In this document: piece after piece, positions 1 through 64,000 of the stretch
Position numbering within the stretch: position 1 is the first letter of the stretch
Layout: each line of letters begins with the position of its first letter
Assembly (NCBI GenBank): GCA_030584185.1
Contig: CP129495.1
Coordinates: 1,595,469-1,659,468, forward strand
DNA: 64,000 nucleotides
Source: Acidimicrobiia bacterium
GTDB lineage: Bacteria > Actinomycetota > Acidimicrobiia > Spongiisociales > UBA11373
Direction: 5' to 3'
Notes under the pieces: model-generated
Databases searched by the model: none
What the model saw: the letters and a program-made list of their open reading frames with translations, nothing else
Told to the model about the DNA's origin: nothing
Program-made: the position numbers and the translations under genes

Positions 1-1
1 C

Positions 2-994
2 AAGCGTGCGGCCGGAAGAGATGTAGAGGTCGACCGCATTGCGGATAAGCGTGGGGCGCTCAGCGGTGCCAACGGGCCCGGGCTCAGTGCGGCGGCCGAA
101 CTGGGAGCTGAACGCCGCCATGGAACGACGGAATCCAGAGTCTGAAACCCGGCCCAAAGTGCGGCACCGGTATAGCAGCGCTTGGATCGAGACACCCCAT
201 CGGCCCTTGAGTTCGATGAACCGCGGTAGGTCATACCGGCTGGGCAGCTCATCGCGGATATCGCCCTCGGGCATGAGGAACGCGGCAGCGAACGAGTTGG
301 CCTGTCGCTCCGCATCTGGATTGGCCGGCTCAGCATCCTGGTGCATGACCAGGTGCCCCAACTCATGCGCTGCATCGAACCTTGACCGTTCCTTGTTGTT
401 CTTGTCAGCCGCTAGTACGACCATCGGACGGCTGCCAATGTCACACGAGAACGCGTTTACGCGTTCGGTATCGAGGGTTAGGCGCGTGACCAGGGTCCCT
501 TTCGCCTCAAGATGTCGGACGACATTCGAGACGGGACCGGGTGCGATGCTCCACTCCTGTCGGGTGACAGCTGCTATCTCCTCAATCACCTCGAGACCGG
601 CACCCGCACCAACGTCGAACTGCGGAATACCGACATCGGGGAACTCGACAGACTTCGCGAGTTCCTGTACTAGATCCCAAAGCAGGACTGCATGTGCCAG
701 CGCCATTCTCCGTTCGCGCTGCGTCGTGGATCGGAGGCTCCGGAAATGGGCAGCGCTCCCGACCTCTGGGACGGCGTGCCGGTGAGCGAAGAAAGTTGGC
801 GGAAAGCCCAGCGCGAGCGCTAGTCGCTGCACTGTGATGGGACTCGGTCGAGCAAGCCCGGCCTCGAATTGCGACACGGCCGAAGGCGTTACCTGGATCA
901 TGGCCGCGAGGTCCTTCTTCAGGATCCCCGCCGCCGTTCTCGCGAGCTCAAGACGCCGCGGATCGAAAGCCGCAGCAATCGCACGGGCCTTCAT
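2..994 (-). CDS. XRE-family regulator with ImmA/IrrE metallopeptidase domain (3' part cut by window edge)
   Basis: Reading from the ATG at 994 stays open to the window start (331 codons visible). Residues about 12-65 form a Cro/C1-type helix-turn-helix, with the segment TPSAVSQFEAG as recognition helix. Residues 210-214 read HELGH, the zinc-binding motif of ImmA/IrrE peptidases, with a conserved follow-on around NSFAAAFLMP. Proteins of this two-domain build are usually repressors whose own or partner peptidase relieves repression in phage, mobile-element or toxin-antitoxin settings. It lies 8 bases after the unknown gene at 1003-1671 and is probably co-transcribed with it. Base composition here is visibly less GC-rich than in the rest of the window, suggesting acquisition. 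The fold is clear; the biological target is unknown. Confidence 0.85.
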   Translation of the reverse strand, partial: MKARAIAAAFDPRRLELARTAAGILKKDLAAMIQVTPSAVSQFEAGLARPSPITVQRLALALGFPPTFFAHRHAVPEVGSAAHFRSLRSTTQRERRMALAHAVLLWDLVQELAKSVEFPDVGIPQFDVGAGAGLEVIEEIAAVTRQEWSIAPGPVSNVVRHLEAKGTLVTRLTLDTERVNAFSCDIGSRPMVVLAADKNNKERSRFDAAHELGHLVMHQDAEPANPDAERQANSFAAAFLMPEGDIRDELPSRYDLPRFIELKGRWGVSIQALLYRCRTLGRVSDSGFRRSMAAFSSQFGRRTEPGPVGTAERPTLIRNAVDLYISSGRTL

Positions 995-1002
995 GACCTC
1001 TC

Positions 1003-1671
1003 CTAATGCTTCAGGCGAAGTTCGACTTGCGGTTCCTGCAGTTCGTCGTGGGAGGGTAGCTGCGGTGGGGTCCGATCATCCCAGATGCGGCTCGTGCCGC
1101 CCCGCTCATCGTCGAGCGCCCACACTCGTTCCACCCATCCCCAGGTTTCGTTGCCGAGGTACATGGTGGGCGCGCCAAGGTGGATGTGCTGGCACCCACC
1201 GAGCAGGGGATCGCCGTAGTGGACGAGATGAAGCTCTCTGAGGTCGGCAGGGTTCGATGCCTTCCGCTGGAGCCCCGCCAGATACGCCTCGTCCCATAGT
1301 GGCTGATTGGATCGCGCCGCGTGGGCACGTCGGGGCGTTCGCGAGAAATCATAGGCGTATGGATCCTTGCCCATCATCGAGTTGCCGGTGTACACCCCGA
1401 TCGTGTGGTGACCGACGATCACCCTGAACGACTCGCCAGGGACGCCGGGAACACGACGCACCGTCGACACCCCCGGGATTCCAGCGACCTCCTGCTCAAT
1501 GTGGTACCAGGCGAGCCGGTACGCACTCGTCCCATAGGTCTGGTTGTCGTAGCCGTCTTCGAGCACATGATCATCGGCCGCCAGGTCGTGTGCCCGTCGC
1601 ACGGCCTGGATCATGGACGGCAGGAGCCCGGGTGGGAGGTGTATTGGGATCGAGATAATGTCCTCGTACAT
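1003..1671 (-). CDS. Hypothetical protein in operon with XRE/ImmA gene
   Basis: A protein of 222 residues if started at the ATG at 1671; a TTG at 1698 would add nine residues. I prefer 1671 because a promoter-like -10 (TACACT) ends 7 bases before it, which would give a leaderless mRNA, and no Shine-Dalgarno is visible for either start. The sequence has no signal peptide or membrane segment and I do not recognise a family. Noticeable features are a His/Tyr/Trp-rich C-terminal half with HLVHYGDPLLGGCQHIH and a segment GHHTIGVYTGNSMMG. It is the first gene of a two-gene unit with an XRE/ImmA regulator, so a toxin, defence or island-maintenance role is possible but unproven. Confidence 0.7.
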   Translation of the reverse strand: MYEDIISIPIHLPPGLLPSMIQAVRRAHDLAADDHVLEDGYDNQTYGTSAYRLAWYHIEQEVAGIPGVSTVRRVPGVPGESFRVIVGHHTIGVYTGNSMMGKDPYAYDFSRTPRRAHAARSNQPLWDEAYLAGLQRKASNPADLRELHLVHYGDPLLGGCQHIHLGAPTMYLGNETWGWVERVWALDDERGGTSRIWDDRTPPQLPSHDELQEPQVELRLKH

Positions 1672-1678
1672 GGGCAAA

Positions 1679-1707
1679 AGTGTAGTAGGACCGTGCAATC
1701 AACGCAA
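1679..1707 (-). promoter_or_regulatory. Promoter of the hypothetical-XRE/ImmA operon
   Basis: On the minus strand a -35-like TTGCGT (1702-1707) and a -10-like TACACT (1679-1684) are separated by 17 bases. The -10 is followed after 7 bases by the ATG at 1671, the geometry of a leaderless actinobacterial transcript. Confidence 0.5.
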
Positions 1708-1731
1708 GAAACTAAAGCGAGTTGCAACCGA

Positions 1732-4700
1732 CTACGAGCACCCCATCGAGTTGCCGCAGTTCAGGCACCGGTAGCACGACCCGTTGCGCACCGTGATGTG
1801 CCCGCAGGTGTCGCACAGCGGGGCGTCCCCCATCATGTCGCTCAGCGCCGCCTGCACCGAGGCCATCTGGGTGGCGGTGGCGGTCCTCACCGCCACGACT
1901 CCCTCCCTGGCCACGGTGTGCCCGTTGCCGTTGGAGTGACCGTTCCCATTTGCGGTCTCCACCGGCTCCGGGGCCACCGCCGGGTGGCTGATCGGGGCGG
2001 TGGCGCCCAGCGGGGAGCCTTCGTCCAGGCCGAGCTGCACCCCGGCGTCGACGGCGATGCCGCTGGGCGGCTCGGGGAGCTCGCCGATGTCCTTGGGTGG
2101 GACCTGGACCAGGTCGGTGCGCCCCAGGTACTCGAGCCCCAGCGTCCGGAAGACGTAGTCGATGATCGACGACGCCATCTTGATGTTGGGGTGGCCCTCC
2201 ACCATCCCGCGGGGCTCGAAGGTCTGGAAGGTGAACGACTCGACGAACTCCTCGAGCGGCACCCCGTACTGCAGGCCCTTGGAGACGGCGATGGCGAAAC
2301 ATCCGAGGATGCCGCGCAGGGTCGCCCCTTCCTTGGCCAGGTCGATGAACACCTCTCCGAGGGTTCCGTCGTCGTACTCCCCGGTCCGCAGGAAGACCTT
2401 GTGGCCGCCCACCTTCGCCTCCTGCGTCCAGCCGCTGCGACGCAGCGGGAGCAGGAACCGGGGCCGGTTGACCCCGTGATACGCCTGGCTGGGGCTCACG
2501 CCGGGGGCGAAGGTGCCGGTGACCAGTCTGGCCTCCTGCTCGATCGCCTCGGCGACCGCCTCGTCCTCCTCTTCGTTGGTGTCACCCGCCGCCGAAGTCG
2601 ACGAGAGGGGCTGGCTCGCCTTCGACCCGTCCCGGTACAGCGCCATCGCCTTGAGACCGAGCTTGGCCGACAGGGCGTAGGCCTCCTCGATGTCCTCGAC
2701 GGTCACCTCGTTGGGCATGTTCGTGGTGTTGTGGTTGACGATCCCGTTGCCGACGAAGGCATGCGTCCCGGGAACCGACAGGTCGAACACCTCTCGTTCG
2801 CCGGCGTCACCGACGGCGACCACCGGGGAGAAGTGGAGCCCGTCGGCGAGCACGGTGTGCAGCCACTCGGGGAGGTCCACCCCGGGCAGCGCCGCCACCC
2901 GTTCCAGCGTGCGACGCGAGACATGCTCGGTGCGGGGATCGAGCAGGAACGAGAACCGGCTGCGATCTCCCCAGCCGTGTCGTCCCGATCGACCCCGGGG
3001 GATCATCTCGTACAGCCGGCGCGGATCGATGCCGGGGACGATGTCGGCGGTGCTCTGGGCGTGCTGGCGGGCCATCAGCTCCTCGGCCCGGGCCGCCTTG
3101 TGGGCCTCGGCGAAGGGCACCAGGCGGGCCAGCATTCGGGCGTACCTTCCCGCGGCGTAGACCTCGTCGAAGTCCTTGTCGTACACCGAGTCGTGCTTGG
3201 TCACCCGCCCGTGGACCACCCCCAGGTTGGTGAGCACCGCCTGGAGATCGTCGAGGAGACCGTTGGAGGAGACGCAGATCGCCATCCGATCGGTGTGGTC
3301 GAGGGTCACATAGCCGTCCAGGAAGAGACCCGACAGGAACGAGAGCACCATCGACCGGGGGGAACGGAGCACGGCGTCGGGGATCCTCTTGGCGGCGGCA
3401 CCGGTTCCACAGCCGAGGTGTTCCAGGAACTCGGCCAGGGTCTTCGACGACACGACCACGGCCGGGCAGCGATCGACCGGGCGGGTGATCCTCGGCTCCA
3501 CGCCGAACTCCGACCGCCAGGCCGCCGCCACCCTCTTCAGGACTCCCTCATCGGAGTTGGTGACGGTGATGCTCCAGGTGGAGCGGTCGATGTGGCCTTC
3601 GGCGACGTACGCACCGAGCAGGAACGCCAGGTCGTCGGTCATCTCATCCGGAAGCCGCACCGCCTTCTGGTTCCCGTAGGGCGGTGACGGGACGAAGTCG
3701 TCGAAGCGGGCGGGCAGCGGCGACCAGAGGTCGGCTCCGTACGCGGTGGCGACCTGGTCGCCCTCCTCGATCTCGTCCAGACGCCTCCACACCAGGTCAC
3801 CGTCGCGAGCCGTCAGCAGGCGATGGTTGGGGGTGCCGGTGATCCGATGGCCTGACCGCAGCACCGCCGAGCGCACCTGGCGGACACCCCCGTAGTAGAA
3901 GGCGTCGGTCTTGTGGGTCCCGTGCAGCGACACCACCTCGATGATCTCGTCCCGGAACGAGTCGGCGGACTCGTCGCGGTGCAGGCTGCCGATCCGGATC
4001 AGGCCGTCGCCGGTGGCGAGCAGGGTCTCGCCGGTGACGCACTTCGAGATGGCTCCCGAGATGAACGGCTGCGCCGCCGCCATCGCCCGGATGTGACCGG
4101 TGTAGTGGATGAATCGCTTCCCGTGCTTGCCGTTGCGGTTGGCGGTGTCGAACACCGGCAGGTGCTCGGGGTCCAGGTGGGGCGCACCCTCGATGGTCTG
4201 CACCCCGCAGATCACCCGGTTCGACTCCTCGATCTCCTCCGGCGTGTATCCGAGTGTGGCCAGCAGGTCGAACTCGAACCCGGTGTACTCGCCCTCGGAG
4301 ATCCCGAGCCGCTGCAACGCCTCTTCGCCCACGACGAACACGTTGAAGGCGTGGCGCAGCTCGAACACCCCGGGGAGGGTGGCGGCGAAGGCGTCCACCT
4401 CGTCGGAGGTGAACCCCTTGGCCAGGAGCGACGCCCGACTCACCGGGGTGTCGCCCTCCAGGGACATGGTGCCCACGACGTGCTCGACGATCTGGCGCCG
4501 CTGCTCGGCGTCGTAGCCGAGGCGGCGCAGTGCCGGGTCGATCGACTGGTTGGCGATCTTGAAGTAGCCGCCGCCGGCCAGCTTCTTGAACTTGACCAGG
4601 GCGAAGTCGGGCTCGACACCGGTGGTGTCGCAGTCCATGAGCAGGCCGATGGTGCCCGTAGGCGCCAGCACCGTCGCCTGGGCGTTGCGGTACCCGTGCT

Positions 4701-7635
4701 CCTCGCCCATGGCCACGGCGACGTCCCACGAGTTACGGGCGGCGTCGAGCAGGTCGGGCGGGCAGTGCTCGGGGTCGATCGCCTCGACGTGGTGGGTCAC
4801 CCCCTCATACTCGGAGGGGTCGGCGGCGTGGGCGGCCCGGCGGTGGTTGCGCATCACCCGCAGCATCGCCTCCCGGTTCTCCGGGTACTTGGGGAACGGG
4901 CCGAGCACCTCTGCCATCTCCGCCGAGGCGGCGTAGGAGTCGCCGGTGAGAACGGCGGTGAGCGCCCCGGTGATCGCCCGCGCCCGGTCGGAGTCGTAGG
5001 GGACGCCCTGGCGCATCAGCAGCGAGCCCAGGTTGGCGTACCCCAGGCCCACGGTGCGGTAGTCGTAGGACCCCTGGGCGATTTCCTTCGACGGGAAGTG
5101 CGCCATGGTGACCGAGATCTCCAGAACCACGGTCCACAGCCTGATGGCGTGCTTGTACCCCTCGACGTCGAACTCGCCGGTGTCCTCGTCCCAGAACGAC
5201 ACCAGGTTGAGGCTGGCCAGGTTGCAGGCGGTGTTGTCGACGAACATGTACTCACTGCAGTTGCTGACCAGCACGCCATTCGCCAGGTACGAGTGGTTCA
5301 CCGGCTCGGTGAGGTTGTAGGTCACCTCGAACCCGTCGTGCTCTGCCGACCGCAACGCGGTCCAGGTCTTGGTGGCGTAACGTCCGTGCTCGCGCAACAT
5401 CTGGGTGAGCACATCCTGCTTCTCACTGAGACCGAACCCGATCAGTGCCGAGAATCGCTCGAGGTGGGTTCCCGTGATGCGCAGGTCGAACATCGGGCTC
5501 GAGGCGTACGCTTGCACTTCACCATTGGCGTTGGTGTAGGTGAAGCCGTCTCCCCCTCCCTGGACGTCGTAGATGTGTCCATGTATGCCGAAGGTGTCGA
5601 TCAGCTGCTGGACGTCGCGCAGCAGTTCCTGTGAGGCGCTCGCTAGACCCACGTAGCGGTTCTTGGACCCGGTGTGGGCACACCCGTCGGCGTCGTACAG
5701 GCCACGCAGGAAGGCGGCGACGATCGGCTTGGGTGCCGCGAAGATCGACCAGGGGATCCGCTTCGCCGCCGACCTCGACGGGTTCACGCCCAGGGCCTCG
5801 AAGAACTTCCGAATCGCACCGCGGCCGGCTCGGAGCTGCATGGTCCCGTTGGACATGCGGACGGGCTTCGGTGCATATCCACCGTTGAAGCCGGCCAACA
5901 GCTCACGATGGAGGAGCATGGCCGTCTGCTGCTCGGTCTCGGTGCCGTAGACGGTCACGGCGGCCGAGGCGGTGAGGGATCCATCGCCGACGAGCCACCC
6001 GAGGTAGTGCCCGAGCTCTTCGGTCCACTTCTCGGGCAGCTCCACCCGGTAGCGGCGGGAGGTCTGGGCCTGATACACGGCGGGCTCCGTGGAGACCGGG
6101 ATCGACCACGAGGCCATGCCAAAGTCGACGGGCTGGTCGAGCAGGCGGATCTCGTCGTCGCCACCCAGCTCATCGGCCCGCGCCCACCCGCGGTTGCGGG
6201 TCCAGAACCGGTGGTTGGGGGTACAGCGAATCGTGCGCCCGTCGGCGAACTCGAGGCGGAGGATCTCGTTGCGGCCGGTGACCATGACCTGAGTCGGCTG
6301 CGAGACACGAACCGTCTCGGCAGGCGCCTCGGGGTTGGTGGCATCGTGCGTGTACACCTCGAACGTCTCGCCGTCCGCCGAGCGACGCACCAGGTCGTCG
6401 AACCGGATCAGACCCCGATCGGTGGCGATCCGCGTGTCCGCGGTGAAGCAAGGGTTGGACGCCCGAATCCGGCCGCCCGCCGGCGAGGTGTGCCACTGGT
6501 TGATCGCGGTGTCGAACTGGATCCCGGGGTCGGCACAGGCCCACGCCGCCTCGGCGATCTTCCGCCACAGGTGGCGGGCCTTCACGGTCTTCATGACCTT
6601 CCCGTCGGTGCGGGCGGTGAGATTCCAGTCGCCGTCCTCCTCGACGGCGCGCAGGAACTCCTCGGTCACCCGCACCGAGTTGTTCGAGTTCTGGCCGGAG
6701 ACCGTCTGATAGGCGTCGCCGTTGAAGTCGGAGGGGTACCCGGCGGCGATCAGCGCCCGCACCTTGTCCTCCTCGACCTTCTTCCAGTCGACGAACTCCT
6801 CGATGTCGGGGTGGTCGACGTCGAGGATCACCATCTTGGCGGCGCGCCGGGTCGTCCCCCCGGACTTGATGGCCCCGGCGGCGCGATCGCCGATCTTGAG
6901 GAACGACATGATCCCCGAGGACTTGCCGCCGCCGGAGAGGGGCTCGTTCTCGGCGCGCAGGCTGGAGAAGTTGGTCCCGGTGCCCGACCCGAACTTGAAC
7001 AGCCGGGCCTCACGGATCCACAGGTCCATGATCCCGCCCTCGTTGACCAGGTCGTCGTTGACCGACTGGATGAAGCAGGCGTGGGGGGCGGGGCGGGTGT
7101 AGGAGTCGGGGGAGAGCTCCACGGCGCCGGTCTCCGGGTCGACGTACCAGAAGCCCTGGGCGGGGCCGGTGAGGCCGTAGGCGTGGTTGAGCCCGGTGTT
7201 GAACCACTGCGGGCTGTTGGGAGCGGCGATCTGGTTGACCAGCATGTAGGAGAGCTCGTCCTGGAATGCCTGGGCATCGGCGTCGGTGGCGAAGTAGCCA
7301 TTGCGCTCGCCCCAATGGCGCCAGGTGGCGGCGAGGCGGTGGATGACCTGGCGGGCACTTGATTCGGCGCCCAGCACCGGGCGGCCCTGGTCGTCGACCT
7401 TCCAGGTGCCGTCGGCGTTCTGCTGGGGGACCCCCGCCTTGCGGAAGTACTTGGAGACCATGATGTCGGCGGCCACCTGCGACCACGAGGCCGGCACCTC
7501 GGCATCCTTCAACTCGAAGACGACCGAACCGTCGGGGTTGGTGATACGGGAGTCGCGCCGCACCCACTCCACCGAGGCGAAGGGGTCCTCACCGGCCTTC
7601 GTGAAGTATCGCCTGACCCGCAGCCCGTCTCCCAT
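1732..7635 (-). CDS. nrdJ: Adenosylcobalamin-dependent (class II) ribonucleotide reductase with two inteins
   Basis: Reduces ribonucleotides to deoxyribonucleotides using coenzyme B12, independent of oxygen. The precursor is 1967 residues from the ATG at 7635; removing two inteins (397 and 438 residues) leaves about 1132, normal for the long NrdJ type. Extein landmarks are the N-terminal half with PHACFIQS, the active-site segment NP/CSEY...ACNLASLNL, the loop SGAISK/TTNMPNE, and a C-terminal zinc-ribbon-like tail (CDTCG...CYRCLNCGNSMGCS). An in-frame GTG at 7701 would add 22 residues. ATG 7635 is preferred because GGGAGG precedes it, although the spacing is short. The gene has its own promoter upstream (7760-7788). 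No separate class I RNR is seen in the window. Confidence 0.96.
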   Translation of the reverse strand: MGDGLRVRRYFTKAGEDPFASVEWVRRDSRITNPDGSVVFELKDAEVPASWSQVAADIMVSKYFRKAGVPQQNADGTWKVDDQGRPVLGAESSARQVIHRLAATWRHWGERNGYFATDADAQAFQDELSYMLVNQIAAPNSPQWFNTGLNHAYGLTGPAQGFWYVDPETGAVELSPDSYTRPAPHACFIQSVNDDLVNEGGIMDLWIREARLFKFGSGTGTNFSSLRAENEPLSGGGKSSGIMSFLKIGDRAAGAIKSGGTTRRAAKMVILDVDHPDIEEFVDWKKVEEDKVRALIAAGYPSDFNGDAYQTVSGQNSNNSVRVTEEFLRAVEEDGDWNLTARTDGKVMKTVKARHLWRKIAEAAWACADPGIQFDTAINQWHTSPAGGRIRASNPCFTADTRIATDRGLIRFDDLVRRSADGETFEVYTHDATNPEAPAETVRVSQPTQVMVTGRNEILRLEFADGRTIRCTPNHRFWTRNRGWARADELGGDDEIRLLDQPVDFGMASWSIPVSTEPAVYQAQTSRRYRVELPEKWTEELGHYLGWLVGDGSLTASAAVTVYGTETEQQTAMLLHRELLAGFNGGYAPKPVRMSNGTMQLRAGRGAIRKFFEALGVNPSRSAAKRIPWSIFAAPKPIVAAFLRGLYDADGCAHTGSKNRYVGLASASQELLRDVQQLIDTFGIHGHIYDVQGGGDGFTYTNANGEVQAYASSPMFDLRITGTHLERFSALIGFGLSEKQDVLTQMLREHGRYATKTWTALRSAEHDGFEVTYNLTEPVNHSYLANGVLVSNCSEYMFVDNTACNLASLNLVSFWDEDTGEFDVEGYKHAIRLWTVVLEISVTMAHFPSKEIAQGSYDYRTVGLGYANLGSLLMRQGVPYDSDRARAITGALTAVLTGDSYAASAEMAEVLGPFPKYPENREAMLRVMRNHRRAAHAADPSEYEGVTHHVEAIDPEHCPPDLLDAARNSWDVAVAMGEEHGYRNAQATVLAPTGTIGLLMDCDTTGVEPDFALVKFKKLAGGGYFKIANQSIDPALRRLGYDAEQRRQIVEHVVGTMSLEGDTPVSRASLLAKGFTSDEVDAFAATLPGVFELRHAFNVFVVGEEALQRLGISEGEYTGFEFDLLATLGYTPEEIEESNRVICGVQTIEGAPHLDPEHLPVFDTANRNGKHGKRFIHYTGHIRAMAAAQPFISGAISKCVTGETLLATGDGLIRIGSLHRDESADSFRDEIIEVVSLHGTHKTDAFYYGGVRQVRSAVLRSGHRITGTPNHRLLTARDGDLVWRRLDEIEEGDQVATAYGADLWSPLPARFDDFVPSPPYGNQKAVRLPDEMTDDLAFLLGAYVAEGHIDRSTWSITVTNSDEGVLKRVAAAWRSEFGVEPRITRPVDRCPAVVVSSKTLAEFLEHLGCGTGAAAKRIPDAVLRSPRSMVLSFLSGLFLDGYVTLDHTDRMAICVSSNGLLDDLQAVLTNLGVVHGRVTKHDSVYDKDFDEVYAAGRYARMLARLVPFAEAHKAARAEELMARQHAQSTADIVPGIDPRRLYEMIPRGRSGRHGWGDRSRFSFLLDPRTEHVSRRTLERVAALPGVDLPEWLHTVLADGLHFSPVVAVGDAGEREVFDLSVPGTHAFVGNGIVNHNTTNMPNEVTVEDIEEAYALSAKLGLKAMALYRDGSKASQPLSSTSAAGDTNEEEDEAVAEAIEQEARLVTGTFAPGVSPSQAYHGVNRPRFLLPLRRSGWTQEAKVGGHKVFLRTGEYDDGTLGEVFIDLAKEGATLRGILGCFAIAVSKGLQYGVPLEEFVESFTFQTFEPRGMVEGHPNIKMASSIIDYVFRTLGLEYLGRTDLVQVPPKDIGELPEPPSGIAVDAGVQLGLDEGSPLGATAPISHPAVAPEPVETANGNGHSNGNGHTVAREGVVAVRTATATQMASVQAALSDMMGDAPLCDTCGHITVRNGSCYRCLNCGNSMGCS
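2728..4041 (-). other. Intein 2 in NrdJ (438 aa, LAGLIDADG homing endonuclease)
   Basis: Begins with Cys (CVTGETLLATGDG) and ends HAFVGNGIVNHN before a Thr +1. The block B region reads GTPNHRLLT, and the endonuclease dodecapeptides read LLGAYVAEGH and LSGLFLDGYV. It interrupts the conserved extein loop SGAISK/TTNMPNE, part of the substrate-phosphate site in this enzyme family. All terminal splicing residues look intact (Cys1, His-Asn, Thr+1). Confidence 0.93.
5260..6450 (-). other. Intein 1 in NrdJ (397 aa, LAGLIDADG homing endonuclease)
   Basis: Begins with Cys (CFTADTRIATDRG) and ends with Asn before a Cys +1. Block B is seen as TPNHRFWT, and the two dodecapeptide motifs of a LAGLIDADG endonuclease as LGWLVGDGS and LRGLYDADG. 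The C-terminus reads NHSYLANGVLVSN, so the penultimate residue is Ser rather than the usual His. It sits between NP and CSEY of the extein. By homology to class II RNRs the +1 Cys is the thiyl-radical cysteine, so unspliced enzyme should be inactive. Confidence 0.93.
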
Positions 7636-7701
7636 GATGCCTCCCGTGCTCGCCTCGCCCGCCGCTTCCCGTGGTGCTCCCGAAGAGGGAAACTTGTCCA
7701 C

Positions 7702-7719
7702 ACCCCCTACATGTTGTGG
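7702..7719 (-). promoter_or_regulatory. Probable NrdR box upstream of nrdJ
   Basis: The minus-strand 16-mer CCACAACATGTAGGGG (7704-7719) matches the NrdR-box consensus at its six most conserved positions (C, A, A/T, T, G) around a central ACATGT. It lies downstream of the promoter-like -10 and upstream of the chosen ATG. A second phased box, usual for NrdR, is not obvious. Confidence 0.4.
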
Positions 7720-7759
7720 TGATGGTTCTACCTACCACCACTGCTTGAGGTAACCAGCG

Positions 7760-7788
7760 ATTGTAATTACACGCGTGTCATGCGTCAA
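7760..7788 (-). promoter_or_regulatory. nrdJ promoter
   Basis: TTGACG (7783-7788) and TACAAT (7760-7765) on the minus strand are separated by exactly 17 bases, a near-consensus housekeeping promoter giving a leader of roughly 115-120 bases before ATG 7635. The 295-base gap between the amidase stop and nrdJ (7636-7930) otherwise holds the NrdR-like box and a weaker promoter-like pair further up (TTGACC at 7894-7899, TACAAC at 7870-7875, 18-base spacing). No cobalamin-riboswitch core was found by eye. Confidence 0.65.
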
Positions 7789-7930
7789 GCAGTTTCGGAA
7801 ACGGCGCGCCGACGCCCATCCGAGTGCGGGGAAGATGACCTCTCCGGGGCCGAAGGGGTCCGCGCACCGGTTGTAGCGCACCGGGGTGGCGTCGGTCAAG
7901 GTGACGGGCTGGGGAGTTTTCGCGTCCGCC

Positions 7931-9616
7931 TCAAGGGAGTGCCGGATGCCACGGATCCGCCCAGAAGAGCGGCGGCGCTGTCGGAGGGAGACTCCGTGGA
8001 GGCGCCTGCGCCTCGTAGCCGGCGGCAATGGCGATCAGCGTCTCCTCGGTGAACGAGGACCCGAGGAGCTCCAGGCCGACGGGCAGCCCGGCGTCGGTGA
8101 AGCCGGCCGGGACCACCAGAGCTGGCAGCCCGCCGAGCGAGGCCGTGGCGCAGTTGCTCCCCGACTGGCGCTGCCCGATCTTCGCAGCCGGGCGACGGAT
8201 CGCCGGGTAGGCGAGGGCGTCGAGGTCGTGGGCCTCCATGAACGACTCCACGGCGCTGCGGACCTGCTCCCGCCTCCGCAGGGCGTCGCGATAGGCGGCG
8301 TCGTCGATGGTGGCCGACAGGGCCGACTGCAGGCGATCGTCGAGGGACGGGTGGTACATCCCGGTGGCAACGATGGCGGCCAGCGAGGCGAACGGGGCCT
8401 CGGGCTGCCCGGCGAGGTAGGCATCGAAGGCGGTGCGGAACTCCCGGAGGAACACCGACGTGGCACTGCCCCTGAGCCCCGCCAGGCCGGGGACGTCGCC
8501 GTTCACCACCTCGGCCCCGTGGGCCTCCATCAGGTCGAGTGCCGCCCGGACCTCCCGGACCACCTCGGGGTCGGCGTCGGCGAACAGGGACTCCAGGACG
8601 CCGATCCGCTTGCCTTCCAGACCGGTGGGGACCGCCGCCTCCAGGTAGGAACCGTTGGTGACGACGCTCTGCGGGTCGTCGGGGTCGTAGCCGGCGGTGA
8701 GGTCGAGCACGATCGCCAGGTCGGCCACCGAGCGGGCCATCGGCCCGACGGTGTCCTCGGAGAAGGAGAGCGGCATCACCCCGGTGCGTGACGAGAGCCC
8801 CTGCGTTGGACGTAGGCCGTAGAGGTGGTTGTGGGCCGACGGCACCCGGATCGAGCCGCAGGTGTCGGTGCCCAGGCCCACGGTGGCGAACTCGGCGGCG
8901 ATGGCGGCGCCGGTGCCGCCGCTGGACCCCCCCGGGTTGCGGGTCGGGTCGAAGGGGTTGCGGGTCTGGCCGCCCAGCGAGGAGACGGTGGTGATGTCCC
9001 GGGCGAACTCGTGGAGGTTGGTCTTGCCCAGGATGATCGCCCCGGCGGCGCGCAGCCTGGCAACCTGGAAGGCATCGGCCACCGGGACGAACCCTGCGAG
9101 CGCAACCGTCCCGGCGGTGGTCGGCATGTCGGCGGTCCCGATGTTGTCCTTGAGGAGGATCGGGATGCCGTGGAGCGGACTGCGCGGCCCTTGCCGTCGA
9201 CGCTCGGCGTCGAGGGCGGCTGCCTCTTCTCTGGCGCTCGGGTCGAGGGTGAGGACTGCGTTGAGCGAGGGTCCCCGGTCGTCGTAGGCGGCTATTCGGT
9301 TCAGGTAGAACTCGACCAAGGCGACGGAGGTGATCGTGCCGTCTTCCATGGCGTCCTGGATCTCCTGGATGGTGGCTCCCAGGGGGTCGAAGGGGGTGGG
9401 AAGGGGGACCGCCGCCAGGGTGGTGGTCGTGGTGGAGGTAGAAGGGGCCACCGTGGTGGTGGCCGCCGGGAGCGTCGTCGCAGCGGAGGCAGTCGGAGCG
9501 ATGGTGGAGGCGGTGGTCGAAGTCGAGCCTCCACACGCAGCCACCACGAGCACGGCGGCCAGGAAACGGATGAGGGCCCCGGGTGACCCGGGGCCCTCAT
9601 CACGAACTCGGATCAT
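7931..9616 (-). CDS. Secreted amidase-family hydrolase (lipoprotein)
   Basis: A 561-residue amidase-signature enzyme. The Ser-cisSer-Lys triad region is visible: Lys in ILLKDNIG, the Gly/Ser signature GGSSGGTGAAIA, and the nucleophile region TDTCGSIRVPS. The C-terminal part ends with PVGLELLGSSFTEETL, typical of the family. The N-terminus has a hydrophobic stretch ending VVAACGGS, a lipobox, followed by a Ser/Thr-rich linker, so the enzyme is probably anchored outside the membrane. The substrate (an amide or acylated amine) cannot be named. The start ATG overlaps the stop of the upstream lipoprotein gene (TGATG), suggesting translational coupling. A long perfect hairpin lies inside the first codons. 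Confidence 0.9.
   Translation of the reverse strand: MIRVRDEGPGSPGALIRFLAAVLVVAACGGSTSTTASTIAPTASAATTLPAATTTVAPSTSTTTTTLAAVPLPTPFDPLGATIQEIQDAMEDGTITSVALVEFYLNRIAAYDDRGPSLNAVLTLDPSAREEAAALDAERRRQGPRSPLHGIPILLKDNIGTADMPTTAGTVALAGFVPVADAFQVARLRAAGAIILGKTNLHEFARDITTVSSLGGQTRNPFDPTRNPGGSSGGTGAAIAAEFATVGLGTDTCGSIRVPSAHNHLYGLRPTQGLSSRTGVMPLSFSEDTVGPMARSVADLAIVLDLTAGYDPDDPQSVVTNGSYLEAAVPTGLEGKRIGVLESLFADADPEVVREVRAALDLMEAHGAEVVNGDVPGLAGLRGSATSVFLREFRTAFDAYLAGQPEAPFASLAAIVATGMYHPSLDDRLQSALSATIDDAAYRDALRRREQVRSAVESFMEAHDLDALAYPAIRRPAAKIGQRQSGSNCATASLGGLPALVVPAGFTDAGLPVGLELLGSSFTEETLIAIAAGYEAQAPPRSLPPTAPPLFWADPWHPALP
9569..9601 (-). terminator. 15-bp perfect hairpin at the lipoprotein/amidase junction
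   Basis: Arms GATGAGGGCCCCGGG (9569-9583) and CCCGGGGCCCTCATC (9587-9601) pair perfectly around a 3-base loop. It begins 15 bases after the stop of the small lipoprotein gene and lies within codons 6-16 of the amidase. It could terminate or attenuate transcription between the two genes, or it could be a translational roadblock. The U-tail is poor. Confidence 0.55.
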
Positions 9617-9906
9617 CAGCCGCCGAGGTCGGCGTCGCCCAGGCAGGCGAAGGCGATCTCGAAGAACTCCTCCGGGGGCTCCTCGGACGCCTCGATGGCG
9701 AACTTGATGAACTCCTCCTCACTCCACCGCTTCTCGATCTCGTCCAGGGTGCACTCGCAGAACGCCTGGTTCTGCTCGGTGGTGCATCCGCCCAGGTACG
9801 AGTTGCGGATCTCGTCGGAGTAACCCCCGTTGTCGTCGTCGCCGCAGGCTGCGGCGAGCATCGCCACCGCAACGACGGCCACGAGCATCGTGCGCCGGCG
9901 CATCAT
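9616..9906 (-). CDS. Small lipoprotein, unknown function
   Basis: 96 residues. A positively charged start, a hydrophobic core and LAAAC (lipobox, Cys about residue 21) mark a lipoprotein. The mature part is acidic, with Cys residues in the pattern GGCTTEQNQAFCECTLDEIE and a final ACLG, plausibly disulfide-bonded. No family recognised beyond small actinobacterial lipoproteins. It lies directly upstream of, and touches, the amidase gene. Confidence 0.75.
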   Translation of the reverse strand: MMRRRTMLVAVVAVAMLAAACGDDDNGGYSDEIRNSYLGGCTTEQNQAFCECTLDEIEKRWSEEEFIKFAIEASEEPPEEFFEIAFACLGDADLGG

Positions 9907-9974
9907 CGTCTCCTCCAGTCGGTTGGCGGTCAGCGTAGACCAGGGAGGCCCAGACTCCGTGGCAGACTGTCGCC

Positions 9975-11189
9975 ATGCCCTCCATCACCTCCGAGATAGG
10001 TCGACTTCGCACCGTGATGGTGCATCGCCCCGGCCCCGAACTGGCTCGTCTCACCCCCGAGAACCGGGAGCGATACCTGTTCGACGACATCCTGTGGCTG
10101 CAGCGCGCCCAGGAGGAACACGACCGGCTGGTAGGACTGCTCGAGGGCAGGGGGGTCGAGGTGCTCCAGGTGCGGGATCTCCTGCGCGACGTCCTCGACG
10201 ATCCGGGAACCCGTGGAACAGTGATCGATCGTGTGGTCACCCCGTCGCTGGTGGGAGAGCGCCTCTCCGAGCACCTGCGCCACGAGTTCCGCCAGGCCGA
10301 CACCGAGCGCCTCCTCGACGCCCTCTTCTCCGGAGTCCTCGCCTCGGAGCTCTCCGACTGGGGGCTAGGGGGGCTTTTCGCCGACTTCGCCGCCGACCGT
10401 CATCAGGCGGTGATCAGACCGCTGCCCAACATGATGTTCATGCGCGACAACGCCGCCTGGGTCGATGGCGGACTGGTGTTCTCGATCCTCGCCTGGCCGG
10501 TGCGCCGTCCCGAGTCGCTCATCGTGTCCTCCGTCTACCGCAACCACCCTCGGTTCCGGGACGTCGGCTTCCCCGTCTGGTATGGGGACCGGGAGTTCGA
10601 CACCTTCCCGGCCACAATCGAGGGTGGCGACATCCTCGTGGTCGACGACACCACCGTCCTCATCGGTTCGGGCGAGCGGACCTCACCGGCCGCCATCGAG
10701 GCCATCGCCGGCCGGCTCTTCGAGGCCAGGGCCGCCGAGCGGGTGATCGTCGCCCGATTCCCCCGGGAGCGCAGCTTCATGCACCTGGACACGGTCATCA
10801 CGCTCGTCGATCGGGATGCGGTGAACGTCTTCCCCGGGATCCTCACCGAGATGCAGGTGTTTCGGGTGGAGCCCGGCCCGATGGGCGGACTGCAGGTCTC
10901 GGAGACCGATGGGCTGCTGGCCGAGATCGAGGCGGCGCTCGGCACCCACCTGCGGGTGATCACCACCGGCGGCGACGCCGTCGGGCAGGCGCGTGAGCAG
11001 TGGGACGACGGCAACAACACCCTGGCGGTGGAGCCGGGTGTGGTGATCGCATACGCCCGCAACGTGGAGACCAACAAGCGGCTGCGAGAGGCGGGCATCG
11101 AGGTGCTCGAGCTGGACTCGTCCGAGCTGTGCCGCGGCCGGGGCGGGAGCCGTTGTCTCACCCAACCCGTCGAACGCGACCCGGTCTGA
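9975..11189 (+). CDS. arcA: Arginine deiminase
   Basis: Hydrolyses arginine to citrulline and ammonia. The 404-residue length is typical. Visible family motifs are the substrate-binding PNMMFMRD, the segment EGGDILVVDD, the catalytic HLDTVIT, the loop REQWDDGNNTL and the C-terminal nucleophile in GGSRCLTQP (Cys about 394). The rest of the ADI pathway (arcB, arcC, arcD) is not adjacent, so it may serve nitrogen supply or acid tolerance rather than a full fermentative pathway. It is a single-gene unit on the plus strand, followed by a hairpin. Confidence 0.95.
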   Translation: MPSITSEIGRLRTVMVHRPGPELARLTPENRERYLFDDILWLQRAQEEHDRLVGLLEGRGVEVLQVRDLLRDVLDDPGTRGTVIDRVVTPSLVGERLSEHLRHEFRQADTERLLDALFSGVLASELSDWGLGGLFADFAADRHQAVIRPLPNMMFMRDNAAWVDGGLVFSILAWPVRRPESLIVSSVYRNHPRFRDVGFPVWYGDREFDTFPATIEGGDILVVDDTTVLIGSGERTSPAAIEAIAGRLFEARAAERVIVARFPRERSFMHLDTVITLVDRDAVNVFPGILTEMQVFRVEPGPMGGLQVSETDGLLAEIEAALGTHLRVITTGGDAVGQAREQWDDGNNTLAVEPGVVIAYARNVETNKRLREAGIEVLELDSSELCRGRGGSRCLTQPVERDPV

Positions 11190-11210
11190 TCTGCCGGGAC
11201 CTTGCGCGAC

Positions 11211-11234
11211 GCGCTGCGGCCCGGGTCGCAGCGC
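11211..11234 (+). terminator. Hairpin between convergent genes
   Basis: GCGCTGCG (11211-11218) pairs with CGCAGCGC (11227-11234) across an 8-base loop, just after arcA and before the end of the opposing gene. It could serve both strands. No T-run. Confidence 0.45.
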
Positions 11235-11258
11235 TCGGGCCGCAGGTGCGTGGCATTC

Positions 11259-11591
11259 TCAGTCCTCGGTCGGATCCGCCTCGGTCTCCGGTGGTGGCTC
11301 GTACGCCGCCGGAGGCTCGTACGCCGCCGGAGGCTCGTACGCTGCCGCCGGAGGCTCGTACGCCGCCGCCGGCGGGGCGGCCGGCGCCCCCTTGGGCTTC
11401 TTCGGCGGTGCGAACGAGCCCCACAGGACTCCCAGGACCGCCGACACGCCCGTGTAGGTGATGAGCGCCGGGATCGACAGGGGCACGACGCTGAGCACCA
11501 TCAGCAGCAGACCCACTCCGGCTCCTGTCACCAGCCCCCAGATGAAACCCCTTATCGGGTGACGTTGCAGTGTCATCTCGCTCATCGTCAT
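11259..11591 (-). CDS. Small membrane protein with C-terminal YEPPA repeats
   Basis: 110 residues from the ATG at 11591, which has GGAGGGA just upstream. Two hydrophobic segments (about residues 14-36 and 40-60) are followed by a Lys/Pro stretch and four copies of AYEPPA, ending acidic. Topology suggests a hairpin membrane anchor with a flexible Pro/Tyr tail. The start overlaps the stop of the upstream secreted-protein gene by 4 bases (ATGA), so the two are probably one operon. Function unknown. Confidence 0.7.
   Translation of the reverse strand: MTMSEMTLQRHPIRGFIWGLVTGAGVGLLLMVLSVVPLSIPALITYTGVSAVLGVLWGSFAPPKKPKGAPAAPPAAAYEPPAAAYEPPAAYEPPAAYEPPPETEADPTED
11296..11373. repeat. Short in-gene tandem repeat (15/18-bp units)
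   Basis: About four copies of GGCTCGTACGCCGCC, with 15- or 18-base period, encode the YEPPA(A) repeats. Near-identity at DNA level suggests recent slippage and possible length variation between strains. Confidence 0.7.
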
Positions 11592-12430
11592 TCCCTCCAG
11601 GAGAGTGCGGGTCGTGCGTTGAACAGCACCCCGGTGAAGCCGGCCGCTGCCAGCATCAGGGCGAGGATCCCGGGTGGGGTGCTCAGCGGGTTGGGCCCGA
11701 CGAACTGCACCCACCCCTCACCGACGCAGTTGGGCTCCGGGTAGGACTCCATCTCGGGCAGCTCGGCGGCGCCCCACTGGTCCACCCATGCCCCCTTCGC
11801 CTTGATGAGGGCGGTGAAGGAGAACGGCAGAAGGTCACCGAAGTCGACAGAACCGGCGTTGCGGTTCTTGTCCCTGGGGTTGGGATCACCGCCGTCGTCC
11901 TGGAACACGCCCTCGGCCTTGAGGAACCAGCGGTGGTCGTGGAAGGTCTCCGGGATGCTCGACCCGTAGTAGACCAGCACTCCCCGGGTGTCGACCTTCA
12001 GCGGGTTGCTGCGGGTCATCTTCTGGTTGCCGTAGACGTCGTAGAGCGGGTCCGGGCCGCCACGATCGAACATGGCATCGACCGAGTTGCCCTTGTCGTC
12101 GTACGAGATGACGACCCCCTTGCAGGGCCCGGTGAGGCTCGAGCCGTCGTCGGCGTCGTCGAAATCACCACTCACCGCTTCGAGGAAGCCGTCCTCGGAT
12201 ACCTCGCCCACCTTGTCGTCCCAGATTCCGGCGATCCCCTCGGGGGGAAGCTCACCGATGTCCGGGATGCCGTCGCCGTTTCGATCCGTGAAGTCGTCGC
12301 GGAACTGCTCCGGGATGAACTCCATCAGGTCGACGACGGGTTCCTGATCCTCCTGAGCCAACGCCAGCTGCGGCACTCCCACCACCACCACCATGGCGAT
12401 GGCGAGGAGCAACCTGCCCAGTCTTCGCAT
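11588..12430 (-). CDS. Secreted or membrane-anchored protein of unknown function
   Basis: 280 residues from ATG 12430. A signal peptide (residues 1-25, cleavage after ALA) is followed by an acidic segment with DRNGDGIPD (residues 49-57), a calcium-binding loop of the dockerin/thrombospondin-3 type. The C-terminal 35 residues contain a hydrophobic stretch (GILALMLAAAGFTGVLF) then a basic tail, like a sorting or anchoring segment. The middle part has no recognised domain. The upstream extension to 12652 is not used because the signal peptide begins at 12430. Confidence 0.7.
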   Translation of the reverse strand: MRRLGRLLLAIAMVVVVGVPQLALAQEDQEPVVDLMEFIPEQFRDDFTDRNGDGIPDIGELPPEGIAGIWDDKVGEVSEDGFLEAVSGDFDDADDGSSLTGPCKGVVISYDDKGNSVDAMFDRGGPDPLYDVYGNQKMTRSNPLKVDTRGVLVYYGSSIPETFHDHRWFLKAEGVFQDDGGDPNPRDKNRNAGSVDFGDLLPFSFTALIKAKGAWVDQWGAAELPEMESYPEPNCVGEGWVQFVGPNPLSTPPGILALMLAAAGFTGVLFNARPALSWRE

Positions 12431-12473
12431 GTTTCCGTCCCTGCTCGTCCTACTGCGGAACGCTAGCCCACGG

Positions 12474-12644
12474 TCACGAAGGCTGCTCGTCATCGTCGCC
12501 GGCGACCAGATCGATTCGCTGACCACAGTCCTCGCAGACGTAGGTGATGACGTCTCCCGGCTCGAAGCCGAGATCGGGTGGCGGTGTGGTGACCCTATGG
12601 GCGGTACCGGCGCACTCCATGCAGGTGATGGTTTCGGGTGCCAT
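12474..12644 (-). CDS. Small zinc-ribbon protein
   Basis: 56 residues from ATG 12644. Two Cys pairs, CMEC near the start and CEDC in the second half, form a probable zinc ribbon, followed by an acidic tail. No partner domain. It sits 43 bases upstream of the secreted-protein gene on the same strand and just after the nos-operon terminator. Such proteins are common in actinobacteria and have no assigned function. Confidence 0.6.
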   Translation of the reverse strand: MAPETITCMECAGTAHRVTTPPPDLGFEPGDVITYVCEDCGQRIDLVAGDDDEQPS

Positions 12645-12694
12645 GGGGGCACAGTACGCCACCGGGCCCGCGGCGGCGAGGGTCGAGGGCTCCA

Positions 12695-12734
12695 GACGCG
12701 CCGGTGCCGCCCCTCGAGGCGGCACCGGCGCGTC
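12695..12734 (-). terminator. Terminator hairpin of the nos operon
   Basis: Perfect 17-bp stem: GACGCGCCGGTGCCGCC at 12695-12711 and its complement at 12718-12734, with a 6-base loop. It begins 8 bases after the stop of the last gene of the operon (cytochrome c). No long T-tail, as is common in GC-rich actinobacteria. Confidence 0.8.
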
Positions 12735-12742
12735 GCTGTGGC

Positions 12743-13135
12743 TCAGCCCTGGAGGGTTCGCAGGTAGGCGACTATGTCGTACAGGTCGGCCTCGGTCAGC
12801 GCCGGGTTGCCGCCCTTGGCCGGCATCGCCACACCGGTGGTGTTCTCCGGGTCGGAGGTGTCACGGCCGACGGTGACGAACGCCACCAGATCGGCATCGG
12901 ACATCCCGCCGATGAACTCGGAGTTCACGAACGGCTTGCCCAGGCCCTCGACACCGACCCCGCCCTCGCCATGGCAGGCGATGCAGGTCCCGTTGAACAG
13001 GGCCAGGCCGTTGGTGGCGTCCCCGGTGGCGGCGGCGGTCGTGGTGGTGGCCGCCGTGGTGTCGCCGCCGTCGCCTCCGCCGCATGCGGCGACTGCGATG
13101 GCGAGCGCCGCCAGGGCGATCATCGGTCGTCTCAT
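12743..13135 (-). CDS. Cytochrome c lipoprotein of the nos operon
   Basis: 130 residues from ATG 13135 (GGGAG upstream). The lipobox AVAAC is followed by a Thr/Ala linker, one haem-attachment site CIACH and a distal Met in VAMPAKGG, the layout of a monohaem class I cytochrome c. It is the last gene of the nos unit, 17 bases after nosL. In this context it is the likely electron donor to NosZ, tethered to the outer face of the membrane. Confidence 0.9.
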   Translation of the reverse strand: MRRPMIALAALAIAVAACGGGDGGDTTAATTTTAAATGDATNGLALFNGTCIACHGEGGVGVEGLGKPFVNSEFIGGMSDADLVAFVTVGRDTSDPENTTGVAMPAKGGNPALTEADLYDIVAYLRTLQG

Positions 13136-13152
13136 CTGTCTCCCTTTCGTGT

Positions 13153-13635
13153 TCATGGTGTCTGGTCGTGGGTGGAGTGGTCGTGGTCGGCCGGCATGGA
13201 GCCTGCAGTCAGCAGCAGATCGTCCCAGGTCATGACCTCGCCACCGAACTCGGTGGCGAAGCTCGTCGCCCGCTCCCGGGTGGAGAAGGCGGCTATGCCG
13301 TGGCCCATCGGGGTCACGATATCGGCGTCGTGGACGAACCAGGCCGTGGCCGCATCGAGCCACTCCGAGGTGTCGTGGTCGTGGACCCAGGCGGCGGTCT
13401 CCGAACCGAGCTCGCCCTGGCGCAGACCGTGGGCGAGCATGTCGCCGACGTCGTCGAAGGCCTTGTCCTCCCCTTCCACTTCGTAGGCGGCTGCGAACCG
13501 CTCCTCGGAGATGATCATCCCGCACTCGGTACAGACATCCCGTCCGTACACGATCTCGGGGGGTCGGCCGGCGCCGTCGTCGCCGCCGCAGGCGGTGAGA
13601 CCCAGCGCCAGCAGCAGCAGGAGAGCTCTTCTCAT
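13153..13635 (-). CDS. nosL: NosL copper-chaperone lipoprotein
   Basis: 160 residues. The lipobox LTAC is followed by the NosL signature CTECGMII (the Cys and Met residues bind Cu(I)) and a His-rich C-terminus (DHDHSTHD). NosL delivers copper to apo-NosZ for the CuZ centre. It overlaps the nosY stop by 4 bases, so it is part of the same mRNA. Confidence 0.93.
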   Translation of the reverse strand: MRRALLLLLALGLTACGGDDGAGRPPEIVYGRDVCTECGMIISEERFAAAYEVEGEDKAFDDVGDMLAHGLRQGELGSETAAWVHDHDTSEWLDAATAWFVHDADIVTPMGHGIAAFSTRERATSFATEFGGEVMTWDDLLLTAGSMPADHDHSTHDQTP

Positions 13636-14495
13636 ATGTCCTTTCCTCTCGTGAACCGGGCCCATGCCGCCGTCACCGGAAGCATCACCCACAGGACGAG
13701 CACCCCGATCAGGATCGGGTCGAGCGCATCGCCGAAGCGGTCGACTGCATAGGTCCCCGCCGGCCCGAGCACGTCGAGCGATCCCTGGAAAGAGGTGAGG
13801 GTGGCCAGCCGGAACGCCTCGACCGGATTGGCCGCCGCCGAGAAGAACAGGACCGACACCGGCATCCTGGTGGCGACGGCGGTGCCCATCAGCCCCAGGT
13901 CTCCGAGGAAGACCAGGCCCAGCCACAGGAACAGCGCCGAGCCCATCGCCACCCCCGACTTCCGGGTGAACGAGGAGACCAGCATCCCGAGTGCCAGCAT
14001 CCCGGCGGCGAGCACCCAGGAGAGGGCGGCGATGCGGGTGAAGGCGGCGGCGTCGGCCGCCCCGCCTCGCAGCCCGGTGACCAGCCCGGCGGCGCCGAAC
14101 CCGGCGGCGATCGTGGCGAACAGCGCCAGCACCAGCCCGAGGTAGGTGCCGAGGAATGCCTCGGTGCGGCTGATCGGGTGGGAGAGCAGGAACCGCAGCG
14201 TCCCCCGCTCCTGTTGGCCGGTGATGGCCTGGGCGCCGAGGGTGAGGCCCATCAGCGGGACGATCAGCTGGACCAGGGCGACCAGGGACGATGCGCTCCG
14301 GCCGAAGGCCCCGTATCCGGCGACGGTGGCGCCGGGAAGGGCCAGGTTGGCCAGGACCGCGGCCAGGCCGGCGAACGCCGCGGCGTACAGCCAGAACCAC
14401 CGGTTGCGGATGGCGTCGCGCAGCTCCTTGCGGGCGATCGTGCCCACCAGGGATGCCTCGAAGGCGGGCGGGGCAGCGCGCACGGCCGTGGTCAT
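13632..14495 (-). CDS. nosY: NosY-type ABC-2 permease
   Basis: 287 residues with about six membrane segments. The first cytoplasmic stretch contains IARKELRDAIRNRWFW, and the motif QQERGTLRFLLSHPISR is typical of NosY/ABC-2 permeases. It works with the NosF ATPase and NosD in maturation of the CuZ site. Start at ATG 14495, overlapping the nosF stop (ATGA). Confidence 0.93.
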   Translation of the reverse strand: MTTAVRAAPPAFEASLVGTIARKELRDAIRNRWFWLYAAAFAGLAAVLANLALPGATVAGYGAFGRSASSLVALVQLIVPLMGLTLGAQAITGQQERGTLRFLLSHPISRTEAFLGTYLGLVLALFATIAAGFGAAGLVTGLRGGAADAAAFTRIAALSWVLAAGMLALGMLVSSFTRKSGVAMGSALFLWLGLVFLGDLGLMGTAVATRMPVSVLFFSAAANPVEAFRLATLTSFQGSLDVLGPAGTYAVDRFGDALDPILIGVLVLWVMLPVTAAWARFTRGKDI

Positions 14496-15346
14496 CGCCA
14501 CACCTCCAGGTCGAGCACCGCGATCCCGGCGCCTTCGAGGGCGGCGACCGCCTTTCCCTTGGCCTCCGGAGGCAGGTCGACGAGCAGCCCGCGGCCGTTG
14601 AGGCGCGCCGTGTATCCGAGCGCCGCCAGGATCAGCGAGGCGGGCTCCACCGCCTCCGGGTCGAGGACCAGGTGGAGCCAGGAGCGCAGACCGAGCCTCT
14701 CCGAGAGCTCGTGAGGGGCACACTCGTCGACGGTGCGGCCCTCGTCCATCACCACCACCCGGTCGACGAGCATCGCCACCTCCTCGAGGTGATGCGACGT
14801 GATCACCAGCAGCCGATCCGGGCCCCTCAGGTCTTCGAGCAGGCGGACCGTCGACTCGCGCGAGGCGGCATCGAGGTTCGAGGTCGGCTCGTCGAGGAGC
14901 AGGACCGGCGGGTCGGGGAGCAGGGCGACGGCCAGTGCCAGGCGCTGGCGCATTCCGCCCGAGAGCGCCCCCACCCGCTTGTTGCGGTGCGGACCGAGCC
15001 CGACCCGCTCGACCGCCTCGGAGACGCCGGCGCCTTGCAGGCGGCGCAGTCCCGACGAGAAGGCGAGGGTGTCCTCGACGGTCAGGTCGTCGTAGAACCC
15101 CGGGCGCTGGGGCACATACCCGACGAGGGACCGGACCCGTTTTCCCTCGGATCGGGCGTCGAACCCGCCCACCTCGACCGTCCCCTCGTAGTGGAGGAAG
15201 CCGAGGATGCAGAGCAGCACGGTGGTCTTGCCGGCCCCGTTGGGCCCCCAGAGGGCGACGGTCGAGCCACCACCGACTTGCAGGTCGAACCCGTCGACGA
15301 CGGTCGACTTCCCGTAACGCTTGGTGAGCCCCTCGATCCGGATCAT
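14492..15346 (-). CDS. nosF: NosF ABC-transporter ATPase
   Basis: 284 residues. Walker A GPNGAGKTT, signature LSGGMRQRLA, Walker B LLLDEPTSNLD and an H-loop in ITSHHLEE are all present. It lies between nosD and nosY with 4-base overlaps, which fixes its identity as NosF. Confidence 0.94.
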   Translation of the reverse strand: MIRIEGLTKRYGKSTVVDGFDLQVGGGSTVALWGPNGAGKTTVLLCILGFLHYEGTVEVGGFDARSEGKRVRSLVGYVPQRPGFYDDLTVEDTLAFSSGLRRLQGAGVSEAVERVGLGPHRNKRVGALSGGMRQRLALAVALLPDPPVLLLDEPTSNLDAASRESTVRLLEDLRGPDRLLVITSHHLEEVAMLVDRVVVMDEGRTVDECAPHELSERLGLRSWLHLVLDPEAVEPASLILAALGYTARLNGRGLLVDLPPEAKGKAVAALEGAGIAVLDLEVWR

Positions 15347-16728
15347 GGGCGCAACCTTCGGGCCGGGCGCGACGCCGTCACCAGGAGTGCGGACATGGCG
15401 AGCATCGCCAGCGATGCCGAGATCAGGCCCCGGGCGTGGGGCGCCTCCATGCCGGCGACGGGCGGCTCCATCTCCGGCATGGAGATGAGCGGGGCCTCGT
15501 CGATCACCTTGGGTTCCGGCCGCAGGGCGGGGAAGAGCCGGGCGGTGAGGGCGATGGCACTCGCTGCCGGGGTCTCGGCGAAGAAGACGATCTCGGGATG
15601 CCGGTCGGTCAGGGTCGAGTAGAGATCGGCGAGGCGGTAGGGGATGTCACCGATGCCGTCCCCGTCGGCGTCGTAACCCCCGAAGTCGTCCCAATGGTTG
15701 CCCACGCCGTCGATGGTCCACTCATTGCCCGTGAAGGTTCCGGTTCCGCTTACACCCACCTGCTCCCGGTTGTCCACGAAGGCGTTGCCGGAGAAGTGGT
15801 TGCGTTGCACCGAGGGTGTGAACAGCACCCCCACCTGGTTGAAGGCGACCAGGTTCCCGCTGAAGTACTGGTGGACGTCGTATCCGACCGGGGAGTTGTC
15901 GAGGTAGATCCCCACGCGGTTCCCCACGAAGCGGTTCCCATCTGCGGTGACGCCGTCGACATCCTTGAGGCCGAGCCCGTAACCGGAGGGACCGTGGTTG
16001 CCCGCCACCACGTTGTCCCGGAACTCGATGTCGCTCGAGTACATGAGGTAGGCGCCGACCGAGTTCCCCTCGAGTTGGTTCCTCTCGACGATCACACCAT
16101 GGTCGTACATGAAGTGCAGCCCGTACCTGCCTCCGGTGAAACGATTGTCGCGGACCACGGTCCCGTCCGAGAACCAGATCACGCTGTCGCGACCGCCGGC
16201 AACGGTGTTGCCCTCGACCAGCGAACCGGGGCTCTCCCACAGCCTCAGGGCGTCGCCCCTCCGTCCCACCTCGAGATCCTTGGCCCCGATGACGTTGCGG
16301 CGCACCACCGTTCCCGGAGACTCCCGCGAGAAGACTCCGAACAACACGTCCTCGAAGACGCAGTCCTCGACGGTGAGTCCGGGTGCCGCCGTGGCGCTGA
16401 CGGCGGCGTTCTCCCGGTCCAGGGAGTCCCCGGTGGACCGGATCTCAAGGCGCTTGAGGACGACGCCGCCGGAGGTCACCTCGATGGTGTTGCCTTCGCC
16501 GAGCCCGTCCACTATCGCCACACCCCCGCCGTCGATCGTGATCGGCTTGTCGATGACGACCCTTCCCCGGTAGGTCCCCGGGGCGAGGGTCAGGGTTCCC
16601 CACGAAGGCGTGGCGTCGATCAGGGCCTGCAGGTCGACATTCGCTTCGGCCACGACGGGGGATCCCGACGAGAACGCCAGCGAAGCGGCCAGCAGCGACG
16701 CCCCGATCGCCGGGATGAAGGCACTCAC
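15343..16728 (-). CDS. nosD: NosD periplasmic/extracytoplasmic copper-site maturation protein
   Basis: 461 residues from GTG 16728, which overlaps the upstream stop as GTGA. An N-terminal signal peptide is followed by a right-handed parallel beta-helix: repeated short strands with N-x-V/F patterns such as DNRFTG, GNTVAGG, ERNQLEGN and GNRFVGN. A C-terminal membrane anchor ends in a basic RRLRP tail. NosD acts with NosFY and NosL in assembling CuZ of N2O reductase. Confidence 0.94.
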   Translation of the reverse strand: MSAFIPAIGASLLAASLAFSSGSPVVAEANVDLQALIDATPSWGTLTLAPGTYRGRVVIDKPITIDGGGVAIVDGLGEGNTIEVTSGGVVLKRLEIRSTGDSLDRENAAVSATAAPGLTVEDCVFEDVLFGVFSRESPGTVVRRNVIGAKDLEVGRRGDALRLWESPGSLVEGNTVAGGRDSVIWFSDGTVVRDNRFTGGRYGLHFMYDHGVIVERNQLEGNSVGAYLMYSSDIEFRDNVVAGNHGPSGYGLGLKDVDGVTADGNRFVGNRVGIYLDNSPVGYDVHQYFSGNLVAFNQVGVLFTPSVQRNHFSGNAFVDNREQVGVSGTGTFTGNEWTIDGVGNHWDDFGGYDADGDGIGDIPYRLADLYSTLTDRHPEIVFFAETPAASAIALTARLFPALRPEPKVIDEAPLISMPEMEPPVAGMEAPHARGLISASLAMLAMSALLVTASRPARRLRP

Positions 16729-17390
16729 GTCTCTGCCGCTTCCTGGCTCTCGATCAGCGGCTTCCAGGCCTGGCGGTGCTTCCACAGCCCGACCGCCGCC
16801 AGGACGGCGGCTGCGGTGGCCACGATCAGTCCGATGGCGGGCAGTGCAAGGGTGTCGAACTGGGCGATCTTGGCCGGACCCAGGACGGGGGGCGTGAACT
16901 CGCCGACGGCATCGGCGAATGGAGCCGCCGGGTCGAGGTTGTGGCCGAACTTCCACAACCAGTATTGGAGGTCGGCCAGGAAGAAGAGCGGGAACAGCAC
17001 GGCGGGTGCCACCAGAGGCAGCACCCACCGGCTGTGGATGAACAGGCCGGCTATGAGCAGTCCGGCCAGGGTCAGGATGGAGGCCACGGCCACCGACCGC
17101 TCGAAGAGGGCGGCGTCCTCGAAGGAGGCCAGCCCCACGTAGTGGTTGAGGCCTTCGAGTTCGCCGACGTCGCCTTCGAGGCGGTTGACGTAGGCCTGGA
17201 CGGTGAGCCCGTCCGGATACTGAGGCGCCTTCAGGTTCAGGGTCCAGTAGGGCAGGACCACCGAGACCGCCAGCAGCAGCGCCGAGAGGGTGAACAGCAC
17301 CGTGGGGGTGCGGTACGCCTTGAGTTCCGACGCCTCCAGGTCCTTGGGGACCCTGGGACCCAGTATCCGGTCGAGCTTCACCTTCCTCAC
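16725..17390 (-). CDS. Nos-operon membrane protein
   Basis: 221 residues, with four or five hydrophobic segments (about 29-50, 101-116, 121-143 and 178-200). The external loop includes GLNHYVGLASFED, and near residue 150 is LQYWLWKFGHNLDP. Membrane proteins of this size sit between nosZ and nosD in many clade II (non-Tat) nos clusters. A role in electron delivery or NosZ assembly is inferred from position. No haem motif. Confidence 0.8.
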   Translation of the reverse strand: MRKVKLDRILGPRVPKDLEASELKAYRTPTVLFTLSALLLAVSVVLPYWTLNLKAPQYPDGLTVQAYVNRLEGDVGELEGLNHYVGLASFEDAALFERSVAVASILTLAGLLIAGLFIHSRWVLPLVAPAVLFPLFFLADLQYWLWKFGHNLDPAAPFADAVGEFTPPVLGPAKIAQFDTLALPAIGLIVATAAAVLAAVGLWKHRQAWKPLIESQEAAET

Positions 17391-17394
17391 CCTC

Positions 17395-19371
17395 CTACGG
17401 CGTCACCATGAAATAGCCCATCATCTCGAGGTGCAGCGCCGAGCAGAACTCGGTGCAGTAGAACGGGAACACCCCGCTCTGGTCTGCCACGAACTCCACC
17501 TTGGCGTACTCCCCGGGCTCGAGGCTCAGGTTGATGTTGTAGCCGGGAACGGCGAACCCGTGGGTGGCGTCCACCGACTGCTCGATGTTGGTCAGGTGCC
17601 AGATCACGCGGTCGCCGGCCTTCACCTCGACCCGTTCCGGGTTGTAGTGGCTGCGCACCACGGTCATGAACACCTCGACGGTGTCTCCATTGCGAACCAC
17701 CCGCTCATCGCCGCTCTTCGGCGCCTCGGGGCTGACGCTCATGGTGTGCGGATCCCAACCGACCTCCGGGTAGATCGACCAGGGCTGAAGCTTGTCGGCC
17801 TTGATCATCTGCACGTAATGCGGCTCGCCCCATCCGATCGGCATGTCGTACAGCACCGGCATGATCTCGCCGGACTGGCTGATGTCGATCAGCTGGAAGT
17901 TCTGCGGCAGCAGCGGCCCGGGGTGGAAGAAGCGGTCGATCGACCACTTGTTCAGTGCCACCAGCCAGTTGCCGTCGGGCGAAACCGTGTCGCCCTCCGC
18001 AGCCACCAGGTGTCCGATGTTGTACTGCACGGGGGTCTTGGTGACCAGCTCCCATGAGTCCGTGTACGGCGGCCCCAGGCTCCATCGAGCCACGGCGCTG
18101 TCCAGGAACAGGCTGGTGTACGCGTACCCCTTGTCGTCGAACTCGGTGTGGAGCGGCCCCAGGCCGAGCTCGACCTGCGCCTCCATCACCGAGTCGAAGT
18201 CGAGCACCGGGATCCCGAACGGGTCGAGCACCCAGTTCTCCGCGGCGATCGCCGCCTGGATCTTCTCGAACGAGTAGATCGTGACGTGCGGATCGAGCTT
18301 CCCGGATACGACGATGTAGTCGCCCTTCGGCGCCACGTCCGCCCCGTGCGGGCTCTTCGGCTCGGGCACGAAGTAGAGGAGGCCCTCATCGATCGTGGTC
18401 TGCAGTGGGATCACCGGGAAGCCGTTCACCTCGACGGTGCCTCCGGCGGCGGCCACCGCGGCGGCCGCATCCAGGTTGATCACATGCAGATAGTCGTTGT
18501 CACGGGCCGACACACCGGCCTCGAAAGGCGGGTTGCCGTCTTCGATGCCTCCGGTGGCCATCTCGGTGTTGAGCGATCCGCAGAACACCCAGCCTTCCGA
18601 CACCAGCTTGCCGGCGTCGCACAGGTCCTGCCAGTAGGGCGGCAGCTCCATGGCGAACGAGGCCTCGGGGTCGATCCGGCCTGCCTCTCGGTCGAACTTC
18701 CAGAACGTCACCATTCCCCGGTAGGTGGTCTCGTACTCACCGATCGGGGCGTACTCCCAGCCGAGAGGCGTGGCGTACTGACCGCCCTCGATCACCCACT
18801 CGGTGTCGGGGGTCACCTTGGTGCCGCCATGGTCGTTGATGGCGATGGGGTTCTTCACGATCTGCTTGGTCTCGAAGTCGCGCAGGTCGATCACGGCCAC
18901 ACGGGCGTTCGCCTTGTCGTTGATGAAGAGGAACTGTCCGTCATAATCCCCCGCCGTCTCCGAGAGCGCCGGGTGGTGGGTGTCGCCCCAGAGGACCTCC
19001 TTGCCGTCGACCTGCCCCTCGGCGAGGACCTCCATGGTCCCCTCGGCGCCGTAGCCCCAGCCCTGCCAGGGCTCCGGGGTGAACACGCCGATCAGCTTGA
19101 GCAGGCGCATCGAGGGCACGCCGATGACGGCCACCTGGCCGCCCTGGCCGCCCGAAGCGAACATGATGTAGGGGTCGATCTCACCCGACGGCATCCACGT
19201 CGTCAGTGCGGCGTCGATCTGGTCCTGGGTGAAGCCCCTCTCGACTGCGATGTCGGACCCGCTACCCGAGTCGTCGTCGCTGCACGCCCCCAGCACCAGC
19301 AGGACGGCGAGAAGCGCCACCATGGCGCGACTTCGTCCTGCCCGCAGCCGGGGAGGCGTTGCGTTGGTCAT
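17395..19371 (-). CDS. nosZ: Nitrous-oxide reductase, predicted lipoprotein form
   Basis: Reduces N2O to N2. 658 residues from ATG 19371 (GGGAGGA upstream). Histidine segments of the CuZ site are seen in order: DTHHPA, LHVINLD, KSPHGAD, LGPLHTEF, NIGHLVAAEGDT and GEPHYVQ. The C-terminal CuA domain carries THGFAVP and C639-x3-C643-x3-H647-x2-M650. The N-terminus has no twin-arginine motif. It ends in LVLGAC (Cys 30), a lipobox followed by Asp/Ser, so this looks like a Sec-exported, membrane-tethered enzyme of the clade II kind. Second gene of the operon, overlapping the Rrf2 gene by 4 bases. Confidence 0.96.
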   Translation of the reverse strand: MTNATPPRLRAGRSRAMVALLAVLLVLGACSDDDSGSGSDIAVERGFTQDQIDAALTTWMPSGEIDPYIMFASGGQGGQVAVIGVPSMRLLKLIGVFTPEPWQGWGYGAEGTMEVLAEGQVDGKEVLWGDTHHPALSETAGDYDGQFLFINDKANARVAVIDLRDFETKQIVKNPIAINDHGGTKVTPDTEWVIEGGQYATPLGWEYAPIGEYETTYRGMVTFWKFDREAGRIDPEASFAMELPPYWQDLCDAGKLVSEGWVFCGSLNTEMATGGIEDGNPPFEAGVSARDNDYLHVINLDAAAAVAAAGGTVEVNGFPVIPLQTTIDEGLLYFVPEPKSPHGADVAPKGDYIVVSGKLDPHVTIYSFEKIQAAIAAENWVLDPFGIPVLDFDSVMEAQVELGLGPLHTEFDDKGYAYTSLFLDSAVARWSLGPPYTDSWELVTKTPVQYNIGHLVAAEGDTVSPDGNWLVALNKWSIDRFFHPGPLLPQNFQLIDISQSGEIMPVLYDMPIGWGEPHYVQMIKADKLQPWSIYPEVGWDPHTMSVSPEAPKSGDERVVRNGDTVEVFMTVVRSHYNPERVEVKAGDRVIWHLTNIEQSVDATHGFAVPGYNINLSLEPGEYAKVEFVADQSGVFPFYCTEFCSALHLEMMGYFMVTP

Positions 19372-19808
19372 TGGTTTCCTCCCTTTGTCGTCCCTGTACC
19401 GCCGCCCGGCGTTCCGGTGTGGTCGAGCAGGGGCACCGCCCGCAGCTCGGCCGCCATCACGTCGCGCGCCCGTTTCCAGGTCTCGTGCAGGGCGCAAGGC
19501 TCGGGTGACGGACACGCGGCGTGATGCAGCACGCACTTCCCGTCGTCGACTGGCCCCTCGACCGCCTCGATCAGTTCCAACATGGTTCCCGCCTGCGCCG
19601 ATGGGTCGAGCCGGTAGCCCCCCGCCGGCCCTGGTTCGGAAGTCACCCAGCCGCTGGTCACCAGCGGTCGCATGACGTGGGGCAGGTAGTGGATCGTGGT
19701 GCCGATGCGCCGGGCCAGGTCGGGCCCCTTGAGCCCTCGACCATCCCGGTCGAGGGCGTCGATGGCTCGTTTTGCCAGATCGGTGCGTTGGGTCGCTTCG
19801 AGTCTCAT
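19368..19808 (-). CDS. Rrf2-family regulator with three conserved cysteines (NsrR-like)
   Basis: 146 residues. A winged helix-turn-helix occupies the first 75 residues (GGYRLDPS wing). It is followed by a cysteine triad C92-x6-C99-x5-C105 with PEPCALHETW, the pattern that holds an iron-sulfur cluster in NsrR/IscR-type Rrf2 proteins. As first gene of the nos operon it is probably an autoregulator sensing NO or redox state. The palindrome at 19815-19833 just upstream of its start is a candidate operator. Start ATG 19808 is preceded by AGGGA. Confidence 0.88.
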   Translation of the reverse strand: MRLEATQRTDLAKRAIDALDRDGRGLKGPDLARRIGTTIHYLPHVMRPLVTSGWVTSEPGPAGGYRLDPSAQAGTMLELIEAVEGPVDDGKCVLHHAACPSPEPCALHETWKRARDVMAAELRAVPLLDHTGTPGGGTGTTKGGNQ

Positions 19809-19814
19809 TCCCTG

Positions 19815-19833
19815 AGTTGCGTAGTCCGCAACT
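19815..19833 (-). promoter_or_regulatory. Palindromic operator candidate for the Rrf2 regulator
   Basis: AGTTGCG (19815-19821) and CGCAACT (19827-19833) form a perfect 7-bp inverted repeat with a 5-base spacer, 6 bases upstream of the Rrf2 start codon. Position suggests repression or autoregulation. Confidence 0.5.
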
Positions 19834-19851
19834 TCGTGAACCCTTTCACAA
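19834..19851 (-). promoter_or_regulatory. Rex operator (ROP) upstream of the nos operon
   Basis: The minus strand reads TTGTGAA-AGGG-TTCACGA, one mismatch from the Rex consensus TTGTGAA-N4-TTCACAA. The rex gene itself is in this window (33087-33710). A Crp/Fnr-type protein (TGTGA-N6-TCACA) is the main alternative binder. Confidence 0.65.
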
Positions 19852-19956
19852 ATCCGACCCGGCGCTCAGTGGCCAAGGTCCCCTGGGTACCGGGTCTTTC
19901 GACCCGATGGGGCCGGAACGGGATCGCATCGAGCCCGGGCCATTAGCCTGGCCACC

Positions 19957-21126
19957 ATGGCTCCCCGTCGACTCCTTTCCGCCCTGGCGATGTTCGCCCT
20001 GGTGGCGGCGGGGTGCACATACGAGTCCTCGGGCACCACGACCACGACCACCGTCGCCGTGGAGGACCGCCCCGCTCCCACCAGCCCGGGATCACTGATC
20101 GTGAGCGACCAGCGGTCCGAGGGGTCGTCCGTGACCATCGACTCGGTCGCCTTGCCCTCGCCCGGATGGGTGGTGTTGCGGGCCGACTCGGGCGGCAGCC
20201 CGGGGGAGCTGATCGGGATCAGCGACCGACTCCCCGCCGGGTTCATCACCGGCGTCACCGTCCCGCTCCTGATACCGCTGGCGGAGGACGCCACCGTGCA
20301 CCTCGCCCTGCACGTCGACGTCGACGACGACGGCTCATTCGTATTCGAGCCGCCCGACGCCTTCGTGGACGGCATCGCCACCACCACCGAAGGGGATCCG
20401 GTCACCGCGGTGGTGCGGGTGACCCTGTTGCCTCCTTTGAGCCCGGGCGACGCCTTCGTCGAGGAGCAGACCACCGATGGCACCACGCTCGATGTGGCGA
20501 GCGCCTTGCTCCCCGCTGCCGGCTTCGTGGCGCTGCATGCCAACGAGGGGGGAGAGCCGGGCGAGGTGCTGGCGGTGACCGACCTGCTCGAAGCCGGCGA
20601 GGTGACCGAGTTCGCCTTCGAGGTGGATCCGCCTCTGGCCACCACCGGAATCGTCTTCGTCGTGGTGTGGGTCGACCGGGACGAGGACGGCGTCTTCGCC
20701 CCCGGCGAGGGCACCGATGCGGTGGCGATCCGGTCCGACGGCGGACTCGCCGTCGCCGAGGTGGTCATGACGGTCATCCCGACGTCACCTGCCGCCGTAG
20801 AGGCCGACGATCAGGAGGTGACGGGAAACAGTTTCGTCGTCGCCTCCGTGGAGTCGCCGGCCACAGGCTTCCTGGAGGTGTTGAGCGACGCCTCCGGCGA
20901 ACCGGGCGAACGGGTCGCCGTGGTTCCCGTGGGCATCGGCAGTTTCACCGACCTGTCGGTCGACCTGCCGGATGGCTTCACCTCGGGCGACCGGCTGTGG
21001 CTCCGCCTGTGGGTGGAGTTCGACGGAGACGGGGCTCTCTCGGCGGGCGATCTCCCCGCCCTCGCAGAAGCGGGCGGCACCGCCATCGAGGTGTCGCTGA
21101 CGGTGACCGTCATCGAGGAGGAGTAG
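19957..21126 (+). CDS. Lipoprotein with three tandem DUF7282-like beta domains
   Basis: 389 residues. Signal peptide with lipobox VAAGC (Cys about 20) and a Thr-rich linker, then three repeats of roughly 110 residues. Each repeat has the pattern V.LP..GFV.L.A..GG.PGE..G.., then L..G....V...L, then L.V.VDVDDDGSFVF: PGWVVLRADSGGSPGELIG, AGFVALHANEGGEPGEVLA and TGFLEVLSDASGEPGERVA. The pattern resembles DUF7282, known best from haloarchaeal surface proteins. The end overlaps the convergent lyase gene by 17 bases. A -10-like TAGCCT ends 7 bases before the ATG. Confidence 0.75.
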   Translation: MAPRRLLSALAMFALVAAGCTYESSGTTTTTTVAVEDRPAPTSPGSLIVSDQRSEGSSVTIDSVALPSPGWVVLRADSGGSPGELIGISDRLPAGFITGVTVPLLIPLAEDATVHLALHVDVDDDGSFVFEPPDAFVDGIATTTEGDPVTAVVRVTLLPPLSPGDAFVEEQTTDGTTLDVASALLPAAGFVALHANEGGEPGEVLAVTDLLEAGEVTEFAFEVDPPLATTGIVFVVVWVDRDEDGVFAPGEGTDAVAIRSDGGLAVAEVVMTVIPTSPAAVEADDQEVTGNSFVVASVESPATGFLEVLSDASGEPGERVAVVPVGIGSFTDLSVDLPDGFTSGDRLWLRLWVEFDGDGALSAGDLPALAEAGGTAIEVSLTVTVIEEE

Positions 21127-22024
21127 AGCCCCCTCGGGTGGGCGGCCAGGGTGGCACCCGTCCCAGCATCGAGTGGGGCCGTTCGCAGCCCAGCAGCCCC
21201 GCCAGCCAGCCGCCCACCTCGGCGACCCCGTCGTGGTCTACGCCGGTGTCCTCTCCCATTGCGGCGAGCATCGCCGTCAGATCCTCGGTGGCCACGTTGC
21301 CGCCGGCCCCGGGGGCGAACGGGCTCCCCCCGAACCCTCCCACGGCGGCGTCGAGGGACTCGACCCCCGACCTCAGTGCCGCAACCGCATTGGCGTACCC
21401 GGTGTTGCGCGTGTTGTGGAAGTGGGCGCGCCGCGTGCAGTCGGGCACCGCCTCGGCCACCGCCGTGAAGAGGCGCTCCACGGCCACGGGATTCGCCACA
21501 CCGATGGTGTCGCCCAGGGCGATCTCGTGACATCCCGCCGCGGCGAGGCGGGAGGCGAGGTCCGTCACCGTCCCCACCTCGACCACTCCCTCGATCGGAT
21601 CACCGAACGCCACGGCGATCGTCGCCGAGACCCTCAGTCCGGTCGCTCGGGCCCGCTCGATCAGAGCGGCCGCCTCCGAGTTCCGCCTGACGGCTTCGGC
21701 TCCGGTGTTCTTCAAGGCGTATCCGTCGGAGGCGTACGCCACGACGTTGACCTCGTCGAGGTCACAGTCCAGGGCGCGATCCATCCCCCGCCCATTGAGC
21801 ACCAGGCCGATAGCCGAGAAGGAGCGGGGCGTGAGGGCGGCGCTGATCTCTTCGGCGCCCGCCATCTGGGGCACCCGGCCGGGGTCGGCAAAGGACACGG
21901 TCTCGATCCGCTTCAGGCCGCAGGCTGCGAGGCGGCGGATGAGCTCGACCCTCCGCTCCGGAGTCAGAACCGCGGTCTCGCTCTGCAGCCCGTCGCGGGG
22001 CCCGACCTCGACGATGCCGATCAT
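21110..22024 (-). CDS. Hydroxymethylglutaryl-CoA lyase family protein
   Basis: 304 residues, HMGL-like TIM barrel. It starts with EVGPRDGLQSE, the family signature holding the catalytic Arg-Asp, and contains ETVSFADP, the metal-binding segments ALGDTIG and HFHNTRNTGYAN, and the C-terminal loop GGFGGSPFAPGAGGNVATED near the catalytic Cys position. HMG-CoA lyase cleaves HMG-CoA to acetyl-CoA and acetoacetate in leucine breakdown. In the C-terminal signature the usual Cys (GGCPFAPG) is Ser here, so a related aldol lyase is possible. Start ATG 22024 overlaps the small upstream gene (ATGA). Confidence 0.85.
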   Translation of the reverse strand: MIGIVEVGPRDGLQSETAVLTPERRVELIRRLAACGLKRIETVSFADPGRVPQMAGAEEISAALTPRSFSAIGLVLNGRGMDRALDCDLDEVNVVAYASDGYALKNTGAEAVRRNSEAAALIERARATGLRVSATIAVAFGDPIEGVVEVGTVTDLASRLAAAGCHEIALGDTIGVANPVAVERLFTAVAEAVPDCTRRAHFHNTRNTGYANAVAALRSGVESLDAAVGGFGGSPFAPGAGGNVATEDLTAMLAAMGEDTGVDHDGVAEVGGWLAGLLGCERPHSMLGRVPPWPPTRGGSTPPR

Positions 22025-22257
22025 TGGTGTCCTCGCCTCTCCTGCGCGAAGGGTGGCAGGTCGACCGTGTCCGCGCCGACAGGTGCGACCGTCGGTGTCG
22101 GGTTGGACGAGCCGGTGTTGATGACCCCTTCGCACCGGCGGTGGGGTCGAAAGGATCCGAAGTCCCGCTCGGGCCGCTGCGCCCGGGGGCCGATCCTTCC
22201 CGGCTCGACGAGCGGGCCGGGGATGGTCCGTTCCACGATGATCTCGTCGAGCCTCAC
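22021..22257 (-). CDS. Small conserved-looking protein upstream of the lyase
   Basis: 78 residues from GTG 22257, with GGAGGGG about seven bases upstream and a 4-base ATGA overlap with the lyase gene; both support a real gene. The sequence starts VRLDEIIVERTIPG and is Arg/Pro-rich, with one Cys. No domain recognised. It could be a small accessory subunit, or a CDS whose start is mis-set. Confidence 0.5.
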   Translation of the reverse strand: MRLDEIIVERTIPGPLVEPGRIGPRAQRPERDFGSFRPHRRCEGVINTGSSNPTPTVAPVGADTVDLPPFAQERRGHQ

Positions 22258-22447
22258 TGTGCCCCTCCGCCGCTGTCGGCGGCATTCTCGCGTGGCTCCG
22301 GCGGCAGGGACGGGGTTCGGCCGGCTCGGGTGGGCTTCGTCGAGGAAGCGGTCCGGATCCCCGTGAGCCTCCCGCCGGTGACGACCGGTGGCGGCGGCGC
22401 AGCCCGGTTGGCGGGAGGCTGGGCGCCTACCGGGGTAGCCTTTGGGG

Positions 22448-23278
22448 ATGCCGCTCAACTTCGGACTCGGCGGGAAGACCTATCCGTCGGTGACCCGGAC
22501 CATCACCGCCGACGAGATCGCCGCGTACGCCGCCGCCTCGGGGGACGACAACCCTCGACACCGCCCGGGTCCCGACCAGGTGGCCTCACCTCTGTTTGCG
22601 GTGGTCCCGGGCCTGCCGCTGGTGGCGACCGTCGGCCTCGACCCCGAGCTGGGCGTGGAGAACCCGCTGATGATCGTCCATGGGGAGGAGGAGGTCGTGC
22701 ACCACCGCCCTATCCGCCCCGGTGACGGTCTCACCTTCACTCCGACGCTGCTCTCAGTGGAGGACAAGGGGCGCGGTGCGACCTTCGTGGTTCGGGTCTC
22801 CGCCCACGACCCAGACGGAGCCCCGGTCAACGACCAGTACGCCACCGTGTTCGTCAGGGGGGGCGGGAGCGGAACCGACCGTCCCAAGGCGGACCCGCCG
22901 GCCGATCCGGTGAAGGGGGCGGCGGTCGCCGAGTTCACCAGCCATGTGGCCCCGGAGATGCCCGCCCGCTACGCCGAGGCCTCGGGCGACCACAATCCGA
23001 TCCATCTCGACGATGCGGTGGCCAAGATGGTCGGCCTCCCCGGCATCATCAACCACGGCCTGGGGACGCTCTCGTTGGTCGCCGCCGGTCTGGTACGCGA
23101 CCTCGCCGCCGGCGATCCGGAGCGCCTTACCCGCATCGGCGCCCGTTTCACCGAGGTGGTGCTCCCCGGGTCCTCCCTCTCCACGACGGTCTGGGAGGGG
23201 GCCGAAGGTCACCTGTTCGAGACGGTTCGTCCCGACGGCGCGGCGGTCATGACCGGCTGGCTGCAGGTCGCCGACTGA
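22448..23278 (+). CDS. MaoC-type double hot-dog dehydratase
   Basis: 276 residues. The N-terminal hot-dog half (about 1-150) has AAYAAASGDDNPRH. The C-terminal half carries the hydratase signature YAEASGDHNPIHLDD (catalytic Asp/His), with INHGLGTLSL as the second helix segment. The enzyme would add water to or remove it from enoyl/hydroxyacyl-CoA or -ACP. A leaderless start is likely: TAGCCT (22436-22441) ends 6 bases before the ATG. The stop overlaps the next gene by one base (TGATG). Confidence 0.88.
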   Translation: MPLNFGLGGKTYPSVTRTITADEIAAYAAASGDDNPRHRPGPDQVASPLFAVVPGLPLVATVGLDPELGVENPLMIVHGEEEVVHHRPIRPGDGLTFTPTLLSVEDKGRGATFVVRVSAHDPDGAPVNDQYATVFVRGGGSGTDRPKADPPADPVKGAAVAEFTSHVAPEMPARYAEASGDHNPIHLDDAVAKMVGLPGIINHGLGTLSLVAAGLVRDLAAGDPERLTRIGARFTEVVLPGSSLSTTVWEGAEGHLFETVRPDGAAVMTGWLQVAD

Positions 23279-24258
23279 TGGCCCGCCTTCGCCTCTTCGC
23301 CAACCTGCGTGAGATCGCCGGGACCGGTTCGGTCGAGATCGAGGGCACCACGGTCGCCGAGGTCCTTGCCGGCGCCTCGGAGCGGTTCGGTGACGAGTTC
23401 ACCCGGGCCCTGTCCCCGGCGGCGGTGTGGGTGGATGGCGATCGTGCCGATCAGGAATCCGCGGTGGGTCCGGCGTCGGAGGTGGCGGTCATCCCGCCGG
23501 TCTCCGGCGGGACCACGGTGGTGCGGTCCCCGATCCTCATGGAGATCGGGCTGGTTGCCGCCTTCCTGGCGGCCCTGGTGATCTCCAGTCGCATGTCGCT
23601 GCAGTGGTACGCGGTGGCGGTGGTCCTGGTGGGAGGCGTGTGGGTCTTCGACGTATCCACATCGTCCGAGCGGCGCGGCATCCCCCTGGCCCACATACCC
23701 GTCCTGCTCTCGGTCGGTGCGGCGGTGGCGGCCTCCTATCGATTCGGGGTGGCCGGGATGGCGGCAGCCGCCGTCGGATCTCTGCTGCTGGTCCTGGTCT
23801 GGAGCGTCGCCGTCGCCGGGCTGCGTCCCGTCGACTCCTTCGCCGCCGGCGGCGCCCTGGCGGTGGCGGCCTCGCTGGGATCGTCGGCCATGGTTCTGCT
23901 TCGCATGGGGTCCGAGGACCTCACCCTGGTGTTTCTGATGGTCCTGTCGGCCGGGGTCATGGTGGCGTGGCTGTCGGACCGCACCGAGAGGCCTCTCGTC
24001 GACCCGCTCGCCGGCCTCGTGGTCGGGGCGGTGCTGGCCGGGGCGATCGGCGGGGCACTCTGGGCTCCCGATCTGCTCGACGCACTCGGAGCCGCCGTCG
24101 CCGCATCCATCGCTCTCGTGGCAGGCCGCAATCTCGGGATGCTGTTGCGGGTGGGGGGGCTATTCGCCCCGGGTCCGGTGCCGGGCAGCCTTTCCTACTT
24201 CGACGGGGCGCTGCTGGCCGCCACGGCCTTCTGGTCGGTCCTGGTGGTGCTCGCCTGA
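23278..24258 (+). CDS. MoaD/ThiS-like domain fused to a CdsA-like membrane domain
   Basis: 326 residues. Residues 1-78 are a beta-grasp MoaD-like domain (RLFANLREIAG at the start), ending VAVIPPVSGG with Gly77-Gly78, the usual C-terminus of MoaD. Instead of stopping it continues into eight or nine membrane segments (from about residue 86). The last part, PGPVPGSLSYFDGALLAA (about 298-315), resembles the C-terminal PGHGG..DR.D signature of phosphatidate cytidylyltransferases but lacks its key Asp-Arg residues. The product could be a membrane-held MoaD/ThiS carrier released by a protease, or a protein in which the beta-grasp domain is structural. No frameshift is evident and the reading frame is continuous. 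No moa or mog genes are nearby. Confidence 0.8.
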   Translation: MARLRLFANLREIAGTGSVEIEGTTVAEVLAGASERFGDEFTRALSPAAVWVDGDRADQESAVGPASEVAVIPPVSGGTTVVRSPILMEIGLVAAFLAALVISSRMSLQWYAVAVVLVGGVWVFDVSTSSERRGIPLAHIPVLLSVGAAVAASYRFGVAGMAAAAVGSLLLVLVWSVAVAGLRPVDSFAAGGALAVAASLGSSAMVLLRMGSEDLTLVFLMVLSAGVMVAWLSDRTERPLVDPLAGLVVGAVLAGAIGGALWAPDLLDALGAAVAASIALVAGRNLGMLLRVGGLFAPGPVPGSLSYFDGALLAATAFWSVLVVLA

Positions 24259-24278
24259 GTCGGCGATCGACTCGTTTT
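24257..24278 (+). terminator. Terminator after the MoaD-fusion gene
   Basis: GAGTCG (24257-24262) pairs with CGACTC (24268-24273), with a 5-base loop, followed by GTTTTC. It lies between convergent genes. Confidence 0.6.
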
Positions 24279-24281
24279 CGC

Positions 24282-25358
24282 TCAGATCCGGTCGATGGCC
24301 GAGAGCAGGGCCTCGTTCTCCTCCGGCGCACCTGCCGTGATCCGCAGCCAACCCTCGGGAGCCACCGGCCGCACGATGAAGCCGCGGCGGAGGAGCCCGT
24401 CGACCACTCGGCCGGCGGCGTCGCCGAAGCCTGCGTAGACGAAGTTGGTCTGGCTGTTGGCCACCTCGATCTCCCGTTTGCGTAGCTCCTCCATCAGGTA
24501 GGCGATGGCGGCTGCGTTGCGGGCTGCTCTCTCCCGCACCCGATCCTGATGGCGGAGTGCCTCGGTGGCAGCCACCTCGGCCAGGGTGCCCACGCTGAAC
24601 GGGAGCTGGATCCGACGAAAGGCGGCGATCAGGTCGGGATGGGCGACCGCATACCCGATCCTCAGCCCGGCCAGCCCGTACACCTTGGAGAATGTGCGGG
24701 TCACGACCACGTTCTCCCGGCTCACCGCCAGAGGGATCATCGAGGAGTAGTCGTCGGCGGTGGCGAACTCGGCGTAGGCCTCATCGACCAGGACCAGCAC
24801 GTGGCTGGGAAGCGACTCGATGAATTCGGTCAGCGATGCCCCCGACACATGAGTCGAGGAAGGGTTGTTGGGGTTGCAGACATAGACCAGGGTGGTGTCC
24901 CCGCGAACTGCACCGGCCATGGCCTCCAGGTCGAAGCGGTGCTCCTCATCGAGCGGGACGGCGATGTCGGTGGCGAATGCGGTGCGGGTCCCGATCTGGT
25001 ACAACCCGAACGAGGGCCACCCGAACACCGCCGAGGTGCCCTCGCCACCCATGGCCAGCGCCGCCACCAGTGCGAGCTCGTTGGACGCCCCGCCGCACCA
25101 GATCCACTCCGGTGGCACCGCAAGGTGCTCGGCAAGTGCCGGGGTGAGCAAGGAGCGGGCGTCGTCCGGGTATCGATTGAGGCCGGCCAGGTGTCGGGTG
25201 AGCACCTCGATCACCTCGGGGAACGGCGGATCGGGGTACTCGTTGGAGGCCAGCTTGACGACACGATCCAGCCCGAACTCGGCGGCGACGGATGCGATGG
25301 AGCGCCCAGGCCGGTAGGGCTCGATGCGGTCGATGTCGCTGCGGAACCTGACGGTCAT
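24282..25358 (-). CDS. hisC: Histidinol-phosphate aminotransferase
   Basis: 358 residues, PLP-dependent class I/II aminotransferase. Features are the N-terminal LASNEYPDPPFPEV, the Asn and Asp of the PLP site in YVCNPNNPSST and LVDEAYAEF, and the Schiff-base Lys in TRTFSKVYGLAGLRIGY. It converts imidazole acetol-phosphate and glutamate to histidinol-phosphate. It stands alone here, away from other his genes, so a related role with aromatic amino acids cannot be excluded. Confidence 0.9.
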   Translation of the reverse strand: MTVRFRSDIDRIEPYRPGRSIASVAAEFGLDRVVKLASNEYPDPPFPEVIEVLTRHLAGLNRYPDDARSLLTPALAEHLAVPPEWIWCGGASNELALVAALAMGGEGTSAVFGWPSFGLYQIGTRTAFATDIAVPLDEEHRFDLEAMAGAVRGDTTLVYVCNPNNPSSTHVSGASLTEFIESLPSHVLVLVDEAYAEFATADDYSSMIPLAVSRENVVVTRTFSKVYGLAGLRIGYAVAHPDLIAAFRRIQLPFSVGTLAEVAATEALRHQDRVRERAARNAAAIAYLMEELRKREIEVANSQTNFVYAGFGDAAGRVVDGLLRRGFIVRPVAPEGWLRITAGAPEENEALLSAIDRI

Positions 25359-25498
25359 TCTGAGGCAGAGACCTTAGAGCCCATGGACCCACCTGCGGCC
25401 ACGGTCCGGGTGGTTCGGTGTCCCGGCGATCATCCGGTTCACCGGGCTCCTGCGCCTGCCGATGGGAATGCCGTGGATAAACCGCACCCGTCCATACC

Positions 25499-26650
25499 AT
25501 GAGACCCATGCTCCGCCTTGGTCACCGGCTGGTGGCCCTTGTGATCCTCGTCGTCCTGCCGTCGGCAGGACTGTCCGCCCACGCCTTCGACATCTCCGAG
25601 CAGGATGTCGAGGAGGCCCGGCTGGAGAGGGAGGAGGCGGCCCGTCTGAGGGCGGCCGCCCTCACCGACGTCGAAGCGGCGATCGCCTCCTACGAGGCAC
25701 TCAACGCCGAGCTGCAGGACCTCACCTTCAAGGTGGGAAGGCTCCGTTCCCGGCTCGACACCTATGAGGCGCGCAACAGGGAGCTCCGTCTCCTGATTCG
25801 GGATCGTGCCGTCGAGTCCTACATGAGCGGTCCCGAGCGCGACGAGATCGCCAGGGTGTTCAGCCCCGAGGAGGCGCAGCAGTCGATCCTCGCCCGCGAG
25901 GTGCTGGCCCTCGCCGTGGACACCGATCGAGCCGCTCTCGACGACCTGATGGCCGCAACCGCCGAGATGGAGCGGCTCCAGGAGGAACTGGCCGCCGACA
26001 CCGAACGGGTCTCACTCCTGCGGGTGGAGTCGGAGGCGGTGGTGGAGCGGATGAACCAGCTCTTCGCCGAGGCGGCGGCCACCTATCAAGAGGCCGACAC
26101 CACCTATCAGGAGGCGTCCGCCGCCCTTGCCGAGAAGCGGCGTCGCGAAGAGGAGGAGCGGCGGCGTCGCGAGGCGGAGGAGAAGCGTCGCCAGGAGGTC
26201 AGGGCGGCGCTCGGGGCTCCGGCCGAGGGGGTGCCCCTCTACGTCACGCCCGGCTTCATCTGCCCCATCGCAGCCCCCACCTGGTTCACCGACACCTGGG
26301 GCGCCCCGCGCGCCGGGGGCCGTCGCCACAGCGGCACCGACATGTTCGCCGCCTTCCGCGCCCCGTTGGTGGCTGTGGCCGACGGCACCGTGAAGCTGTC
26401 TTTCAGCGCCCTGGGCGGAAACACGCTCTGGCTGTACGCAGACCATGGCGTCGAGTACTTCTACGCCCATCTGGATGGGTACGCCGACGGGCTGACCAAC
26501 GGACAGCGAGTGACCAGGGGGACCCTGATCGGCTACAACGGCGACACCGGCAACGCCGCCCCCGGGGCGTACCACGTCCACTTCGGCATCAGGCCGGGTG
26601 GAATCATGATGGTGAACCCGTATCCTACGGTTCGTGCCGTGTGCCCCTGA
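25499..26650 (+). CDS. Secreted M23-family (LytM) peptidase with coiled coil
   Basis: 383 residues. Signal peptide (residues 1-29), a long charged coiled coil (about 30-235, rich in Glu/Arg/Ala), then an M23 domain. The zinc ligands are seen in RRHSGTDMF (His, Asp) and AYHVHFG (HxH), with YADHGVEYFYAHLDGY between them. Coiled-coil M23 proteins act as cell-wall hydrolases or as EnvC-like amidase activators. All metal ligands look present, so it may be catalytic. Confidence 0.9.
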   Translation: MRPMLRLGHRLVALVILVVLPSAGLSAHAFDISEQDVEEARLEREEAARLRAAALTDVEAAIASYEALNAELQDLTFKVGRLRSRLDTYEARNRELRLLIRDRAVESYMSGPERDEIARVFSPEEAQQSILAREVLALAVDTDRAALDDLMAATAEMERLQEELAADTERVSLLRVESEAVVERMNQLFAEAAATYQEADTTYQEASAALAEKRRREEEERRRREAEEKRRQEVRAALGAPAEGVPLYVTPGFICPIAAPTWFTDTWGAPRAGGRRHSGTDMFAAFRAPLVAVADGTVKLSFSALGGNTLWLYADHGVEYFYAHLDGYADGLTNGQRVTRGTLIGYNGDTGNAAPGAYHVHFGIRPGGIMMVNPYPTVRAVCP

Positions 26651-27222
26651 GGGGCGCCACCATCATCTACCCTCCCACTGTGACCGAAACCCGCCGCCGG
26701 ATCGACATCATCCAGGATCCCGAGTTCCTGGAGTCCCTCGCCGCGGTGCCGTTGGAGGAGCTGAGGGGGCGCCGCACCATGTGCAGCGACCTCGACGTGG
26801 AGCTCTCCTTCTATCGCAGGATGATCCACGGTCGGCTCGATCTGCTGGCATTCGAGTTGCGTCGTCGCGCCGGTGAGGAGCACCAGAGCCTCCTCGAGGC
26901 CCTGCCGAGGATCCTCTCCGAAGGGGCCTATCTGTCCCAGCCCGGCCTTCCGGCCCGGTCGCTGTCGTTGGATGTGCCCGACATCCCTTCCCCCGGACGC
27001 AGGCTGGTGGACCGTGCTCTCGAAGGCGACTTCCTGGCCCGGCTCCCATCACTCGACGACGAGGAGCTGCGCCAGACGCAGGCGTTCCTCGACGAGGTCG
27101 AGGCAGACGTCTCCCGGCAGCGGCGGCTGGTGCACGATGCCCTGGACGTGTTGCACCGGGAACTCACCCGCAGATATCGGGAGGGCCTCGCCGACTCGGG
27201 CGGGTTGCTGACCTCGGAGTGA
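26641..27222 (+). CDS. RsiG-like anti-sigma factor with two c-di-GMP signature helices
   Basis: 193 residues from GTG 26641; GTG 26680 is an alternative start, and neither has a clear ribosome site. Two helices carry copies of the RsiG signature E-x3-S-x2-R-x3-Q-x3-D. The first is D52-x3-S56-x2-R59-x3-H63-x3-D67, the second E154-x3-S158-x2-R161-x3-H165-x3-D169. Both have His where Streptomyces RsiG has Gln, and the first has Asp for Glu. RsiG holds the sigma factor WhiG inactive when bound to cyclic di-GMP. A WhiG-type sigma gene is not in the window. It overlaps the M23 gene end and runs straight into the asparaginase gene. Confidence 0.8.
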   Translation: MPLRGATIIYPPTVTETRRRIDIIQDPEFLESLAAVPLEELRGRRTMCSDLDVELSFYRRMIHGRLDLLAFELRRRAGEEHQSLLEALPRILSEGAYLSQPGLPARSLSLDVPDIPSPGRRLVDRALEGDFLARLPSLDDEELRQTQAFLDEVEADVSRQRRLVHDALDVLHRELTRRYREGLADSGGLLTSE

Positions 27223-28154
27223 TGGTCGCCTCCACCAGGGACGGCCTGATCGAGGCCGTGCACCCGGTGTCGGTGGCGGCGGTGGGGCCGGACGGCGCCG
27301 TCCTCGCCACCTCGGGCGAGACCGCGCGGGAGTTCTTCATGCGCTCGGCCATCAAGCCGGTTCAGGCCGCCGTCTCGGAGCGATTCGGGACGCCGCTGAC
27401 GGCAGAGCAGAGGGCGGTGGCCTCCGCCAGCCACGGAGGCTGGCCGGTCCACGTGGCGCTGGTGCGGGCGATGCTCGCCGGCGTCGGACTGGACGAAACG
27501 GCACTTCGTTGTCCGCCGGATCGCCCGTCGTCCTCAGGCGCCGACCGGGTGTGGGTCGAGATGGGTGTTGCCGGTCCGCAGCGGGTTCTGCACAACTGTT
27601 CGGGCAAGCACGCCGCCATGCTGCGGGCATGTATCACCCAGGGCTGGTCGTTGGAGTACACGCCGGCCGACCACCCGCTCCAGGTGGAGATCCTGGCTAT
27701 CGCCGAGGAGCTCACCGGGCGACCGGTGGGTCCGGTGGGAGTGGACGGCTGTGGCGTACCGACGATGCGCAGCGACGTGATGGGGCTGGCGCGGGCGTTC
27801 GGCGCGGTGGCGACCGATTCTCGACTCTCTTGCGTCCGGGACGCCGCCCGGCGTCTTGCCCCGCTCACCAGGGACGGTGAGGCCCCGGAGGCGACGCTCG
27901 CCAGGTGGCTGCCGGTGGTGGCCAAGGGTGGTGCAGCAGGATGCATCGGCGTGGCCTGGGTCGAAGGAGGGATCGGGCTGGCCGCCAAGGCGTGGAGCGG
28001 ATCCGGCGCCGCCGCCATCGCCGCGGTGGTGACGCTGCTCTGCGACCTGGGGATCCTCGGCGGTCACCCGTTGGAACATCTCGACGAGGTTCGCTCCCCG
28101 GTGGTCAAGGGCGGGGGAAGACCGGTGGGGCGTCTTGCGGTCGTGGAGAGATGA
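27222..28154 (+). CDS. L-asparaginase of the Rhizobium type II (AnsA-like) family
   Basis: 310 residues. The family motifs are the serine-lysine dyad segment RSAIKPVQA near residue 45, the strand ASASHGGWPVH, the conserved HNCSGKHAAML, and GVDGCGVPTMRSD. Zinc-binding Cys residues typical of this group are in NCSGKH and DGCGVP. It hydrolyses asparagine to aspartate and ammonia. The ATG overlaps the RsiG stop (TGATG) and its own stop overlaps the next gene. Confidence 0.88.
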   Translation: MVASTRDGLIEAVHPVSVAAVGPDGAVLATSGETAREFFMRSAIKPVQAAVSERFGTPLTAEQRAVASASHGGWPVHVALVRAMLAGVGLDETALRCPPDRPSSSGADRVWVEMGVAGPQRVLHNCSGKHAAMLRACITQGWSLEYTPADHPLQVEILAIAEELTGRPVGPVGVDGCGVPTMRSDVMGLARAFGAVATDSRLSCVRDAARRLAPLTRDGEAPEATLARWLPVVAKGGAAGCIGVAWVEGGIGLAAKAWSGSGAAAIAAVVTLLCDLGILGGHPLEHLDEVRSPVVKGGGRPVGRLAVVER

Positions 28155-29038
28155 CCTCCTGGTCGCTTCCGGATGAGTTGGAAGCCACGGCGCCACTCAC
28201 CGGTCCCTTTCCGCTGTCCGGCTTCGTTGCCGCCTGGTGGGGGGCATTCGGGGTCGGTGATCCTGTGATGGAGCGATCCGAAGAGGCGGCGTTCGCCCTC
28301 GTCGTAGACCGGGGGACGGCACGCCTGCCCGGCGACGCCGATCTGACCGACTACCACTCTCCGCTGGGTCAGCACCCCGAGTCCGTGATCGCCGCCACCG
28401 TGTCCATGCTCGATCCGGGAACCCGTCTCGTGCTCGACTCCCTTCCGCGCGAGGCACTCGAGGCGGTGACCGCCGGCCTCGAGGTCGCCGGTCTGACCGT
28501 TTCCTCGCGTGAACACGCCGTGGCGATGGTCCTCGACCTGCCGGCCGACCCCGATCTCTACCTGGCGCGGCTCGATGCCAAGCAGCGTCATGAGGTGCGT
28601 CGCAAGCGGCGCCGGTTCGTCGATGCCGCCGGCGAGCCTCGGCTGGTGCGCGATGCTTCCCTCATCGACCGGTTCGTGTCGATGCATCGTGCCGCCGAGG
28701 GCGACAAGGGAGGCTTCATGACCCCGTCGATGGAAGGGTTCTTCGGCTCGCTGCTGAATGAAGCCGGGGCGGTGCTCGACGTCCTCGTCGACGGTGAGGG
28801 TCGACCGGTCGCAGCCGCCTTCGGGTTCGAGGACGATCGGGCCTACTACCTGTACAACTCGGCCTTCGATCCCGAGCACGGGGGTATCTCCCCGGGCGTG
28901 GTGCTGGTCCACGCCCTCGTCGAGAGGACGATCGCCAGCGGCCGGACCCGATTCGACTTCCTCAAGGGGAGTGAGAGCTACAAGGGTCGGTTGGGGGCGG
29001 AGCCTCGCCCTCTCTTCGTGGTGGAGGCAGCGGTGTGA
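28151..29038 (+). CDS. CelD/BcsL-like GNAT-fold acyltransferase
   Basis: 295 residues. The second half contains KQRHEVRRKRRRF, the pattern GRPVAAAFGFEDDRAYYLYNSAFDPEH, and the end TRFDFLKGSESYKGRLGAEPRP. This is the signature of the acetyltransferase group (Acetyltransf_6/FemAB-like) often found with cell-envelope glycan genes. Acceptor unknown. It is placed between asparaginase and mshA with 4-base overlaps on both sides, so it is co-translated with MshA. Confidence 0.82.
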   Translation: MTSWSLPDELEATAPLTGPFPLSGFVAAWWGAFGVGDPVMERSEEAAFALVVDRGTARLPGDADLTDYHSPLGQHPESVIAATVSMLDPGTRLVLDSLPREALEAVTAGLEVAGLTVSSREHAVAMVLDLPADPDLYLARLDAKQRHEVRRKRRRFVDAAGEPRLVRDASLIDRFVSMHRAAEGDKGGFMTPSMEGFFGSLLNEAGAVLDVLVDGEGRPVAAAFGFEDDRAYYLYNSAFDPEHGGISPGVVLVHALVERTIASGRTRFDFLKGSESYKGRLGAEPRPLFVVEAAV

Positions 29039-30219
29039 TCCGGAGAGTCGCCTTCGTCAGCGTCCACACGTCGCCGCTGGCCACGCCGGGAACGGGCGAT
29101 GGCGGCGGCATGAACGTGTACGTGGACGCCCTGGCCCGCCACCTGGCCGATCGTGGGGTCGCCGTCGATGTGTTCACCCGACGCGTCGACAGAGATGCAC
29201 CCCACGAGATCGATGTCGCTCCCGGCTACCGGGTGATCAACGTGGACGCCGAAGGGTCGGATCGGGCAGAGATGATCGGCGCCTTCTCCGAGGGTGTCGC
29301 CAAGTGCCTGGTGTCGAGCGACCTGCATCCCGAGGTGATTCACAGCCACTACTGGCTGTCGGGATGGGTCGGAGCGCTCCTCCAGGACGTGCTGGGCATC
29401 CCGCTGGCCATCTCCTTCCACACCCTGGGCCGGGTCAAGGAGGCATCCCGCATTCCCGGGGAGCCGCGCCAGTCGCTCGTTCGAATCGCCGCCGAGGCCG
29501 AAGTCGTGGCACGGGCCGGATGTGTGATCGCCTCGACCCCTGCCGAGGCCGCCGACCTGATCGAGCACTATCAGGCCAACCCGGAGCGGATCTGTGTGTC
29601 GCCTCCGGGCGTCGACCACGGGCTGTTCCATCCTGGAGACCGCCGACTCGCCCGGGAGCGGTTGGGTCTCGGAGATCGCCCGACGGTGGCGTTCGTCGGG
29701 CGCATCCAGGCTCTCAAGGGTGTCGACATTGCCGTCGAGGCGGTCGGCCTCCTCGATGGCGTGGATCTGATCGTGGTCGGTGGTCCCAGTGGCCCGTCGG
29801 GTCGGACCGAACTCGGGCGGCTGCGTGCCCTGGCGGAGACTGTCGCCCCGGGACGAGTCCGGTTTCTCCCTCCCCGACCCCACGCCGAGATCGCCGATGT
29901 GTATCGCGGGGTCGATGCCCTGGTGGTCCCGTCCCGGTCCGAGTCGTTCGGCCTGGTGGCCGTCGAGGCCCAGGCGTGTGGGACGCCGGTAGTGGCGTCG
30001 GCGGTCGGTGGGCTGGTGTACTCGGTGGCCGACGGCGAATCGGGCCGCCTGGTGCGCAACACCGACGCCGAAGGGGTCGCCTCCGCCCTGCACCCGATCC
30101 TGTTCGACCGCGGCGAGTGGGAGAGGCTCTCGGCCGGCGCCGTGATCCACGCCAGCCAGTACTCGTGGGACGCCACCACCGCCCGCCTCCTCGAGCTGTA
30201 TCGGGGACTGTTGGAGTGA
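29035..30219 (+). CDS. mshA: D-inositol-3-phosphate glycosyltransferase (mycothiol biosynthesis)
   Basis: 394 residues, GT-B fold, family GT4. The N-terminal SVHTSPLATPGTGDGGGMNVYV is the MshA loop, with HSHYWLSGWVG as acceptor segment. The C-terminal domain has FVGRIQALKGVD and SRSESFGLVAVEAQACGTPVVAS, the UDP-sugar-binding E-x7-E motif. It joins UDP-GlcNAc to inositol-3-phosphate, the first step to mycothiol, which is characteristic of Actinomycetota. Start GTG 29035 overlaps the upstream stop (GTGA). Confidence 0.93.
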   Translation: MIRRVAFVSVHTSPLATPGTGDGGGMNVYVDALARHLADRGVAVDVFTRRVDRDAPHEIDVAPGYRVINVDAEGSDRAEMIGAFSEGVAKCLVSSDLHPEVIHSHYWLSGWVGALLQDVLGIPLAISFHTLGRVKEASRIPGEPRQSLVRIAAEAEVVARAGCVIASTPAEAADLIEHYQANPERICVSPPGVDHGLFHPGDRRLARERLGLGDRPTVAFVGRIQALKGVDIAVEAVGLLDGVDLIVVGGPSGPSGRTELGRLRALAETVAPGRVRFLPPRPHAEIADVYRGVDALVVPSRSESFGLVAVEAQACGTPVVASAVGGLVYSVADGESGRLVRNTDAEGVASALHPILFDRGEWERLSAGAVIHASQYSWDATTARLLELYRGLLE

Positions 30220-30641
30220 ACCCGAAGCGTCTGGTGGAGGAGGTCACCGAGCGGTGGCTGGCGGACGAAGAATCCGACGTGGTGTGGACCGGCGATCACG
30301 AGGGACGGCGAGGTGTCCGGATGCGCCAGCGCACACGCGACTTCACCACCGTCTGGTTCGAGGTCGGCGAACGGACCTTGACCATCGAGGCCGGAGTCCT
30401 GCCCGCCCCACGGTTTCGGGTCGAGGAGGTGTACCGGCAGTGCCTGGTTCGCAACCGCCGGACTCGACGGCTTCACTTCGCCATGGACCCCGAAGGAGAG
30501 GTGATCCTGGTGGGAAGGATCCCGGTGGAACACCTGGACGAGCAGGAGCTGGATCTGGTGCTCGGCGAGGCCTGGGAGCTGATCGAGGTGGCCTTTCGTC
30601 CCATGGTCGCCGCCGGGTTCGGTCGCGAAAAAGATGCCTGA
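30216..30641 (+). CDS. YbjN-domain protein downstream of mshA
   Basis: 141 residues from GTG 30216 (4-base overlap with mshA). The fold pattern is that of YbjN/TY3-type chaperone-like proteins: RLVEEVTERWL, then strands FTTVWFEVGERTLTIEAG, then VYRQCLVRNRRTRRLHFAMD. This neighbour of mshA is shared with other actinobacteria. Function not established; a chaperone-like helper is a guess. Confidence 0.8.
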   Translation: MNPKRLVEEVTERWLADEESDVVWTGDHEGRRGVRMRQRTRDFTTVWFEVGERTLTIEAGVLPAPRFRVEEVYRQCLVRNRRTRRLHFAMDPEGEVILVGRIPVEHLDEQELDLVLGEAWELIEVAFRPMVAAGFGREKDA

Positions 30642-30648
30642 CCGTTGG

Positions 30649-30695
30649 TTGTCGACACGCCTTGTGCACAACTGCCTGTGGATTGCTGTGGACAT
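30649..30695. other. Cluster of four DnaA-box-like 9-mers
   Basis: TTGTCGACA (30649-30657), TTGTGCACA (30662-30670), and on the opposite strand CAATCCACA (30677-30685) and ATGTCCACA (30687-30695). Three of them differ by one base from the actinobacterial consensus TTGTCCACA. It sits in the 289-base space between convergent genes. Not an origin by context (no dnaA/dnaN). Confidence 0.35.
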
Positions 30696-30794
30696 GTGGG
30701 CAAGTCGGGCAGGTGGGCGGACACTGCGGGCGTCGGGGTCGTTCCTGGCGAACTGCGTGGCCGGGAACGCGAAAACCGGTCTGGGGCGAGCCGG

Positions 30795-30823
30795 TTGACC
30801 GCACCGTCTCCGGGCCGTAGTTT
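30795..30823 (+). promoter_or_regulatory. Promoter for a candidate small RNA
   Basis: TTGACC (30795-30800) and TAGTTT (30818-30823) with 17-base spacing. It lies between convergent genes and has no gene downstream other than the structured segment that follows. Confidence 0.5.
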
Positions 30824-30828
30824 CGGAG

Positions 30829-30915
30829 GTGCAAGGCCCAAGGTGCCGATGCAGCAGAGTGACTCGTTCGGGGAAGTGCGGGGATCGATGCGGTAGAGGT
30901 TCCTTGGGCCTTGGC
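30829..30915 (+). ncRNA. Candidate structured small RNA
   Basis: About 87 bases starting just after a promoter-like pair. The ends CAAGGCCCAAGG (30832-30843) and CCTTGGGCCTTG (30902-30913) pair perfectly over 12 bp and enclose a 58-base loop with G-rich stretches (GGGGAAG, GGGGATC) and a small hairpin GAG-TGA-CTC. It does not match SRP, 6S, tmRNA or RNase P by eye. A 15-codon ORF (ATG 30850) lies inside the loop but lacks a clear ribosome site. Confidence 0.45.
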
Positions 30916-30930
30916 GCGCTCGTCGACCGA

Positions 30931-31815
30931 TCACACGCCGAACATGAGCTCACCGAGCCGTACCCTGCGCGTGTCGAAGGTCTCCGGGTCGATCCGAAGG
31001 GTGCCCAGGCGCAGCCCTCGCATCCCTTCGCCGTGCCTGGTCATCACCCGGACCCCTCCGTCGTCGTGTTCCAGGATCCCGAGACCGAGGCAGGTGCCGG
31101 TGCCGTCTTGGAGCCCGACGAGTATCCCGTCGAGGCGGGTGAGGTCGAGGCCGTCGGGGAGGGTCGGTGCGAACACGGTGTCGCGAACCCGCCACTTCTG
31201 GAGTGGCGGGCCGAGGGCGGCTGCGAAGGCGGCCGCGCGATGCTCCCGGCGGCGCTCAGGATCGGAAGGCCGGACCTCAGGGTCGACCGCCACCAGCACG
31301 ACTTCGGCTCCGAAGAAGCGCCGCAGCATTCCCGCCAGGGGTTCTGCCTCGGCTCCTCGTTGGAAGGCGACCACCACCTCGGGGCGGCAGAGCTCCATCT
31401 TGTGATACTTGAGCGTCTCGCCGGCTACGCCCGAGATGACCCCGGTGGTGTCCACGACGACGAGATCGGCCGATCCCCTGGCATGAGAGGTCAGGGCCGC
31501 AGTCGCCACCACCTGCTGCAGGACGACGCGCTCCGGGCCGATCGCTCCCACGAAGTGCAGCCGGTCCGGCTCGATGGCGGCGGTCGGATCGTCACCGGAT
31601 GAGAAGAGGCGCAGGCCGACGCACGCCGGAGGGCCGACCGTGGTCTGGTCGATGTCGGCGTCGACCAGGGCTGCGGTCGTTCCGTTTCCGATGGCGGCGC
31701 CCACGAGGTGGCGGGCGAAGGTCGACTTCCCGGTGTCCCTGGCGCCGAGGAGCATCACGACGCCGCGACCACGGGCCAGGTCGTCGACGAGTCCGGCGTG
31801 AAAGTGATCGGCCAT
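30931..31815 (-). CDS. P-loop kinase/ATPase related to Clp1-type polynucleotide kinases
   Basis: 294 residues from ATG 31815. This start is chosen because the upstream extension to 31890 would overlap the divergent gene. Walker A GARDTGKST, then DADIDQ and the Walker B-like VVVDTTG, matching the Clp1/Nol9 (mRNA cleavage and polynucleotide kinase) group. The C-terminal 130 residues form an extra beta-rich domain. The RNA 5'-kinase role is inferred from family only. Convergent with the candidate small RNA. Confidence 0.75.
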   Translation of the reverse strand: MADHFHAGLVDDLARGRGVVMLLGARDTGKSTFARHLVGAAIGNGTTAALVDADIDQTTVGPPACVGLRLFSSGDDPTAAIEPDRLHFVGAIGPERVVLQQVVATAALTSHARGSADLVVVDTTGVISGVAGETLKYHKMELCRPEVVVAFQRGAEAEPLAGMLRRFFGAEVVLVAVDPEVRPSDPERRREHRAAAFAAALGPPLQKWRVRDTVFAPTLPDGLDLTRLDGILVGLQDGTGTCLGLGILEHDDGGVRVMTRHGEGMRGLRLGTLRIDPETFDTRRVRLGELMFGV

Positions 31816-31888
31816 GAGGTCCGGGAGGTGGGCGGCCGATCGTAGTTGTCGGAGGTCGCCTCGGATCGACCGGTATCCTCGATCGCCC

Positions 31889-32734
31889 ATGCCCGGACTC
31901 CCGGTCTCCTTCCTAAGTGACTTCGGCGCCGTCGACGAGTTCGTCGGCGTGGTTCACGGCGTCATCGAGCGGGTCGCTCCCGGCACCCGGGTCTTGGACG
32001 TCACCCACGGGATACCGAGGGGCGACGTCCGGGCCGGGGCACTTGCGCTGCTGCGCGCCGTTCAGTATCTGCCCGACGGAGTGGTGCTGGCAGTGGTCGA
32101 CCCCGGGGTCGGCACCGCCCGGCGAGCCCTGGGGGTGGATACCGCCAGGGGGTTCTTCGTGGGACCGGACAACGGCCTGCTCGCCCCTGCGGTGGCCATG
32201 GTCGGAGGAGCCGGCAGGTTCGTGTCGCTCGAGGCCCCCGAGTTCCGCCTGGCAGCCGCCGGGGGAACCTTCGACGCCCGCGACGTCTTCGCTCCTGCGG
32301 CGGCCGTGCTCGCATCTGGCGAGGCGCGTCTGGAGGACCTGGGACCGCAGGTGGATCCCGGATCGATCAGCCCGCTGCTGCTTCCTCTGGTCGAAACCGG
32401 GGACGGGTTCGCATCCGGCGAGGTGTGGTGGATAGATCTCTTCGGCAACGCTCAGACCAACGTCTCCCCGGACGACATGGCACTCGCCGGCCTCCTGCCC
32501 GGAAAGCCGGTCGAGGTTCGGATCGGGGCGGCGACGCACACCATGGAGTGGGTGAACGGATACGGGGACGGCAGGAACCCGGTGGTTCACGTCGACTCTC
32601 ACGGCTTGATGACGCTTGCCATCGCCGGGGGGCGAGCCGATGAGCGTCTCGGGCTGCAGGCCGGGTCGTCGGTCGTGTTCAGGTCACCGACACCAGACGA
32701 ACGACGAACACCACCCCCGTCACCATCAGGGTGA
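31889..32734 (+). CDS. SAM hydroxide adenosyltransferase (DUF62 family)
   Basis: 281 residues. The family motifs are the N-terminal LSDFGAVDEFVG, DVTHGIPRGDVRAG, the VVDPGVGTARR region with catalytic Asp/Arg, GPDNGLL, and the C-terminal DLFGNAQTN. These enzymes hydrolyse S-adenosylmethionine to adenosine and methionine and are relatives of fluorinase; the fluorinase-specific loop is not seen. A -10-like TATCCT (31874-31879) ends 9 bases before the ATG. The last 18 residues overlap an antisense small ORF. Confidence 0.9.
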   Translation: MPGLPVSFLSDFGAVDEFVGVVHGVIERVAPGTRVLDVTHGIPRGDVRAGALALLRAVQYLPDGVVLAVVDPGVGTARRALGVDTARGFFVGPDNGLLAPAVAMVGGAGRFVSLEAPEFRLAAAGGTFDARDVFAPAAAVLASGEARLEDLGPQVDPGSISPLLLPLVETGDGFASGEVWWIDLFGNAQTNVSPDDMALAGLLPGKPVEVRIGAATHTMEWVNGYGDGRNPVVHVDSHGLMTLAIAGGRADERLGLQAGSSVVFRSPTPDERRTPPPSPSG

Positions 32735-32774
32735 GCAGCAGCAGGATGATCACGATCGTTGTCCCGGGACGCAT
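32679..32774 (-). CDS. Possible 31-residue single-span membrane protein
   Basis: From ATG 32774: MRPGTTIVIILLLLTLMVTG followed by a further VVF-type hydrophobic stretch and a short RLVSVT tail, a clear transmembrane helix. Ile/Leu-rich composition is unusual for an out-of-frame reading in this GC-rich DNA. No Shine-Dalgarno is visible and it overlaps the 3' end of the SAM-hydrolase gene on the other strand, so it is only a candidate. Confidence 0.35.
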   Translation of the reverse strand: MRPGTTIVIILLLLTLMVTGVVFVVRLVSVT

Positions 32775-32795
32775 CGGCAGGGAGACGATATCGCG

Positions 32796-33026
32796 ATGAG
32801 CGAGGTGACCTTCATCACGCGCCGCGGCTGCACGCTGTGCTCCGCCGCCTTCCCGCTGGTGGAGGCGGCGGCGATGCGCCGCGGCCACTGCCTGGAAGTG
32901 GTCGACGTGGACGATGCCGGGTTGGCATCACGCTACGGGGATCGCGTGCCGGTGGTGCTGCGTGACGGCGTGGAGGTCGCCTGGGGAAGGCTCCGCCGGC
33001 GAACGGTGGCGCGCGCCCTGCGCTGA
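32796..33026 (+). CDS. Glutaredoxin-like (DUF836-type) thioredoxin-fold protein
   Basis: 76 residues. It starts with FITRRGCTLCSAA, a CxxC active site on the first helix of a thioredoxin fold, and ends with RVPVVLRDGVEVAWG, the cis-Pro strand. Small glutaredoxin-like proteins often lie next to rex in actinobacteria and may be redox partners. 60 bases separate it from rex. Confidence 0.82.
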   Translation: MSEVTFITRRGCTLCSAAFPLVEAAAMRRGHCLEVVDVDDAGLASRYGDRVPVVLRDGVEVAWGRLRRRTVARALR

Positions 33027-33086
33027 GAGCCTGGTGCTGGCGCGGCCCACCGGATTGGACCTTCGGGGCGGCACCTATATTGCGCG

Positions 33087-33710
33087 GTGGTGAGCAACAT
33101 CCCCCGCGTCACGGTGCAGCGACTTCCCGTCTATCTGCGCTGCCTGGAGAGCCTCGCTCCGGATCAGAAGCAGATCTCCTCGGAGCAGCTTGCCGGGCTG
33201 GCGGGTGTGCTCGCCGCCAAGATCCGAAAGGATCTCTCCTATCTGCGCCTGCAGGGGGTGCGGGGCGTCGGTTACGACGTCGACCACCTGAAACGGGAGA
33301 TCCGGATGGTTCTCGGCCTCACACGTGAGTGGGCGGTGGTGATCGTCGGCATCGGCAACCTGGGCAGGGCCCTGGCCAACTACGCCGGCCTCGGGGAGCG
33401 CAGGTTTCAGATCGTCGGACTCTTCGATCGTGATCCGAAGAAGGCCGGAACCCGCGTCGCCGGCCTCACCGTCGAACCCGTGGAGTCGCTGGCGTCGGCC
33501 ATCGCCGCCCGGGGAGCCACCATCGGGATCATCACCACTCCTGCCCATGCGGCCCAGGAGGTGCTCGACGACCTGGTGGAGGCAGGCATCCGGTCGGTGC
33601 TCAACTTCGCCCCGACCGTCCTGAAGGCGCCAGACGGTGTGGAGGTGCGCCGGGTCGATCTCTCCATGGAGTTGCAGGTGCTCACCTTCTATCAGGTGCG
33701 CACCGGCTGA
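33087..33710 (+). CDS. rex: Redox-sensing transcriptional repressor Rex
   Basis: 207 residues. The N-terminal winged helix includes AAKIRKDLSYLRLQGVRGVGYDV. The NAD(H)-binding Rossmann domain has VIVGIGNLGRALANY and the acidic strand end LFDRDPKKAG. Rex represses respiration and fermentation genes when NADH/NAD+ is low. A near-consensus Rex box is found in front of the nos operon here. GTG 33087 or 33090 may start it: a -10-like TATATT (33076-33081) lies 5 or 8 bases upstream, so the transcript is probably leaderless. Confidence 0.95.
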   Translation: MVSNIPRVTVQRLPVYLRCLESLAPDQKQISSEQLAGLAGVLAAKIRKDLSYLRLQGVRGVGYDVDHLKREIRMVLGLTREWAVVIVGIGNLGRALANYAGLGERRFQIVGLFDRDPKKAGTRVAGLTVEPVESLASAIAARGATIGIITTPAHAAQEVLDDLVEAGIRSVLNFAPTVLKAPDGVEVRRVDLSMELQVLTFYQVRTG

Positions 33711-33717
33711 GACCGGG

Positions 33718-34215
33718 CTACTCGCCCTCCTGCTCCGCCTCGTAGCGGCTGAGGGCGGTCAGGAACATGGCGAAGAGCAGCAGGGAGGCCAGCATCAGGG
33801 CCCCCGGCAGGATCCGCAGCTGGAAGGCGTTCAATCCTTCGACCAGCGTGGGGCGAAGGCCACGGGGCGAGTACAGGGTGTACAGCAGCCCGACGATCGC
33901 CAGGAACCCGAAGAACGCCGCTCCCGTGGTGAGGAAGGCGAGGCGCCGACCCAGGTTGGTGTAGTTGATGATGAAGATCGTTCCCCAGAACACCGCCAGC
34001 GACGAGATGGCGACGATGAGGCCCCGCACCAGCACGCCGGGGGCGGGGTTGCCGTCCGGTCCCACGTTGTTCTTGCCGACCAGGTTCTCGTAGGCGACGT
34101 CGAGCAGCGCCCGGAACTGGGGGATCATCGAGGCCAGCACCAGGACGGTCAGGGCCACCCCCAGCCACTCCAGCCGGGTGAGCCCCTGGTCGTCCTCGTG
34201 GATGCGGCGGATCAT
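33718..34215 (-). CDS. Membrane protein at the end of the bc-complex operon
   Basis: 165 residues from ATG 34215. About four hydrophobic segments (20-36, 64-84, 92-112 and 135-155); no haem or metal motif. It overlaps the upstream cytochrome gene by 4 bases (ATGA), so it is the last gene of the bc-complex transcript. Probably a small accessory subunit. Convergent with rex. Confidence 0.7.
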   Translation of the reverse strand: MIRRIHEDDQGLTRLEWLGVALTVLVLASMIPQFRALLDVAYENLVGKNNVGPDGNPAPGVLVRGLIVAISSLAVFWGTIFIINYTNLGRRLAFLTTGAAFFGFLAIVGLLYTLYSPRGLRPTLVEGLNAFQLRILPGALMLASLLLFAMFLTALSRYEAEQEGE

Positions 34216-35711
34216 GGCAGCGCCCTCTCCAGCCTGACTATCAGCATGATGTCCTCGGCGCTGAGCACTGCGCCGAACCCGGGCATCCAGCCGCGTCCGA
34301 TCCCATTGACGCCGTACGCCACGGCCTCGTCGGACCCCTTGACGATGAAGTCGTAGTGATCCTGCTCCACCGGGAACTGGGTGAGCGACCTGCCGCCGCC
34401 GAGGGCGGGGCCGAAGGCGCCCGAGCCGGCGGCCTTGGTGAACTGGAACCCAGCCGACCAGCCGGCGGTGTGGCACCGGGCGCAGTAGGAGTTGTACAGG
34501 CCGATGGCACGCCGGGCGTCGGTGACGTTGCCGTCGAATCCGGCGGCGGCGACAGCCTCGACGTCGAAGGCGTAGAGGCGCTCCTGTTGCGCCGTCTCGA
34601 GGAACTCGAGTCCGGTGGCGGCTGCGGCGAGCAGGTTCTCCAGGTTGGCCGTGGTGAGGCGAAGGTCGCGCTCGATCGAGTCGAACTCGGTGACCAGAGG
34701 CCCCAACAGGGTGAGATCGGGGATCGGTGTCGGTCCATCCATGGTGCTGTAGGCGTCGGTCGGGTCGAAGAAGGCGGCCTCGATCGCGGTGCGTGCGTCC
34801 GACGGTGGGGCGGCTGCCACCATCGCCGCCGTGAGCAGGTTGAGCTGGGCTTCGGCGAGGTCGCTGACACCGTCCCGGTCGCCATCGGCGGCGGTCCCGT
34901 CACACGGTGCCGCCACCACGGCTGCGCTGGCATCGGTGCAGGTCGCCGGGGAGGTGAGGATCTCGGCGAGCCGGTCGGGGAGGTCCTCGATCATTTCGTA
35001 CTGATGGGGAACGAGGCGCAGGGCGACGATGTCGGCCGCCTGTGTGGCCACGGCGGCGGCGACCGAGTCGTCGGCCCGGGCGATTCGGGCGATCTCGGCC
35101 GTCACCTTCTCGTCGGCCTTGGCCACGACCTCGGACTGGGGGATCTGGATCGACTCCAGGTAGGCGAGCAGCTCGTCGATCTGCTGGCTGTTGAGCGGCC
35201 CGCCGCCCTCGACACCCCAGGCCGGCATCGGGGTGCCGGGCCGCCCGTACACCAGCCAGAAGCGGGCCTCTTCCTCGGAGTATCGATAGAAGACATCGTT
35301 GACCGAGGGGGCCTCCCACGAGGTGCTCAACCCGCTGCGTCCTTCGATGTAGGGGGCTGCCCCGCCGCCGCCGTCGGCGCCGTGACAGCCCCCGCATCCG
35401 TACTCGATCCACCATTCGTGGCCGCGTTCTTCGGCGATGTGTTCGAACCTCTCGGCCGCCGCCGCCTGTCGGGTGCTCTCGTTGAGGTAGTAGATCGGCA
35501 GGACGACGGCCATCGCAGCCGTGGCGATCAGGGAGTAGAGCAGGATCTTGTCGAGGCGGCGGTTCTCCAACTCGTCGTCGGTGAGGTACGGCGACAGGTT
35601 CGGTGGCGGCGCCTGTCGGCGGTGGGCGACGCGCGTCTGGCGAACCAAGAAGGCGAGCCAGCCGACGACGAGGGCGGCGACCACGGCCAGCACGAAGGCG
35701 CCGAGGCCCAT
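34212..35711 (-). CDS. Membrane-anchored dihaem cytochrome c of the bc complex
   Basis: 499 residues. One N-terminal membrane helix (residues 3-22) and a second (about 57-76) are followed by two cytochrome c modules: CGGCH near residue 106, with TPMPAW for Met ligation, and CARCH near 418, with GWMPGF. Between them is an alpha-helical region of some 200 residues. This takes the place of cytochrome c1 (QcrC-like) and would pass electrons to other cytochromes or directly to NosZ or an oxidase. Confidence 0.88.
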   Translation of the reverse strand: MGLGAFVLAVVAALVVGWLAFLVRQTRVAHRRQAPPPNLSPYLTDDELENRRLDKILLYSLIATAAMAVVLPIYYLNESTRQAAAAERFEHIAEERGHEWWIEYGCGGCHGADGGGGAAPYIEGRSGLSTSWEAPSVNDVFYRYSEEEARFWLVYGRPGTPMPAWGVEGGGPLNSQQIDELLAYLESIQIPQSEVVAKADEKVTAEIARIARADDSVAAAVATQAADIVALRLVPHQYEMIEDLPDRLAEILTSPATCTDASAAVVAAPCDGTAADGDRDGVSDLAEAQLNLLTAAMVAAAPPSDARTAIEAAFFDPTDAYSTMDGPTPIPDLTLLGPLVTEFDSIERDLRLTTANLENLLAAAATGLEFLETAQQERLYAFDVEAVAAAGFDGNVTDARRAIGLYNSYCARCHTAGWSAGFQFTKAAGSGAFGPALGGGRSLTQFPVEQDHYDFIVKGSDEAVAYGVNGIGRGWMPGFGAVLSAEDIMLIVRLERALP

Positions 35712-35724
35712 CAGGAGTCCTTCC

Positions 35725-36543
35725 TCAAATGCACGACGGCCCCTGTGGGTACTCGGCCGTCTTCACCGTGGCCCGAGAGGTCTCGATCACCGTCCCGGTG
35801 TCGATGACCAGCTGGCCCGACTCGTCGACGCTCAGAGCGAACCGGTCGAGGTTGCGGGGAGCGGGCCCGTCCTCGTACTCGCCGTGGTAGTTGTACTTGG
35901 AGCCGTGGCAGGGGCACTCGAACCCCTGGGAGGATTCGCACTGGGGAACCCGGCAGCCCAGGTGTACGCAACGCTGCCACAGGGCCATCAGGCCGCCTTC
36001 GACCACCGGCAACCCGTCGAATGAGGAGCCCTCCATCTGCCCCTGGAACGGAACCAGGTACGCCTGAGCGGCCGGGAGGAACAGCGGGCTGACACGACCG
36101 TCGGGAAGGAACACCTGGGCGGCGAGATCGTCGAGCTTTCCGGCGATCACCTTGGAGCCGAAACCGCCTGCCTTCAACTTGGGCCACATGAAGCCGAGCG
36201 AGAAGATCCCCATCTGGGCCAGGAACAGGCCGAACACGCCGAGGATGCCCCGGTTGAAGAACTGGCGGCGGGTGACCCCGAACTCGTTCGGGTCCACCTC
36301 CATGCGCTCCTCGAGCGGGTCCACCGGCACCGGTTCTTCGGCCCCGGGGTCGGCTGGCTCCGGCACCGACACCGGCTGCCGGGCCCGACTCGCCTTGCGG
36401 TCGCGCCGCATCGCCTTGCGATCGAGACGGCCCGTGACCGGACCCGGGGCGCCGCCGCGGCGCGCCGCGATGCTGGCGACGGCCAGGCCGCCGATGAGGC
36501 CGATGGCGGCGAAGGCGAGGATGACGATCTGGGTGGCGCTCAT
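35725..36543 (-). CDS. Rieske iron-sulfur subunit of the bc complex
   Basis: 272 residues from ATG 36543. An N-terminal membrane segment (6-25) and an acidic linker precede VTRRQFFNRG, a Tat-like motif, and a second hydrophobic segment. The C-terminal Rieske fold carries CVHLGC, the intervening loop and CPCHGSKYNYHG, with both Cys-His pairs of the [2Fe-2S] cluster intact. It receives electrons from menaquinol. Confidence 0.92.
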   Translation of the reverse strand: MSATQIVILAFAAIGLIGGLAVASIAARRGGAPGPVTGRLDRKAMRRDRKASRARQPVSVPEPADPGAEEPVPVDPLEERMEVDPNEFGVTRRQFFNRGILGVFGLFLAQMGIFSLGFMWPKLKAGGFGSKVIAGKLDDLAAQVFLPDGRVSPLFLPAAQAYLVPFQGQMEGSSFDGLPVVEGGLMALWQRCVHLGCRVPQCESSQGFECPCHGSKYNYHGEYEDGPAPRNLDRFALSVDESGQLVIDTGTVIETSRATVKTAEYPQGPSCI

Positions 36544-37241
36544 AGGTCGAAGAAGATCCCGTCTCTCCATGGGAAGGTGAAGTTGAAGCCCTTCCCCCGG
36601 TAGAACGACCCGATGATGGTGAGGATGGCCGAGGCCACCACGAAGAAGGTGAACACCATGATGGCGAACTTGCGGTCGGCCGGCCTCGTGGAGCGGTTGC
36701 GGTCCACATAAGGGATGAGGGCCAGGCCGGCGAGGCCGAGACCGGGGATCAGCACTCCGGCGATCTGGGGATCGAAGTAGGAGAGCAGCTCCTGAAGGCC
36801 GAGGAAGTACCACGGTGCCTTCGACGGGTTGGGCTGGGCGTTGGGGTTGGCCAGTTCCAGCAACGGGGCGTCCTGGAAGATCGAGAAGACGATCAGCAGT
36901 CCGAGCACGACCAGCAGGGCGACGAATTCGATGGCCAGCAGGTGGGGCCAGACGTTCACCTTGTCGGTCGGCTCCCGCTTCACCTGTTGGATCGCCTTGG
37001 CCTTGACGACGGTGAGCATGCGCTGGGTGCGCACGCCTTCGGGGATGGCGGGAGCCGCCGGGGGGCGAGGCGGGGCGGCGGTGGCGGTGGCGGTGGCGGT
37101 GGACGCCGTCTCGCCAACCGCAGCGGGAGCCGGTGCGTCGCCGCCGGTCATCTCGGCCCAGACCTGTTCGAACGGCACGCCGGTGGCCTTGGCCTTCGCC
37201 TGGGCCGATCTCCGCAGCAGGTGTTCGGGAACGTTTGCCAT
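36540..37241 (-). CDS. Cytochrome b subunit IV-like (PetD type) with N-terminal extra domain
   Basis: 233 residues. The first 34 residues (VPEHLLRRSAQAKAKATG then EQVWAEMTGG) form a short helical domain not found in ordinary PetD. They closely resemble the start of the cytochrome c encoded at 41220. An Ala/Pro-rich linker follows, then three membrane segments with the subunit IV signature PNPSKAPWYFLGLQELL (quinol site). It overlaps the Rieske start (ATGA). Confidence 0.88.
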   Translation of the reverse strand: MANVPEHLLRRSAQAKAKATGVPFEQVWAEMTGGDAPAPAAVGETASTATATATAAPPRPPAAPAIPEGVRTQRMLTVVKAKAIQQVKREPTDKVNVWPHLLAIEFVALLVVLGLLIVFSIFQDAPLLELANPNAQPNPSKAPWYFLGLQELLSYFDPQIAGVLIPGLGLAGLALIPYVDRNRSTRPADRKFAIMVFTFFVVASAILTIIGSFYRGKGFNFTFPWRDGIFFDL

Positions 37242-37249
37242 GGTGCTCC

Positions 37250-38029
37250 TTACAACGGCCCCGAGATGCCGCCGTCCTTGCGGACCCGCCAGAAGTGCAC
37301 GGCCATGAAGATGACGATGAGAAACGGCAGCGCCAGCACGTGCAACACGTAGAAGCGCAGCAGGGTGGGTGCGCCCACCTGGATCCCTCCGAGCAGGACG
37401 AACGAGACCTGCTCGCCGAACACCGGGGTGTATCCGCCCATGTTGGTGCCGACGGTCACCGCCCACAGCGCCAGCTGGTCCCAGGGCAGCAGGTACCCGG
37501 TGAATGAGAGGAGGAGGGTGAGGAACAGCAGGATGACGCCGACCACCCAGTTGAACTCACGCGGCGGCTTGTAGGCGCCGTGATAGAAGACCCGGGTCAT
37601 GTGCAGGAACACGGTGATCACCATCAGGTGGGCGCCCCAACGATGCAGGTTGCGTACCAGCTGCCCGAAGGCGATGTCGGTGGAGAGGGCGGCGATGTCG
37701 GGGTACGCCTGCTCGGCCGACGGCGTGTAATAGAACATGAGGAAGATGCCGGTGATCGTCAGCACGATGAACAAGAAGAAGGACAACCCGCCGAGACACA
37801 GCGTGTAGGAGAGGCGGACCCCGTGGCGCTTCACCTTCACCGGGTGGAGGTGGTACAGGAGGTTGTTCATGATGACGTACGAGCGGTTCCGGGGGCTGTC
37901 CGAGTAGCCCTTGCGGAAGGGAGAACCGGGCCGGAACAGCGACTCCCACGCCTCGGAGCCGCGGATGCGGTCGCCGAGGCCGGAGATGCGATCTCCCAGC
38001 GTCCTCTTTCCTTCTCCGTTGCTGGCCAC
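37250..38029 (-). CDS. Cytochrome b6-type subunit of the bc complex
   Basis: 259 residues, four membrane helices. The bis-histidine haem ligands are seen as RNLHRWGAH and [11 protein letters not shown] on one side and [10 protein letters not shown] and [11 protein letters not shown] on the other, with the Qo loop [11 protein letters not shown]. It ends in GISGPL like b6. With the next gene (subunit IV) it makes a split cytochrome b of the b6f kind. The N-terminal 60 residues are soluble. 8-base gap to the next gene. Confidence 0.92.
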
Positions 38030-38088
38030 TCTTCCTCCGTACCCTTCTCAGTCTCAGTCCCGGCGCGCGGCCGGTCAAATCACGTGTC

Positions 38089-38538
38089 CTAGAACCGCAT
38101 CCCGTAGGCGTAGCCGTTCTTGTGGTCGCGCTGGCCGCTGTCCACCTCCCACGGTGTGGCCACGCCTCGGGCGTCGGCCTGGGCGGCCACGGAGCCGTCG
38201 TACTTGCCCAGCGAGATGACCCCGGTGGGGCACCGGTCCACGCACAAGGCGCACCGCGTGCACTCGTCCTCGTCCACGACGAAGAAACCCAGGTTGGCGG
38301 CGCTGTCCCTGGGATCCCCCACGTTTGCCGCCTCGGCGATGGCGTCGATGGAGAGGTAGTGGATGCACTTCCACGGGCAGATGTCGACGCACCCCTCGCA
38401 GAGGATGCACTCGACCTGGTCGATGTGAAGGAATTGCTTCGGCTTCACGGCCGCCGTCAGATACTCGCCCTCGACCAGGGTCAGCTGGTAGTCGTCGCGA
38501 AACGGTGGGGTCTCGAACCAGACCTCGGCGCGTGCCAC
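38089..38538 (-). CDS. Dicluster [4Fe-4S] ferredoxin of the bc operon
   Basis: 149 residues from GTG 38538, one base after the upstream stop. Two cluster motifs: CILCEGCVDICPWKC and CTRCALCVDRCPTG, each CxxCxxCxxxCP-like. The first is preceded by KPKQFLHIDQ. It has no signal peptide, so it is cytoplasmic. Because it is co-transcribed with cytochrome b it may dock on the cytoplasmic side and couple ferredoxin to the quinone pool. Confidence 0.9.
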   Translation of the reverse strand: MARAEVWFETPPFRDDYQLTLVEGEYLTAAVKPKQFLHIDQVECILCEGCVDICPWKCIHYLSIDAIAEAANVGDPRDSAANLGFFVVDEDECTRCALCVDRCPTGVISLGKYDGSVAAQADARGVATPWEVDSGQRDHKNGYAYGMRF

Positions 38539-38539
38539 C

Positions 38540-39157
38540 TCAGCCCCTTCCCTTGACCACGGGGCGGCCGTACACCGAAGAGCCCGGCGTCGCCGCCTGG
38601 CCGGCACGCTTCGACCGCTCTTGTAGTTGGTAGGCGCCGACCGCCACCACGATGAGCATGGTGGTGGAGTAGCCGGCGGCGATCATGTCCTTGAGTGCCC
38701 CGTAGGAGATGCTCACCTCGTTGTTGAGCATCAGCCACTTGGGGATGGTGAGGAAGGTCTTCTGCTGGGACCAGTCGAGCGTGCCCTGGGCGAGACCGAG
38801 GAACTGATTGGGGACGATCCCGAAGAGGATCAACATCTCCAGCGTGAACAGGAAGGCGGCGACCGTCGCCAGCGCCCAGGTGAGCCGGCGTCCGTAGATC
38901 CAACCCATGATCGCTCCGCCGAGGGCGATCTGTGAGCCGAGGAAGGCGATCAGCTGACCCGAAGTGGGGATCACCCAGCAGGTGGCCGGGTCGTTCTCGA
39001 AGAAGGCACAGCGCGGGATCCAGGAGTAGATGTCTCGGCCCACGGCATCCTGTGCGGCAAGCCCGGTGAAGTGGGCGATCAGCACGCCGATGGTGAAGAG
39101 GGCGGCGCCGATGGCAATCCCGAGGATGCCGATCCGCCGCCTCTTGTCTTCCGTCAC
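38540..39157 (-). CDS. Membrane protein, first gene of the bc-complex operon
   Basis: 205 residues, four membrane segments (about 10-30, 65-85, 91-113 and 160-178). External loop with Cys at CAFFENDPATCW; a conserved-looking segment LTIPKWLMLNNEVSISYGAL precedes the last helix. No haem motif or known family. Its place directly before the ferredoxin gene suggests it anchors ferredoxin to the bc complex. Confidence 0.78.
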   Translation of the reverse strand: MTEDKRRRIGILGIAIGAALFTIGVLIAHFTGLAAQDAVGRDIYSWIPRCAFFENDPATCWVIPTSGQLIAFLGSQIALGGAIMGWIYGRRLTWALATVAAFLFTLEMLILFGIVPNQFLGLAQGTLDWSQQKTFLTIPKWLMLNNEVSISYGALKDMIAAGYSTTMLIVVAVGAYQLQERSKRAGQAATPGSSVYGRPVVKGRG

Positions 39158-39327
39158 CGTTGCGACTCCTGTTCAGACCGGGCGGCATTGTACGCAGACG
39201 GGTGGGGCCGGGAAACCCGCACCGCCACCCCCGGACCGCCCGTCGCGGTCCTGGGGTGGACTGGCTCCGGGGCGGTCGCTCGCGGGGCTAACCTTCCGCG
39301 CCGATCAGGACACGGAGGGAACGGGGA

Positions 39328-41223
39328 GTGCCAGCGCAGGAGACCGGTAGCGGATTGCCCGAAGCTTCCGCACGCTTGACTTCGGCTCTCGTCAGGTCGT
39401 GCTTCGTCGCCGCAGCGGCGTTCCTGATCATCGGGCTCGCCCTCTACGGCCTGGCCGCCACCCAGCTCGCCTGGCCCGGGGTCTTCGAGGGTTCGGCGAA
39501 CCTCAGCTACGGGCGGTTGCTGCCTGCGGGCTCGGCCGCTCTCGTCTTCGGCTGGCTCACCCTTGCCCTGCTCGGAGTGTCGTTCCATGCGGTCCCGAGG
39601 ATGGTGGACGCCAGGCTTCGCTCTCCGCTCGCCGCCATCGGCGCCACCGGGCTCATTGCGGTCGCCACCGCCGCCGGAGTGGGGGCGATCCTTCTCGGTG
39701 ACGGTGAAGGCGGACGGTGGCTGGAGTTCCCGGCGGTGGTCGACGCCGCCCTTTTCGCCGGCTGCCTCGGCGTCGCCGCCCTACTGGTGGCCACCGTGCG
39801 GGACGGGTCGGGGGCGGGGCTGCCGGTCGCCGGCTGGTACCTGACCGCCGCACCGGTGTGGCTGTTCCTCACCGTGGCCGTGGCGGCCCTTCCGGCGCTC
39901 GATGGGCTTCCCGGCGAGATCCAGTCGGGGTTCGTCGGATCGGCCCTCTGGGGGCTGTGGGCCGGAGCGGCCGGCATCGGCGTCGCCTACTACCTCTCCG
40001 GACGGCTGTTACCCGATGCCACTTTCCACGAGAGCCTGGGACGAATCGGGTTCTGGTCCCTCTCCCTCACATGGCTGTGGACGGCGGGACGGACCCTTCA
40101 GTTCGCTCCCACCCCCGACTGGGTGGAGACGATCCCGGTGGTCTTCGGCGCCGGGCTGGTCGTCGCCGTGGTGACCGTGGTGGCCGACTTCGCCATGGCC
40201 TGGCGGGGGAGACGGGGTGAAGTCGCCGCCGCGCCTGCCCTGCGCATGGTCGGCGTCGGTCTGGTCTTCTTGCTCACCGGCGTGATCGCTGCGGTGGTGG
40301 CCTCGTTGCGATCGGTGGCGTCGGTGCTGCGCTTCACGCCCTGGGAGTCGGGCGTGGAGGTGATGCTGTTGCTCGGAGCCTTCACGATGTTCGCCATGGC
40401 CGCGGTGATCCACGTCGCCTCCGCAACCCGGGGCAAGGAGTGGGGCCGATCCTGGGGCAGGCTGGCACTGTGGCCGGTCGTGGCCGGAGTCGTCATCGCC
40501 GCCGGCAGCCGCTTCGTCGCCGGAGTGCAGCAGGGCTTCGGATGGCTCTCCGGGGTGCAGTCGGGTTCCTGGGCCAACCTGGGCGACGGGTTCGAGGTGT
40601 CGGTGGTGCCACTGCAGGGTGCCAACGCCGCTCAGGCAGTGGGCATCGCCCTGGTTCTGATCGGAGCGACGGCATTCGCGGTGCGCCTGGGGAGCCTCGC
40701 CGGAGGTGGGGGTGTCACCGAATCGGTTCGGCCCGCTGCGGGAGCGGTGGCGCCCGTCACCGGCCTGCTGCGCGTCGCCGTCGCCATCTTCCTCTTGGGG
40801 GCAGTCGGAGCGTTCGCCCTCCCCGCCGTCGACGCCGATGCCGGCCCCACCGAGCTCGCCGAGACCAGCCGCGATCTCGCCGACGACGCCCAGGCCGACC
40901 TGGGGCGCCAGATCTACCTCGCCGAAGGCTGCTGGCTGTGCCACACCCAGCAGGTGCGCCAGGTGGTGACCGACGTCGGGCTGGGCCCGGTGACCCTGGC
41001 CGGTGACCTGGCCTTCGATCCGGTGGGGGTTGCCGGGTACGCCCGCGTCGGTCCCGATCTGGCCCATGCCGGCGTCAGGCCCAACACCAACGATGTCGCC
41101 TTCCTGAGGCGCCACCTGGCCGATCCGCGTGATCAGCGCCCGTGGTCGACGATGCCCTCATACCGGCACCTCAGTGCCGACGAGATGAACGCCCTTGCCG
41201 CCTACGTCGCGGGATTGGAGTGA
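39328..41223 (+). CDS. CcoN-like protein lacking haem and copper ligands, fused to a CcoO-like cytochrome c
   Basis: 631 residues from GTG 39328 (GGAGGGA upstream). Residues 25-510 contain about 12 membrane helices with the layout of cbb3 oxidase subunit I. YGRLLPAGS (61-69) is at the place of YGRLRPLHT, WGLWAG (208-213) at the place of YGHNAV, and GRTLQFAPTPDW (254-265) at the place of the GPHHL..ALPDW segment. In each, the histidine ligands are absent, and the late H-x-H segment is also missing (VEVMLLLG). Residues 533-631 are CcoO-like: C535-WLC-H539, RVGPDLAHAG and Met609 in STMPSY. So only the cytochrome c part can bind haem. Confidence 0.85.
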   Translation: MPAQETGSGLPEASARLTSALVRSCFVAAAAFLIIGLALYGLAATQLAWPGVFEGSANLSYGRLLPAGSAALVFGWLTLALLGVSFHAVPRMVDARLRSPLAAIGATGLIAVATAAGVGAILLGDGEGGRWLEFPAVVDAALFAGCLGVAALLVATVRDGSGAGLPVAGWYLTAAPVWLFLTVAVAALPALDGLPGEIQSGFVGSALWGLWAGAAGIGVAYYLSGRLLPDATFHESLGRIGFWSLSLTWLWTAGRTLQFAPTPDWVETIPVVFGAGLVVAVVTVVADFAMAWRGRRGEVAAAPALRMVGVGLVFLLTGVIAAVVASLRSVASVLRFTPWESGVEVMLLLGAFTMFAMAAVIHVASATRGKEWGRSWGRLALWPVVAGVVIAAGSRFVAGVQQGFGWLSGVQSGSWANLGDGFEVSVVPLQGANAAQAVGIALVLIGATAFAVRLGSLAGGGGVTESVRPAAGAVAPVTGLLRVAVAIFLLGAVGAFALPAVDADAGPTELAETSRDLADDAQADLGRQIYLAEGCWLCHTQQVRQVVTDVGLGPVTLAGDLAFDPVGVAGYARVGPDLAHAGVRPNTNDVAFLRRHLADPRDQRPWSTMPSYRHLSADEMNALAAYVAGLE

Positions 41224-42104
41224 CCTTGGACGAGCTGATCGCCGCCGCCGCAGCAGCCACCGGGATGCCCGAGAGCATGGTCAAGCGTTCCGCCGCCGCC
41301 CGGGCCAAGGCGCAGGGAACCACCGTCGAGGCCGTCCTCGCCGAATGGGCCGGCGTGCCGGTACCCGAAGGAGCCGCCTCCGCCGCTCCGGCCGGCGAGA
41401 AGGCTCCCGCCGACGAGGCCGAGGCGGCCGGGGAAACCGGCTCCGGTTTCGAAGTGGAGGTGAAGGGCGAAGCCCCGCCGGCGTCCAAGGAGCCGGCACC
41501 TGCTGCCGAGGAGCCTCGGGATGAGCCTGCCGAGGACCTTGTCGTGCCGGCCGGAGCCATCCCCAGATGGCTGGCCGCCCTCTTCGTGGTGGTGCCGGCG
41601 ATGGCGCTCGCCTACCTGGCCTTCTTCCCCAACGGGCCCAACTGTGGCGATGCCGGGCTGCTGGCGATCGATCCGGTCTCGGGCGAGGCTGTGAACTGCG
41701 ACGGCAGCGCCTTCGGATCCAGCGACAAGGACTTCTTCGCCATCGGCCAGGAGGTCTACACCTCGGCAGGATGCACCGCCTGTCACGGAGCCACCGGTGG
41801 CGGCGCCGGCACCTTCCCGGCGTTCACCGGCGGGGCCCTGCTCACGACCTTCCCCGGTGGGTACTGCTCGGATCAGACCGAGTGGATCCGGCTGGGGTCG
41901 ATCGGATGGCCCGAGGAGACCTACGGCGCCCCGGGCAAGCCGGTGGGCGGTTCGGGAAGCGCCATGCCGGGTTTCGGGAGCACACTCAGCGACGAGGAGC
42001 TGGCAGCGGTGGCCCTGTACGAGCGGGTGGCCTTCGGGGGCGAGGACCTGGAAGCGGCCGAGGCCGACTGTTTCGCCACCGCAGAAGCCGCTGCCGGGGA
42101 CTGA
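41220..42104 (+). CDS. Membrane-anchored monohaem cytochrome c with N-terminal helical domain
   Basis: 294 residues from GTG 41220, overlapping the upstream gene by 4 bases (GTGA). The first 45 residues (MPESMVKRSAAARAKAQG, then EAVLAEWAGV) match the N-terminal domain of the PetD-like protein. A long acidic linker, one membrane helix (about 119-140) and a cytochrome c domain with CTACH and distal Met in AMPGFG follow. The helical domain is on the cytoplasmic side. Probably a partner of the CcoN-CcoO fusion. Confidence 0.88.
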   Translation: MTLDELIAAAAAATGMPESMVKRSAAARAKAQGTTVEAVLAEWAGVPVPEGAASAAPAGEKAPADEAEAAGETGSGFEVEVKGEAPPASKEPAPAAEEPRDEPAEDLVVPAGAIPRWLAALFVVVPAMALAYLAFFPNGPNCGDAGLLAIDPVSGEAVNCDGSAFGSSDKDFFAIGQEVYTSAGCTACHGATGGGAGTFPAFTGGALLTTFPGGYCSDQTEWIRLGSIGWPEETYGAPGKPVGGSGSAMPGFGSTLSDEELAAVALYERVAFGGEDLEAAEADCFATAEAAAGD

Positions 42105-42118
42105 AACGGGCGGGCCCT

Positions 42119-43135
42119 CTAGGCGCCGCCGACCACCCGACCGACCGTCGTGACCGCGGCGGCCACGGCAGCATCGTCGACCCCGAGATGGGTCACCATC
42201 CTCACCCGTCCCTGGATTCCAGAGGCGCGTACCCCTTCGAGCCGCAGGGCGTCTAGGAACTCCCCGAGCGTCCTGCCTGGAGGCGGATCGAAGTAGACCA
42301 TGTTGGTCTCGGGGGCCGACACCGCCAGCCCGACCTCGGAGAGCCCCCCTGCGAGACGGGCGGCGTTGGCGTGGTCTTCGGTGAGGCGGTCCAGGTTGTG
42401 TTCCAGCCCATGGAGTGCCGCCGCCGCCAGGATCCCCGACTGGCGCATGGCCCCGCCGTACATGTACTTGAAGCGGGTGGCCTCGGCGATGAACTCCTCG
42501 CTTCCGGCGATCGCCGCCCCACCCGGGCCGCCCAGACCCTTGGAGAAGTCCACCCAGATCGAGTCTGCCGGGGCCGCCCAGCGATCGGCCGGCACCCCGG
42601 TGGCGACGACCGCGTTGAACAGACGGGCACCGTCGACATGCACCCTCGCCCCGCTCCGCCTCCCCAGGTCGCAGACGGCGAGGTACTCGTCCAGCGGCCA
42701 CACCGTCCCCCCGGCGAAGTTGTGGGTCTGCTCCAGGCTCACCACCGAAGTCCGGGGCTGGTATAGGCTTCCCGGGTCCAGGGCCGCCCCCAGCTGCTCG
42801 GCGGTGAACCACCCCGACTCGGTGGCGATGGGCTCGTAGACGATCCCCGACAGCACCGCCGACCCGCCTGCCTCGGAGCGGAACAGGTGGGCCCGGTGGT
42901 CGCAGACCACCGCATCCCCGGGTCGGGTGAGGGCGGAGATCCCGACCTTGTTGCACATCGAACCCGACGGAAGGAAGGCGGCCTTCTCCATCCCGAGGAT
43001 CTCGGCCACGCGTTCCTCCAGGCGGCGGGTCGTGGGGTCCTCCCCGAGTTGCTCGTCGCCTACATCGGCTTCCGCCATCGCCTTGCGCATCCCGCGGTCG
43101 GGAAGGGTGTGGGTGTCGGAGAACAGGTCGATCAT
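42119..43135 (-). CDS. ltaE: Low-specificity L-threonine aldolase
   Basis: 338 residues from ATG 43135. Fold type I PLP enzyme with the family N-terminus IDLFSDTHTLPDRGMRKAM, the His-rich CDHRAHLFRSEAGG, VHVDGARLFNA and the Schiff-base Lys in DFSKGLGGPGGA. It cleaves threonine or allo-threonine to glycine and acetaldehyde. Convergent with the cytochrome gene. Confidence 0.9.
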   Translation of the reverse strand: MIDLFSDTHTLPDRGMRKAMAEADVGDEQLGEDPTTRRLEERVAEILGMEKAAFLPSGSMCNKVGISALTRPGDAVVCDHRAHLFRSEAGGSAVLSGIVYEPIATESGWFTAEQLGAALDPGSLYQPRTSVVSLEQTHNFAGGTVWPLDEYLAVCDLGRRSGARVHVDGARLFNAVVATGVPADRWAAPADSIWVDFSKGLGGPGGAAIAGSEEFIAEATRFKYMYGGAMRQSGILAAAALHGLEHNLDRLTEDHANAARLAGGLSEVGLAVSAPETNMVYFDPPPGRTLGEFLDALRLEGVRASGIQGRVRMVTHLGVDDAAVAAAVTTVGRVVGGA

Positions 43136-43202
43136 GAGGATGGCAACGATAGGGCTAGCCGATCCCGGGAGTGCCGGTGAGACACCTAGCCTGCTGGGCT
43201 CC

Positions 43203-44438
43203 ATGGTCAAGAGAGACGTCCTCGTCGTAGGAGGCGGTCCGGGTGGTTCGGCGGCGGCACACTGGCTGGCCCGCGCCGGGTACTCGGTCGTGCTCGTGGA
43301 GAAGAAGGAGTATCCACGGGAGAAGACCTGTGGTGACGGCCTCACTCCCCGGTCGATCCACCAGCTCACGGAGATGGGGTTCGACTTCGACGCCGCCGAG
43401 TTCCACCGGGTAGACGGCCTGCGGGCCTACGCCGGCGAGCTGGTGCTCGAGATGGAGTGGCCGGACCATCCGGTCTATCCGGCGTGGGGAGGCGTGATCA
43501 GGCGTGCCGACCTGGATCAGCAGGTGGCGGGGCTCGCCGAAAAGCAGGGTGTCGAGGTCATCCAGCACACCACGGCGCATCCGGTCATGGAGGGCGGCCG
43601 GATCGCCGCCGTGGAGTTGAGTTCGGGTGGCGGGGTCGACCGGATCACCCCCGGGTTCGTGGTCGTGGCCGACGGCTCACTCTCCAGATTCGGCAGGGCG
43701 CTCGGAGCGGTCCGGGACCGCCGACTTCCGTACGGCCTGGCGGCTCGGGCCTACTTCTCCAGCCCGATGTCGTCGGACGGGTTCATGGAGAGCCAGCTCA
43801 ACCTGCACGACGAGGCCGGGGCCACCGTGCCCGGGTACGGGTGGGTGTTCCCGATGGGCGACGGCACCGTCAACATCGGGGTGGGCGTCCTCTCCACATT
43901 CCATCGCTGGAAGGAGCTGAACACCTCGACCCTGATGCGGGCCATGGTCGCCTCCGCCCCGCCCCATTGGGAGGTGGGCCCGGAGTCTCAACTGGGTGAG
44001 GAACGGGGAGGCAAGCTGCCCATGTCGTTCTCCGTGGGACCGCTGGTGGGTCGCAACTGGGTGCTGGTGGGCGACGCCGCCGGGGCGATCAATCCGTTCA
44101 ACGGAGAGGGCATCGCCTATGCCTACGAGACGGGGAGGATGGCTGCGAGCCATGTCGCCGCTGCCCTGGAGTCGGGCGAGCCCGGCCGGTTGTGGGGATA
44201 TCGCGACGAGGTGGTGGACACCTACGACCAGTACTACCGCGTGGCTCGGGCGTTCGTGCGAGCCGTGGGTCGCCCCGGCGTGATGCGCGCACTGACCAGG
44301 ACCGGGCTGCGCAACCGGACCCTCATGGAATGGACGCTGCGGGTGATGGCCAACCTGCTCCGGCCCGGCGAGCGCCACCTCGCCGAGGCGGCTTTCGGGA
44401 TGGTGGAGCGGTTGGTAAGGCTGGGCCCCGAGCCGTAG
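43203..44438 (+). CDS. Geranylgeranyl-reductase-family FAD enzyme (menaquinone reductase MenJ-like)
   Basis: 411 residues. FAD-binding GGGPGGSAAAHWLARAGY, the signature EKTCGDGLTPRS, and the GDAAGAINPFNGEGI motif are all present. This family saturates prenyl chains. In actinobacteria the member near the nuo operon (MenJ) reduces one double bond in the menaquinone tail. The position 1.2 kb before nuoA fits that role. A -10-like TAGCCT (43187-43192) lies 10 bases before the ATG. Confidence 0.88.
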   Translation: MVKRDVLVVGGGPGGSAAAHWLARAGYSVVLVEKKEYPREKTCGDGLTPRSIHQLTEMGFDFDAAEFHRVDGLRAYAGELVLEMEWPDHPVYPAWGGVIRRADLDQQVAGLAEKQGVEVIQHTTAHPVMEGGRIAAVELSSGGGVDRITPGFVVVADGSLSRFGRALGAVRDRRLPYGLAARAYFSSPMSSDGFMESQLNLHDEAGATVPGYGWVFPMGDGTVNIGVGVLSTFHRWKELNTSTLMRAMVASAPPHWEVGPESQLGEERGGKLPMSFSVGPLVGRNWVLVGDAAGAINPFNGEGIAYAYETGRMAASHVAAALESGEPGRLWGYRDEVVDTYDQYYRVARAFVRAVGRPGVMRALTRTGLRNRTLMEWTLRVMANLLRPGERHLAEAAFGMVERLVRLGPEP

Positions 44439-44514
44439 GTCGAGGAGCCTCCTGACCCGAGAATGCGCGAGCGGCGACCGGCGTTCTCCGGCCCCTGGAT
44501 CGCGAGGGCCCCGT

Positions 44515-45024
44515 TCAGCGGTCGAGGTCGACCCCGTCGATCGTGACCCCTTCGATCCACCCTCCCTGGCGCCTGTCGAGATCCATGAAGAGCTCGACCA
44601 TGCCCACGGTGGTGAAGCCCATCGCCTTGAAGGCTGCCAGGGCGGCGGTGTTGCGGGCGACCGGTCGCACGGAGATCGAGGACTCGCCGATCCTGTGGCA
44701 CTCGTCGAGAACCCGTCCCAGGAGTGCCCCGCCCACGCCTGCGCCGCGGTGGGTCGCGCCGACCACCATCGGCTCGACCTCCACACCGTCGCGATCGGTG
44801 CGCTGCAGGCCGACCAGGCCGACCACCACCCCGTCGACGACCGCCACCCAGGTGCCCAGCCGAAGCGGTGATGCCAGATGGCGGTCCCAGTCGCCGCCAG
44901 GATCGTCGCCACCGATGCCCGGGGCGCCGTAGATCAGGCGGTGATGCTCGGTGAGTTCCACCCACAGGGAGCGGCAGGCGTCGTACTGCTCCGAGGAGTA
45001 GGGGACGATCCGGGGGCTGCTCAT
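44515..45024 (-). CDS. GNAT-family N-acetyltransferase
   Basis: 169 residues from ATG 45024; the longer frame to 45072 runs into the terminator hairpin. The acetyl-CoA motif is seen in [13 protein letters not shown] (pattern R/Q-x2-G-x-G/A), followed by [18 protein letters not shown] and an ELFMDLDR end. Substrate unknown. Confidence 0.85.
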
Positions 45025-45070
45025 CGGGTCAAAGGTAGGCGCCTCCACCGGGAGCAGGGTCCTGGCGCGC

Positions 45071-45101
45071 AACTGGCCGGCCCCATGGGGGCCGGCCAGT
45101 T
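45071..45101 (-). terminator. Terminator hairpin after the DUF1761 gene
   Basis: Perfect 14-bp stem AACTGGCCGGCCCC (45071-45084) with its complement (45088-45101) and loop ATG. It begins 16 bases after the DUF1761 stop. Confidence 0.8.
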
Positions 45102-45117
45102 GGCAACGGTGTCGGTG

Positions 45118-45552
45118 TCAGGCGACCAGGTCCTGCACCCACGAGGCCAGTGCGATCCCGACGACGGCGAAGCCGGCATCGATGGCGAAGCCGGTCCACG
45201 ACTTCTTCAGCCAGATCACCGAGCTCACGGCGAAGGCGCCTACCACGAAGATCCCGAGTGCCAGCGACGACATCACCAGCGTCTCGAACGACGCCGGGTT
45301 CTGGAACGCCACATGGAGCGCCGGGATGAAGTAGGCGATTCCGATGTTGAGCACGAGGAACTGGACGAACCCGAGGATCATCTCCTTGGGCTCGAACGAT
45401 CCGTCGGCCGACACGTTGTTCTCCCGTGCCCAGGCCTTGCCGAGGAGCGGCCCGTACCAGAGCCACCCGAGTACGAAGATGGCCACGGTGCCCGCAAGCA
45501 CCGCCAGCCAGTCGAGGTCTCCGAGCGAGTCGAAGAAGTTGCTGAACGTCAC
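45118..45552 (-). CDS. DUF1761 membrane protein
   Basis: 144 residues with four membrane segments. The N-terminal [19 protein letters not shown] is the hallmark of DUF1761 and the C-terminal [10 protein letters not shown] completes the family length. Function unknown. Single-gene unit, divergent from nuoA and followed by a strong hairpin. Confidence 0.85.
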
Positions 45553-45682
45553 GGTCTTCCCTTCCGGTCGGTTGCAGCCCGGACGCTAACTGACGACGGA
45601 GGGCCGCGTCGGGCAGAACGCTCGGTTTCGACCGGCCGGAACGGGGACCTAATCTCCGCCGCGACCGTCACAACCCGGAGAC

Positions 45683-46099
45683 ATGTCGCTCACCGCGTAC
45701 CTCCCCATCGCCATCATGTTCGGGATCGTGGTCGCCTTCGCCGTGATCTCGGTGCTGGCCTCCCGGCTGCTCACCGTCAGCCGGCCCACCCCGGAGAAGC
45801 TGGAGCCGTACGAGTGCGGCATCGTCCCACTGCAGGAACCGGTTCAGCGCTTTCCGGTGAGGTTCTATCTGGTGGCGATGCTGTTCGTCCTGTTCGACAT
45901 CGAGATCGTTTTCCTGTTCGCCTGGGCCGTGGTGTTCCACAGCCTCGGTTGGTACGGGGTCGGCGCCGTGGGAGTGTTCACGCTGCTGCTCATCGAGACC
46001 CTGGTGTACGTTTGGAAGCGCGGGGCGCTCGACTGGAACGTCCCCGTGCGGCAGCGGTATCGGGCAGAGGCCACCGAGCCTCTCGGGGAGGCCGCCTAG
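45683..46099 (+). CDS. nuoA: NADH-quinone oxidoreductase subunit A
   Basis: 138 residues, three membrane helices. The loop has the conserved [11 protein letters not shown] and [18 protein letters not shown]. It is the first gene of the 14-gene complex I operon. GGAG precedes the ATG, and a -10-like TAATCT lies at 45650-45655. Confidence 0.95.
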
Positions 46100-46572
46100 T
46101 GGCTGGGGCGTCGGGGCCGCCGAACCTGCTCACCGCCACCCTGGAGAAGGCGGTGGCCTGGGCTCGTACCCGCTCCATGTGGCCCGCCTCGTTCGGGCTG
46201 GCGTGCTGCGCCATCGAGATGATGGCCACCGGCGCCGCCCACAACGACCTGGCCCGATTCGGAATGGAGGTGTTTCGCGCCTCCCCGCGCCAGGCCGACC
46301 TGATGATCGTGGCGGGCAGGGTGTCGCAGAAGATGGCTCCGGTCCTTCGCCAGGTGTACGACCAGATGCCCGAGCCCAAGTGGGTGATCTCGATGGGTGC
46401 CTGCGCTTCGAGTGGGGGAATGTTCAACAACTACGCCCTGGTGCAGGGTGTCGACCAGGTGGTGCCGGTCGACGTCTACGTGCCGGGGTGCCCGCCGGGG
46501 CCACAGTCGCTGATGCACGGCATCCTCACCCTCCACGAACAGGTGCGGGCTGCCGCAGGGAGGCGAGCGTGA
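46099..46572 (+). CDS. nuoB: NADH-quinone oxidoreductase subunit B
   Basis: 157 residues from GTG 46099 (one-base overlap with nuoA). Ligands of cluster N2 are seen: the tandem Cys in [26 protein letters not shown] and VPGCPPGPQ. Confidence 0.96.
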
Positions 46573-47039
46573 GCGAGCGCATCGACGCCCTGGTGGCCGG
46601 CTTCCCGGGGGCCTCGGTCGAGGACTCCCTCGGGCAGGCGGTGGTGCGCCTGCCGCGCGAGTCGATGGCCGCCTTCGCCGAGTCGGCACGCGGCGCCGGC
46701 TTCGACACCTGGATCGATCTCTGCGGCGTCGATCACCTCACCCGCAGCCCGAGGTTCGAGGTCGTCGTGCATCTGCTCTCGCTCGAACCTCCCGAGTTGC
46801 TTCGCATCCTCGTCGGAGTGCCCGCCGAGGATCCGGTGGTCCCCACGCTTACCGGCGTGTTCGCCGGAGCCAACTTCTTCGAGCGCGAGGCGTTCGACTT
46901 GTTCGGGATCGAGTTCGAGGGCCATCCCGACCTGACCAGGATCCTGCTCCCCGACGAGTGGGTGGGCCATCCGCTTCGCAAGGACGCTGCGGTGGGATCG
47001 GTTCCGGTGCAGTTCAAGGAAGCGAACCGAGCGACGTGA
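46569..47039 (+). CDS. nuoC: NADH-quinone oxidoreductase subunit C
   Basis: 156 residues from GTG 46569. The 30-kDa subunit signature [18 protein letters not shown] is present, ending with a short tail. 4-base overlaps with nuoB and nuoD. Confidence 0.94.
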
Positions 47040-48466
47040 GCAAACCCCCCGACCTCGTTACCGGAGACCTGGAGGCGCCGCATGGCGCCCAGGTCGGCCC
47101 GTCGGCTGGTCCCGCCTCCGCAGGCTCCGGCCGCACCGCCATGCACGACCTATGGCTTACCGGCACCGACACCCCTGCCGACCTCGCCGGGTTCACCTCG
47201 GAGGGCGGCCAGGAGATGGTTCCCGATGAGTCGGAGGCGACCCGCAAGGCGCAGATGGGCACCTCGGTCCTCGACGACTACGACACCGCCGGCAGCGACG
47301 ACGACGAGACCCAGATCGTCAACCTCGGCCCGCAGCATCCGGCCACCCACGGGGTGCTACGGCTCCAGGTGGAGATGGATGGCGAGACCATTCGTCGCGT
47401 CAAGCCGATCATCGGCTACCTCCACACCGGGATGGAGAAGACGGCCGAGGCCCTCACCTTCATGCAGGGCCCGACCAACGTCACCCGGATGGACTATCTC
47501 TCGCCCCTGCACAACGAGCTGTGCTTCTCGCTTGCGACGGAGCGATTGCTCGGTGTCGAGGTGCCGGTGCGCGCCCAGGCGATCCGCATCCTGATGACCG
47601 AGTTGAACCGGGTGGCCAGCCACCTGCTGTGGAGCGCCACCACCGGCATGGACATCGGGGCCATCTCGATGATGCTCTACGGGTGGCGCGACCGGGAGCT
47701 GGTCCTCGGCTTCTTCGAGAAGACGACCGGACTGCGGATGAACCACAACTACATCCGCCCCGGGGGCGTCGCCGCCGATCTACCCGACGGCTGGGAGGAC
47801 GACATAACCGGCATCGTCACCGGCGTGGAGCGGGGCCTCGCCGAGTACGAGGAGCTGCTTCTCGGCAACCCGATCTTCCTGGAACGAACAGTTGGCGTCG
47901 GGTTGGTCACCGCCGACGAGTGCCGCGCCTACGGGGTCACCGGCCCGGTGGCGCGCGCCTCCGGGATCGACTACGACGTGCGCACCCACTTCCCGTACTC
48001 GGGCATCGAGCAATACCAGTTCGAGGTCCCGGTGTTCTCCGGCTGCGACGTGCACGATCGGTTCCTGGTCCGCTTCGAGGAGATCCGCCAGTCCCTCCGG
48101 ATCGTGGAGCAGGTACGCGACACCATCCCTGCAGGGGACTGGCGCACCGAGGACCGCAAGGTGACGCCGCCGCCCCGGGCCCGCATAGACCAGTCGATGG
48201 AGGCCCTGATCCACCATTTCAAGATCTTCACCGAAGGGTTCAAGGTCCCTGCCGGGGAGACCTACCAGGCCGTGGAGTCGGCGCGCGGCGAGTTGGGGAT
48301 GTACCTGGTCTCGTCCGGAGGGTCGAAGCCGTGGCGACTCCACGTTCGCGGGCCCTCGTTCGCCAACCTGCAGGCGGTTCCGGCGATGCTCGCCGGATCG
48401 CTCCTTGCCGACACCATCGCCACCCTCGCCTCGGTGGACACGGTGATCGGGGACGTGGACCGATGA
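47036..48466 (+). CDS. nuoD: NADH-quinone oxidoreductase subunit D
   Basis: 476 residues from GTG 47036. The core begins at NLGPQHPATHG, about residue 100, and includes GYLHTGMEK and the quinone-site His. The roughly 95-residue N-terminal extension is rich in Gly/Ala/Asp and looks disordered, longer than usual. A later start inside it is possible, but the GTGA overlap with nuoC supports 47036. Confidence 0.93.
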   Translation: MSKPPDLVTGDLEAPHGAQVGPSAGPASAGSGRTAMHDLWLTGTDTPADLAGFTSEGGQEMVPDESEATRKAQMGTSVLDDYDTAGSDDDETQIVNLGPQHPATHGVLRLQVEMDGETIRRVKPIIGYLHTGMEKTAEALTFMQGPTNVTRMDYLSPLHNELCFSLATERLLGVEVPVRAQAIRILMTELNRVASHLLWSATTGMDIGAISMMLYGWRDRELVLGFFEKTTGLRMNHNYIRPGGVAADLPDGWEDDITGIVTGVERGLAEYEELLLGNPIFLERTVGVGLVTADECRAYGVTGPVARASGIDYDVRTHFPYSGIEQYQFEVPVFSGCDVHDRFLVRFEEIRQSLRIVEQVRDTIPAGDWRTEDRKVTPPPRARIDQSMEALIHHFKIFTEGFKVPAGETYQAVESARGELGMYLVSSGGSKPWRLHVRGPSFANLQAVPAMLAGSLLADTIATLASVDTVIGDVDR

Positions 48467-49068
48467 TCTGGGACGCCTCCGCCGACGAGCGGGCCGAGGC
48501 GATCATCGCCCGCTATCCGGATCGTCGCTCGGCGGTGATGCCCCTCCTCTACCTGGTGATGGGGATCGAAGGACGGCTCACCGAGGAGGGGATGCGGCAG
48601 GTGGGGGTCCTCACCGGGATGACTCCGGTGCAGGTGGAGTCGGTGGCGTCGTTCTACAACATGTTCAAGCAGGAGGTGGGCGCCCATCTGGTGTCGGTGT
48701 GCCGATCGATCTCGTGTCACCTGCGCGGCGCCGGCGAGGTGCTCGACGCAGCCGTCGATGCCGCCGGCACCCATCCTGGCGGCACTTCGGAAGATGGGAC
48801 GGTCACCGTCGAGTCGGCGGAGTGCATCGGTGCCTGCGGGGGCGCACCTGCGATCCAGGTCGATTACGAGACGGTGGAAGGGCTCACCCCGGAGAAGGTC
48901 GCCGAGCTGGTTCACTGGCTGCGCCAGGCGAAACCCGCCGAGGTACGCGGCGACGACCTTCAGGAGCGTTTCGGCGGCGACCGGGCCTTCGACTGGGGCC
49001 CGGAGGAGGAGGCTGCTGCTCGGGGCCCGTTCCCGGCGTTCGAGCCGTTCGGGACGGTGGCGCCGTGA
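48463..49068 (+). CDS. nuoE: NADH-quinone oxidoreductase subunit E
   Basis: 201 residues. The thioredoxin-like [2Fe-2S] domain has CRSISC and ECIGAC as cluster ligands. An acidic/aromatic C-terminal extension of about 40 residues goes beyond the standard family end. 4-base overlaps with its neighbours. Confidence 0.94.
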   Translation: MIWDASADERAEAIIARYPDRRSAVMPLLYLVMGIEGRLTEEGMRQVGVLTGMTPVQVESVASFYNMFKQEVGAHLVSVCRSISCHLRGAGEVLDAAVDAAGTHPGGTSEDGTVTVESAECIGACGGAPAIQVDYETVEGLTPEKVAELVHWLRQAKPAEVRGDDLQERFGGDRAFDWGPEEEAAARGPFPAFEPFGTVAP

Positions 49069-50345
49069 AGATCCTCACCGAACGGATGGAGGCCCACCGC
49101 GAGGACTCGCACACCCTGAAGCGGTATCTCGAGACGGGCGGTTACAAGGCACTGGAGAAGGCGCTGGCGATGGAGCCCGACGACCTGATCGCCGAGATCA
49201 AGTCGTCCAACCTCAAGGGCCGTGGTGGTGCCGGCTTCCCCACCGGTGTCAAGTGGGGCTTCCTCGCCTCCGCCCAGCCCCGCTACCTGGTGATCAACGC
49301 CGACGAGTCGGAGCCGGGCACCTTCAAGGACCGCCAACTCCTCGAGCGGGACCCGCACCAGCTGGTCGAGGGCATCGTCATCACCGCCTACGCCCTCGGC
49401 GTCAACCATGCCTTCGTCTACGTCAGAGGCGAGTACGCCCGACCGGCGCGTCGCGTGCAGCGGGCGGTCGAAGAGGCATACGCCGCCGGCTACCTGGGCA
49501 GGTCGGTGATGGGGGGAGGCTTCTCGCTCGAGGTGACCGTTCATCTCGGCGGTGGGGCGTACATCTGCGGCGAGGAGACCGCTCTGCTCAACAGCCTGGA
49601 GGGGAAGCGGGGAGAGCCACGGATCAAGCCCCCGTTCCCCGCAGTCGCCGGGCTGTACTCCCGTCCCACGATCGTCAACAACGTGGAGACGCTGTCCAAT
49701 CTGCCCTGGATCGTGCTCAACGGCGGGGCCGCCTACGACGCCATCGGGCCCGAGGGCTCGCGGGGCACGCGGTTGTTCTCTCTGTCCGGCCACGTGGCGC
49801 GGCCCGGCAACCACGAGGTCGTCATGGGAATGACCTGGCGCGACATGATCTACGGACTGGGCGGGGGCATTCGCGACGGCCGGGAGCTCAAGTGCTGGAT
49901 CCCGGGCGGTGCATCCGCCCCCTGGTTCACGCCGGCGATGCTCGACGAGCCGGTCACCAACGACGACGCCGCCCGCCTCGGTTCGATGCTCGGGTCGGGG
50001 GCGGTCGTGGTCATGGACGAGACCACCAACGTGGTCTCGGCGGCCCTCAGCATCGTGCGCTTCTTCGCCCACGAGTCCTGCGGGCAGTGCACTCCCTGTC
50101 GCGAGGGGACCACATGGTTGGAGAGGATCCTGCAACGGATCATCTCAGGCAGCGGCCGTCGCGCCGATCTCGACCTGCTGCTCGAGGTTGGCGGCGGCAT
50201 CAGCGCCGGGCTGAGATGGCCGCCGGTGATGACCACGATCTGCCCTCTCGGCCCGTCGGCGGTGTCGCCGATCGTCTCGATCATGACCCACTTCCGCGAC
50301 GAGGTGGCGGCGATGATCCCGGAGGGGGTGGGCAGCGGTGGCTGA
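49065..50345 (+). CDS. nuoF: NADH-quinone oxidoreductase subunit F
   Basis: 426 residues from GTG 49065. FMN/NADH-binding GRGGAGFPTG and NADESEPGTFKDR, and the [4Fe-4S] site ESCGQCTPCREG with the later Cys in TTICPLG. It binds NADH and passes electrons to NuoE and NuoG. Confidence 0.96.
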   Translation: MKILTERMEAHREDSHTLKRYLETGGYKALEKALAMEPDDLIAEIKSSNLKGRGGAGFPTGVKWGFLASAQPRYLVINADESEPGTFKDRQLLERDPHQLVEGIVITAYALGVNHAFVYVRGEYARPARRVQRAVEEAYAAGYLGRSVMGGGFSLEVTVHLGGGAYICGEETALLNSLEGKRGEPRIKPPFPAVAGLYSRPTIVNNVETLSNLPWIVLNGGAAYDAIGPEGSRGTRLFSLSGHVARPGNHEVVMGMTWRDMIYGLGGGIRDGRELKCWIPGGASAPWFTPAMLDEPVTNDDAARLGSMLGSGAVVVMDETTNVVSAALSIVRFFAHESCGQCTPCREGTTWLERILQRIISGSGRRADLDLLLEVGGGISAGLRWPPVMTTICPLGPSAVSPIVSIMTHFRDEVAAMIPEGVGSGG

Positions 50346-52752
50346 GGTCGTGAAGATCACGCTCGACGGCCGCGAGGTCGAGGCGGAGGCGGGCGAGCTG
50401 CTGATAGCCGCCGCAGAGAAGGCGGGCACCTACATCCCCCGCTTCTGCTGGCACGCCCGCATGGACCCGGTGGGAATGTGCCGGATGTGCCTCGTCGAGG
50501 TCGAGGGACCACGCGGGCGGATGCTCACAACGTCGTGCACCACGCCGGTTGGGGAAGGGATGGTGGTCCACACCGCCTCCGAGACGGTGAAGAAGGCCCA
50601 GGAAGGTGTCCTCGAGTTCCTCCTCATCAACCACCCCCTCGACTGTCCGGTGTGCGACAAGGGCGGGGAGTGTCCGCTTCAGGATCAGACGATGTCGCAC
50701 GGCCCCGGAGAGAGCCGCTATGTCGAGGAGAAGCGCCACTTCGAGAAGCCGATACCGATCAACGACCTGGTGCTGCTCGACCGGGAGCGCTGCATCCTCT
50801 GCGCCCGCTGCACCCGGTTCGCCGACGAGATCGCCGGGGACCCGCTGATCGAGTTCATCGACCGGGGGAACCACACCCAGGTCAACACCTTTCCCGATGA
50901 TCCGTTCGCCTCCTACTTCTCCGGAAACACTGTGCAGCTGTGTCCCGTGGGGGCTTTGACCGCCAAGCCCTTCCGGTTCAAGGCTCGGCCCTGGGACCTG
51001 GAGGCCGCCGAGAGCACTTGTACCACCTGTGCCGTGGGCTGCCGGGTGTCGGTCCAGGCCTCCCACAACGAGGTGGTCCGCATCATTGGTGTCGATGTGG
51101 ACGCCACCAATCAGGGCTGGCTGTGTGACCGGGGGCGTTTCGGGTTCGAGCACCTGAGGTCTCCGTCCCGGCTCGACACCCCCATGGTGAGGCGGGACGG
51201 CGAGCTGGTTCCTGCCTCGTGGCCGGAGGCGCTCGAGGCCGCAGCCGCCGGGCTCGGTGCCACCATCGCCGAACATGGTCCGGGTTCGGTCGCCGGCATC
51301 GGCGGCGCCCGCAGCACCAACGAAGAGGCCTACGCCTTCTCCCGGCTCCTGCGCTCGGTGATCGGGACCGGCAGCCTCGACGCCTCTCTGGGTGACGATC
51401 CTTCCGCCGACTTCCTGCTCGGTGTCACGCCGCGTGCGGTCATCGCAGACCTGGAGCAGGCTCGAACCGTGCTGGTGTGGGGTCCCGACCTGAAGGAGGA
51501 GCTCCCTGTGCTCCACCTCCGGGTGCGCCGCGCCGCCACCGCACTGGGAGCCACCCTGATCGTGGTGGCTCCAGGCGCCACCGGCCTCGACCCGGACGCC
51601 GACCACGTGCTTCGGTACCGACCCGGCGAGGGCCCCGCTCTGCTCCAAAGTCTCGCCGCCGGGGAGGGCGACTTGAAGGCGGTCCGTTCGGCACTCGATT
51701 CGGGTCCGGTGGTGGCGGTGATCGGGCGCACCGGGGTCACCGACACTCGGGAGCTGCCGGATGCGGTCGCCCGGTTCGTGGTCGGCCTCGCCGACGCCCG
51801 GGTGCTTCCGGTCGCCCGCCGCGGAAACCTGTTCGGGGCCCTGGACATGGGGATCTCGCCCGGCCTCCTTCCGGGCCGTCGCCGCGCGGAAGACGCCGCA
51901 GCATTGGAGTCCCAGGCCTCCGCATGGGGCTCACCTGTGGCCGGCCCGGGAAGGAACGCCTCCGAGATCCTTGCCGGCATGAGCGACGGCTCGGTACGAG
52001 CGCTGCTCCTGCTCGGGTCGGACCCGGCGGGCGATCACCCCGAGCGGCTCCTTGCCACTTCCGCCTTCTCCTCCGGCGCCTTCGTGGTCTCGTTCGACAT
52101 GTTCCTCAACGACTCCAATCGAAATGCGGCGGTGGTGTTCCCCGTCGACGGGTTCGCCGAGGTGGAGGGCACGGTCACCAACTTCGAGGGACGGGTGCAG
52201 AAGGTCAACCGTGTGGCCCCGGGTGTCGGTGCCTCCCGGCCCGCGGTCGAGGCCCTGGCCGACCTCGCCGAGAGGCTCGGCGGTGCCATCCCTGCCTCTG
52301 CGGCGCTGCTGGCGAAGGAGATCACGCAGTGCGTACCCGGGTACTCCAGGGTCTCCTGGGAGAGCCTCGACTGGGGTGAGGGTCGCGACGGGGTCGTCAT
52401 CGAGGAGTCCCTTCCGGGGTACGAGCCGGCCGCGGCGAAGGCCACCGACCCGGGCGCGCTGGCCCTGCACTCGGCTCGCCGGTTGTACTCGGGGGGCACC
52501 ACGATGATCGCCGGGCCATCACTGGCGCCGCTGCTCGCCGATCCCACTGTCGCCATGCACCCCGACGACGCCGATCGCCTCGGCCTTGCCTCCGGGGACA
52601 GGGCCACCGTGAAGAGCGGGGGCGTCACCATCACGGCTCCGGTCGAGATCGACTCGGGCCTGCCCCAGGGCACCGTCTTCGTCCCGCTGACTCCGGCCAC
52701 CGCTCTGGGCACAGATCCTGCGGTGTCGGTGACCGCCGGAGATCCGTCATGA
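50338..52752 (+). CDS. nuoG: NADH-quinone oxidoreductase subunit G
   Basis: 804 residues from GTG 50338. The N-terminal [2Fe-2S] domain has FCWHARMDPVGMCRMC; the His/Cys clusters follow in CPVCDKGGECPLQ and CILCARC. The extra N7 cluster Cys are in CTTCAVGC and GWLCDRGR. The rest is a molybdopterin-oxidoreductase-like domain without the active metal site. 8-base overlap with nuoF. Confidence 0.95.
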   Translation: MAEVVKITLDGREVEAEAGELLIAAAEKAGTYIPRFCWHARMDPVGMCRMCLVEVEGPRGRMLTTSCTTPVGEGMVVHTASETVKKAQEGVLEFLLINHPLDCPVCDKGGECPLQDQTMSHGPGESRYVEEKRHFEKPIPINDLVLLDRERCILCARCTRFADEIAGDPLIEFIDRGNHTQVNTFPDDPFASYFSGNTVQLCPVGALTAKPFRFKARPWDLEAAESTCTTCAVGCRVSVQASHNEVVRIIGVDVDATNQGWLCDRGRFGFEHLRSPSRLDTPMVRRDGELVPASWPEALEAAAAGLGATIAEHGPGSVAGIGGARSTNEEAYAFSRLLRSVIGTGSLDASLGDDPSADFLLGVTPRAVIADLEQARTVLVWGPDLKEELPVLHLRVRRAATALGATLIVVAPGATGLDPDADHVLRYRPGEGPALLQSLAAGEGDLKAVRSALDSGPVVAVIGRTGVTDTRELPDAVARFVVGLADARVLPVARRGNLFGALDMGISPGLLPGRRRAEDAAALESQASAWGSPVAGPGRNASEILAGMSDGSVRALLLLGSDPAGDHPERLLATSAFSSGAFVVSFDMFLNDSNRNAAVVFPVDGFAEVEGTVTNFEGRVQKVNRVAPGVGASRPAVEALADLAERLGGAIPASAALLAKEITQCVPGYSRVSWESLDWGEGRDGVVIEESLPGYEPAAAKATDPGALALHSARRLYSGGTTMIAGPSLAPLLADPTVAMHPDDADRLGLASGDRATVKSGGVTITAPVEIDSGLPQGTVFVPLTPATALGTDPAVSVTAGDPS

Positions 52753-53855
52753 CGGGATTCCTCGAGACCCTGTTCGCCTCGCCGTTCTGGTCGGCAGTGG
52801 TGAAATCGGTGGTCGCCTTCGGCCTGCTCATGGTGACCACCCTGCTGCTGGTGTGGATGGAGCGGCGCGTGGTCGCCCTCATGCAGAACCGGTACGGGCC
52901 CAACCGGGCGGGTCCTTTCGGCATCCTGCAGACGGTCGCCGACGGCGTGAAGCTGTTCTTCAAGGAGAGCATCAGGCCGCGCAAGGTCGAGCTGGGCCTT
53001 TACCTGCTGGCGCCGGTCGCCGCCGCCATCCCGGCGTTCCTGGTGTTCCTGGTGGTCCCGATCGGGGCGCCGATCACCATCGGATCCACCGTCGTCGATC
53101 TTCAGGTGACCGACCTCAACGTGGCCCTGCTGTTCATCCTCGCCATGTCCTCGATGGCGGTGTACGCCGTGGTGTTGGCGGGATGGGCTTCGGGATCCAA
53201 GTACCCGCTGCTGGGCGGGGTGCGGGCCACCGCCCAGATGATCTCCTATGAGGCGGCGATGGGCCTGGCGCTGGTCCCGGTGGTGGTGCTGGCGTCGGCC
53301 AAGCTCGCCAACGGCGTATCGACGATCGGCACGATGTCGTTCTCCCAGATCGTCGCCCTGCAGTCGGGTTCGTTCCGCGGTTTCATCCCCGGGTGGTTCG
53401 TGTTCTGGCTGTTGCCTTCGTTCCTGATCTTCTTCGTCGCCGCCGTCGCCGAGACCAACCGGCCTCCTTTCGACTTGGTCGAGGCGGAGAGCGAGATCGT
53501 CGGCGGGTACCACACCGAGTACTCGGGCATCCGGTTCGCCCTCTTCTTCCTCGCCGAGTACATCAACATGTTCAACGTCTCGGCGATCGCCGTCACCCTC
53601 TTCTTCGGGGGATGGCTCGGTCCCGACTTCGGCCTCCCGTCGTGGATCGCCTGGGCTATGCCCACTGCGTGGTTCCTCCTCAAGACCTACACCTTCGTGT
53701 TCGTCTTCATCTGGATCCGGGCCAGCCTTCCCCGGCTGCGATACGACCAACTGATGAGCCTCGGCTGGAAGCGGCTGATACCCCTCTCGCTTGTGTGGCT
53801 GGTGCTGTTCGCACTGGTGCGGGCGTGGCAGTCCTTCGGAGCGCCCTGGTCATGA
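52749..53855 (+). CDS. nuoH: NADH-quinone oxidoreductase subunit H
   Basis: 368 residues, eight membrane helices. Conserved MERRVVALMQNRYGPNRAGPF near the start (quinone-site loop; only part quoted) and ETNRPPFDLVEAESEIVGGY. It joins the peripheral arm to the membrane arm. Confidence 0.95.
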   Translation: MTGFLETLFASPFWSAVVKSVVAFGLLMVTTLLLVWMERRVVALMQNRYGPNRAGPFGILQTVADGVKLFFKESIRPRKVELGLYLLAPVAAAIPAFLVFLVVPIGAPITIGSTVVDLQVTDLNVALLFILAMSSMAVYAVVLAGWASGSKYPLLGGVRATAQMISYEAAMGLALVPVVVLASAKLANGVSTIGTMSFSQIVALQSGSFRGFIPGWFVFWLLPSFLIFFVAAVAETNRPPFDLVEAESEIVGGYHTEYSGIRFALFFLAEYINMFNVSAIAVTLFFGGWLGPDFGLPSWIAWAMPTAWFLLKTYTFVFVFIWIRASLPRLRYDQLMSLGWKRLIPLSLVWLVLFALVRAWQSFGAPWS

Positions 53856-53868
53856 GGAGGCGACACCC

Positions 53869-54528
53869 ATGAGCGGGCCATTCTCCGGATTCCTGGTGAC
53901 CCTCCGCCAGATGTTCCGACCCAAGGTGACCATCCAGTACCCGGAGGAGAAGCGGGTCAAGCCACAGCGGTTCCATGGCCGTCATGTGCTCAACCGGGCT
54001 CCCGACGGGATGGAGAAGTGCATCGGCTGCGAGCTGTGCGCCGGGGTGTGCCCCGCCAGGTGCATCTACGTGCGGGGCAAGGACAACCCGGCGGACGCCC
54101 CGGTCAGTGCCGGTGAGCGTTACGGCTTCGTGTACGAGATCAACATGCTGCGCTGCATCTTCTGCGGGCTCTGCGTCGAGGCATGCCCCACCGAGGCGAT
54201 CACCATGACGCAGCTGTTCGAGATGTCGGTGTCGAGCCGCGAGGACGCCATCTACACCCGTTCGGAGCTGCTCATGGATCCCGACGGCGCCGTGCCCCAC
54301 CCCCAGCCGGACAGCATCCTCTTCGATCGCGGCGAGCTGCGCATCGCCGACGGGTGGATGCGGGCGACCGCCCCATCCGGGCGGGCCGCCTACCAGGGGG
54401 TCGTGGGTTGGAGCCCCACCGCCGGTGTCGGGACCCGGCCGCCGGAGCAGGGCCAGTCGGCCGGCGCCGCTTCCGAGGCCACCGACGAGAGCATCTCACC
54501 TGCAGAGAGCGAGGCGGGCGATGGCTGA
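53869..54528 (+). CDS. nuoI: NADH-quinone oxidoreductase subunit I
   Basis: 219 residues from ATG 53869 (GAGGAGG upstream). Two [4Fe-4S] motifs, CIGCELCAGVCPARC and CIFCGLCVEACPTE. About 50 extra C-terminal residues, Gly/Ala/Glu-rich and likely disordered, lengthen the protein compared with typical NuoI. Confidence 0.95.
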   Translation: MSGPFSGFLVTLRQMFRPKVTIQYPEEKRVKPQRFHGRHVLNRAPDGMEKCIGCELCAGVCPARCIYVRGKDNPADAPVSAGERYGFVYEINMLRCIFCGLCVEACPTEAITMTQLFEMSVSSREDAIYTRSELLMDPDGAVPHPQPDSILFDRGELRIADGWMRATAPSGRAAYQGVVGWSPTAGVGTRPPEQGQSAGAASEATDESISPAESEAGDG

Positions 54529-55039
54529 GACCGTGATCTTCGTCGTGTTCGCCCTGGTCGCCCTCTTCGGAGCCGTGACCATGGTGTGGGCCCGCAACCC
54601 CGTGTACTCGGCGCTCGGCCTGATGCTCACCATGTTCTCCATCGCCGTGTTCTACGTGTCCAACGCGGCGCACTTCATCGGCGTGGTCCAGGTGATCATC
54701 TACGCCGGGGCGGTGATGACCCTGTTTTTGTTCGTGATCATGCTGATCGGGGTGGACAAGGCCGAGGATCGTTCGGAGAACCTCCCCCTGCAGCGGCCGA
54801 TGGCCATCACCCTGATCGTCCTGCTGGCCGCCGGAGTGATGCTCGCCGGCCGCCACGCCTGGGTCACCGGTGCCACCGCCACCGTCGGCGGCGCCGAGGG
54901 GACCATCGAGGCCATCGGCCAGGAGCTGTTGCGCAACTGGCTGCTGCCGTTCGAGGTCACCGCCCTGCTGCTGATCGTGGCTGCGATCGGCGCCATCTCG
55001 CTGGCCCTGTTCCGCGACGGCGAGGAGGCGGGCGAATGA
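54521..55039 (+). CDS. nuoJ: NADH-quinone oxidoreductase subunit J
   Basis: 172 residues, five membrane helices. Conserved [10 protein letters not shown] and [20 protein letters not shown] (pi-bulge helix). Overlaps nuoI by 8 bases and nuoK by 4. Confidence 0.94.
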
Positions 55040-55341
55040 CCGTCACCCCCGGCTGGTACATGGCCCTGGCGGCGGTCCTCTTCGTCATCGGGACCGGGGG
55101 GATGCTGCTGCGGCGCAACGCCCTGGTCATGTTCATGTCTGTTGAGCTCATGCTCAACGCGGTCAACCTCACCTTCGTGGCGGCGGGACGCGAGTTGGGC
55201 GCCATCTCCGGGCAGGTGGCGGTGCTGTTCGTGATGGTGGTCGCCGCCGCCGAGGTGGTGGTCGGGCTGGCGATCATCGTCACCGTGTTCCGCCGCCGCC
55301 GCAGCGCATCGGTGGACGAGCTGGCGGAGATGCGCGGATGA
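55036..55341 (+). CDS. nuoK: NADH-quinone oxidoreductase subunit K
   Basis: 101 residues, three membrane helices with the proton-channel glutamates in [12 protein letters not shown] and [11 protein letters not shown]. Confidence 0.95.
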
Positions 55342-57203
55342 CCGAAGCGCTCGTCTCCGCAGCCATCCTGGTGCCCGCCGCCGGCGCCCTCCTCCTGCTC
55401 TTCGCCGGTCGGAGGATCGGTGAACCGCGCGCCGGGTGGCTGGGGACCGCCACGGTGGCCGTGGCGTTCGCCGGCGCCGCCATCGCCGCCGGTGGCTTCT
55501 TCGCCGGGAACGGCGAGACGGTGATCGTGGAGTGGTTCGACTGGCTGCCCGGTTTCGGCGTCACCTTTGCACTGCGCTGGGATCCTCTGTCGGCGCTGAT
55601 GACCCTGGTGGTCACCGGCGTGGGCTCGTTGATCCACCTGTTCTCCATCGGCTACATGCACGGCGACCCCCGCTTCGCCCGCTTCTTCGCCTACCTGAAC
55701 CTGTTCGTCGCCTCGATGCTCACGCTGGTGCTGGCCAACGACTTCGCCGTGCTCTTCGTGGGATGGGAACTGGTGGGCCTGTGCTCCTACCTGTTGATCT
55801 CGTTCTGGTTCGAACGGGAAAGCGCCGCCGCAGCCGGGAAGAAGGCCTTCATCGTCAACCGGGTCGGCGACGTCGGGTTCATCGTCGCCCTCATGCTGCT
55901 CTTCTCCGAGTTCGGCGGGCTCGACTTCGACCGGGTGCTCGAGGGCGCCCATGGCCTCGCCGGAGGCACCGCCACCGCCATCGGCCTGCTGTTCCTGGTG
56001 GGAGCGGCCGGGAAGTCGGCACAGCTCCCGCTGTATGTGTGGCTTCCCGACGCCATGGAGGGGCCGACGCCGGTTTCGGCTCTGATCCATGCCGCCACCA
56101 TGGTCACCGCCGGCGTGTATCTGGTGGCCCGGGCGGCCCCGGTGTTCGCCGCCTCCGAGGTGGCCGGCGCCGCGGTGGCGATCGTCGGAGCGGCAACCGC
56201 ACTGTTCGCCGCCACCATCGCCCTCGCCCAGAACGACATCAAGAAGGTGCTGGCGTACTCGACGATCTCGCAGCTGGGGTACATGTTCATGGCGGTCGGC
56301 GCCGCCGGGTACGTCGCCGGGATCTTCCACCTGATGACCCACGCCTTCTTCAAGGCGCTGCTCTTTCTCGGGGCCGGTGCGGTGATCCACGGCATGCACG
56401 ACGAGCAGGACATGCGACGGATGGGGGGCCTGGCCCGCCACATGCCGGTCACCTTCGCCACCATGGGGATCGCCTGGCTGGCCATCTCCGGCCTCCCGCC
56501 GCTGGCCGGGTTCTGGTCGAAGGACGAGATCCTGGGGACCCTGTTCGAAAGAGGAGGGGGCTGGAGCCTGCTCTTCGGCGTCGGTCTGGTCACCGCTGCC
56601 CTCACCGCCTTCTACATGACCCGCATGATGTGGCTCACCTTCTTCGGGACCCCGCGGTGGGCGGACGGAGTCGAGCCCCACGATCCCGGCATGGCGATGA
56701 AGGCCCCACTGGTGTTGCTGGCCGGGCTCTCGGTGATCGGTGGCCTGGTCAACACACCGTTCCGCACCGCCCTGGAGCACTTCCTGGACCCGGCGTTCGA
56801 GCTGGTCCACCTGGCCCATCCGGCATCGGGGACCACCGCTGTGATGCTGGCAGGGGTGTCGGTGCTGGCGGCGGTCGTCGGGATCGGCCTGGCGGCCATC
56901 CGGTACCGGGCCTATCGCCAAGAGCAGGGCGGTCTGTGGCAGATGCTGGGCCGGGGTTACTACGTGGACGACGTCTACGGACAGGTCTTCGCCCGGGCAG
57001 GGAAGTTGGGAGCGGCGTGGATGGCGTTCCGCTTCGATGCCGAGGTGATCGACGGAGCCGTGGAAGGCGCCGGTGGGTTGGTGCGGCGGGTCGGGGGATG
57101 GCTGCGCCCTCTGCAGACCGGGTTGGTGCGCACCTACGGCCTGGGCGTGGTGCTCGGCGGCGTGGCCCTCCTCGCCTGGTTCCTGACCAGGGGGGCGCTG
57201 TGA
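55338..57203 (+). CDS. nuoL: NADH-quinone oxidoreductase subunit L
   Basis: 621 residues, antiporter-like subunit. Key residues are in [12 protein letters not shown] (Glu), [20 protein letters not shown] (Lys) and AHPASG near the lateral helix. The C-terminal lateral amphipathic helix and final anchor helix are present. A 100-base gap separates it from nuoM, unlike the overlaps elsewhere in the operon. Confidence 0.95.
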
Positions 57204-57252
57204 TCCACACCCGGGGCGACCTCTCACCGAAGTGCAGCGATCGCCCGACGCG

Positions 57253-57285
57253 TCGCTCGCTGGATGCCGTCTGCCAGGCGAGCGA
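57253..57285 (+). other. Imperfect hairpin in the nuoL-nuoM gap
   Basis: TCGCTCGCTGG (57253-57263) and CCAGGCGAGCGA (57274-57285) pair with one bulged base around a 10-base loop. It is within the only sizeable non-coding gap of the operon. Confidence 0.4.
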
Positions 57286-57303
57286 GTGGGAGGGGGTCCG
57301 CCC

Positions 57304-58842
57304 ATGACCGGGTTCCCCATCCTCACCGCCCTGGTGGTGCTCCCGGTGGCCGGGGCGTTGGCCCTGCTGGCGATCCCTTCGCGTAGGTCTCAGATCGTGC
57401 TTCCGGTGGCGGTGGCCTGCTCACTGGTGACGCTGGGTGCCGCCGGCTGGCTGCTGGTCGAGTTCGAGACGGGGGCGGCCGGGTTCCAGTTCGCCGAGAG
57501 GTCGACCTGGTACGAGCCCTGGGGTGTCGGATGGCACCTCGGGGTCGACGGGATCTCGCTGCTGCTGGTGGTGCTCACCGCCTTGCTCTTCCCCATCGCC
57601 CTCGCCGCCAGCACCGGTGTGAAGCATCGGGTCCGCGAGTTCGCGGTGGCGATGCTGCTGCTCGAAGCCGGGATCATCGGCGTGTTTCTCGCCCTCGACT
57701 TGCTCGTCTTCTTCGTGTTCTGGGAGGCGATGCTGGTGCCGATGTACTTCATCATCGGCATCTGGGGCGGAGAGCGGCGGGTGCATGCCGCCATCAAGTT
57801 CTTCCTATACACCGCCCTGGGCTCGGCCCTCATGTTCGCCGGCATCCTGGCCCTCGGGCTGATCGGTGGCGACGGCTCGCCCACCTTCGACTTCGTCGAG
57901 CTGCTCGGGGCCGACCTGTCGCGCAACGCGCAGTTCTGGCTGTTCGCCGCCTTCGGGATCTCGTTCGCCGTCAAGGTGCCGGTGTTCCCATTCCACACCT
58001 GGCTCCCCGACGCCCACGTCGAGGCGCCAACCGCCGGGTCGGTGATCCTGGCAGGGGTGTTGCTGAAGCTCGGTGCCTACGGCCTGATCCGCTTCAACCT
58101 GACGCTGTTCCCCGAGGCGGCGGTCGACCTGGTGCCGGTGCTGGCGGTGCTCGCAGTGATCGGGATCGTCTACGGGGCGATCGTGGCGATCGTGCAGAGC
58201 GACATCAAGCGGCTGGTCGCCTACTCCTCGGTGAGCCACCTCGGCTTCGTGGTGCTGGGCATCTTTGCCCTCACCTCACAGGGGCTCCAGGGTGGGGTAC
58301 TGCAGATGGTCAACCACGGGCTCACCACCGGGGCGCTCTTCCTGCTGGTGGGAATGATCTACGAACGGAGGCACACCCGGGAGATCTCCCAGTTCGGGGG
58401 GCTGGCCTCAGTGATGCCGATCTACGCCGGCGTGTTCCTGTTCACCGCCTTCGCCTCGATCGGGCTGCCCGGGCTGAACGGGTTCGTCGGCGAGTTCTAC
58501 ATCCTGGTCGGATCTTTCCTGTCGCTTCCCGCCTACGCCGTCATCGGTGCCTTCGGGGTCGTCCTGGCGGCGGTGTACCTGTTGTGGGCCTATCAGCGGA
58601 TGTTCACCGGACCCTTGTCGATCGAGGAGAACCGGGTGCTGACCGACCTCAAGGTGCGCGAGGTGTTGATCATGGCACCCCTGATCGCCCTGATCCTGTT
58701 CCTGGGGCTGTACCCCAAGCCTGCCCTCGACCGGATCGAACCGTCGGTCGATGCAGTGCTGGAGCGCATCGAACAGGTCACCGACCACGAGGTCCCGCAG
58801 TGGGGGTGGCCCGATGACCTGGCCGGGGAGGTGGACCAGTGA
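57304..58842 (+). CDS. nuoM: NADH-quinone oxidoreductase subunit M
   Basis: 512 residues from ATG 57304 (GGAGGGGG upstream). Antiporter-like: VFWEAMLVPMYFIIGIWGG (Glu), FAVKVPVFPFHTWLPDAHVE (Lys, His), SSVSHLGFVVLG. Confidence 0.95.
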   Translation: MTGFPILTALVVLPVAGALALLAIPSRRSQIVLPVAVACSLVTLGAAGWLLVEFETGAAGFQFAERSTWYEPWGVGWHLGVDGISLLLVVLTALLFPIALAASTGVKHRVREFAVAMLLLEAGIIGVFLALDLLVFFVFWEAMLVPMYFIIGIWGGERRVHAAIKFFLYTALGSALMFAGILALGLIGGDGSPTFDFVELLGADLSRNAQFWLFAAFGISFAVKVPVFPFHTWLPDAHVEAPTAGSVILAGVLLKLGAYGLIRFNLTLFPEAAVDLVPVLAVLAVIGIVYGAIVAIVQSDIKRLVAYSSVSHLGFVVLGIFALTSQGLQGGVLQMVNHGLTTGALFLLVGMIYERRHTREISQFGGLASVMPIYAGVFLFTAFASIGLPGLNGFVGEFYILVGSFLSLPAYAVIGAFGVVLAAVYLLWAYQRMFTGPLSIEENRVLTDLKVREVLIMAPLIALILFLGLYPKPALDRIEPSVDAVLERIEQVTDHEVPQWGWPDDLAGEVDQ

Positions 58843-60278
58843 ACTGGCTCGCCATCTCCCCGCTGCTGGTGGTCGGCGCCGTGGTGGTCGTGCTCCTGCT
58901 TGTCGACGTGCAGTGGAGCCCCGGCCCCAGACTGTGGGCACTCGCCGCCGCCGCAGGCGCTATCGGTGGCACAGTCGCTTCGGCGTTCCAGTGGGCGCGT
59001 CATGGCGGCGGGGAGGGAAGCCTCGCCTGGGACGGCATGCTGGCGGTGGACGGGTTCTCCGCCTTCGCCGGGATGCTGATCTTCCCGATCGCCGGACTGG
59101 CGCTCATGGGGGGATGGCCACTGGTGCGATCGCTGCGCCGGCGCGGCGCCGAGTTCGTGGCCCTGGTGCTGATCGCCGCCGCCGGCGCCCACCTCATGGC
59201 GGCCTCGGCCGATCTCGTGATGCTCTTCATCGCTCTGGAGGTGTTCTCTCTCAGCCTTTACGTACTCGCCGGCTTCACGCGGGGGCGTGCTCGGTCGGGT
59301 GAGGCAGCGCTCAAGTACTTCCTGCTCGGGGCTCTGGCCTCGGCGATCTTCCTCTATGGGGTGGCGTTGCTGTTCGCCGCCACCGGCACGACTTCGATCG
59401 GTGGGATCGCTCGCTACCTGAACTCGACGCTGCTGCTTCGCCCCGGCATCCTGCTCGCCGGGATGGCGCTCACCCTGGTCGGTCTCGGGTTCAAGGTTTC
59501 GGCGGTGCCGTTCCACTCGTGGGCACCCGACGTCTACCAGGGGGCTCCGGGCGGGATCACCGCATTCCTGGTGGCCTCGGCGAAGGTCGGCGGCTTCGCC
59601 GCCCTGGCCCGGGTGATGACTGTCGCCCTCGGATCACGTCTCGACGACTGGGCGCCGGCGCTGGCGGCGATGGCGGCGGCGTCCATCGTGATCGGCACGC
59701 TGTTCGCCCTGGCGCAGACCGACCTGAAACGGATGCTCGCCTACTCGGGCGTGGCCCACGCCGGTTTCATACTCACCGCCCTCGTCGGCGGCGCCGGCAT
59801 CCCCGACATGTGGTTCTACCTGGCCACCTACACCGTCCAGGTCGTCGGCGCCTTCACCGTCGTGGCCCTGGTCTCGGGGATGGGCCCGGACGAGGCGCCG
59901 TTGACCGACTACGCAGGGCTGGCCGGCCGTTCCCCCGGGCTGGCGGCCGGTCTGGGTCTGATGATGCTGGCAATGGGAGGTATCCCGCTCACCGCCGGTT
60001 TCGTGGGCAAGGTTGCTGTGTTCCGGGCCGCCATCGACGGCGACCACCTCTGGCTGGTGATCCTGGCCGTGGTGGCAGCGGTGGCGGGCCTCTTCGCCTA
60101 CCTTCGGGTGATAGTGCTCATGTACATGCAGCCCGCCTCGGGTCCCTCGGCCGGCGAATCGCTCCCGGTGCCGCTCGCCGCCCGGCTCTCCCTGGGCGCC
60201 GTCGCGGCGGTTACCGTTGCCGCCGGAGTCGCCCCGTGGCCGCTGCTCGAGTGGCTCGGCGATGCGCTCCCCCTCTGA
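58839..60278 (+). CDS. nuoN: NADH-quinone oxidoreductase subunit N
   Basis: 479 residues from GTG 58839 (GTGA overlap). Antiporter-like subunit with IALEVFSLSLYVLAGF (Glu), FKVSAVPFHSWAPDVYQGAP (Lys, His) and LAYSGVAHAGFILT. Last gene of the complex I set. Confidence 0.95.
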   Translation: MNWLAISPLLVVGAVVVVLLLVDVQWSPGPRLWALAAAAGAIGGTVASAFQWARHGGGEGSLAWDGMLAVDGFSAFAGMLIFPIAGLALMGGWPLVRSLRRRGAEFVALVLIAAAGAHLMAASADLVMLFIALEVFSLSLYVLAGFTRGRARSGEAALKYFLLGALASAIFLYGVALLFAATGTTSIGGIARYLNSTLLLRPGILLAGMALTLVGLGFKVSAVPFHSWAPDVYQGAPGGITAFLVASAKVGGFAALARVMTVALGSRLDDWAPALAAMAAASIVIGTLFALAQTDLKRMLAYSGVAHAGFILTALVGGAGIPDMWFYLATYTVQVVGAFTVVALVSGMGPDEAPLTDYAGLAGRSPGLAAGLGLMMLAMGGIPLTAGFVGKVAVFRAAIDGDHLWLVILAVVAAVAGLFAYLRVIVLMYMQPASGPSAGESLPVPLAARLSLGAVAAVTVAAGVAPWPLLEWLGDALPL

Positions 60279-61398
60279 GCGCCGGCCGGCCGCCCTGCTC
60301 GGCCTGACGCTGGTCGGTGCCGTCGTCGCCCTGCCCTTGATGGTCGCCGGGGTGCGCACCGCCAACAGGCTCATCGTGCCCGAAGGAGAGGTGGTCACCG
60401 AGGACCTCTACGTCTTCGCCGAGCACACCATCATCGAGGGCGTGCTCCAGGGCGACCTGTTCGTGGTCACCGGTCGCCTCGACGTCACCGGGCGGGTCGA
60501 GGGAGACGTCATGGGTCTGGTGGGCGGCCCGGCATCCATCTCCGGCGAGGTGACCGGATCGGTTCGCATCGTGGCCGCCGACCTGGACGTCGGGGGGACG
60601 GTGGGGGACGACGTTGCCGCCGTGGCCGGCGAGGCGACCTTCGGCGGGGCGGTGGGACGCGACCTGCTGGCCATGACCGTGCGGCTAGGCGTCGGCGGGA
60701 GCGTTGGCCGCGACGTCCGCTCCCACTCCTTCACGGCATCGGTTGACGGCCGGGTGGGCCGCGACGTGCTGCTTCGCATCGACCGCTTGACGCTGGGAGC
60801 CTCGGCAGAGGTGGCGGGCGACGTCCTCTATCGGGCCTCCTCCGATGCTGCAGTCGATCCGGGTGCCTCGGTCATCGGGCGCCTCACCCGCATCCGAACC
60901 ATCACCCCGCTGTGGGCCTCTGCGGTGGGCCGGGTGTTCGCCTTGCTCTCGCTGCTGGGTCTCCTGTTCGCCGGATTCCTGGCCATGTGGGCCTTTCCCG
61001 GACTCAGCGCCGGCGCCGAAGAGAGGGTTCGGTCGGCTCCCGGCCGTTCGGCGCTCATCGGCGCCGGGGTGTTGCTGTTGCCGCCACTGATGGTGCTGCC
61101 TTTGTTCCTCAGCCTGATCGGAATCCCCGTGGCGCTGCTGCTGCTCGTCGTATGGCTGGTCGCCCTCTTCCTCGGCCCGCTGCCGGCGGTCACGGCAGCA
61201 GGCGGTCGCCTGGTTCGGGGCCGCGGCGGTGCCGCTCTGGCGCTGCTCGTCGGCGTCCTGGCATGGCGGGGTGCGATGTGGCTGTTCCCGGTCCTGGCCG
61301 GCCTGCTCTATCTGGGTGCCTTGCTCGTCGGACTCGGCGGGTACGGGAGCGCCGCCTGGGCGCTGCGGAGCCGGCACACCGTCCCGACCTCACCCTGA
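60262..61398 (+). CDS. Membrane protein with beta-solenoid (bactofilin/polymer-forming-like) domain
   Basis: 378 residues. A signal-anchor (about 12-30) is followed by a repeated beta-strand region (about 45-205) of short G-x-V-x-G-D turns (VEGDVMGLVGG, VGDDVAAVAGEA, VGRDVLLR), typical of polymer-forming cytoskeletal folds. Four or five membrane helices come after residue 215. It is probably extracytoplasmic and structural. The start overlaps the nuoN end by 17 bases, so it may be co-transcribed with the nuo operon. Confidence 0.8.
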   Translation: MRSPSERRPAALLGLTLVGAVVALPLMVAGVRTANRLIVPEGEVVTEDLYVFAEHTIIEGVLQGDLFVVTGRLDVTGRVEGDVMGLVGGPASISGEVTGSVRIVAADLDVGGTVGDDVAAVAGEATFGGAVGRDLLAMTVRLGVGGSVGRDVRSHSFTASVDGRVGRDVLLRIDRLTLGASAEVAGDVLYRASSDAAVDPGASVIGRLTRIRTITPLWASAVGRVFALLSLLGLLFAGFLAMWAFPGLSAGAEERVRSAPGRSALIGAGVLLLPPLMVLPLFLSLIGIPVALLLLVVWLVALFLGPLPAVTAAGGRLVRGRGGAALALLVGVLAWRGAMWLFPVLAGLLYLGALLVGLGGYGSAAWALRSRHTVPTSP

Positions 61399-62406
61399 GG
61401 GAAAGACCAGGACCTCTTCCACGGCGAAGCGGATTCGATCTCCCGGCTGGTACACCGGGTCGGGTCCGGCGCGCGCCAGCAGACGCCGGCCGCCGTCGAG
61501 GTGCAGGGTCACCAATTGGTCGTGGCCGTAGAACTCGCGGTCCACCACCAGCGCCAGGGCGCCTTCCTCGGCCCCGAGGCGCACGAACTCGGGCCGGATC
61601 AGCACCTCCACCTGCCCCGTGAGGCCGGTGTCAGCCGGGAACCGCCCCAACGGGGTCTCGACGACACCGACGCCGACCGTGCCTTCGATGAACTCCCCCT
61701 CGCCCAGGAACTCAGCCACCCATCGATCACGGGGGTTGCGATAGAGATCGTGCGGCGCCGCCGACTGCACGACCGACCCGGCTCGCATGACCGCCATCAC
61801 GTCGCTCACCGCAAGCGCTTCCTCTTGATCGTGGGTGACGAACACCGCAGTGGCACGCGCCTCGGTGAGGATCCCCCGGACTTCGCGGCGGACCTTCTCC
61901 CGCTGGGGCGCATCGAGGTTGGAGAAGGGCTCGTCGAGCAGCACCACGGCCGGTGAGGGGGCGAGGGCCCGGGCGAGGGCCACCCGCTGCTGCTCACCGC
62001 CCGACAGCTCGTGGGGCATCCGGTGTTCCATCCCGGCGAGGCCGACCATGGCCAGCACCCCGGCCACCCTCTCGACCCTGCCCTCCCGGCCCAGGCCGTA
62101 GCCGACGTTGCCGCCGACCGACATGTGGGGGAACAGGGCGAAGTCCTGGAACACCATCCCGACCCGGCGTCGCTCGGGGGGAAGGAAGACGGCATCGTCG
62201 ACGACGGTGTCCCCGGCGATCACCACCGTGCCCGAGTCGGGTCGCTCGAACCCGGCGATCACCCGGAGGGCGGTGGTCTTCCCCGAGCCGGACGGTCCGA
62301 CCAGGGAGAGGATCTGTCCGGCAGGGACGGTGAGATCGAATCCGTGCAGTGCCGTGACTCCGCCGTACGCCTTGCCGACGGACCGACAGACGATGGCGTC
62401 GCTCAC
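61390..62406 (-). CDS. ABC-transporter ATPase of the iron(III)/sulfate/polyamine (FbpC-like) group
   Basis: 338 residues from GTG 62406. Walker A GPSGSGKTT, signature LSGGEQQRVALARAL, Walker B LLDEPFSNLD, H-loop FVTHDQEE, and a C-terminal TOBE-like regulatory domain (about 240-338). Partner of the permease encoded upstream with 4-base overlap. Substrate is probably ferric iron, since its partner is an FbpB-like double permease. No solute-binding protein is inside the window. Confidence 0.88.
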   Translation of the reverse strand: MSDAIVCRSVGKAYGGVTALHGFDLTVPAGQILSLVGPSGSGKTTALRVIAGFERPDSGTVVIAGDTVVDDAVFLPPERRRVGMVFQDFALFPHMSVGGNVGYGLGREGRVERVAGVLAMVGLAGMEHRMPHELSGGEQQRVALARALAPSPAVVLLDEPFSNLDAPQREKVRREVRGILTEARATAVFVTHDQEEALAVSDVMAVMRAGSVVQSAAPHDLYRNPRDRWVAEFLGEGEFIEGTVGVGVVETPLGRFPADTGLTGQVEVLIRPEFVRLGAEEGALALVVDREFYGHDQLVTLHLDGGRRLLARAGPDPVYQPGDRIRFAVEEVLVFPSG

Positions 62407-63992
62407 GAGCGGCGCACCGAGAGGAGGTACATGGGTATCGCCGACACGGCGATCAACAGTAACGCCGGCCCGGCGGCACGCGAGTACCGCACGGCGTCGG
62501 CCGCCGACCAGATGTCGACGGCGAGCGTGGAGAATCCGGTGGGCCGCAACAACAGGGTGGCGGGGAGCTCCTTCATCGTGGTGAGGAACACCATGACTGC
62601 ACCGGCCAGCAGGCCGCGTCGCACCAGCGGTCCGGTGATCCTGGTCATGACCCGCATCGGGCCCGATCCCAGGCTGCGCGCCGCCTCTTCGATCGAAGGG
62701 CTCACCTGGAGCAGGGCGGCCCGGGCGGGTCCGAGGGCCTGGGCGAAGAAGATGGAGGCGTACACCAGTACCAGGATCGTGAGGCTCTGGTACAGGGAGC
62801 CGAGATACCGGGAGGCGAAGAAGACCATTCCCAGGCCGACTGTGATGTGGGGCAGGGCGAACACGGCGTAGGAGGATCGCTCCACCCATGACGACGCCGG
62901 CGAGGGGTGGCGGGTGACCAACACCGCCGTGGGCAGGGCCAGGGCGGCGGCGATCACCGCTGCCAGCGTGGCGGCGGTGATCGAGCCGGCAACTGCGTCC
63001 CAGGGAAAGCCGACGGCGCCGCGCCCGGGGCGTCCCCACCAGGAGATCAAGGAGGCGAGGGGGATGCCGAGAGCGATCACGCCGAGGAGGCCGAGCGCAA
63101 CGACACCCCCCGCCTTTCCAGCAGGGGAGATCGCGCCTTCGCGCGCCGGGCGGCTCACGGGGCGCCCGTGATACGCCGCCCGGCCACGGGTGGCTCGCTC
63201 CGCCCAGACCACGAGGAGGGCGATGAGAACCAGAACCACGGCCAGCACCGCAGCCGGGGTGCGATCGAGCCTCCCGGCATACTGGGCGTATATCACCCTG
63301 GTGAACGAGTCGAACCGCATCAGCGAGACGGCGCCAAAGTCGGAGAGCGTGTAGAGGGCGACCAGGAGGAGCCCGGCGGCCACCGATGGTCGGAGTTGTG
63401 GCAGGACGATGGTGCGGAAAGCCCGACCGGGACCGGCCCCCAGGCCGCGTGCCGCCTCCTCATGTGCGGGGTCCATGCGTCTGAGTGCGGCCGCAGCGGT
63501 GAGGTAGACGAACGGGTAGGTGGACAGCGTGAGCGCCAGAAGTGCCCCGAGGAACCCGCGAGGGGTCGGAATGGTGGTTCCCAGGGCCTCGCTCAGCACT
63601 CCGCTCGGCCCGGTGGCGGCAAGGAGGGTGAGGGCGAGCACATATGACGGAATCACCAGGGGGAGCGCCACCGTCACCCGGAACAGGCGCCTCATTGGCA
63701 GGTCGGTGCTCTCGGTCAGCCACGCCGCTCCGACGCCTATGGCGGCTGCCAGGGTCATCACCGCCACCGCCAGGGCGGTCGTGTTGAAAACCAGCCGGAG
63801 CGTCTCGACGGAGATGGCGATGTCGATGGCCCGGCTTCCGGCGCCGACGACGCGAGCCGCCAGGAAGGCGAACGGGACCACGGCCGGGATCAGGGCGACT
63901 GCCGCCGGGATCCACAGCCATGCAGGCGGGCGCCGGCGCGGCAGCGCCCCATCCTCTGCAGGATGGGGCGCAGCCGCCTGGGGTGTCACCAC
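62403..63992 (-). CDS. Iron-type ABC transporter permease, two fused domains (FbpB-like); start near window edge
   Basis: 529 residues from GTG 63992; the frame stays open to the window end, so the true start may lie beyond it. About 12 membrane helices in two halves, each with the EAA-type cytoplasmic loop: EEAARGLGAGPGRAFRTIVLP and EEAARSLGSGPMRVMTRI (each partly quoted). This two-in-one layout is typical of ferric-iron permeases. Lies directly upstream of its ATPase gene. Confidence 0.85.
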   Translation of the reverse strand: MVTPQAAAPHPAEDGALPRRRPPAWLWIPAAVALIPAVVPFAFLAARVVGAGSRAIDIAISVETLRLVFNTTALAVAVMTLAAAIGVGAAWLTESTDLPMRRLFRVTVALPLVIPSYVLALTLLAATGPSGVLSEALGTTIPTPRGFLGALLALTLSTYPFVYLTAAAALRRMDPAHEEAARGLGAGPGRAFRTIVLPQLRPSVAAGLLLVALYTLSDFGAVSLMRFDSFTRVIYAQYAGRLDRTPAAVLAVVLVLIALLVVWAERATRGRAAYHGRPVSRPAREGAISPAGKAGGVVALGLLGVIALGIPLASLISWWGRPGRGAVGFPWDAVAGSITAATLAAVIAAALALPTAVLVTRHPSPASSWVERSSYAVFALPHITVGLGMVFFASRYLGSLYQSLTILVLVYASIFFAQALGPARAALLQVSPSIEEAARSLGSGPMRVMTRITGPLVRRGLLAGAVMVFLTTMKELPATLLLRPTGFSTLAVDIWSAADAVRYSRAAGPALLLIAVSAIPMYLLSVRRS

Positions 63993-64000
63993 CGCCGGCG

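Follow-up and report, generated by a model that had tools for sequence, protein, structure and literature searches.

The ligand histidines are usually regarded as the defining feature of haem-copper oxidase subunit I. In CcoN, the subunit I of cbb3 oxidases (3mk7 numbering), His60 and His347 hold the low-spin haem b, His345 holds haem b3, His207, His257 and His258 hold CuB, and Tyr251 is the active-site tyrosine. The locus described here encodes a protein, gene H, that resembles cbb3 CcoN-CcoO (3mk7) and the CcoNO fusions (PRK14485) in its subunit I fold, its CcoO cytochrome and its N-to-O order, but differs from them in that it lacks all six histidines and the tyrosine, scores far under the equivalog cut-offs and lies beside a bc/ferredoxin operon.

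Three described reductase-oxidase pairings are also close. The obligate III2-IV2 complexes of Mycobacterium and Corynebacterium (6adq, 6hwh) have a dihaem cytochrome in the bc operon and, between the bc complex and an A-type oxidase, a cytochrome c relay that is fixed in the membrane; our module has the first and, as gene linkage suggests, would have the second. The bc1-cbb3 supercomplexes of Rhodobacter and Pseudomonas (6xkw, 8smr) join a CcoN-fold protein to a bc complex, in Rhodobacter also with an anchored cytochrome c, but there CcoN is the oxidase, whereas gene H has no active site. In the ACIII-cbb3 operon of Verrucomicrobiota, a co-location known for Methylacidiphilum (PMC6688271), ccoN likewise stands beside a quinol:cytochrome c reductase, and some Verrucomicrobiota copies are degenerate too; however, that reductase is ACIII, not bc, and the origin is independent (see below).

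Gene H lies within the window (the whole 64,000-nucleotide stretch that was analysed), starts with GTG and runs for 631 residues with no internal stop. Its features are:

39328..41223, plus strand: gene H, a ligand-less CcoN-like membrane protein with a fused CcoO-like mono-haem cytochrome c (open reading frame, Pfam COX1 and FixO, AlphaFold)
39367..40725, plus strand: residues 14-466, a CcoN-fold domain lacking ligands for haem and copper (structure alignment to 3mk7, dN/dS)
40756..41220, plus strand: CcoO-like domain, a transmembrane helix (477-502) followed by cytochrome c (FixO)
40930-40944, plus strand: CxxCH, residues 535-539
41152-41154, plus strand: axial Met609

Residues 22-407 match Pfam COX1 (E 1.8e-25, above the Pfam cut-off) and residues 526-622 match FixO (PF02433, E 2.4e-17, 63.6 bits against a cut-off of 29.6). 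Among PDB sequences the nearest are cbb3 chains: CcoN 3mk7_A at E 4.6e-15 and CcoO chains at about 1e-10. The two NCBIfam equivalogs are both missed by a wide margin, with 76 bits against 583 for CcoN (TIGR00780) and 65 bits against 200 for CcoO (TIGR00781). The C-terminal part nevertheless belongs to CcoO/FixO by its profile, its CxxCH and its axial Met, the latter two being invariant in all 42 homologues aligned, so that an earlier note on this DNA was right to call this domain an intact CcoO-like cytochrome.

An AlphaFold2 model of gene H built on the 42 homologues (pLDDT 90.3, pTM 0.93) superposes on 3mk7 CcoN with Z 45.6 and an rmsd of 1.8 Å over 448 residues (VIA-align), and Foldseek gives E 1e-17 to CcoN chains; nitric oxide reductase (Z 39) and the aa3-type oxidases (about 33) match less well. 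The modelled protein thus has the 12-helix subunit I fold of the haem-copper oxidases, with CcoN closest. This bears out the cbb3 subunit I layout that the earlier note had read from the sequence, and it disposes of the doubt raised there that the fold might lie outside this family.

Ligand positions were read from the alignment of gene H to 3mk7. All are substituted:

39529..39531, plus strand: Gly68 in place of the low-spin haem b ligand His60 (PLHT to PAGS)
39940..39942, plus strand: Ser205 in place of the CuB ligand His207 (YGHN to VGSA)
40072..40074, plus strand: Trp249 in place of the active-site Tyr251 (Trp in 34 of 42 homologues)
40090..40095, plus strand: Arg255-Thr256 in place of the CuB ligands His257-His258 (GPHHL to GRTLQ)
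40354..40362, plus strand: Val343 in place of the haem b3 ligand His345 and Val345 in place of the haem b ligand His347 (GHVH to GVEV)

The replacements proposed earlier hold for PAGS, GRTLQ and the late HxH; at YGHN the segment given, WGLWAG, lies a few residues further on and the aligned residues are VGSA. Three histidines were said to remain in the membrane part, none of them at a ligand position, and indeed these are His87, His234 and His362, which are kept in only 24%, 17% and 43% of the 42 aligned sequences. Nor is gene H a NorB, as histidines equivalent to the haem b/b3 and FeB ligands are absent.

Might the CcoN half still hold a single b haem, by ligands that are unusual or have shifted, and carry electrons across the membrane? 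The fold is intact, and a Verrucomicrobiota protein discussed below (L214) keeps His60 and His347 while its CuB/b3 site is lost, such that a stage with haem b only can exist. However, across the 42 fused homologues the CcoN part shows not one conserved His, Met or Cys column, and none of these proteins has a His at either low-spin haem b position (His60, His347). The best His column reaches 69% of them and is Ala in gene H, and the sites that once held ligands are freely variable (Ala, Ser, Val, Leu and others). Shifted ligands, which the earlier note had named as a possible refutation, were therefore rejected, and we regard b-haem binding as very improbable. From the sequences, loss of b haem and copper from gene H is near certain. 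Sequence, structure model and family-wide loss together show a CcoN half that, lacking ligands for a b haem or copper, would be incapable of reducing oxygen. Since gene H has a haem-copper oxidase fold but none of the ligands that define CcoN, it is not a cbb3 oxidase and should not be called one.

The loss is not peculiar to this genome. A search of 296 Acidimicrobiia genomes gave matches in 117. A scan of named genomes yielded Acidimicrobiia metagenome-assembled genomes and also true CcoNO proteins, of Massilia, Paracoccus, Thioclava, Tumebacillus, Planctomycetota and others, which were used as controls. In the alignment of 113 CcoN-like proteins, all six ligand histidines are missing from 77 and present in 31, leaving three with one incidental His and two, from Verrucomicrobiaceae, with two. 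Chance or an alignment artefact was rejected on this near absence of intermediates between the 0/6 class and the canonical 6/6 class, and on the 1.8 Å fit of the model to CcoN. Two Actinomycetota genomes of 1.3-1.4 Mb (G326 and G312, loci L159 and L160) carry an intact CcoN with all six histidines; their match to the fused model crosses one stop codon, and they probably have separate ccoN and ccoO genes. In other families of gene H's order the CcoN and CcoO halves are separate adjoining genes, and in most relatives a c-type cytochrome is fused to or adjacent to the ligand-less CcoN.

The CcoN part of the family is under purifying selection, with dN/dS of 0.08-0.17 in 14 comparisons of related genes, and the cytochrome part gives similar values. 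A functionless, decaying cbb3 remnant would account for the disappearance of every catalytic residue and for the families that have no copy of the gene. It is contradicted by the dN/dS values, and the frame is open class-wide, the cytochrome motif is kept in every aligned homologue and synteny is preserved. We thus rejected pseudogene status, and gene H can hardly be such a remnant.

On the opposite strand from gene H run seven genes, A-G, and gene I follows it:

41217..42104, plus strand: gene I, a membrane-anchored mono-haem cytochrome c with weak CcoP/FixP resemblance (Cytochrom_C 1.9e-7; ccoP 6.8e-5, below cut-off)
38540..39157, minus strand: gene G, a small membrane protein of unassigned family at the head of the divergent operon (syntenic in the class)
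38089..38607, minus strand: gene F, a 2x[4Fe-4S] ferredoxin-like protein (Fer4, E 3.7e-11)
37250..38029, minus strand: gene E, the N-terminal (b6) half of cytochrome b, ExtP-like (Cytochrome_B, E 4e-48; ExtP, 1e-91)
36540..37466, minus strand: gene D, the C-terminal (subunit IV) half of cytochrome b (Cytochrom_B_C, E 6.2e-10), whose true start is probably inside the listed open reading frame
35725..36618, minus strand: gene C, a Rieske iron-sulphur protein (Rieske, E 6.3e-9)
34212..35711, minus strand: gene B, a dihaem cytochrome c (Cytochrome_CBB3, 5.4e-13)
33718..34476, minus strand: gene A, a small membrane protein and last gene of the operon (syntenic), for which no Pfam family was found

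The membrane protein of gene G is conserved and carries YGRPL as a C-terminal motif; it has no Pfam match above cut-off, and its model (pLDDT 86) gave no fold match. Gene B has two CxxCH motifs in every copy found (28 loci checked), and gene E is present in 244 of the 296 class genomes. Gene F is a fixed member of the operon beside the ExtP-like cytochrome b, which suggests that the bc complex may meet a ferredoxin. We know of no counterpart in the Mycobacterium and Corynebacterium III2-IV2 complexes of the split cytochrome b, of the ferredoxin-like F, of G or of a CcoN-fold scaffold.

The earlier note had placed gene H divergent from a bc operon and had asked whether related genomes share the His loss and the neighbours. 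They do. Among the ligand-less Acidimicrobiia loci whose flanks are long enough, nearly all have the seven-gene operon divergent from H, including those of Actinomarina-like genomes of about 1 Mb, and gene I follows H in nearly all loci. No locus with an intact CcoN has the A-G arrangement. The exceptions are L066 (below) and L049/L109 and L113, where H lies some kb from the operon. In two genomes from other Actinomycetota classes (L204, L205), H is on a stretch with E and F. Several class families keep A-G and I but have no H (L182-L201), and in 15 of 20 such loci G and I are at most 384 bp apart. This rejects H as a strict requirement of the bc module, and it follows that the route from bc to caa3 does not strictly depend on it. 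H is an accessory of the module, absent from some lineages.

Where would the electrons go? The genome has one A-type caa3 oxidase (COX1 at C1:1066017-1067351), in which CoxB bears a domain of cytochrome c. Cytochrome bd is absent from the genome. Elsewhere in this genome (C1 ~641,200-642,500; L004:1024-2229, minus strand) is a 401-residue membrane protein with an HMHLNLVG motif and a partial, weak COX1 match (E 5e-5, below cut-off). Apart from L066, from another family of the class, none of the Acidimicrobiia loci examined has oxidase genes beside H. In L066 a ligand-less CcoN (13093-15219, minus strand) is fused to a cupredoxin instead of CcoO (Cupredoxin_1, E 7e-9) and lies in a run with ctaC (CoxB with CxxCH), ctaD, ctaE, ctaF, ctaG, a CcoO-like gene and gene I, adjoining ResB and a cytochrome c assembly gene.

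The scaffold might instead serve another path, for example by delivering electrons of the bc complex, or of the ferredoxin-like F, to an acceptor that is anaerobic or periplasmic. The best-scoring matches of the cytochrome b halves are ExtP/ExtQ of selenite/tellurite operons, the operon includes a 2x[4Fe-4S] protein, and no oxidase is beside H in the window. Against this stand the operons in which a pseudo-CcoN occurs with caa3 genes, in L066 and in three Verrucomicrobiota loci, and the A-type COX1 in 74 of 75 near-complete H-bearing genomes. Since COX1 is present in 275 of the 296 class genomes, with or without H, that co-occurrence is not specific; we rejected it as proof of coupling, and the 74/75 figure counts as consistency only. 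Moreover, in one genus (g5) of the window's own family, H, cytochrome b E and COX1 are absent together. On balance we think a non-caa3 destination unlikely.

Degenerate CcoN proteins also occur outside Actinomycetota. In the ActABCDEF-ccoNOP operons of Verrucomicrobiota, CcoN is intact in L254-L257 and degenerate in L242-L253, and caa3 genes directly follow the operon in L141, L152 and L242. The protein of L243, like that of L214, keeps both low-spin haem b ligands with the CuB/b3 site lost, and those of L141 and L152 keep His60 and His207. In the others one ligand survives or none does, and several have Gln where a His used to be. A-type COX1 was found in all 14 of the degenerate-CcoN Verrucomicrobiota genomes tested.

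In a CcoN tree computed with the ligand columns removed, the ligand-less Actinomycetota proteins form one side of a branch (SH-aLRT 95), while the degenerate Verrucomicrobiota proteins group with the intact, ACIII-linked Verrucomicrobiota clade (support 99-100). A tree with one common origin of all degenerate CcoN was rejected (log-likelihood difference 168, AU p 1e-35), and therefore ligands were lost at least twice, independently in Actinomycetota and in Verrucomicrobiota. By their sequences, the Verrucomicrobiota proteins show what would be the steps of such a loss: six of six histidines, then the low-spin haem ligands only, then two, one and none.

We propose that gene H is a retired cbb3 core, a haem-free scaffold with a periplasmic cytochrome relay between a quinol:cytochrome c reductase and caa3, a reading that we hold to be fairly probable on the sequences and the model. 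Selection would retain the CcoN half as a scaffold in the membrane, holding the fused CcoO-like c-haem in position at the outer face, where the anchored cytochrome of gene I may lie next to it. The bc complex (A-G) would oxidize menaquinol and pass electrons via the dihaem cytochrome B to the haems of H and I, and from there to the cytochrome c domain (CoxB) of caa3, whose genes lie at another place in the genome. We infer this path, and with it the relay role of H, from operon structure and established III-IV chemistry. Such a fixed relay or supercomplex adaptor would take the place of a diffusing soluble cytochrome c; a fixed supercomplex is possible, as in Mycobacterium, whose III-IV supercomplex has been reviewed (PMC8361435). 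A non-electron role for the CcoN half, as an assembly factor, a proton or lipid pathway or an oxygen-independent regulator of the bc complex, would also suit a large ligand-less membrane domain that is under selection and adjoins a bc operon; yet the c-type cytochrome fused or adjacent in most relatives, and the cupredoxin in L066, point to electron transfer and make such a role improbable.

The earlier note had read gene H as a pseudo-oxidase acting as a scaffold or electron conduit. Its observation is confirmed and its interpretation is supported in its main lines, best by purifying selection, the intact cytochrome and the operons shared with caa3 genes, which occur in one Acidimicrobiia genome as well as in Verrucomicrobiota. 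To it we add the class-wide family, the independent recurrence in Verrucomicrobiota and the class families without H. More broadly, we lean, with somewhat better than even confidence, to the view that in two phyla or more a terminal oxidase has been retired to serve as an electron-relay adaptor. A cbb3 oxidase that was originally fed directly by its reductase, which is bc in Actinomycetota and ACIII in Verrucomicrobiota, would have lost its oxygen site and then its haems, while its CcoN-CcoO-CcoP body kept its place between that reductase and caa3.

A pseudo-oxidase respiratory module of this kind is apparently undescribed in the searchable literature. We found no description of a ligand-less CcoN, in Acidimicrobiia or elsewhere, in open-licence literature, which leaves absence unproven, nor any of a degenerate ACIII-linked CcoN in the literature found. 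The parts seen of a UBA5794 genome paper give generic complexes III and IV only (PMC12008989).

The family is large and conserved, and it has the subunit I fold but not a single ligand. Its existence predicts that uncultured and marine Actinomycetota join reductase to oxidase by a new type of link, and COX1 or cbb3 annotations in such genomes do not mean a high-affinity oxidase. The Verrucomicrobiota copies, for their part, offer an evolutionary series along which an oxidase can be followed as it loses its active site step by step.
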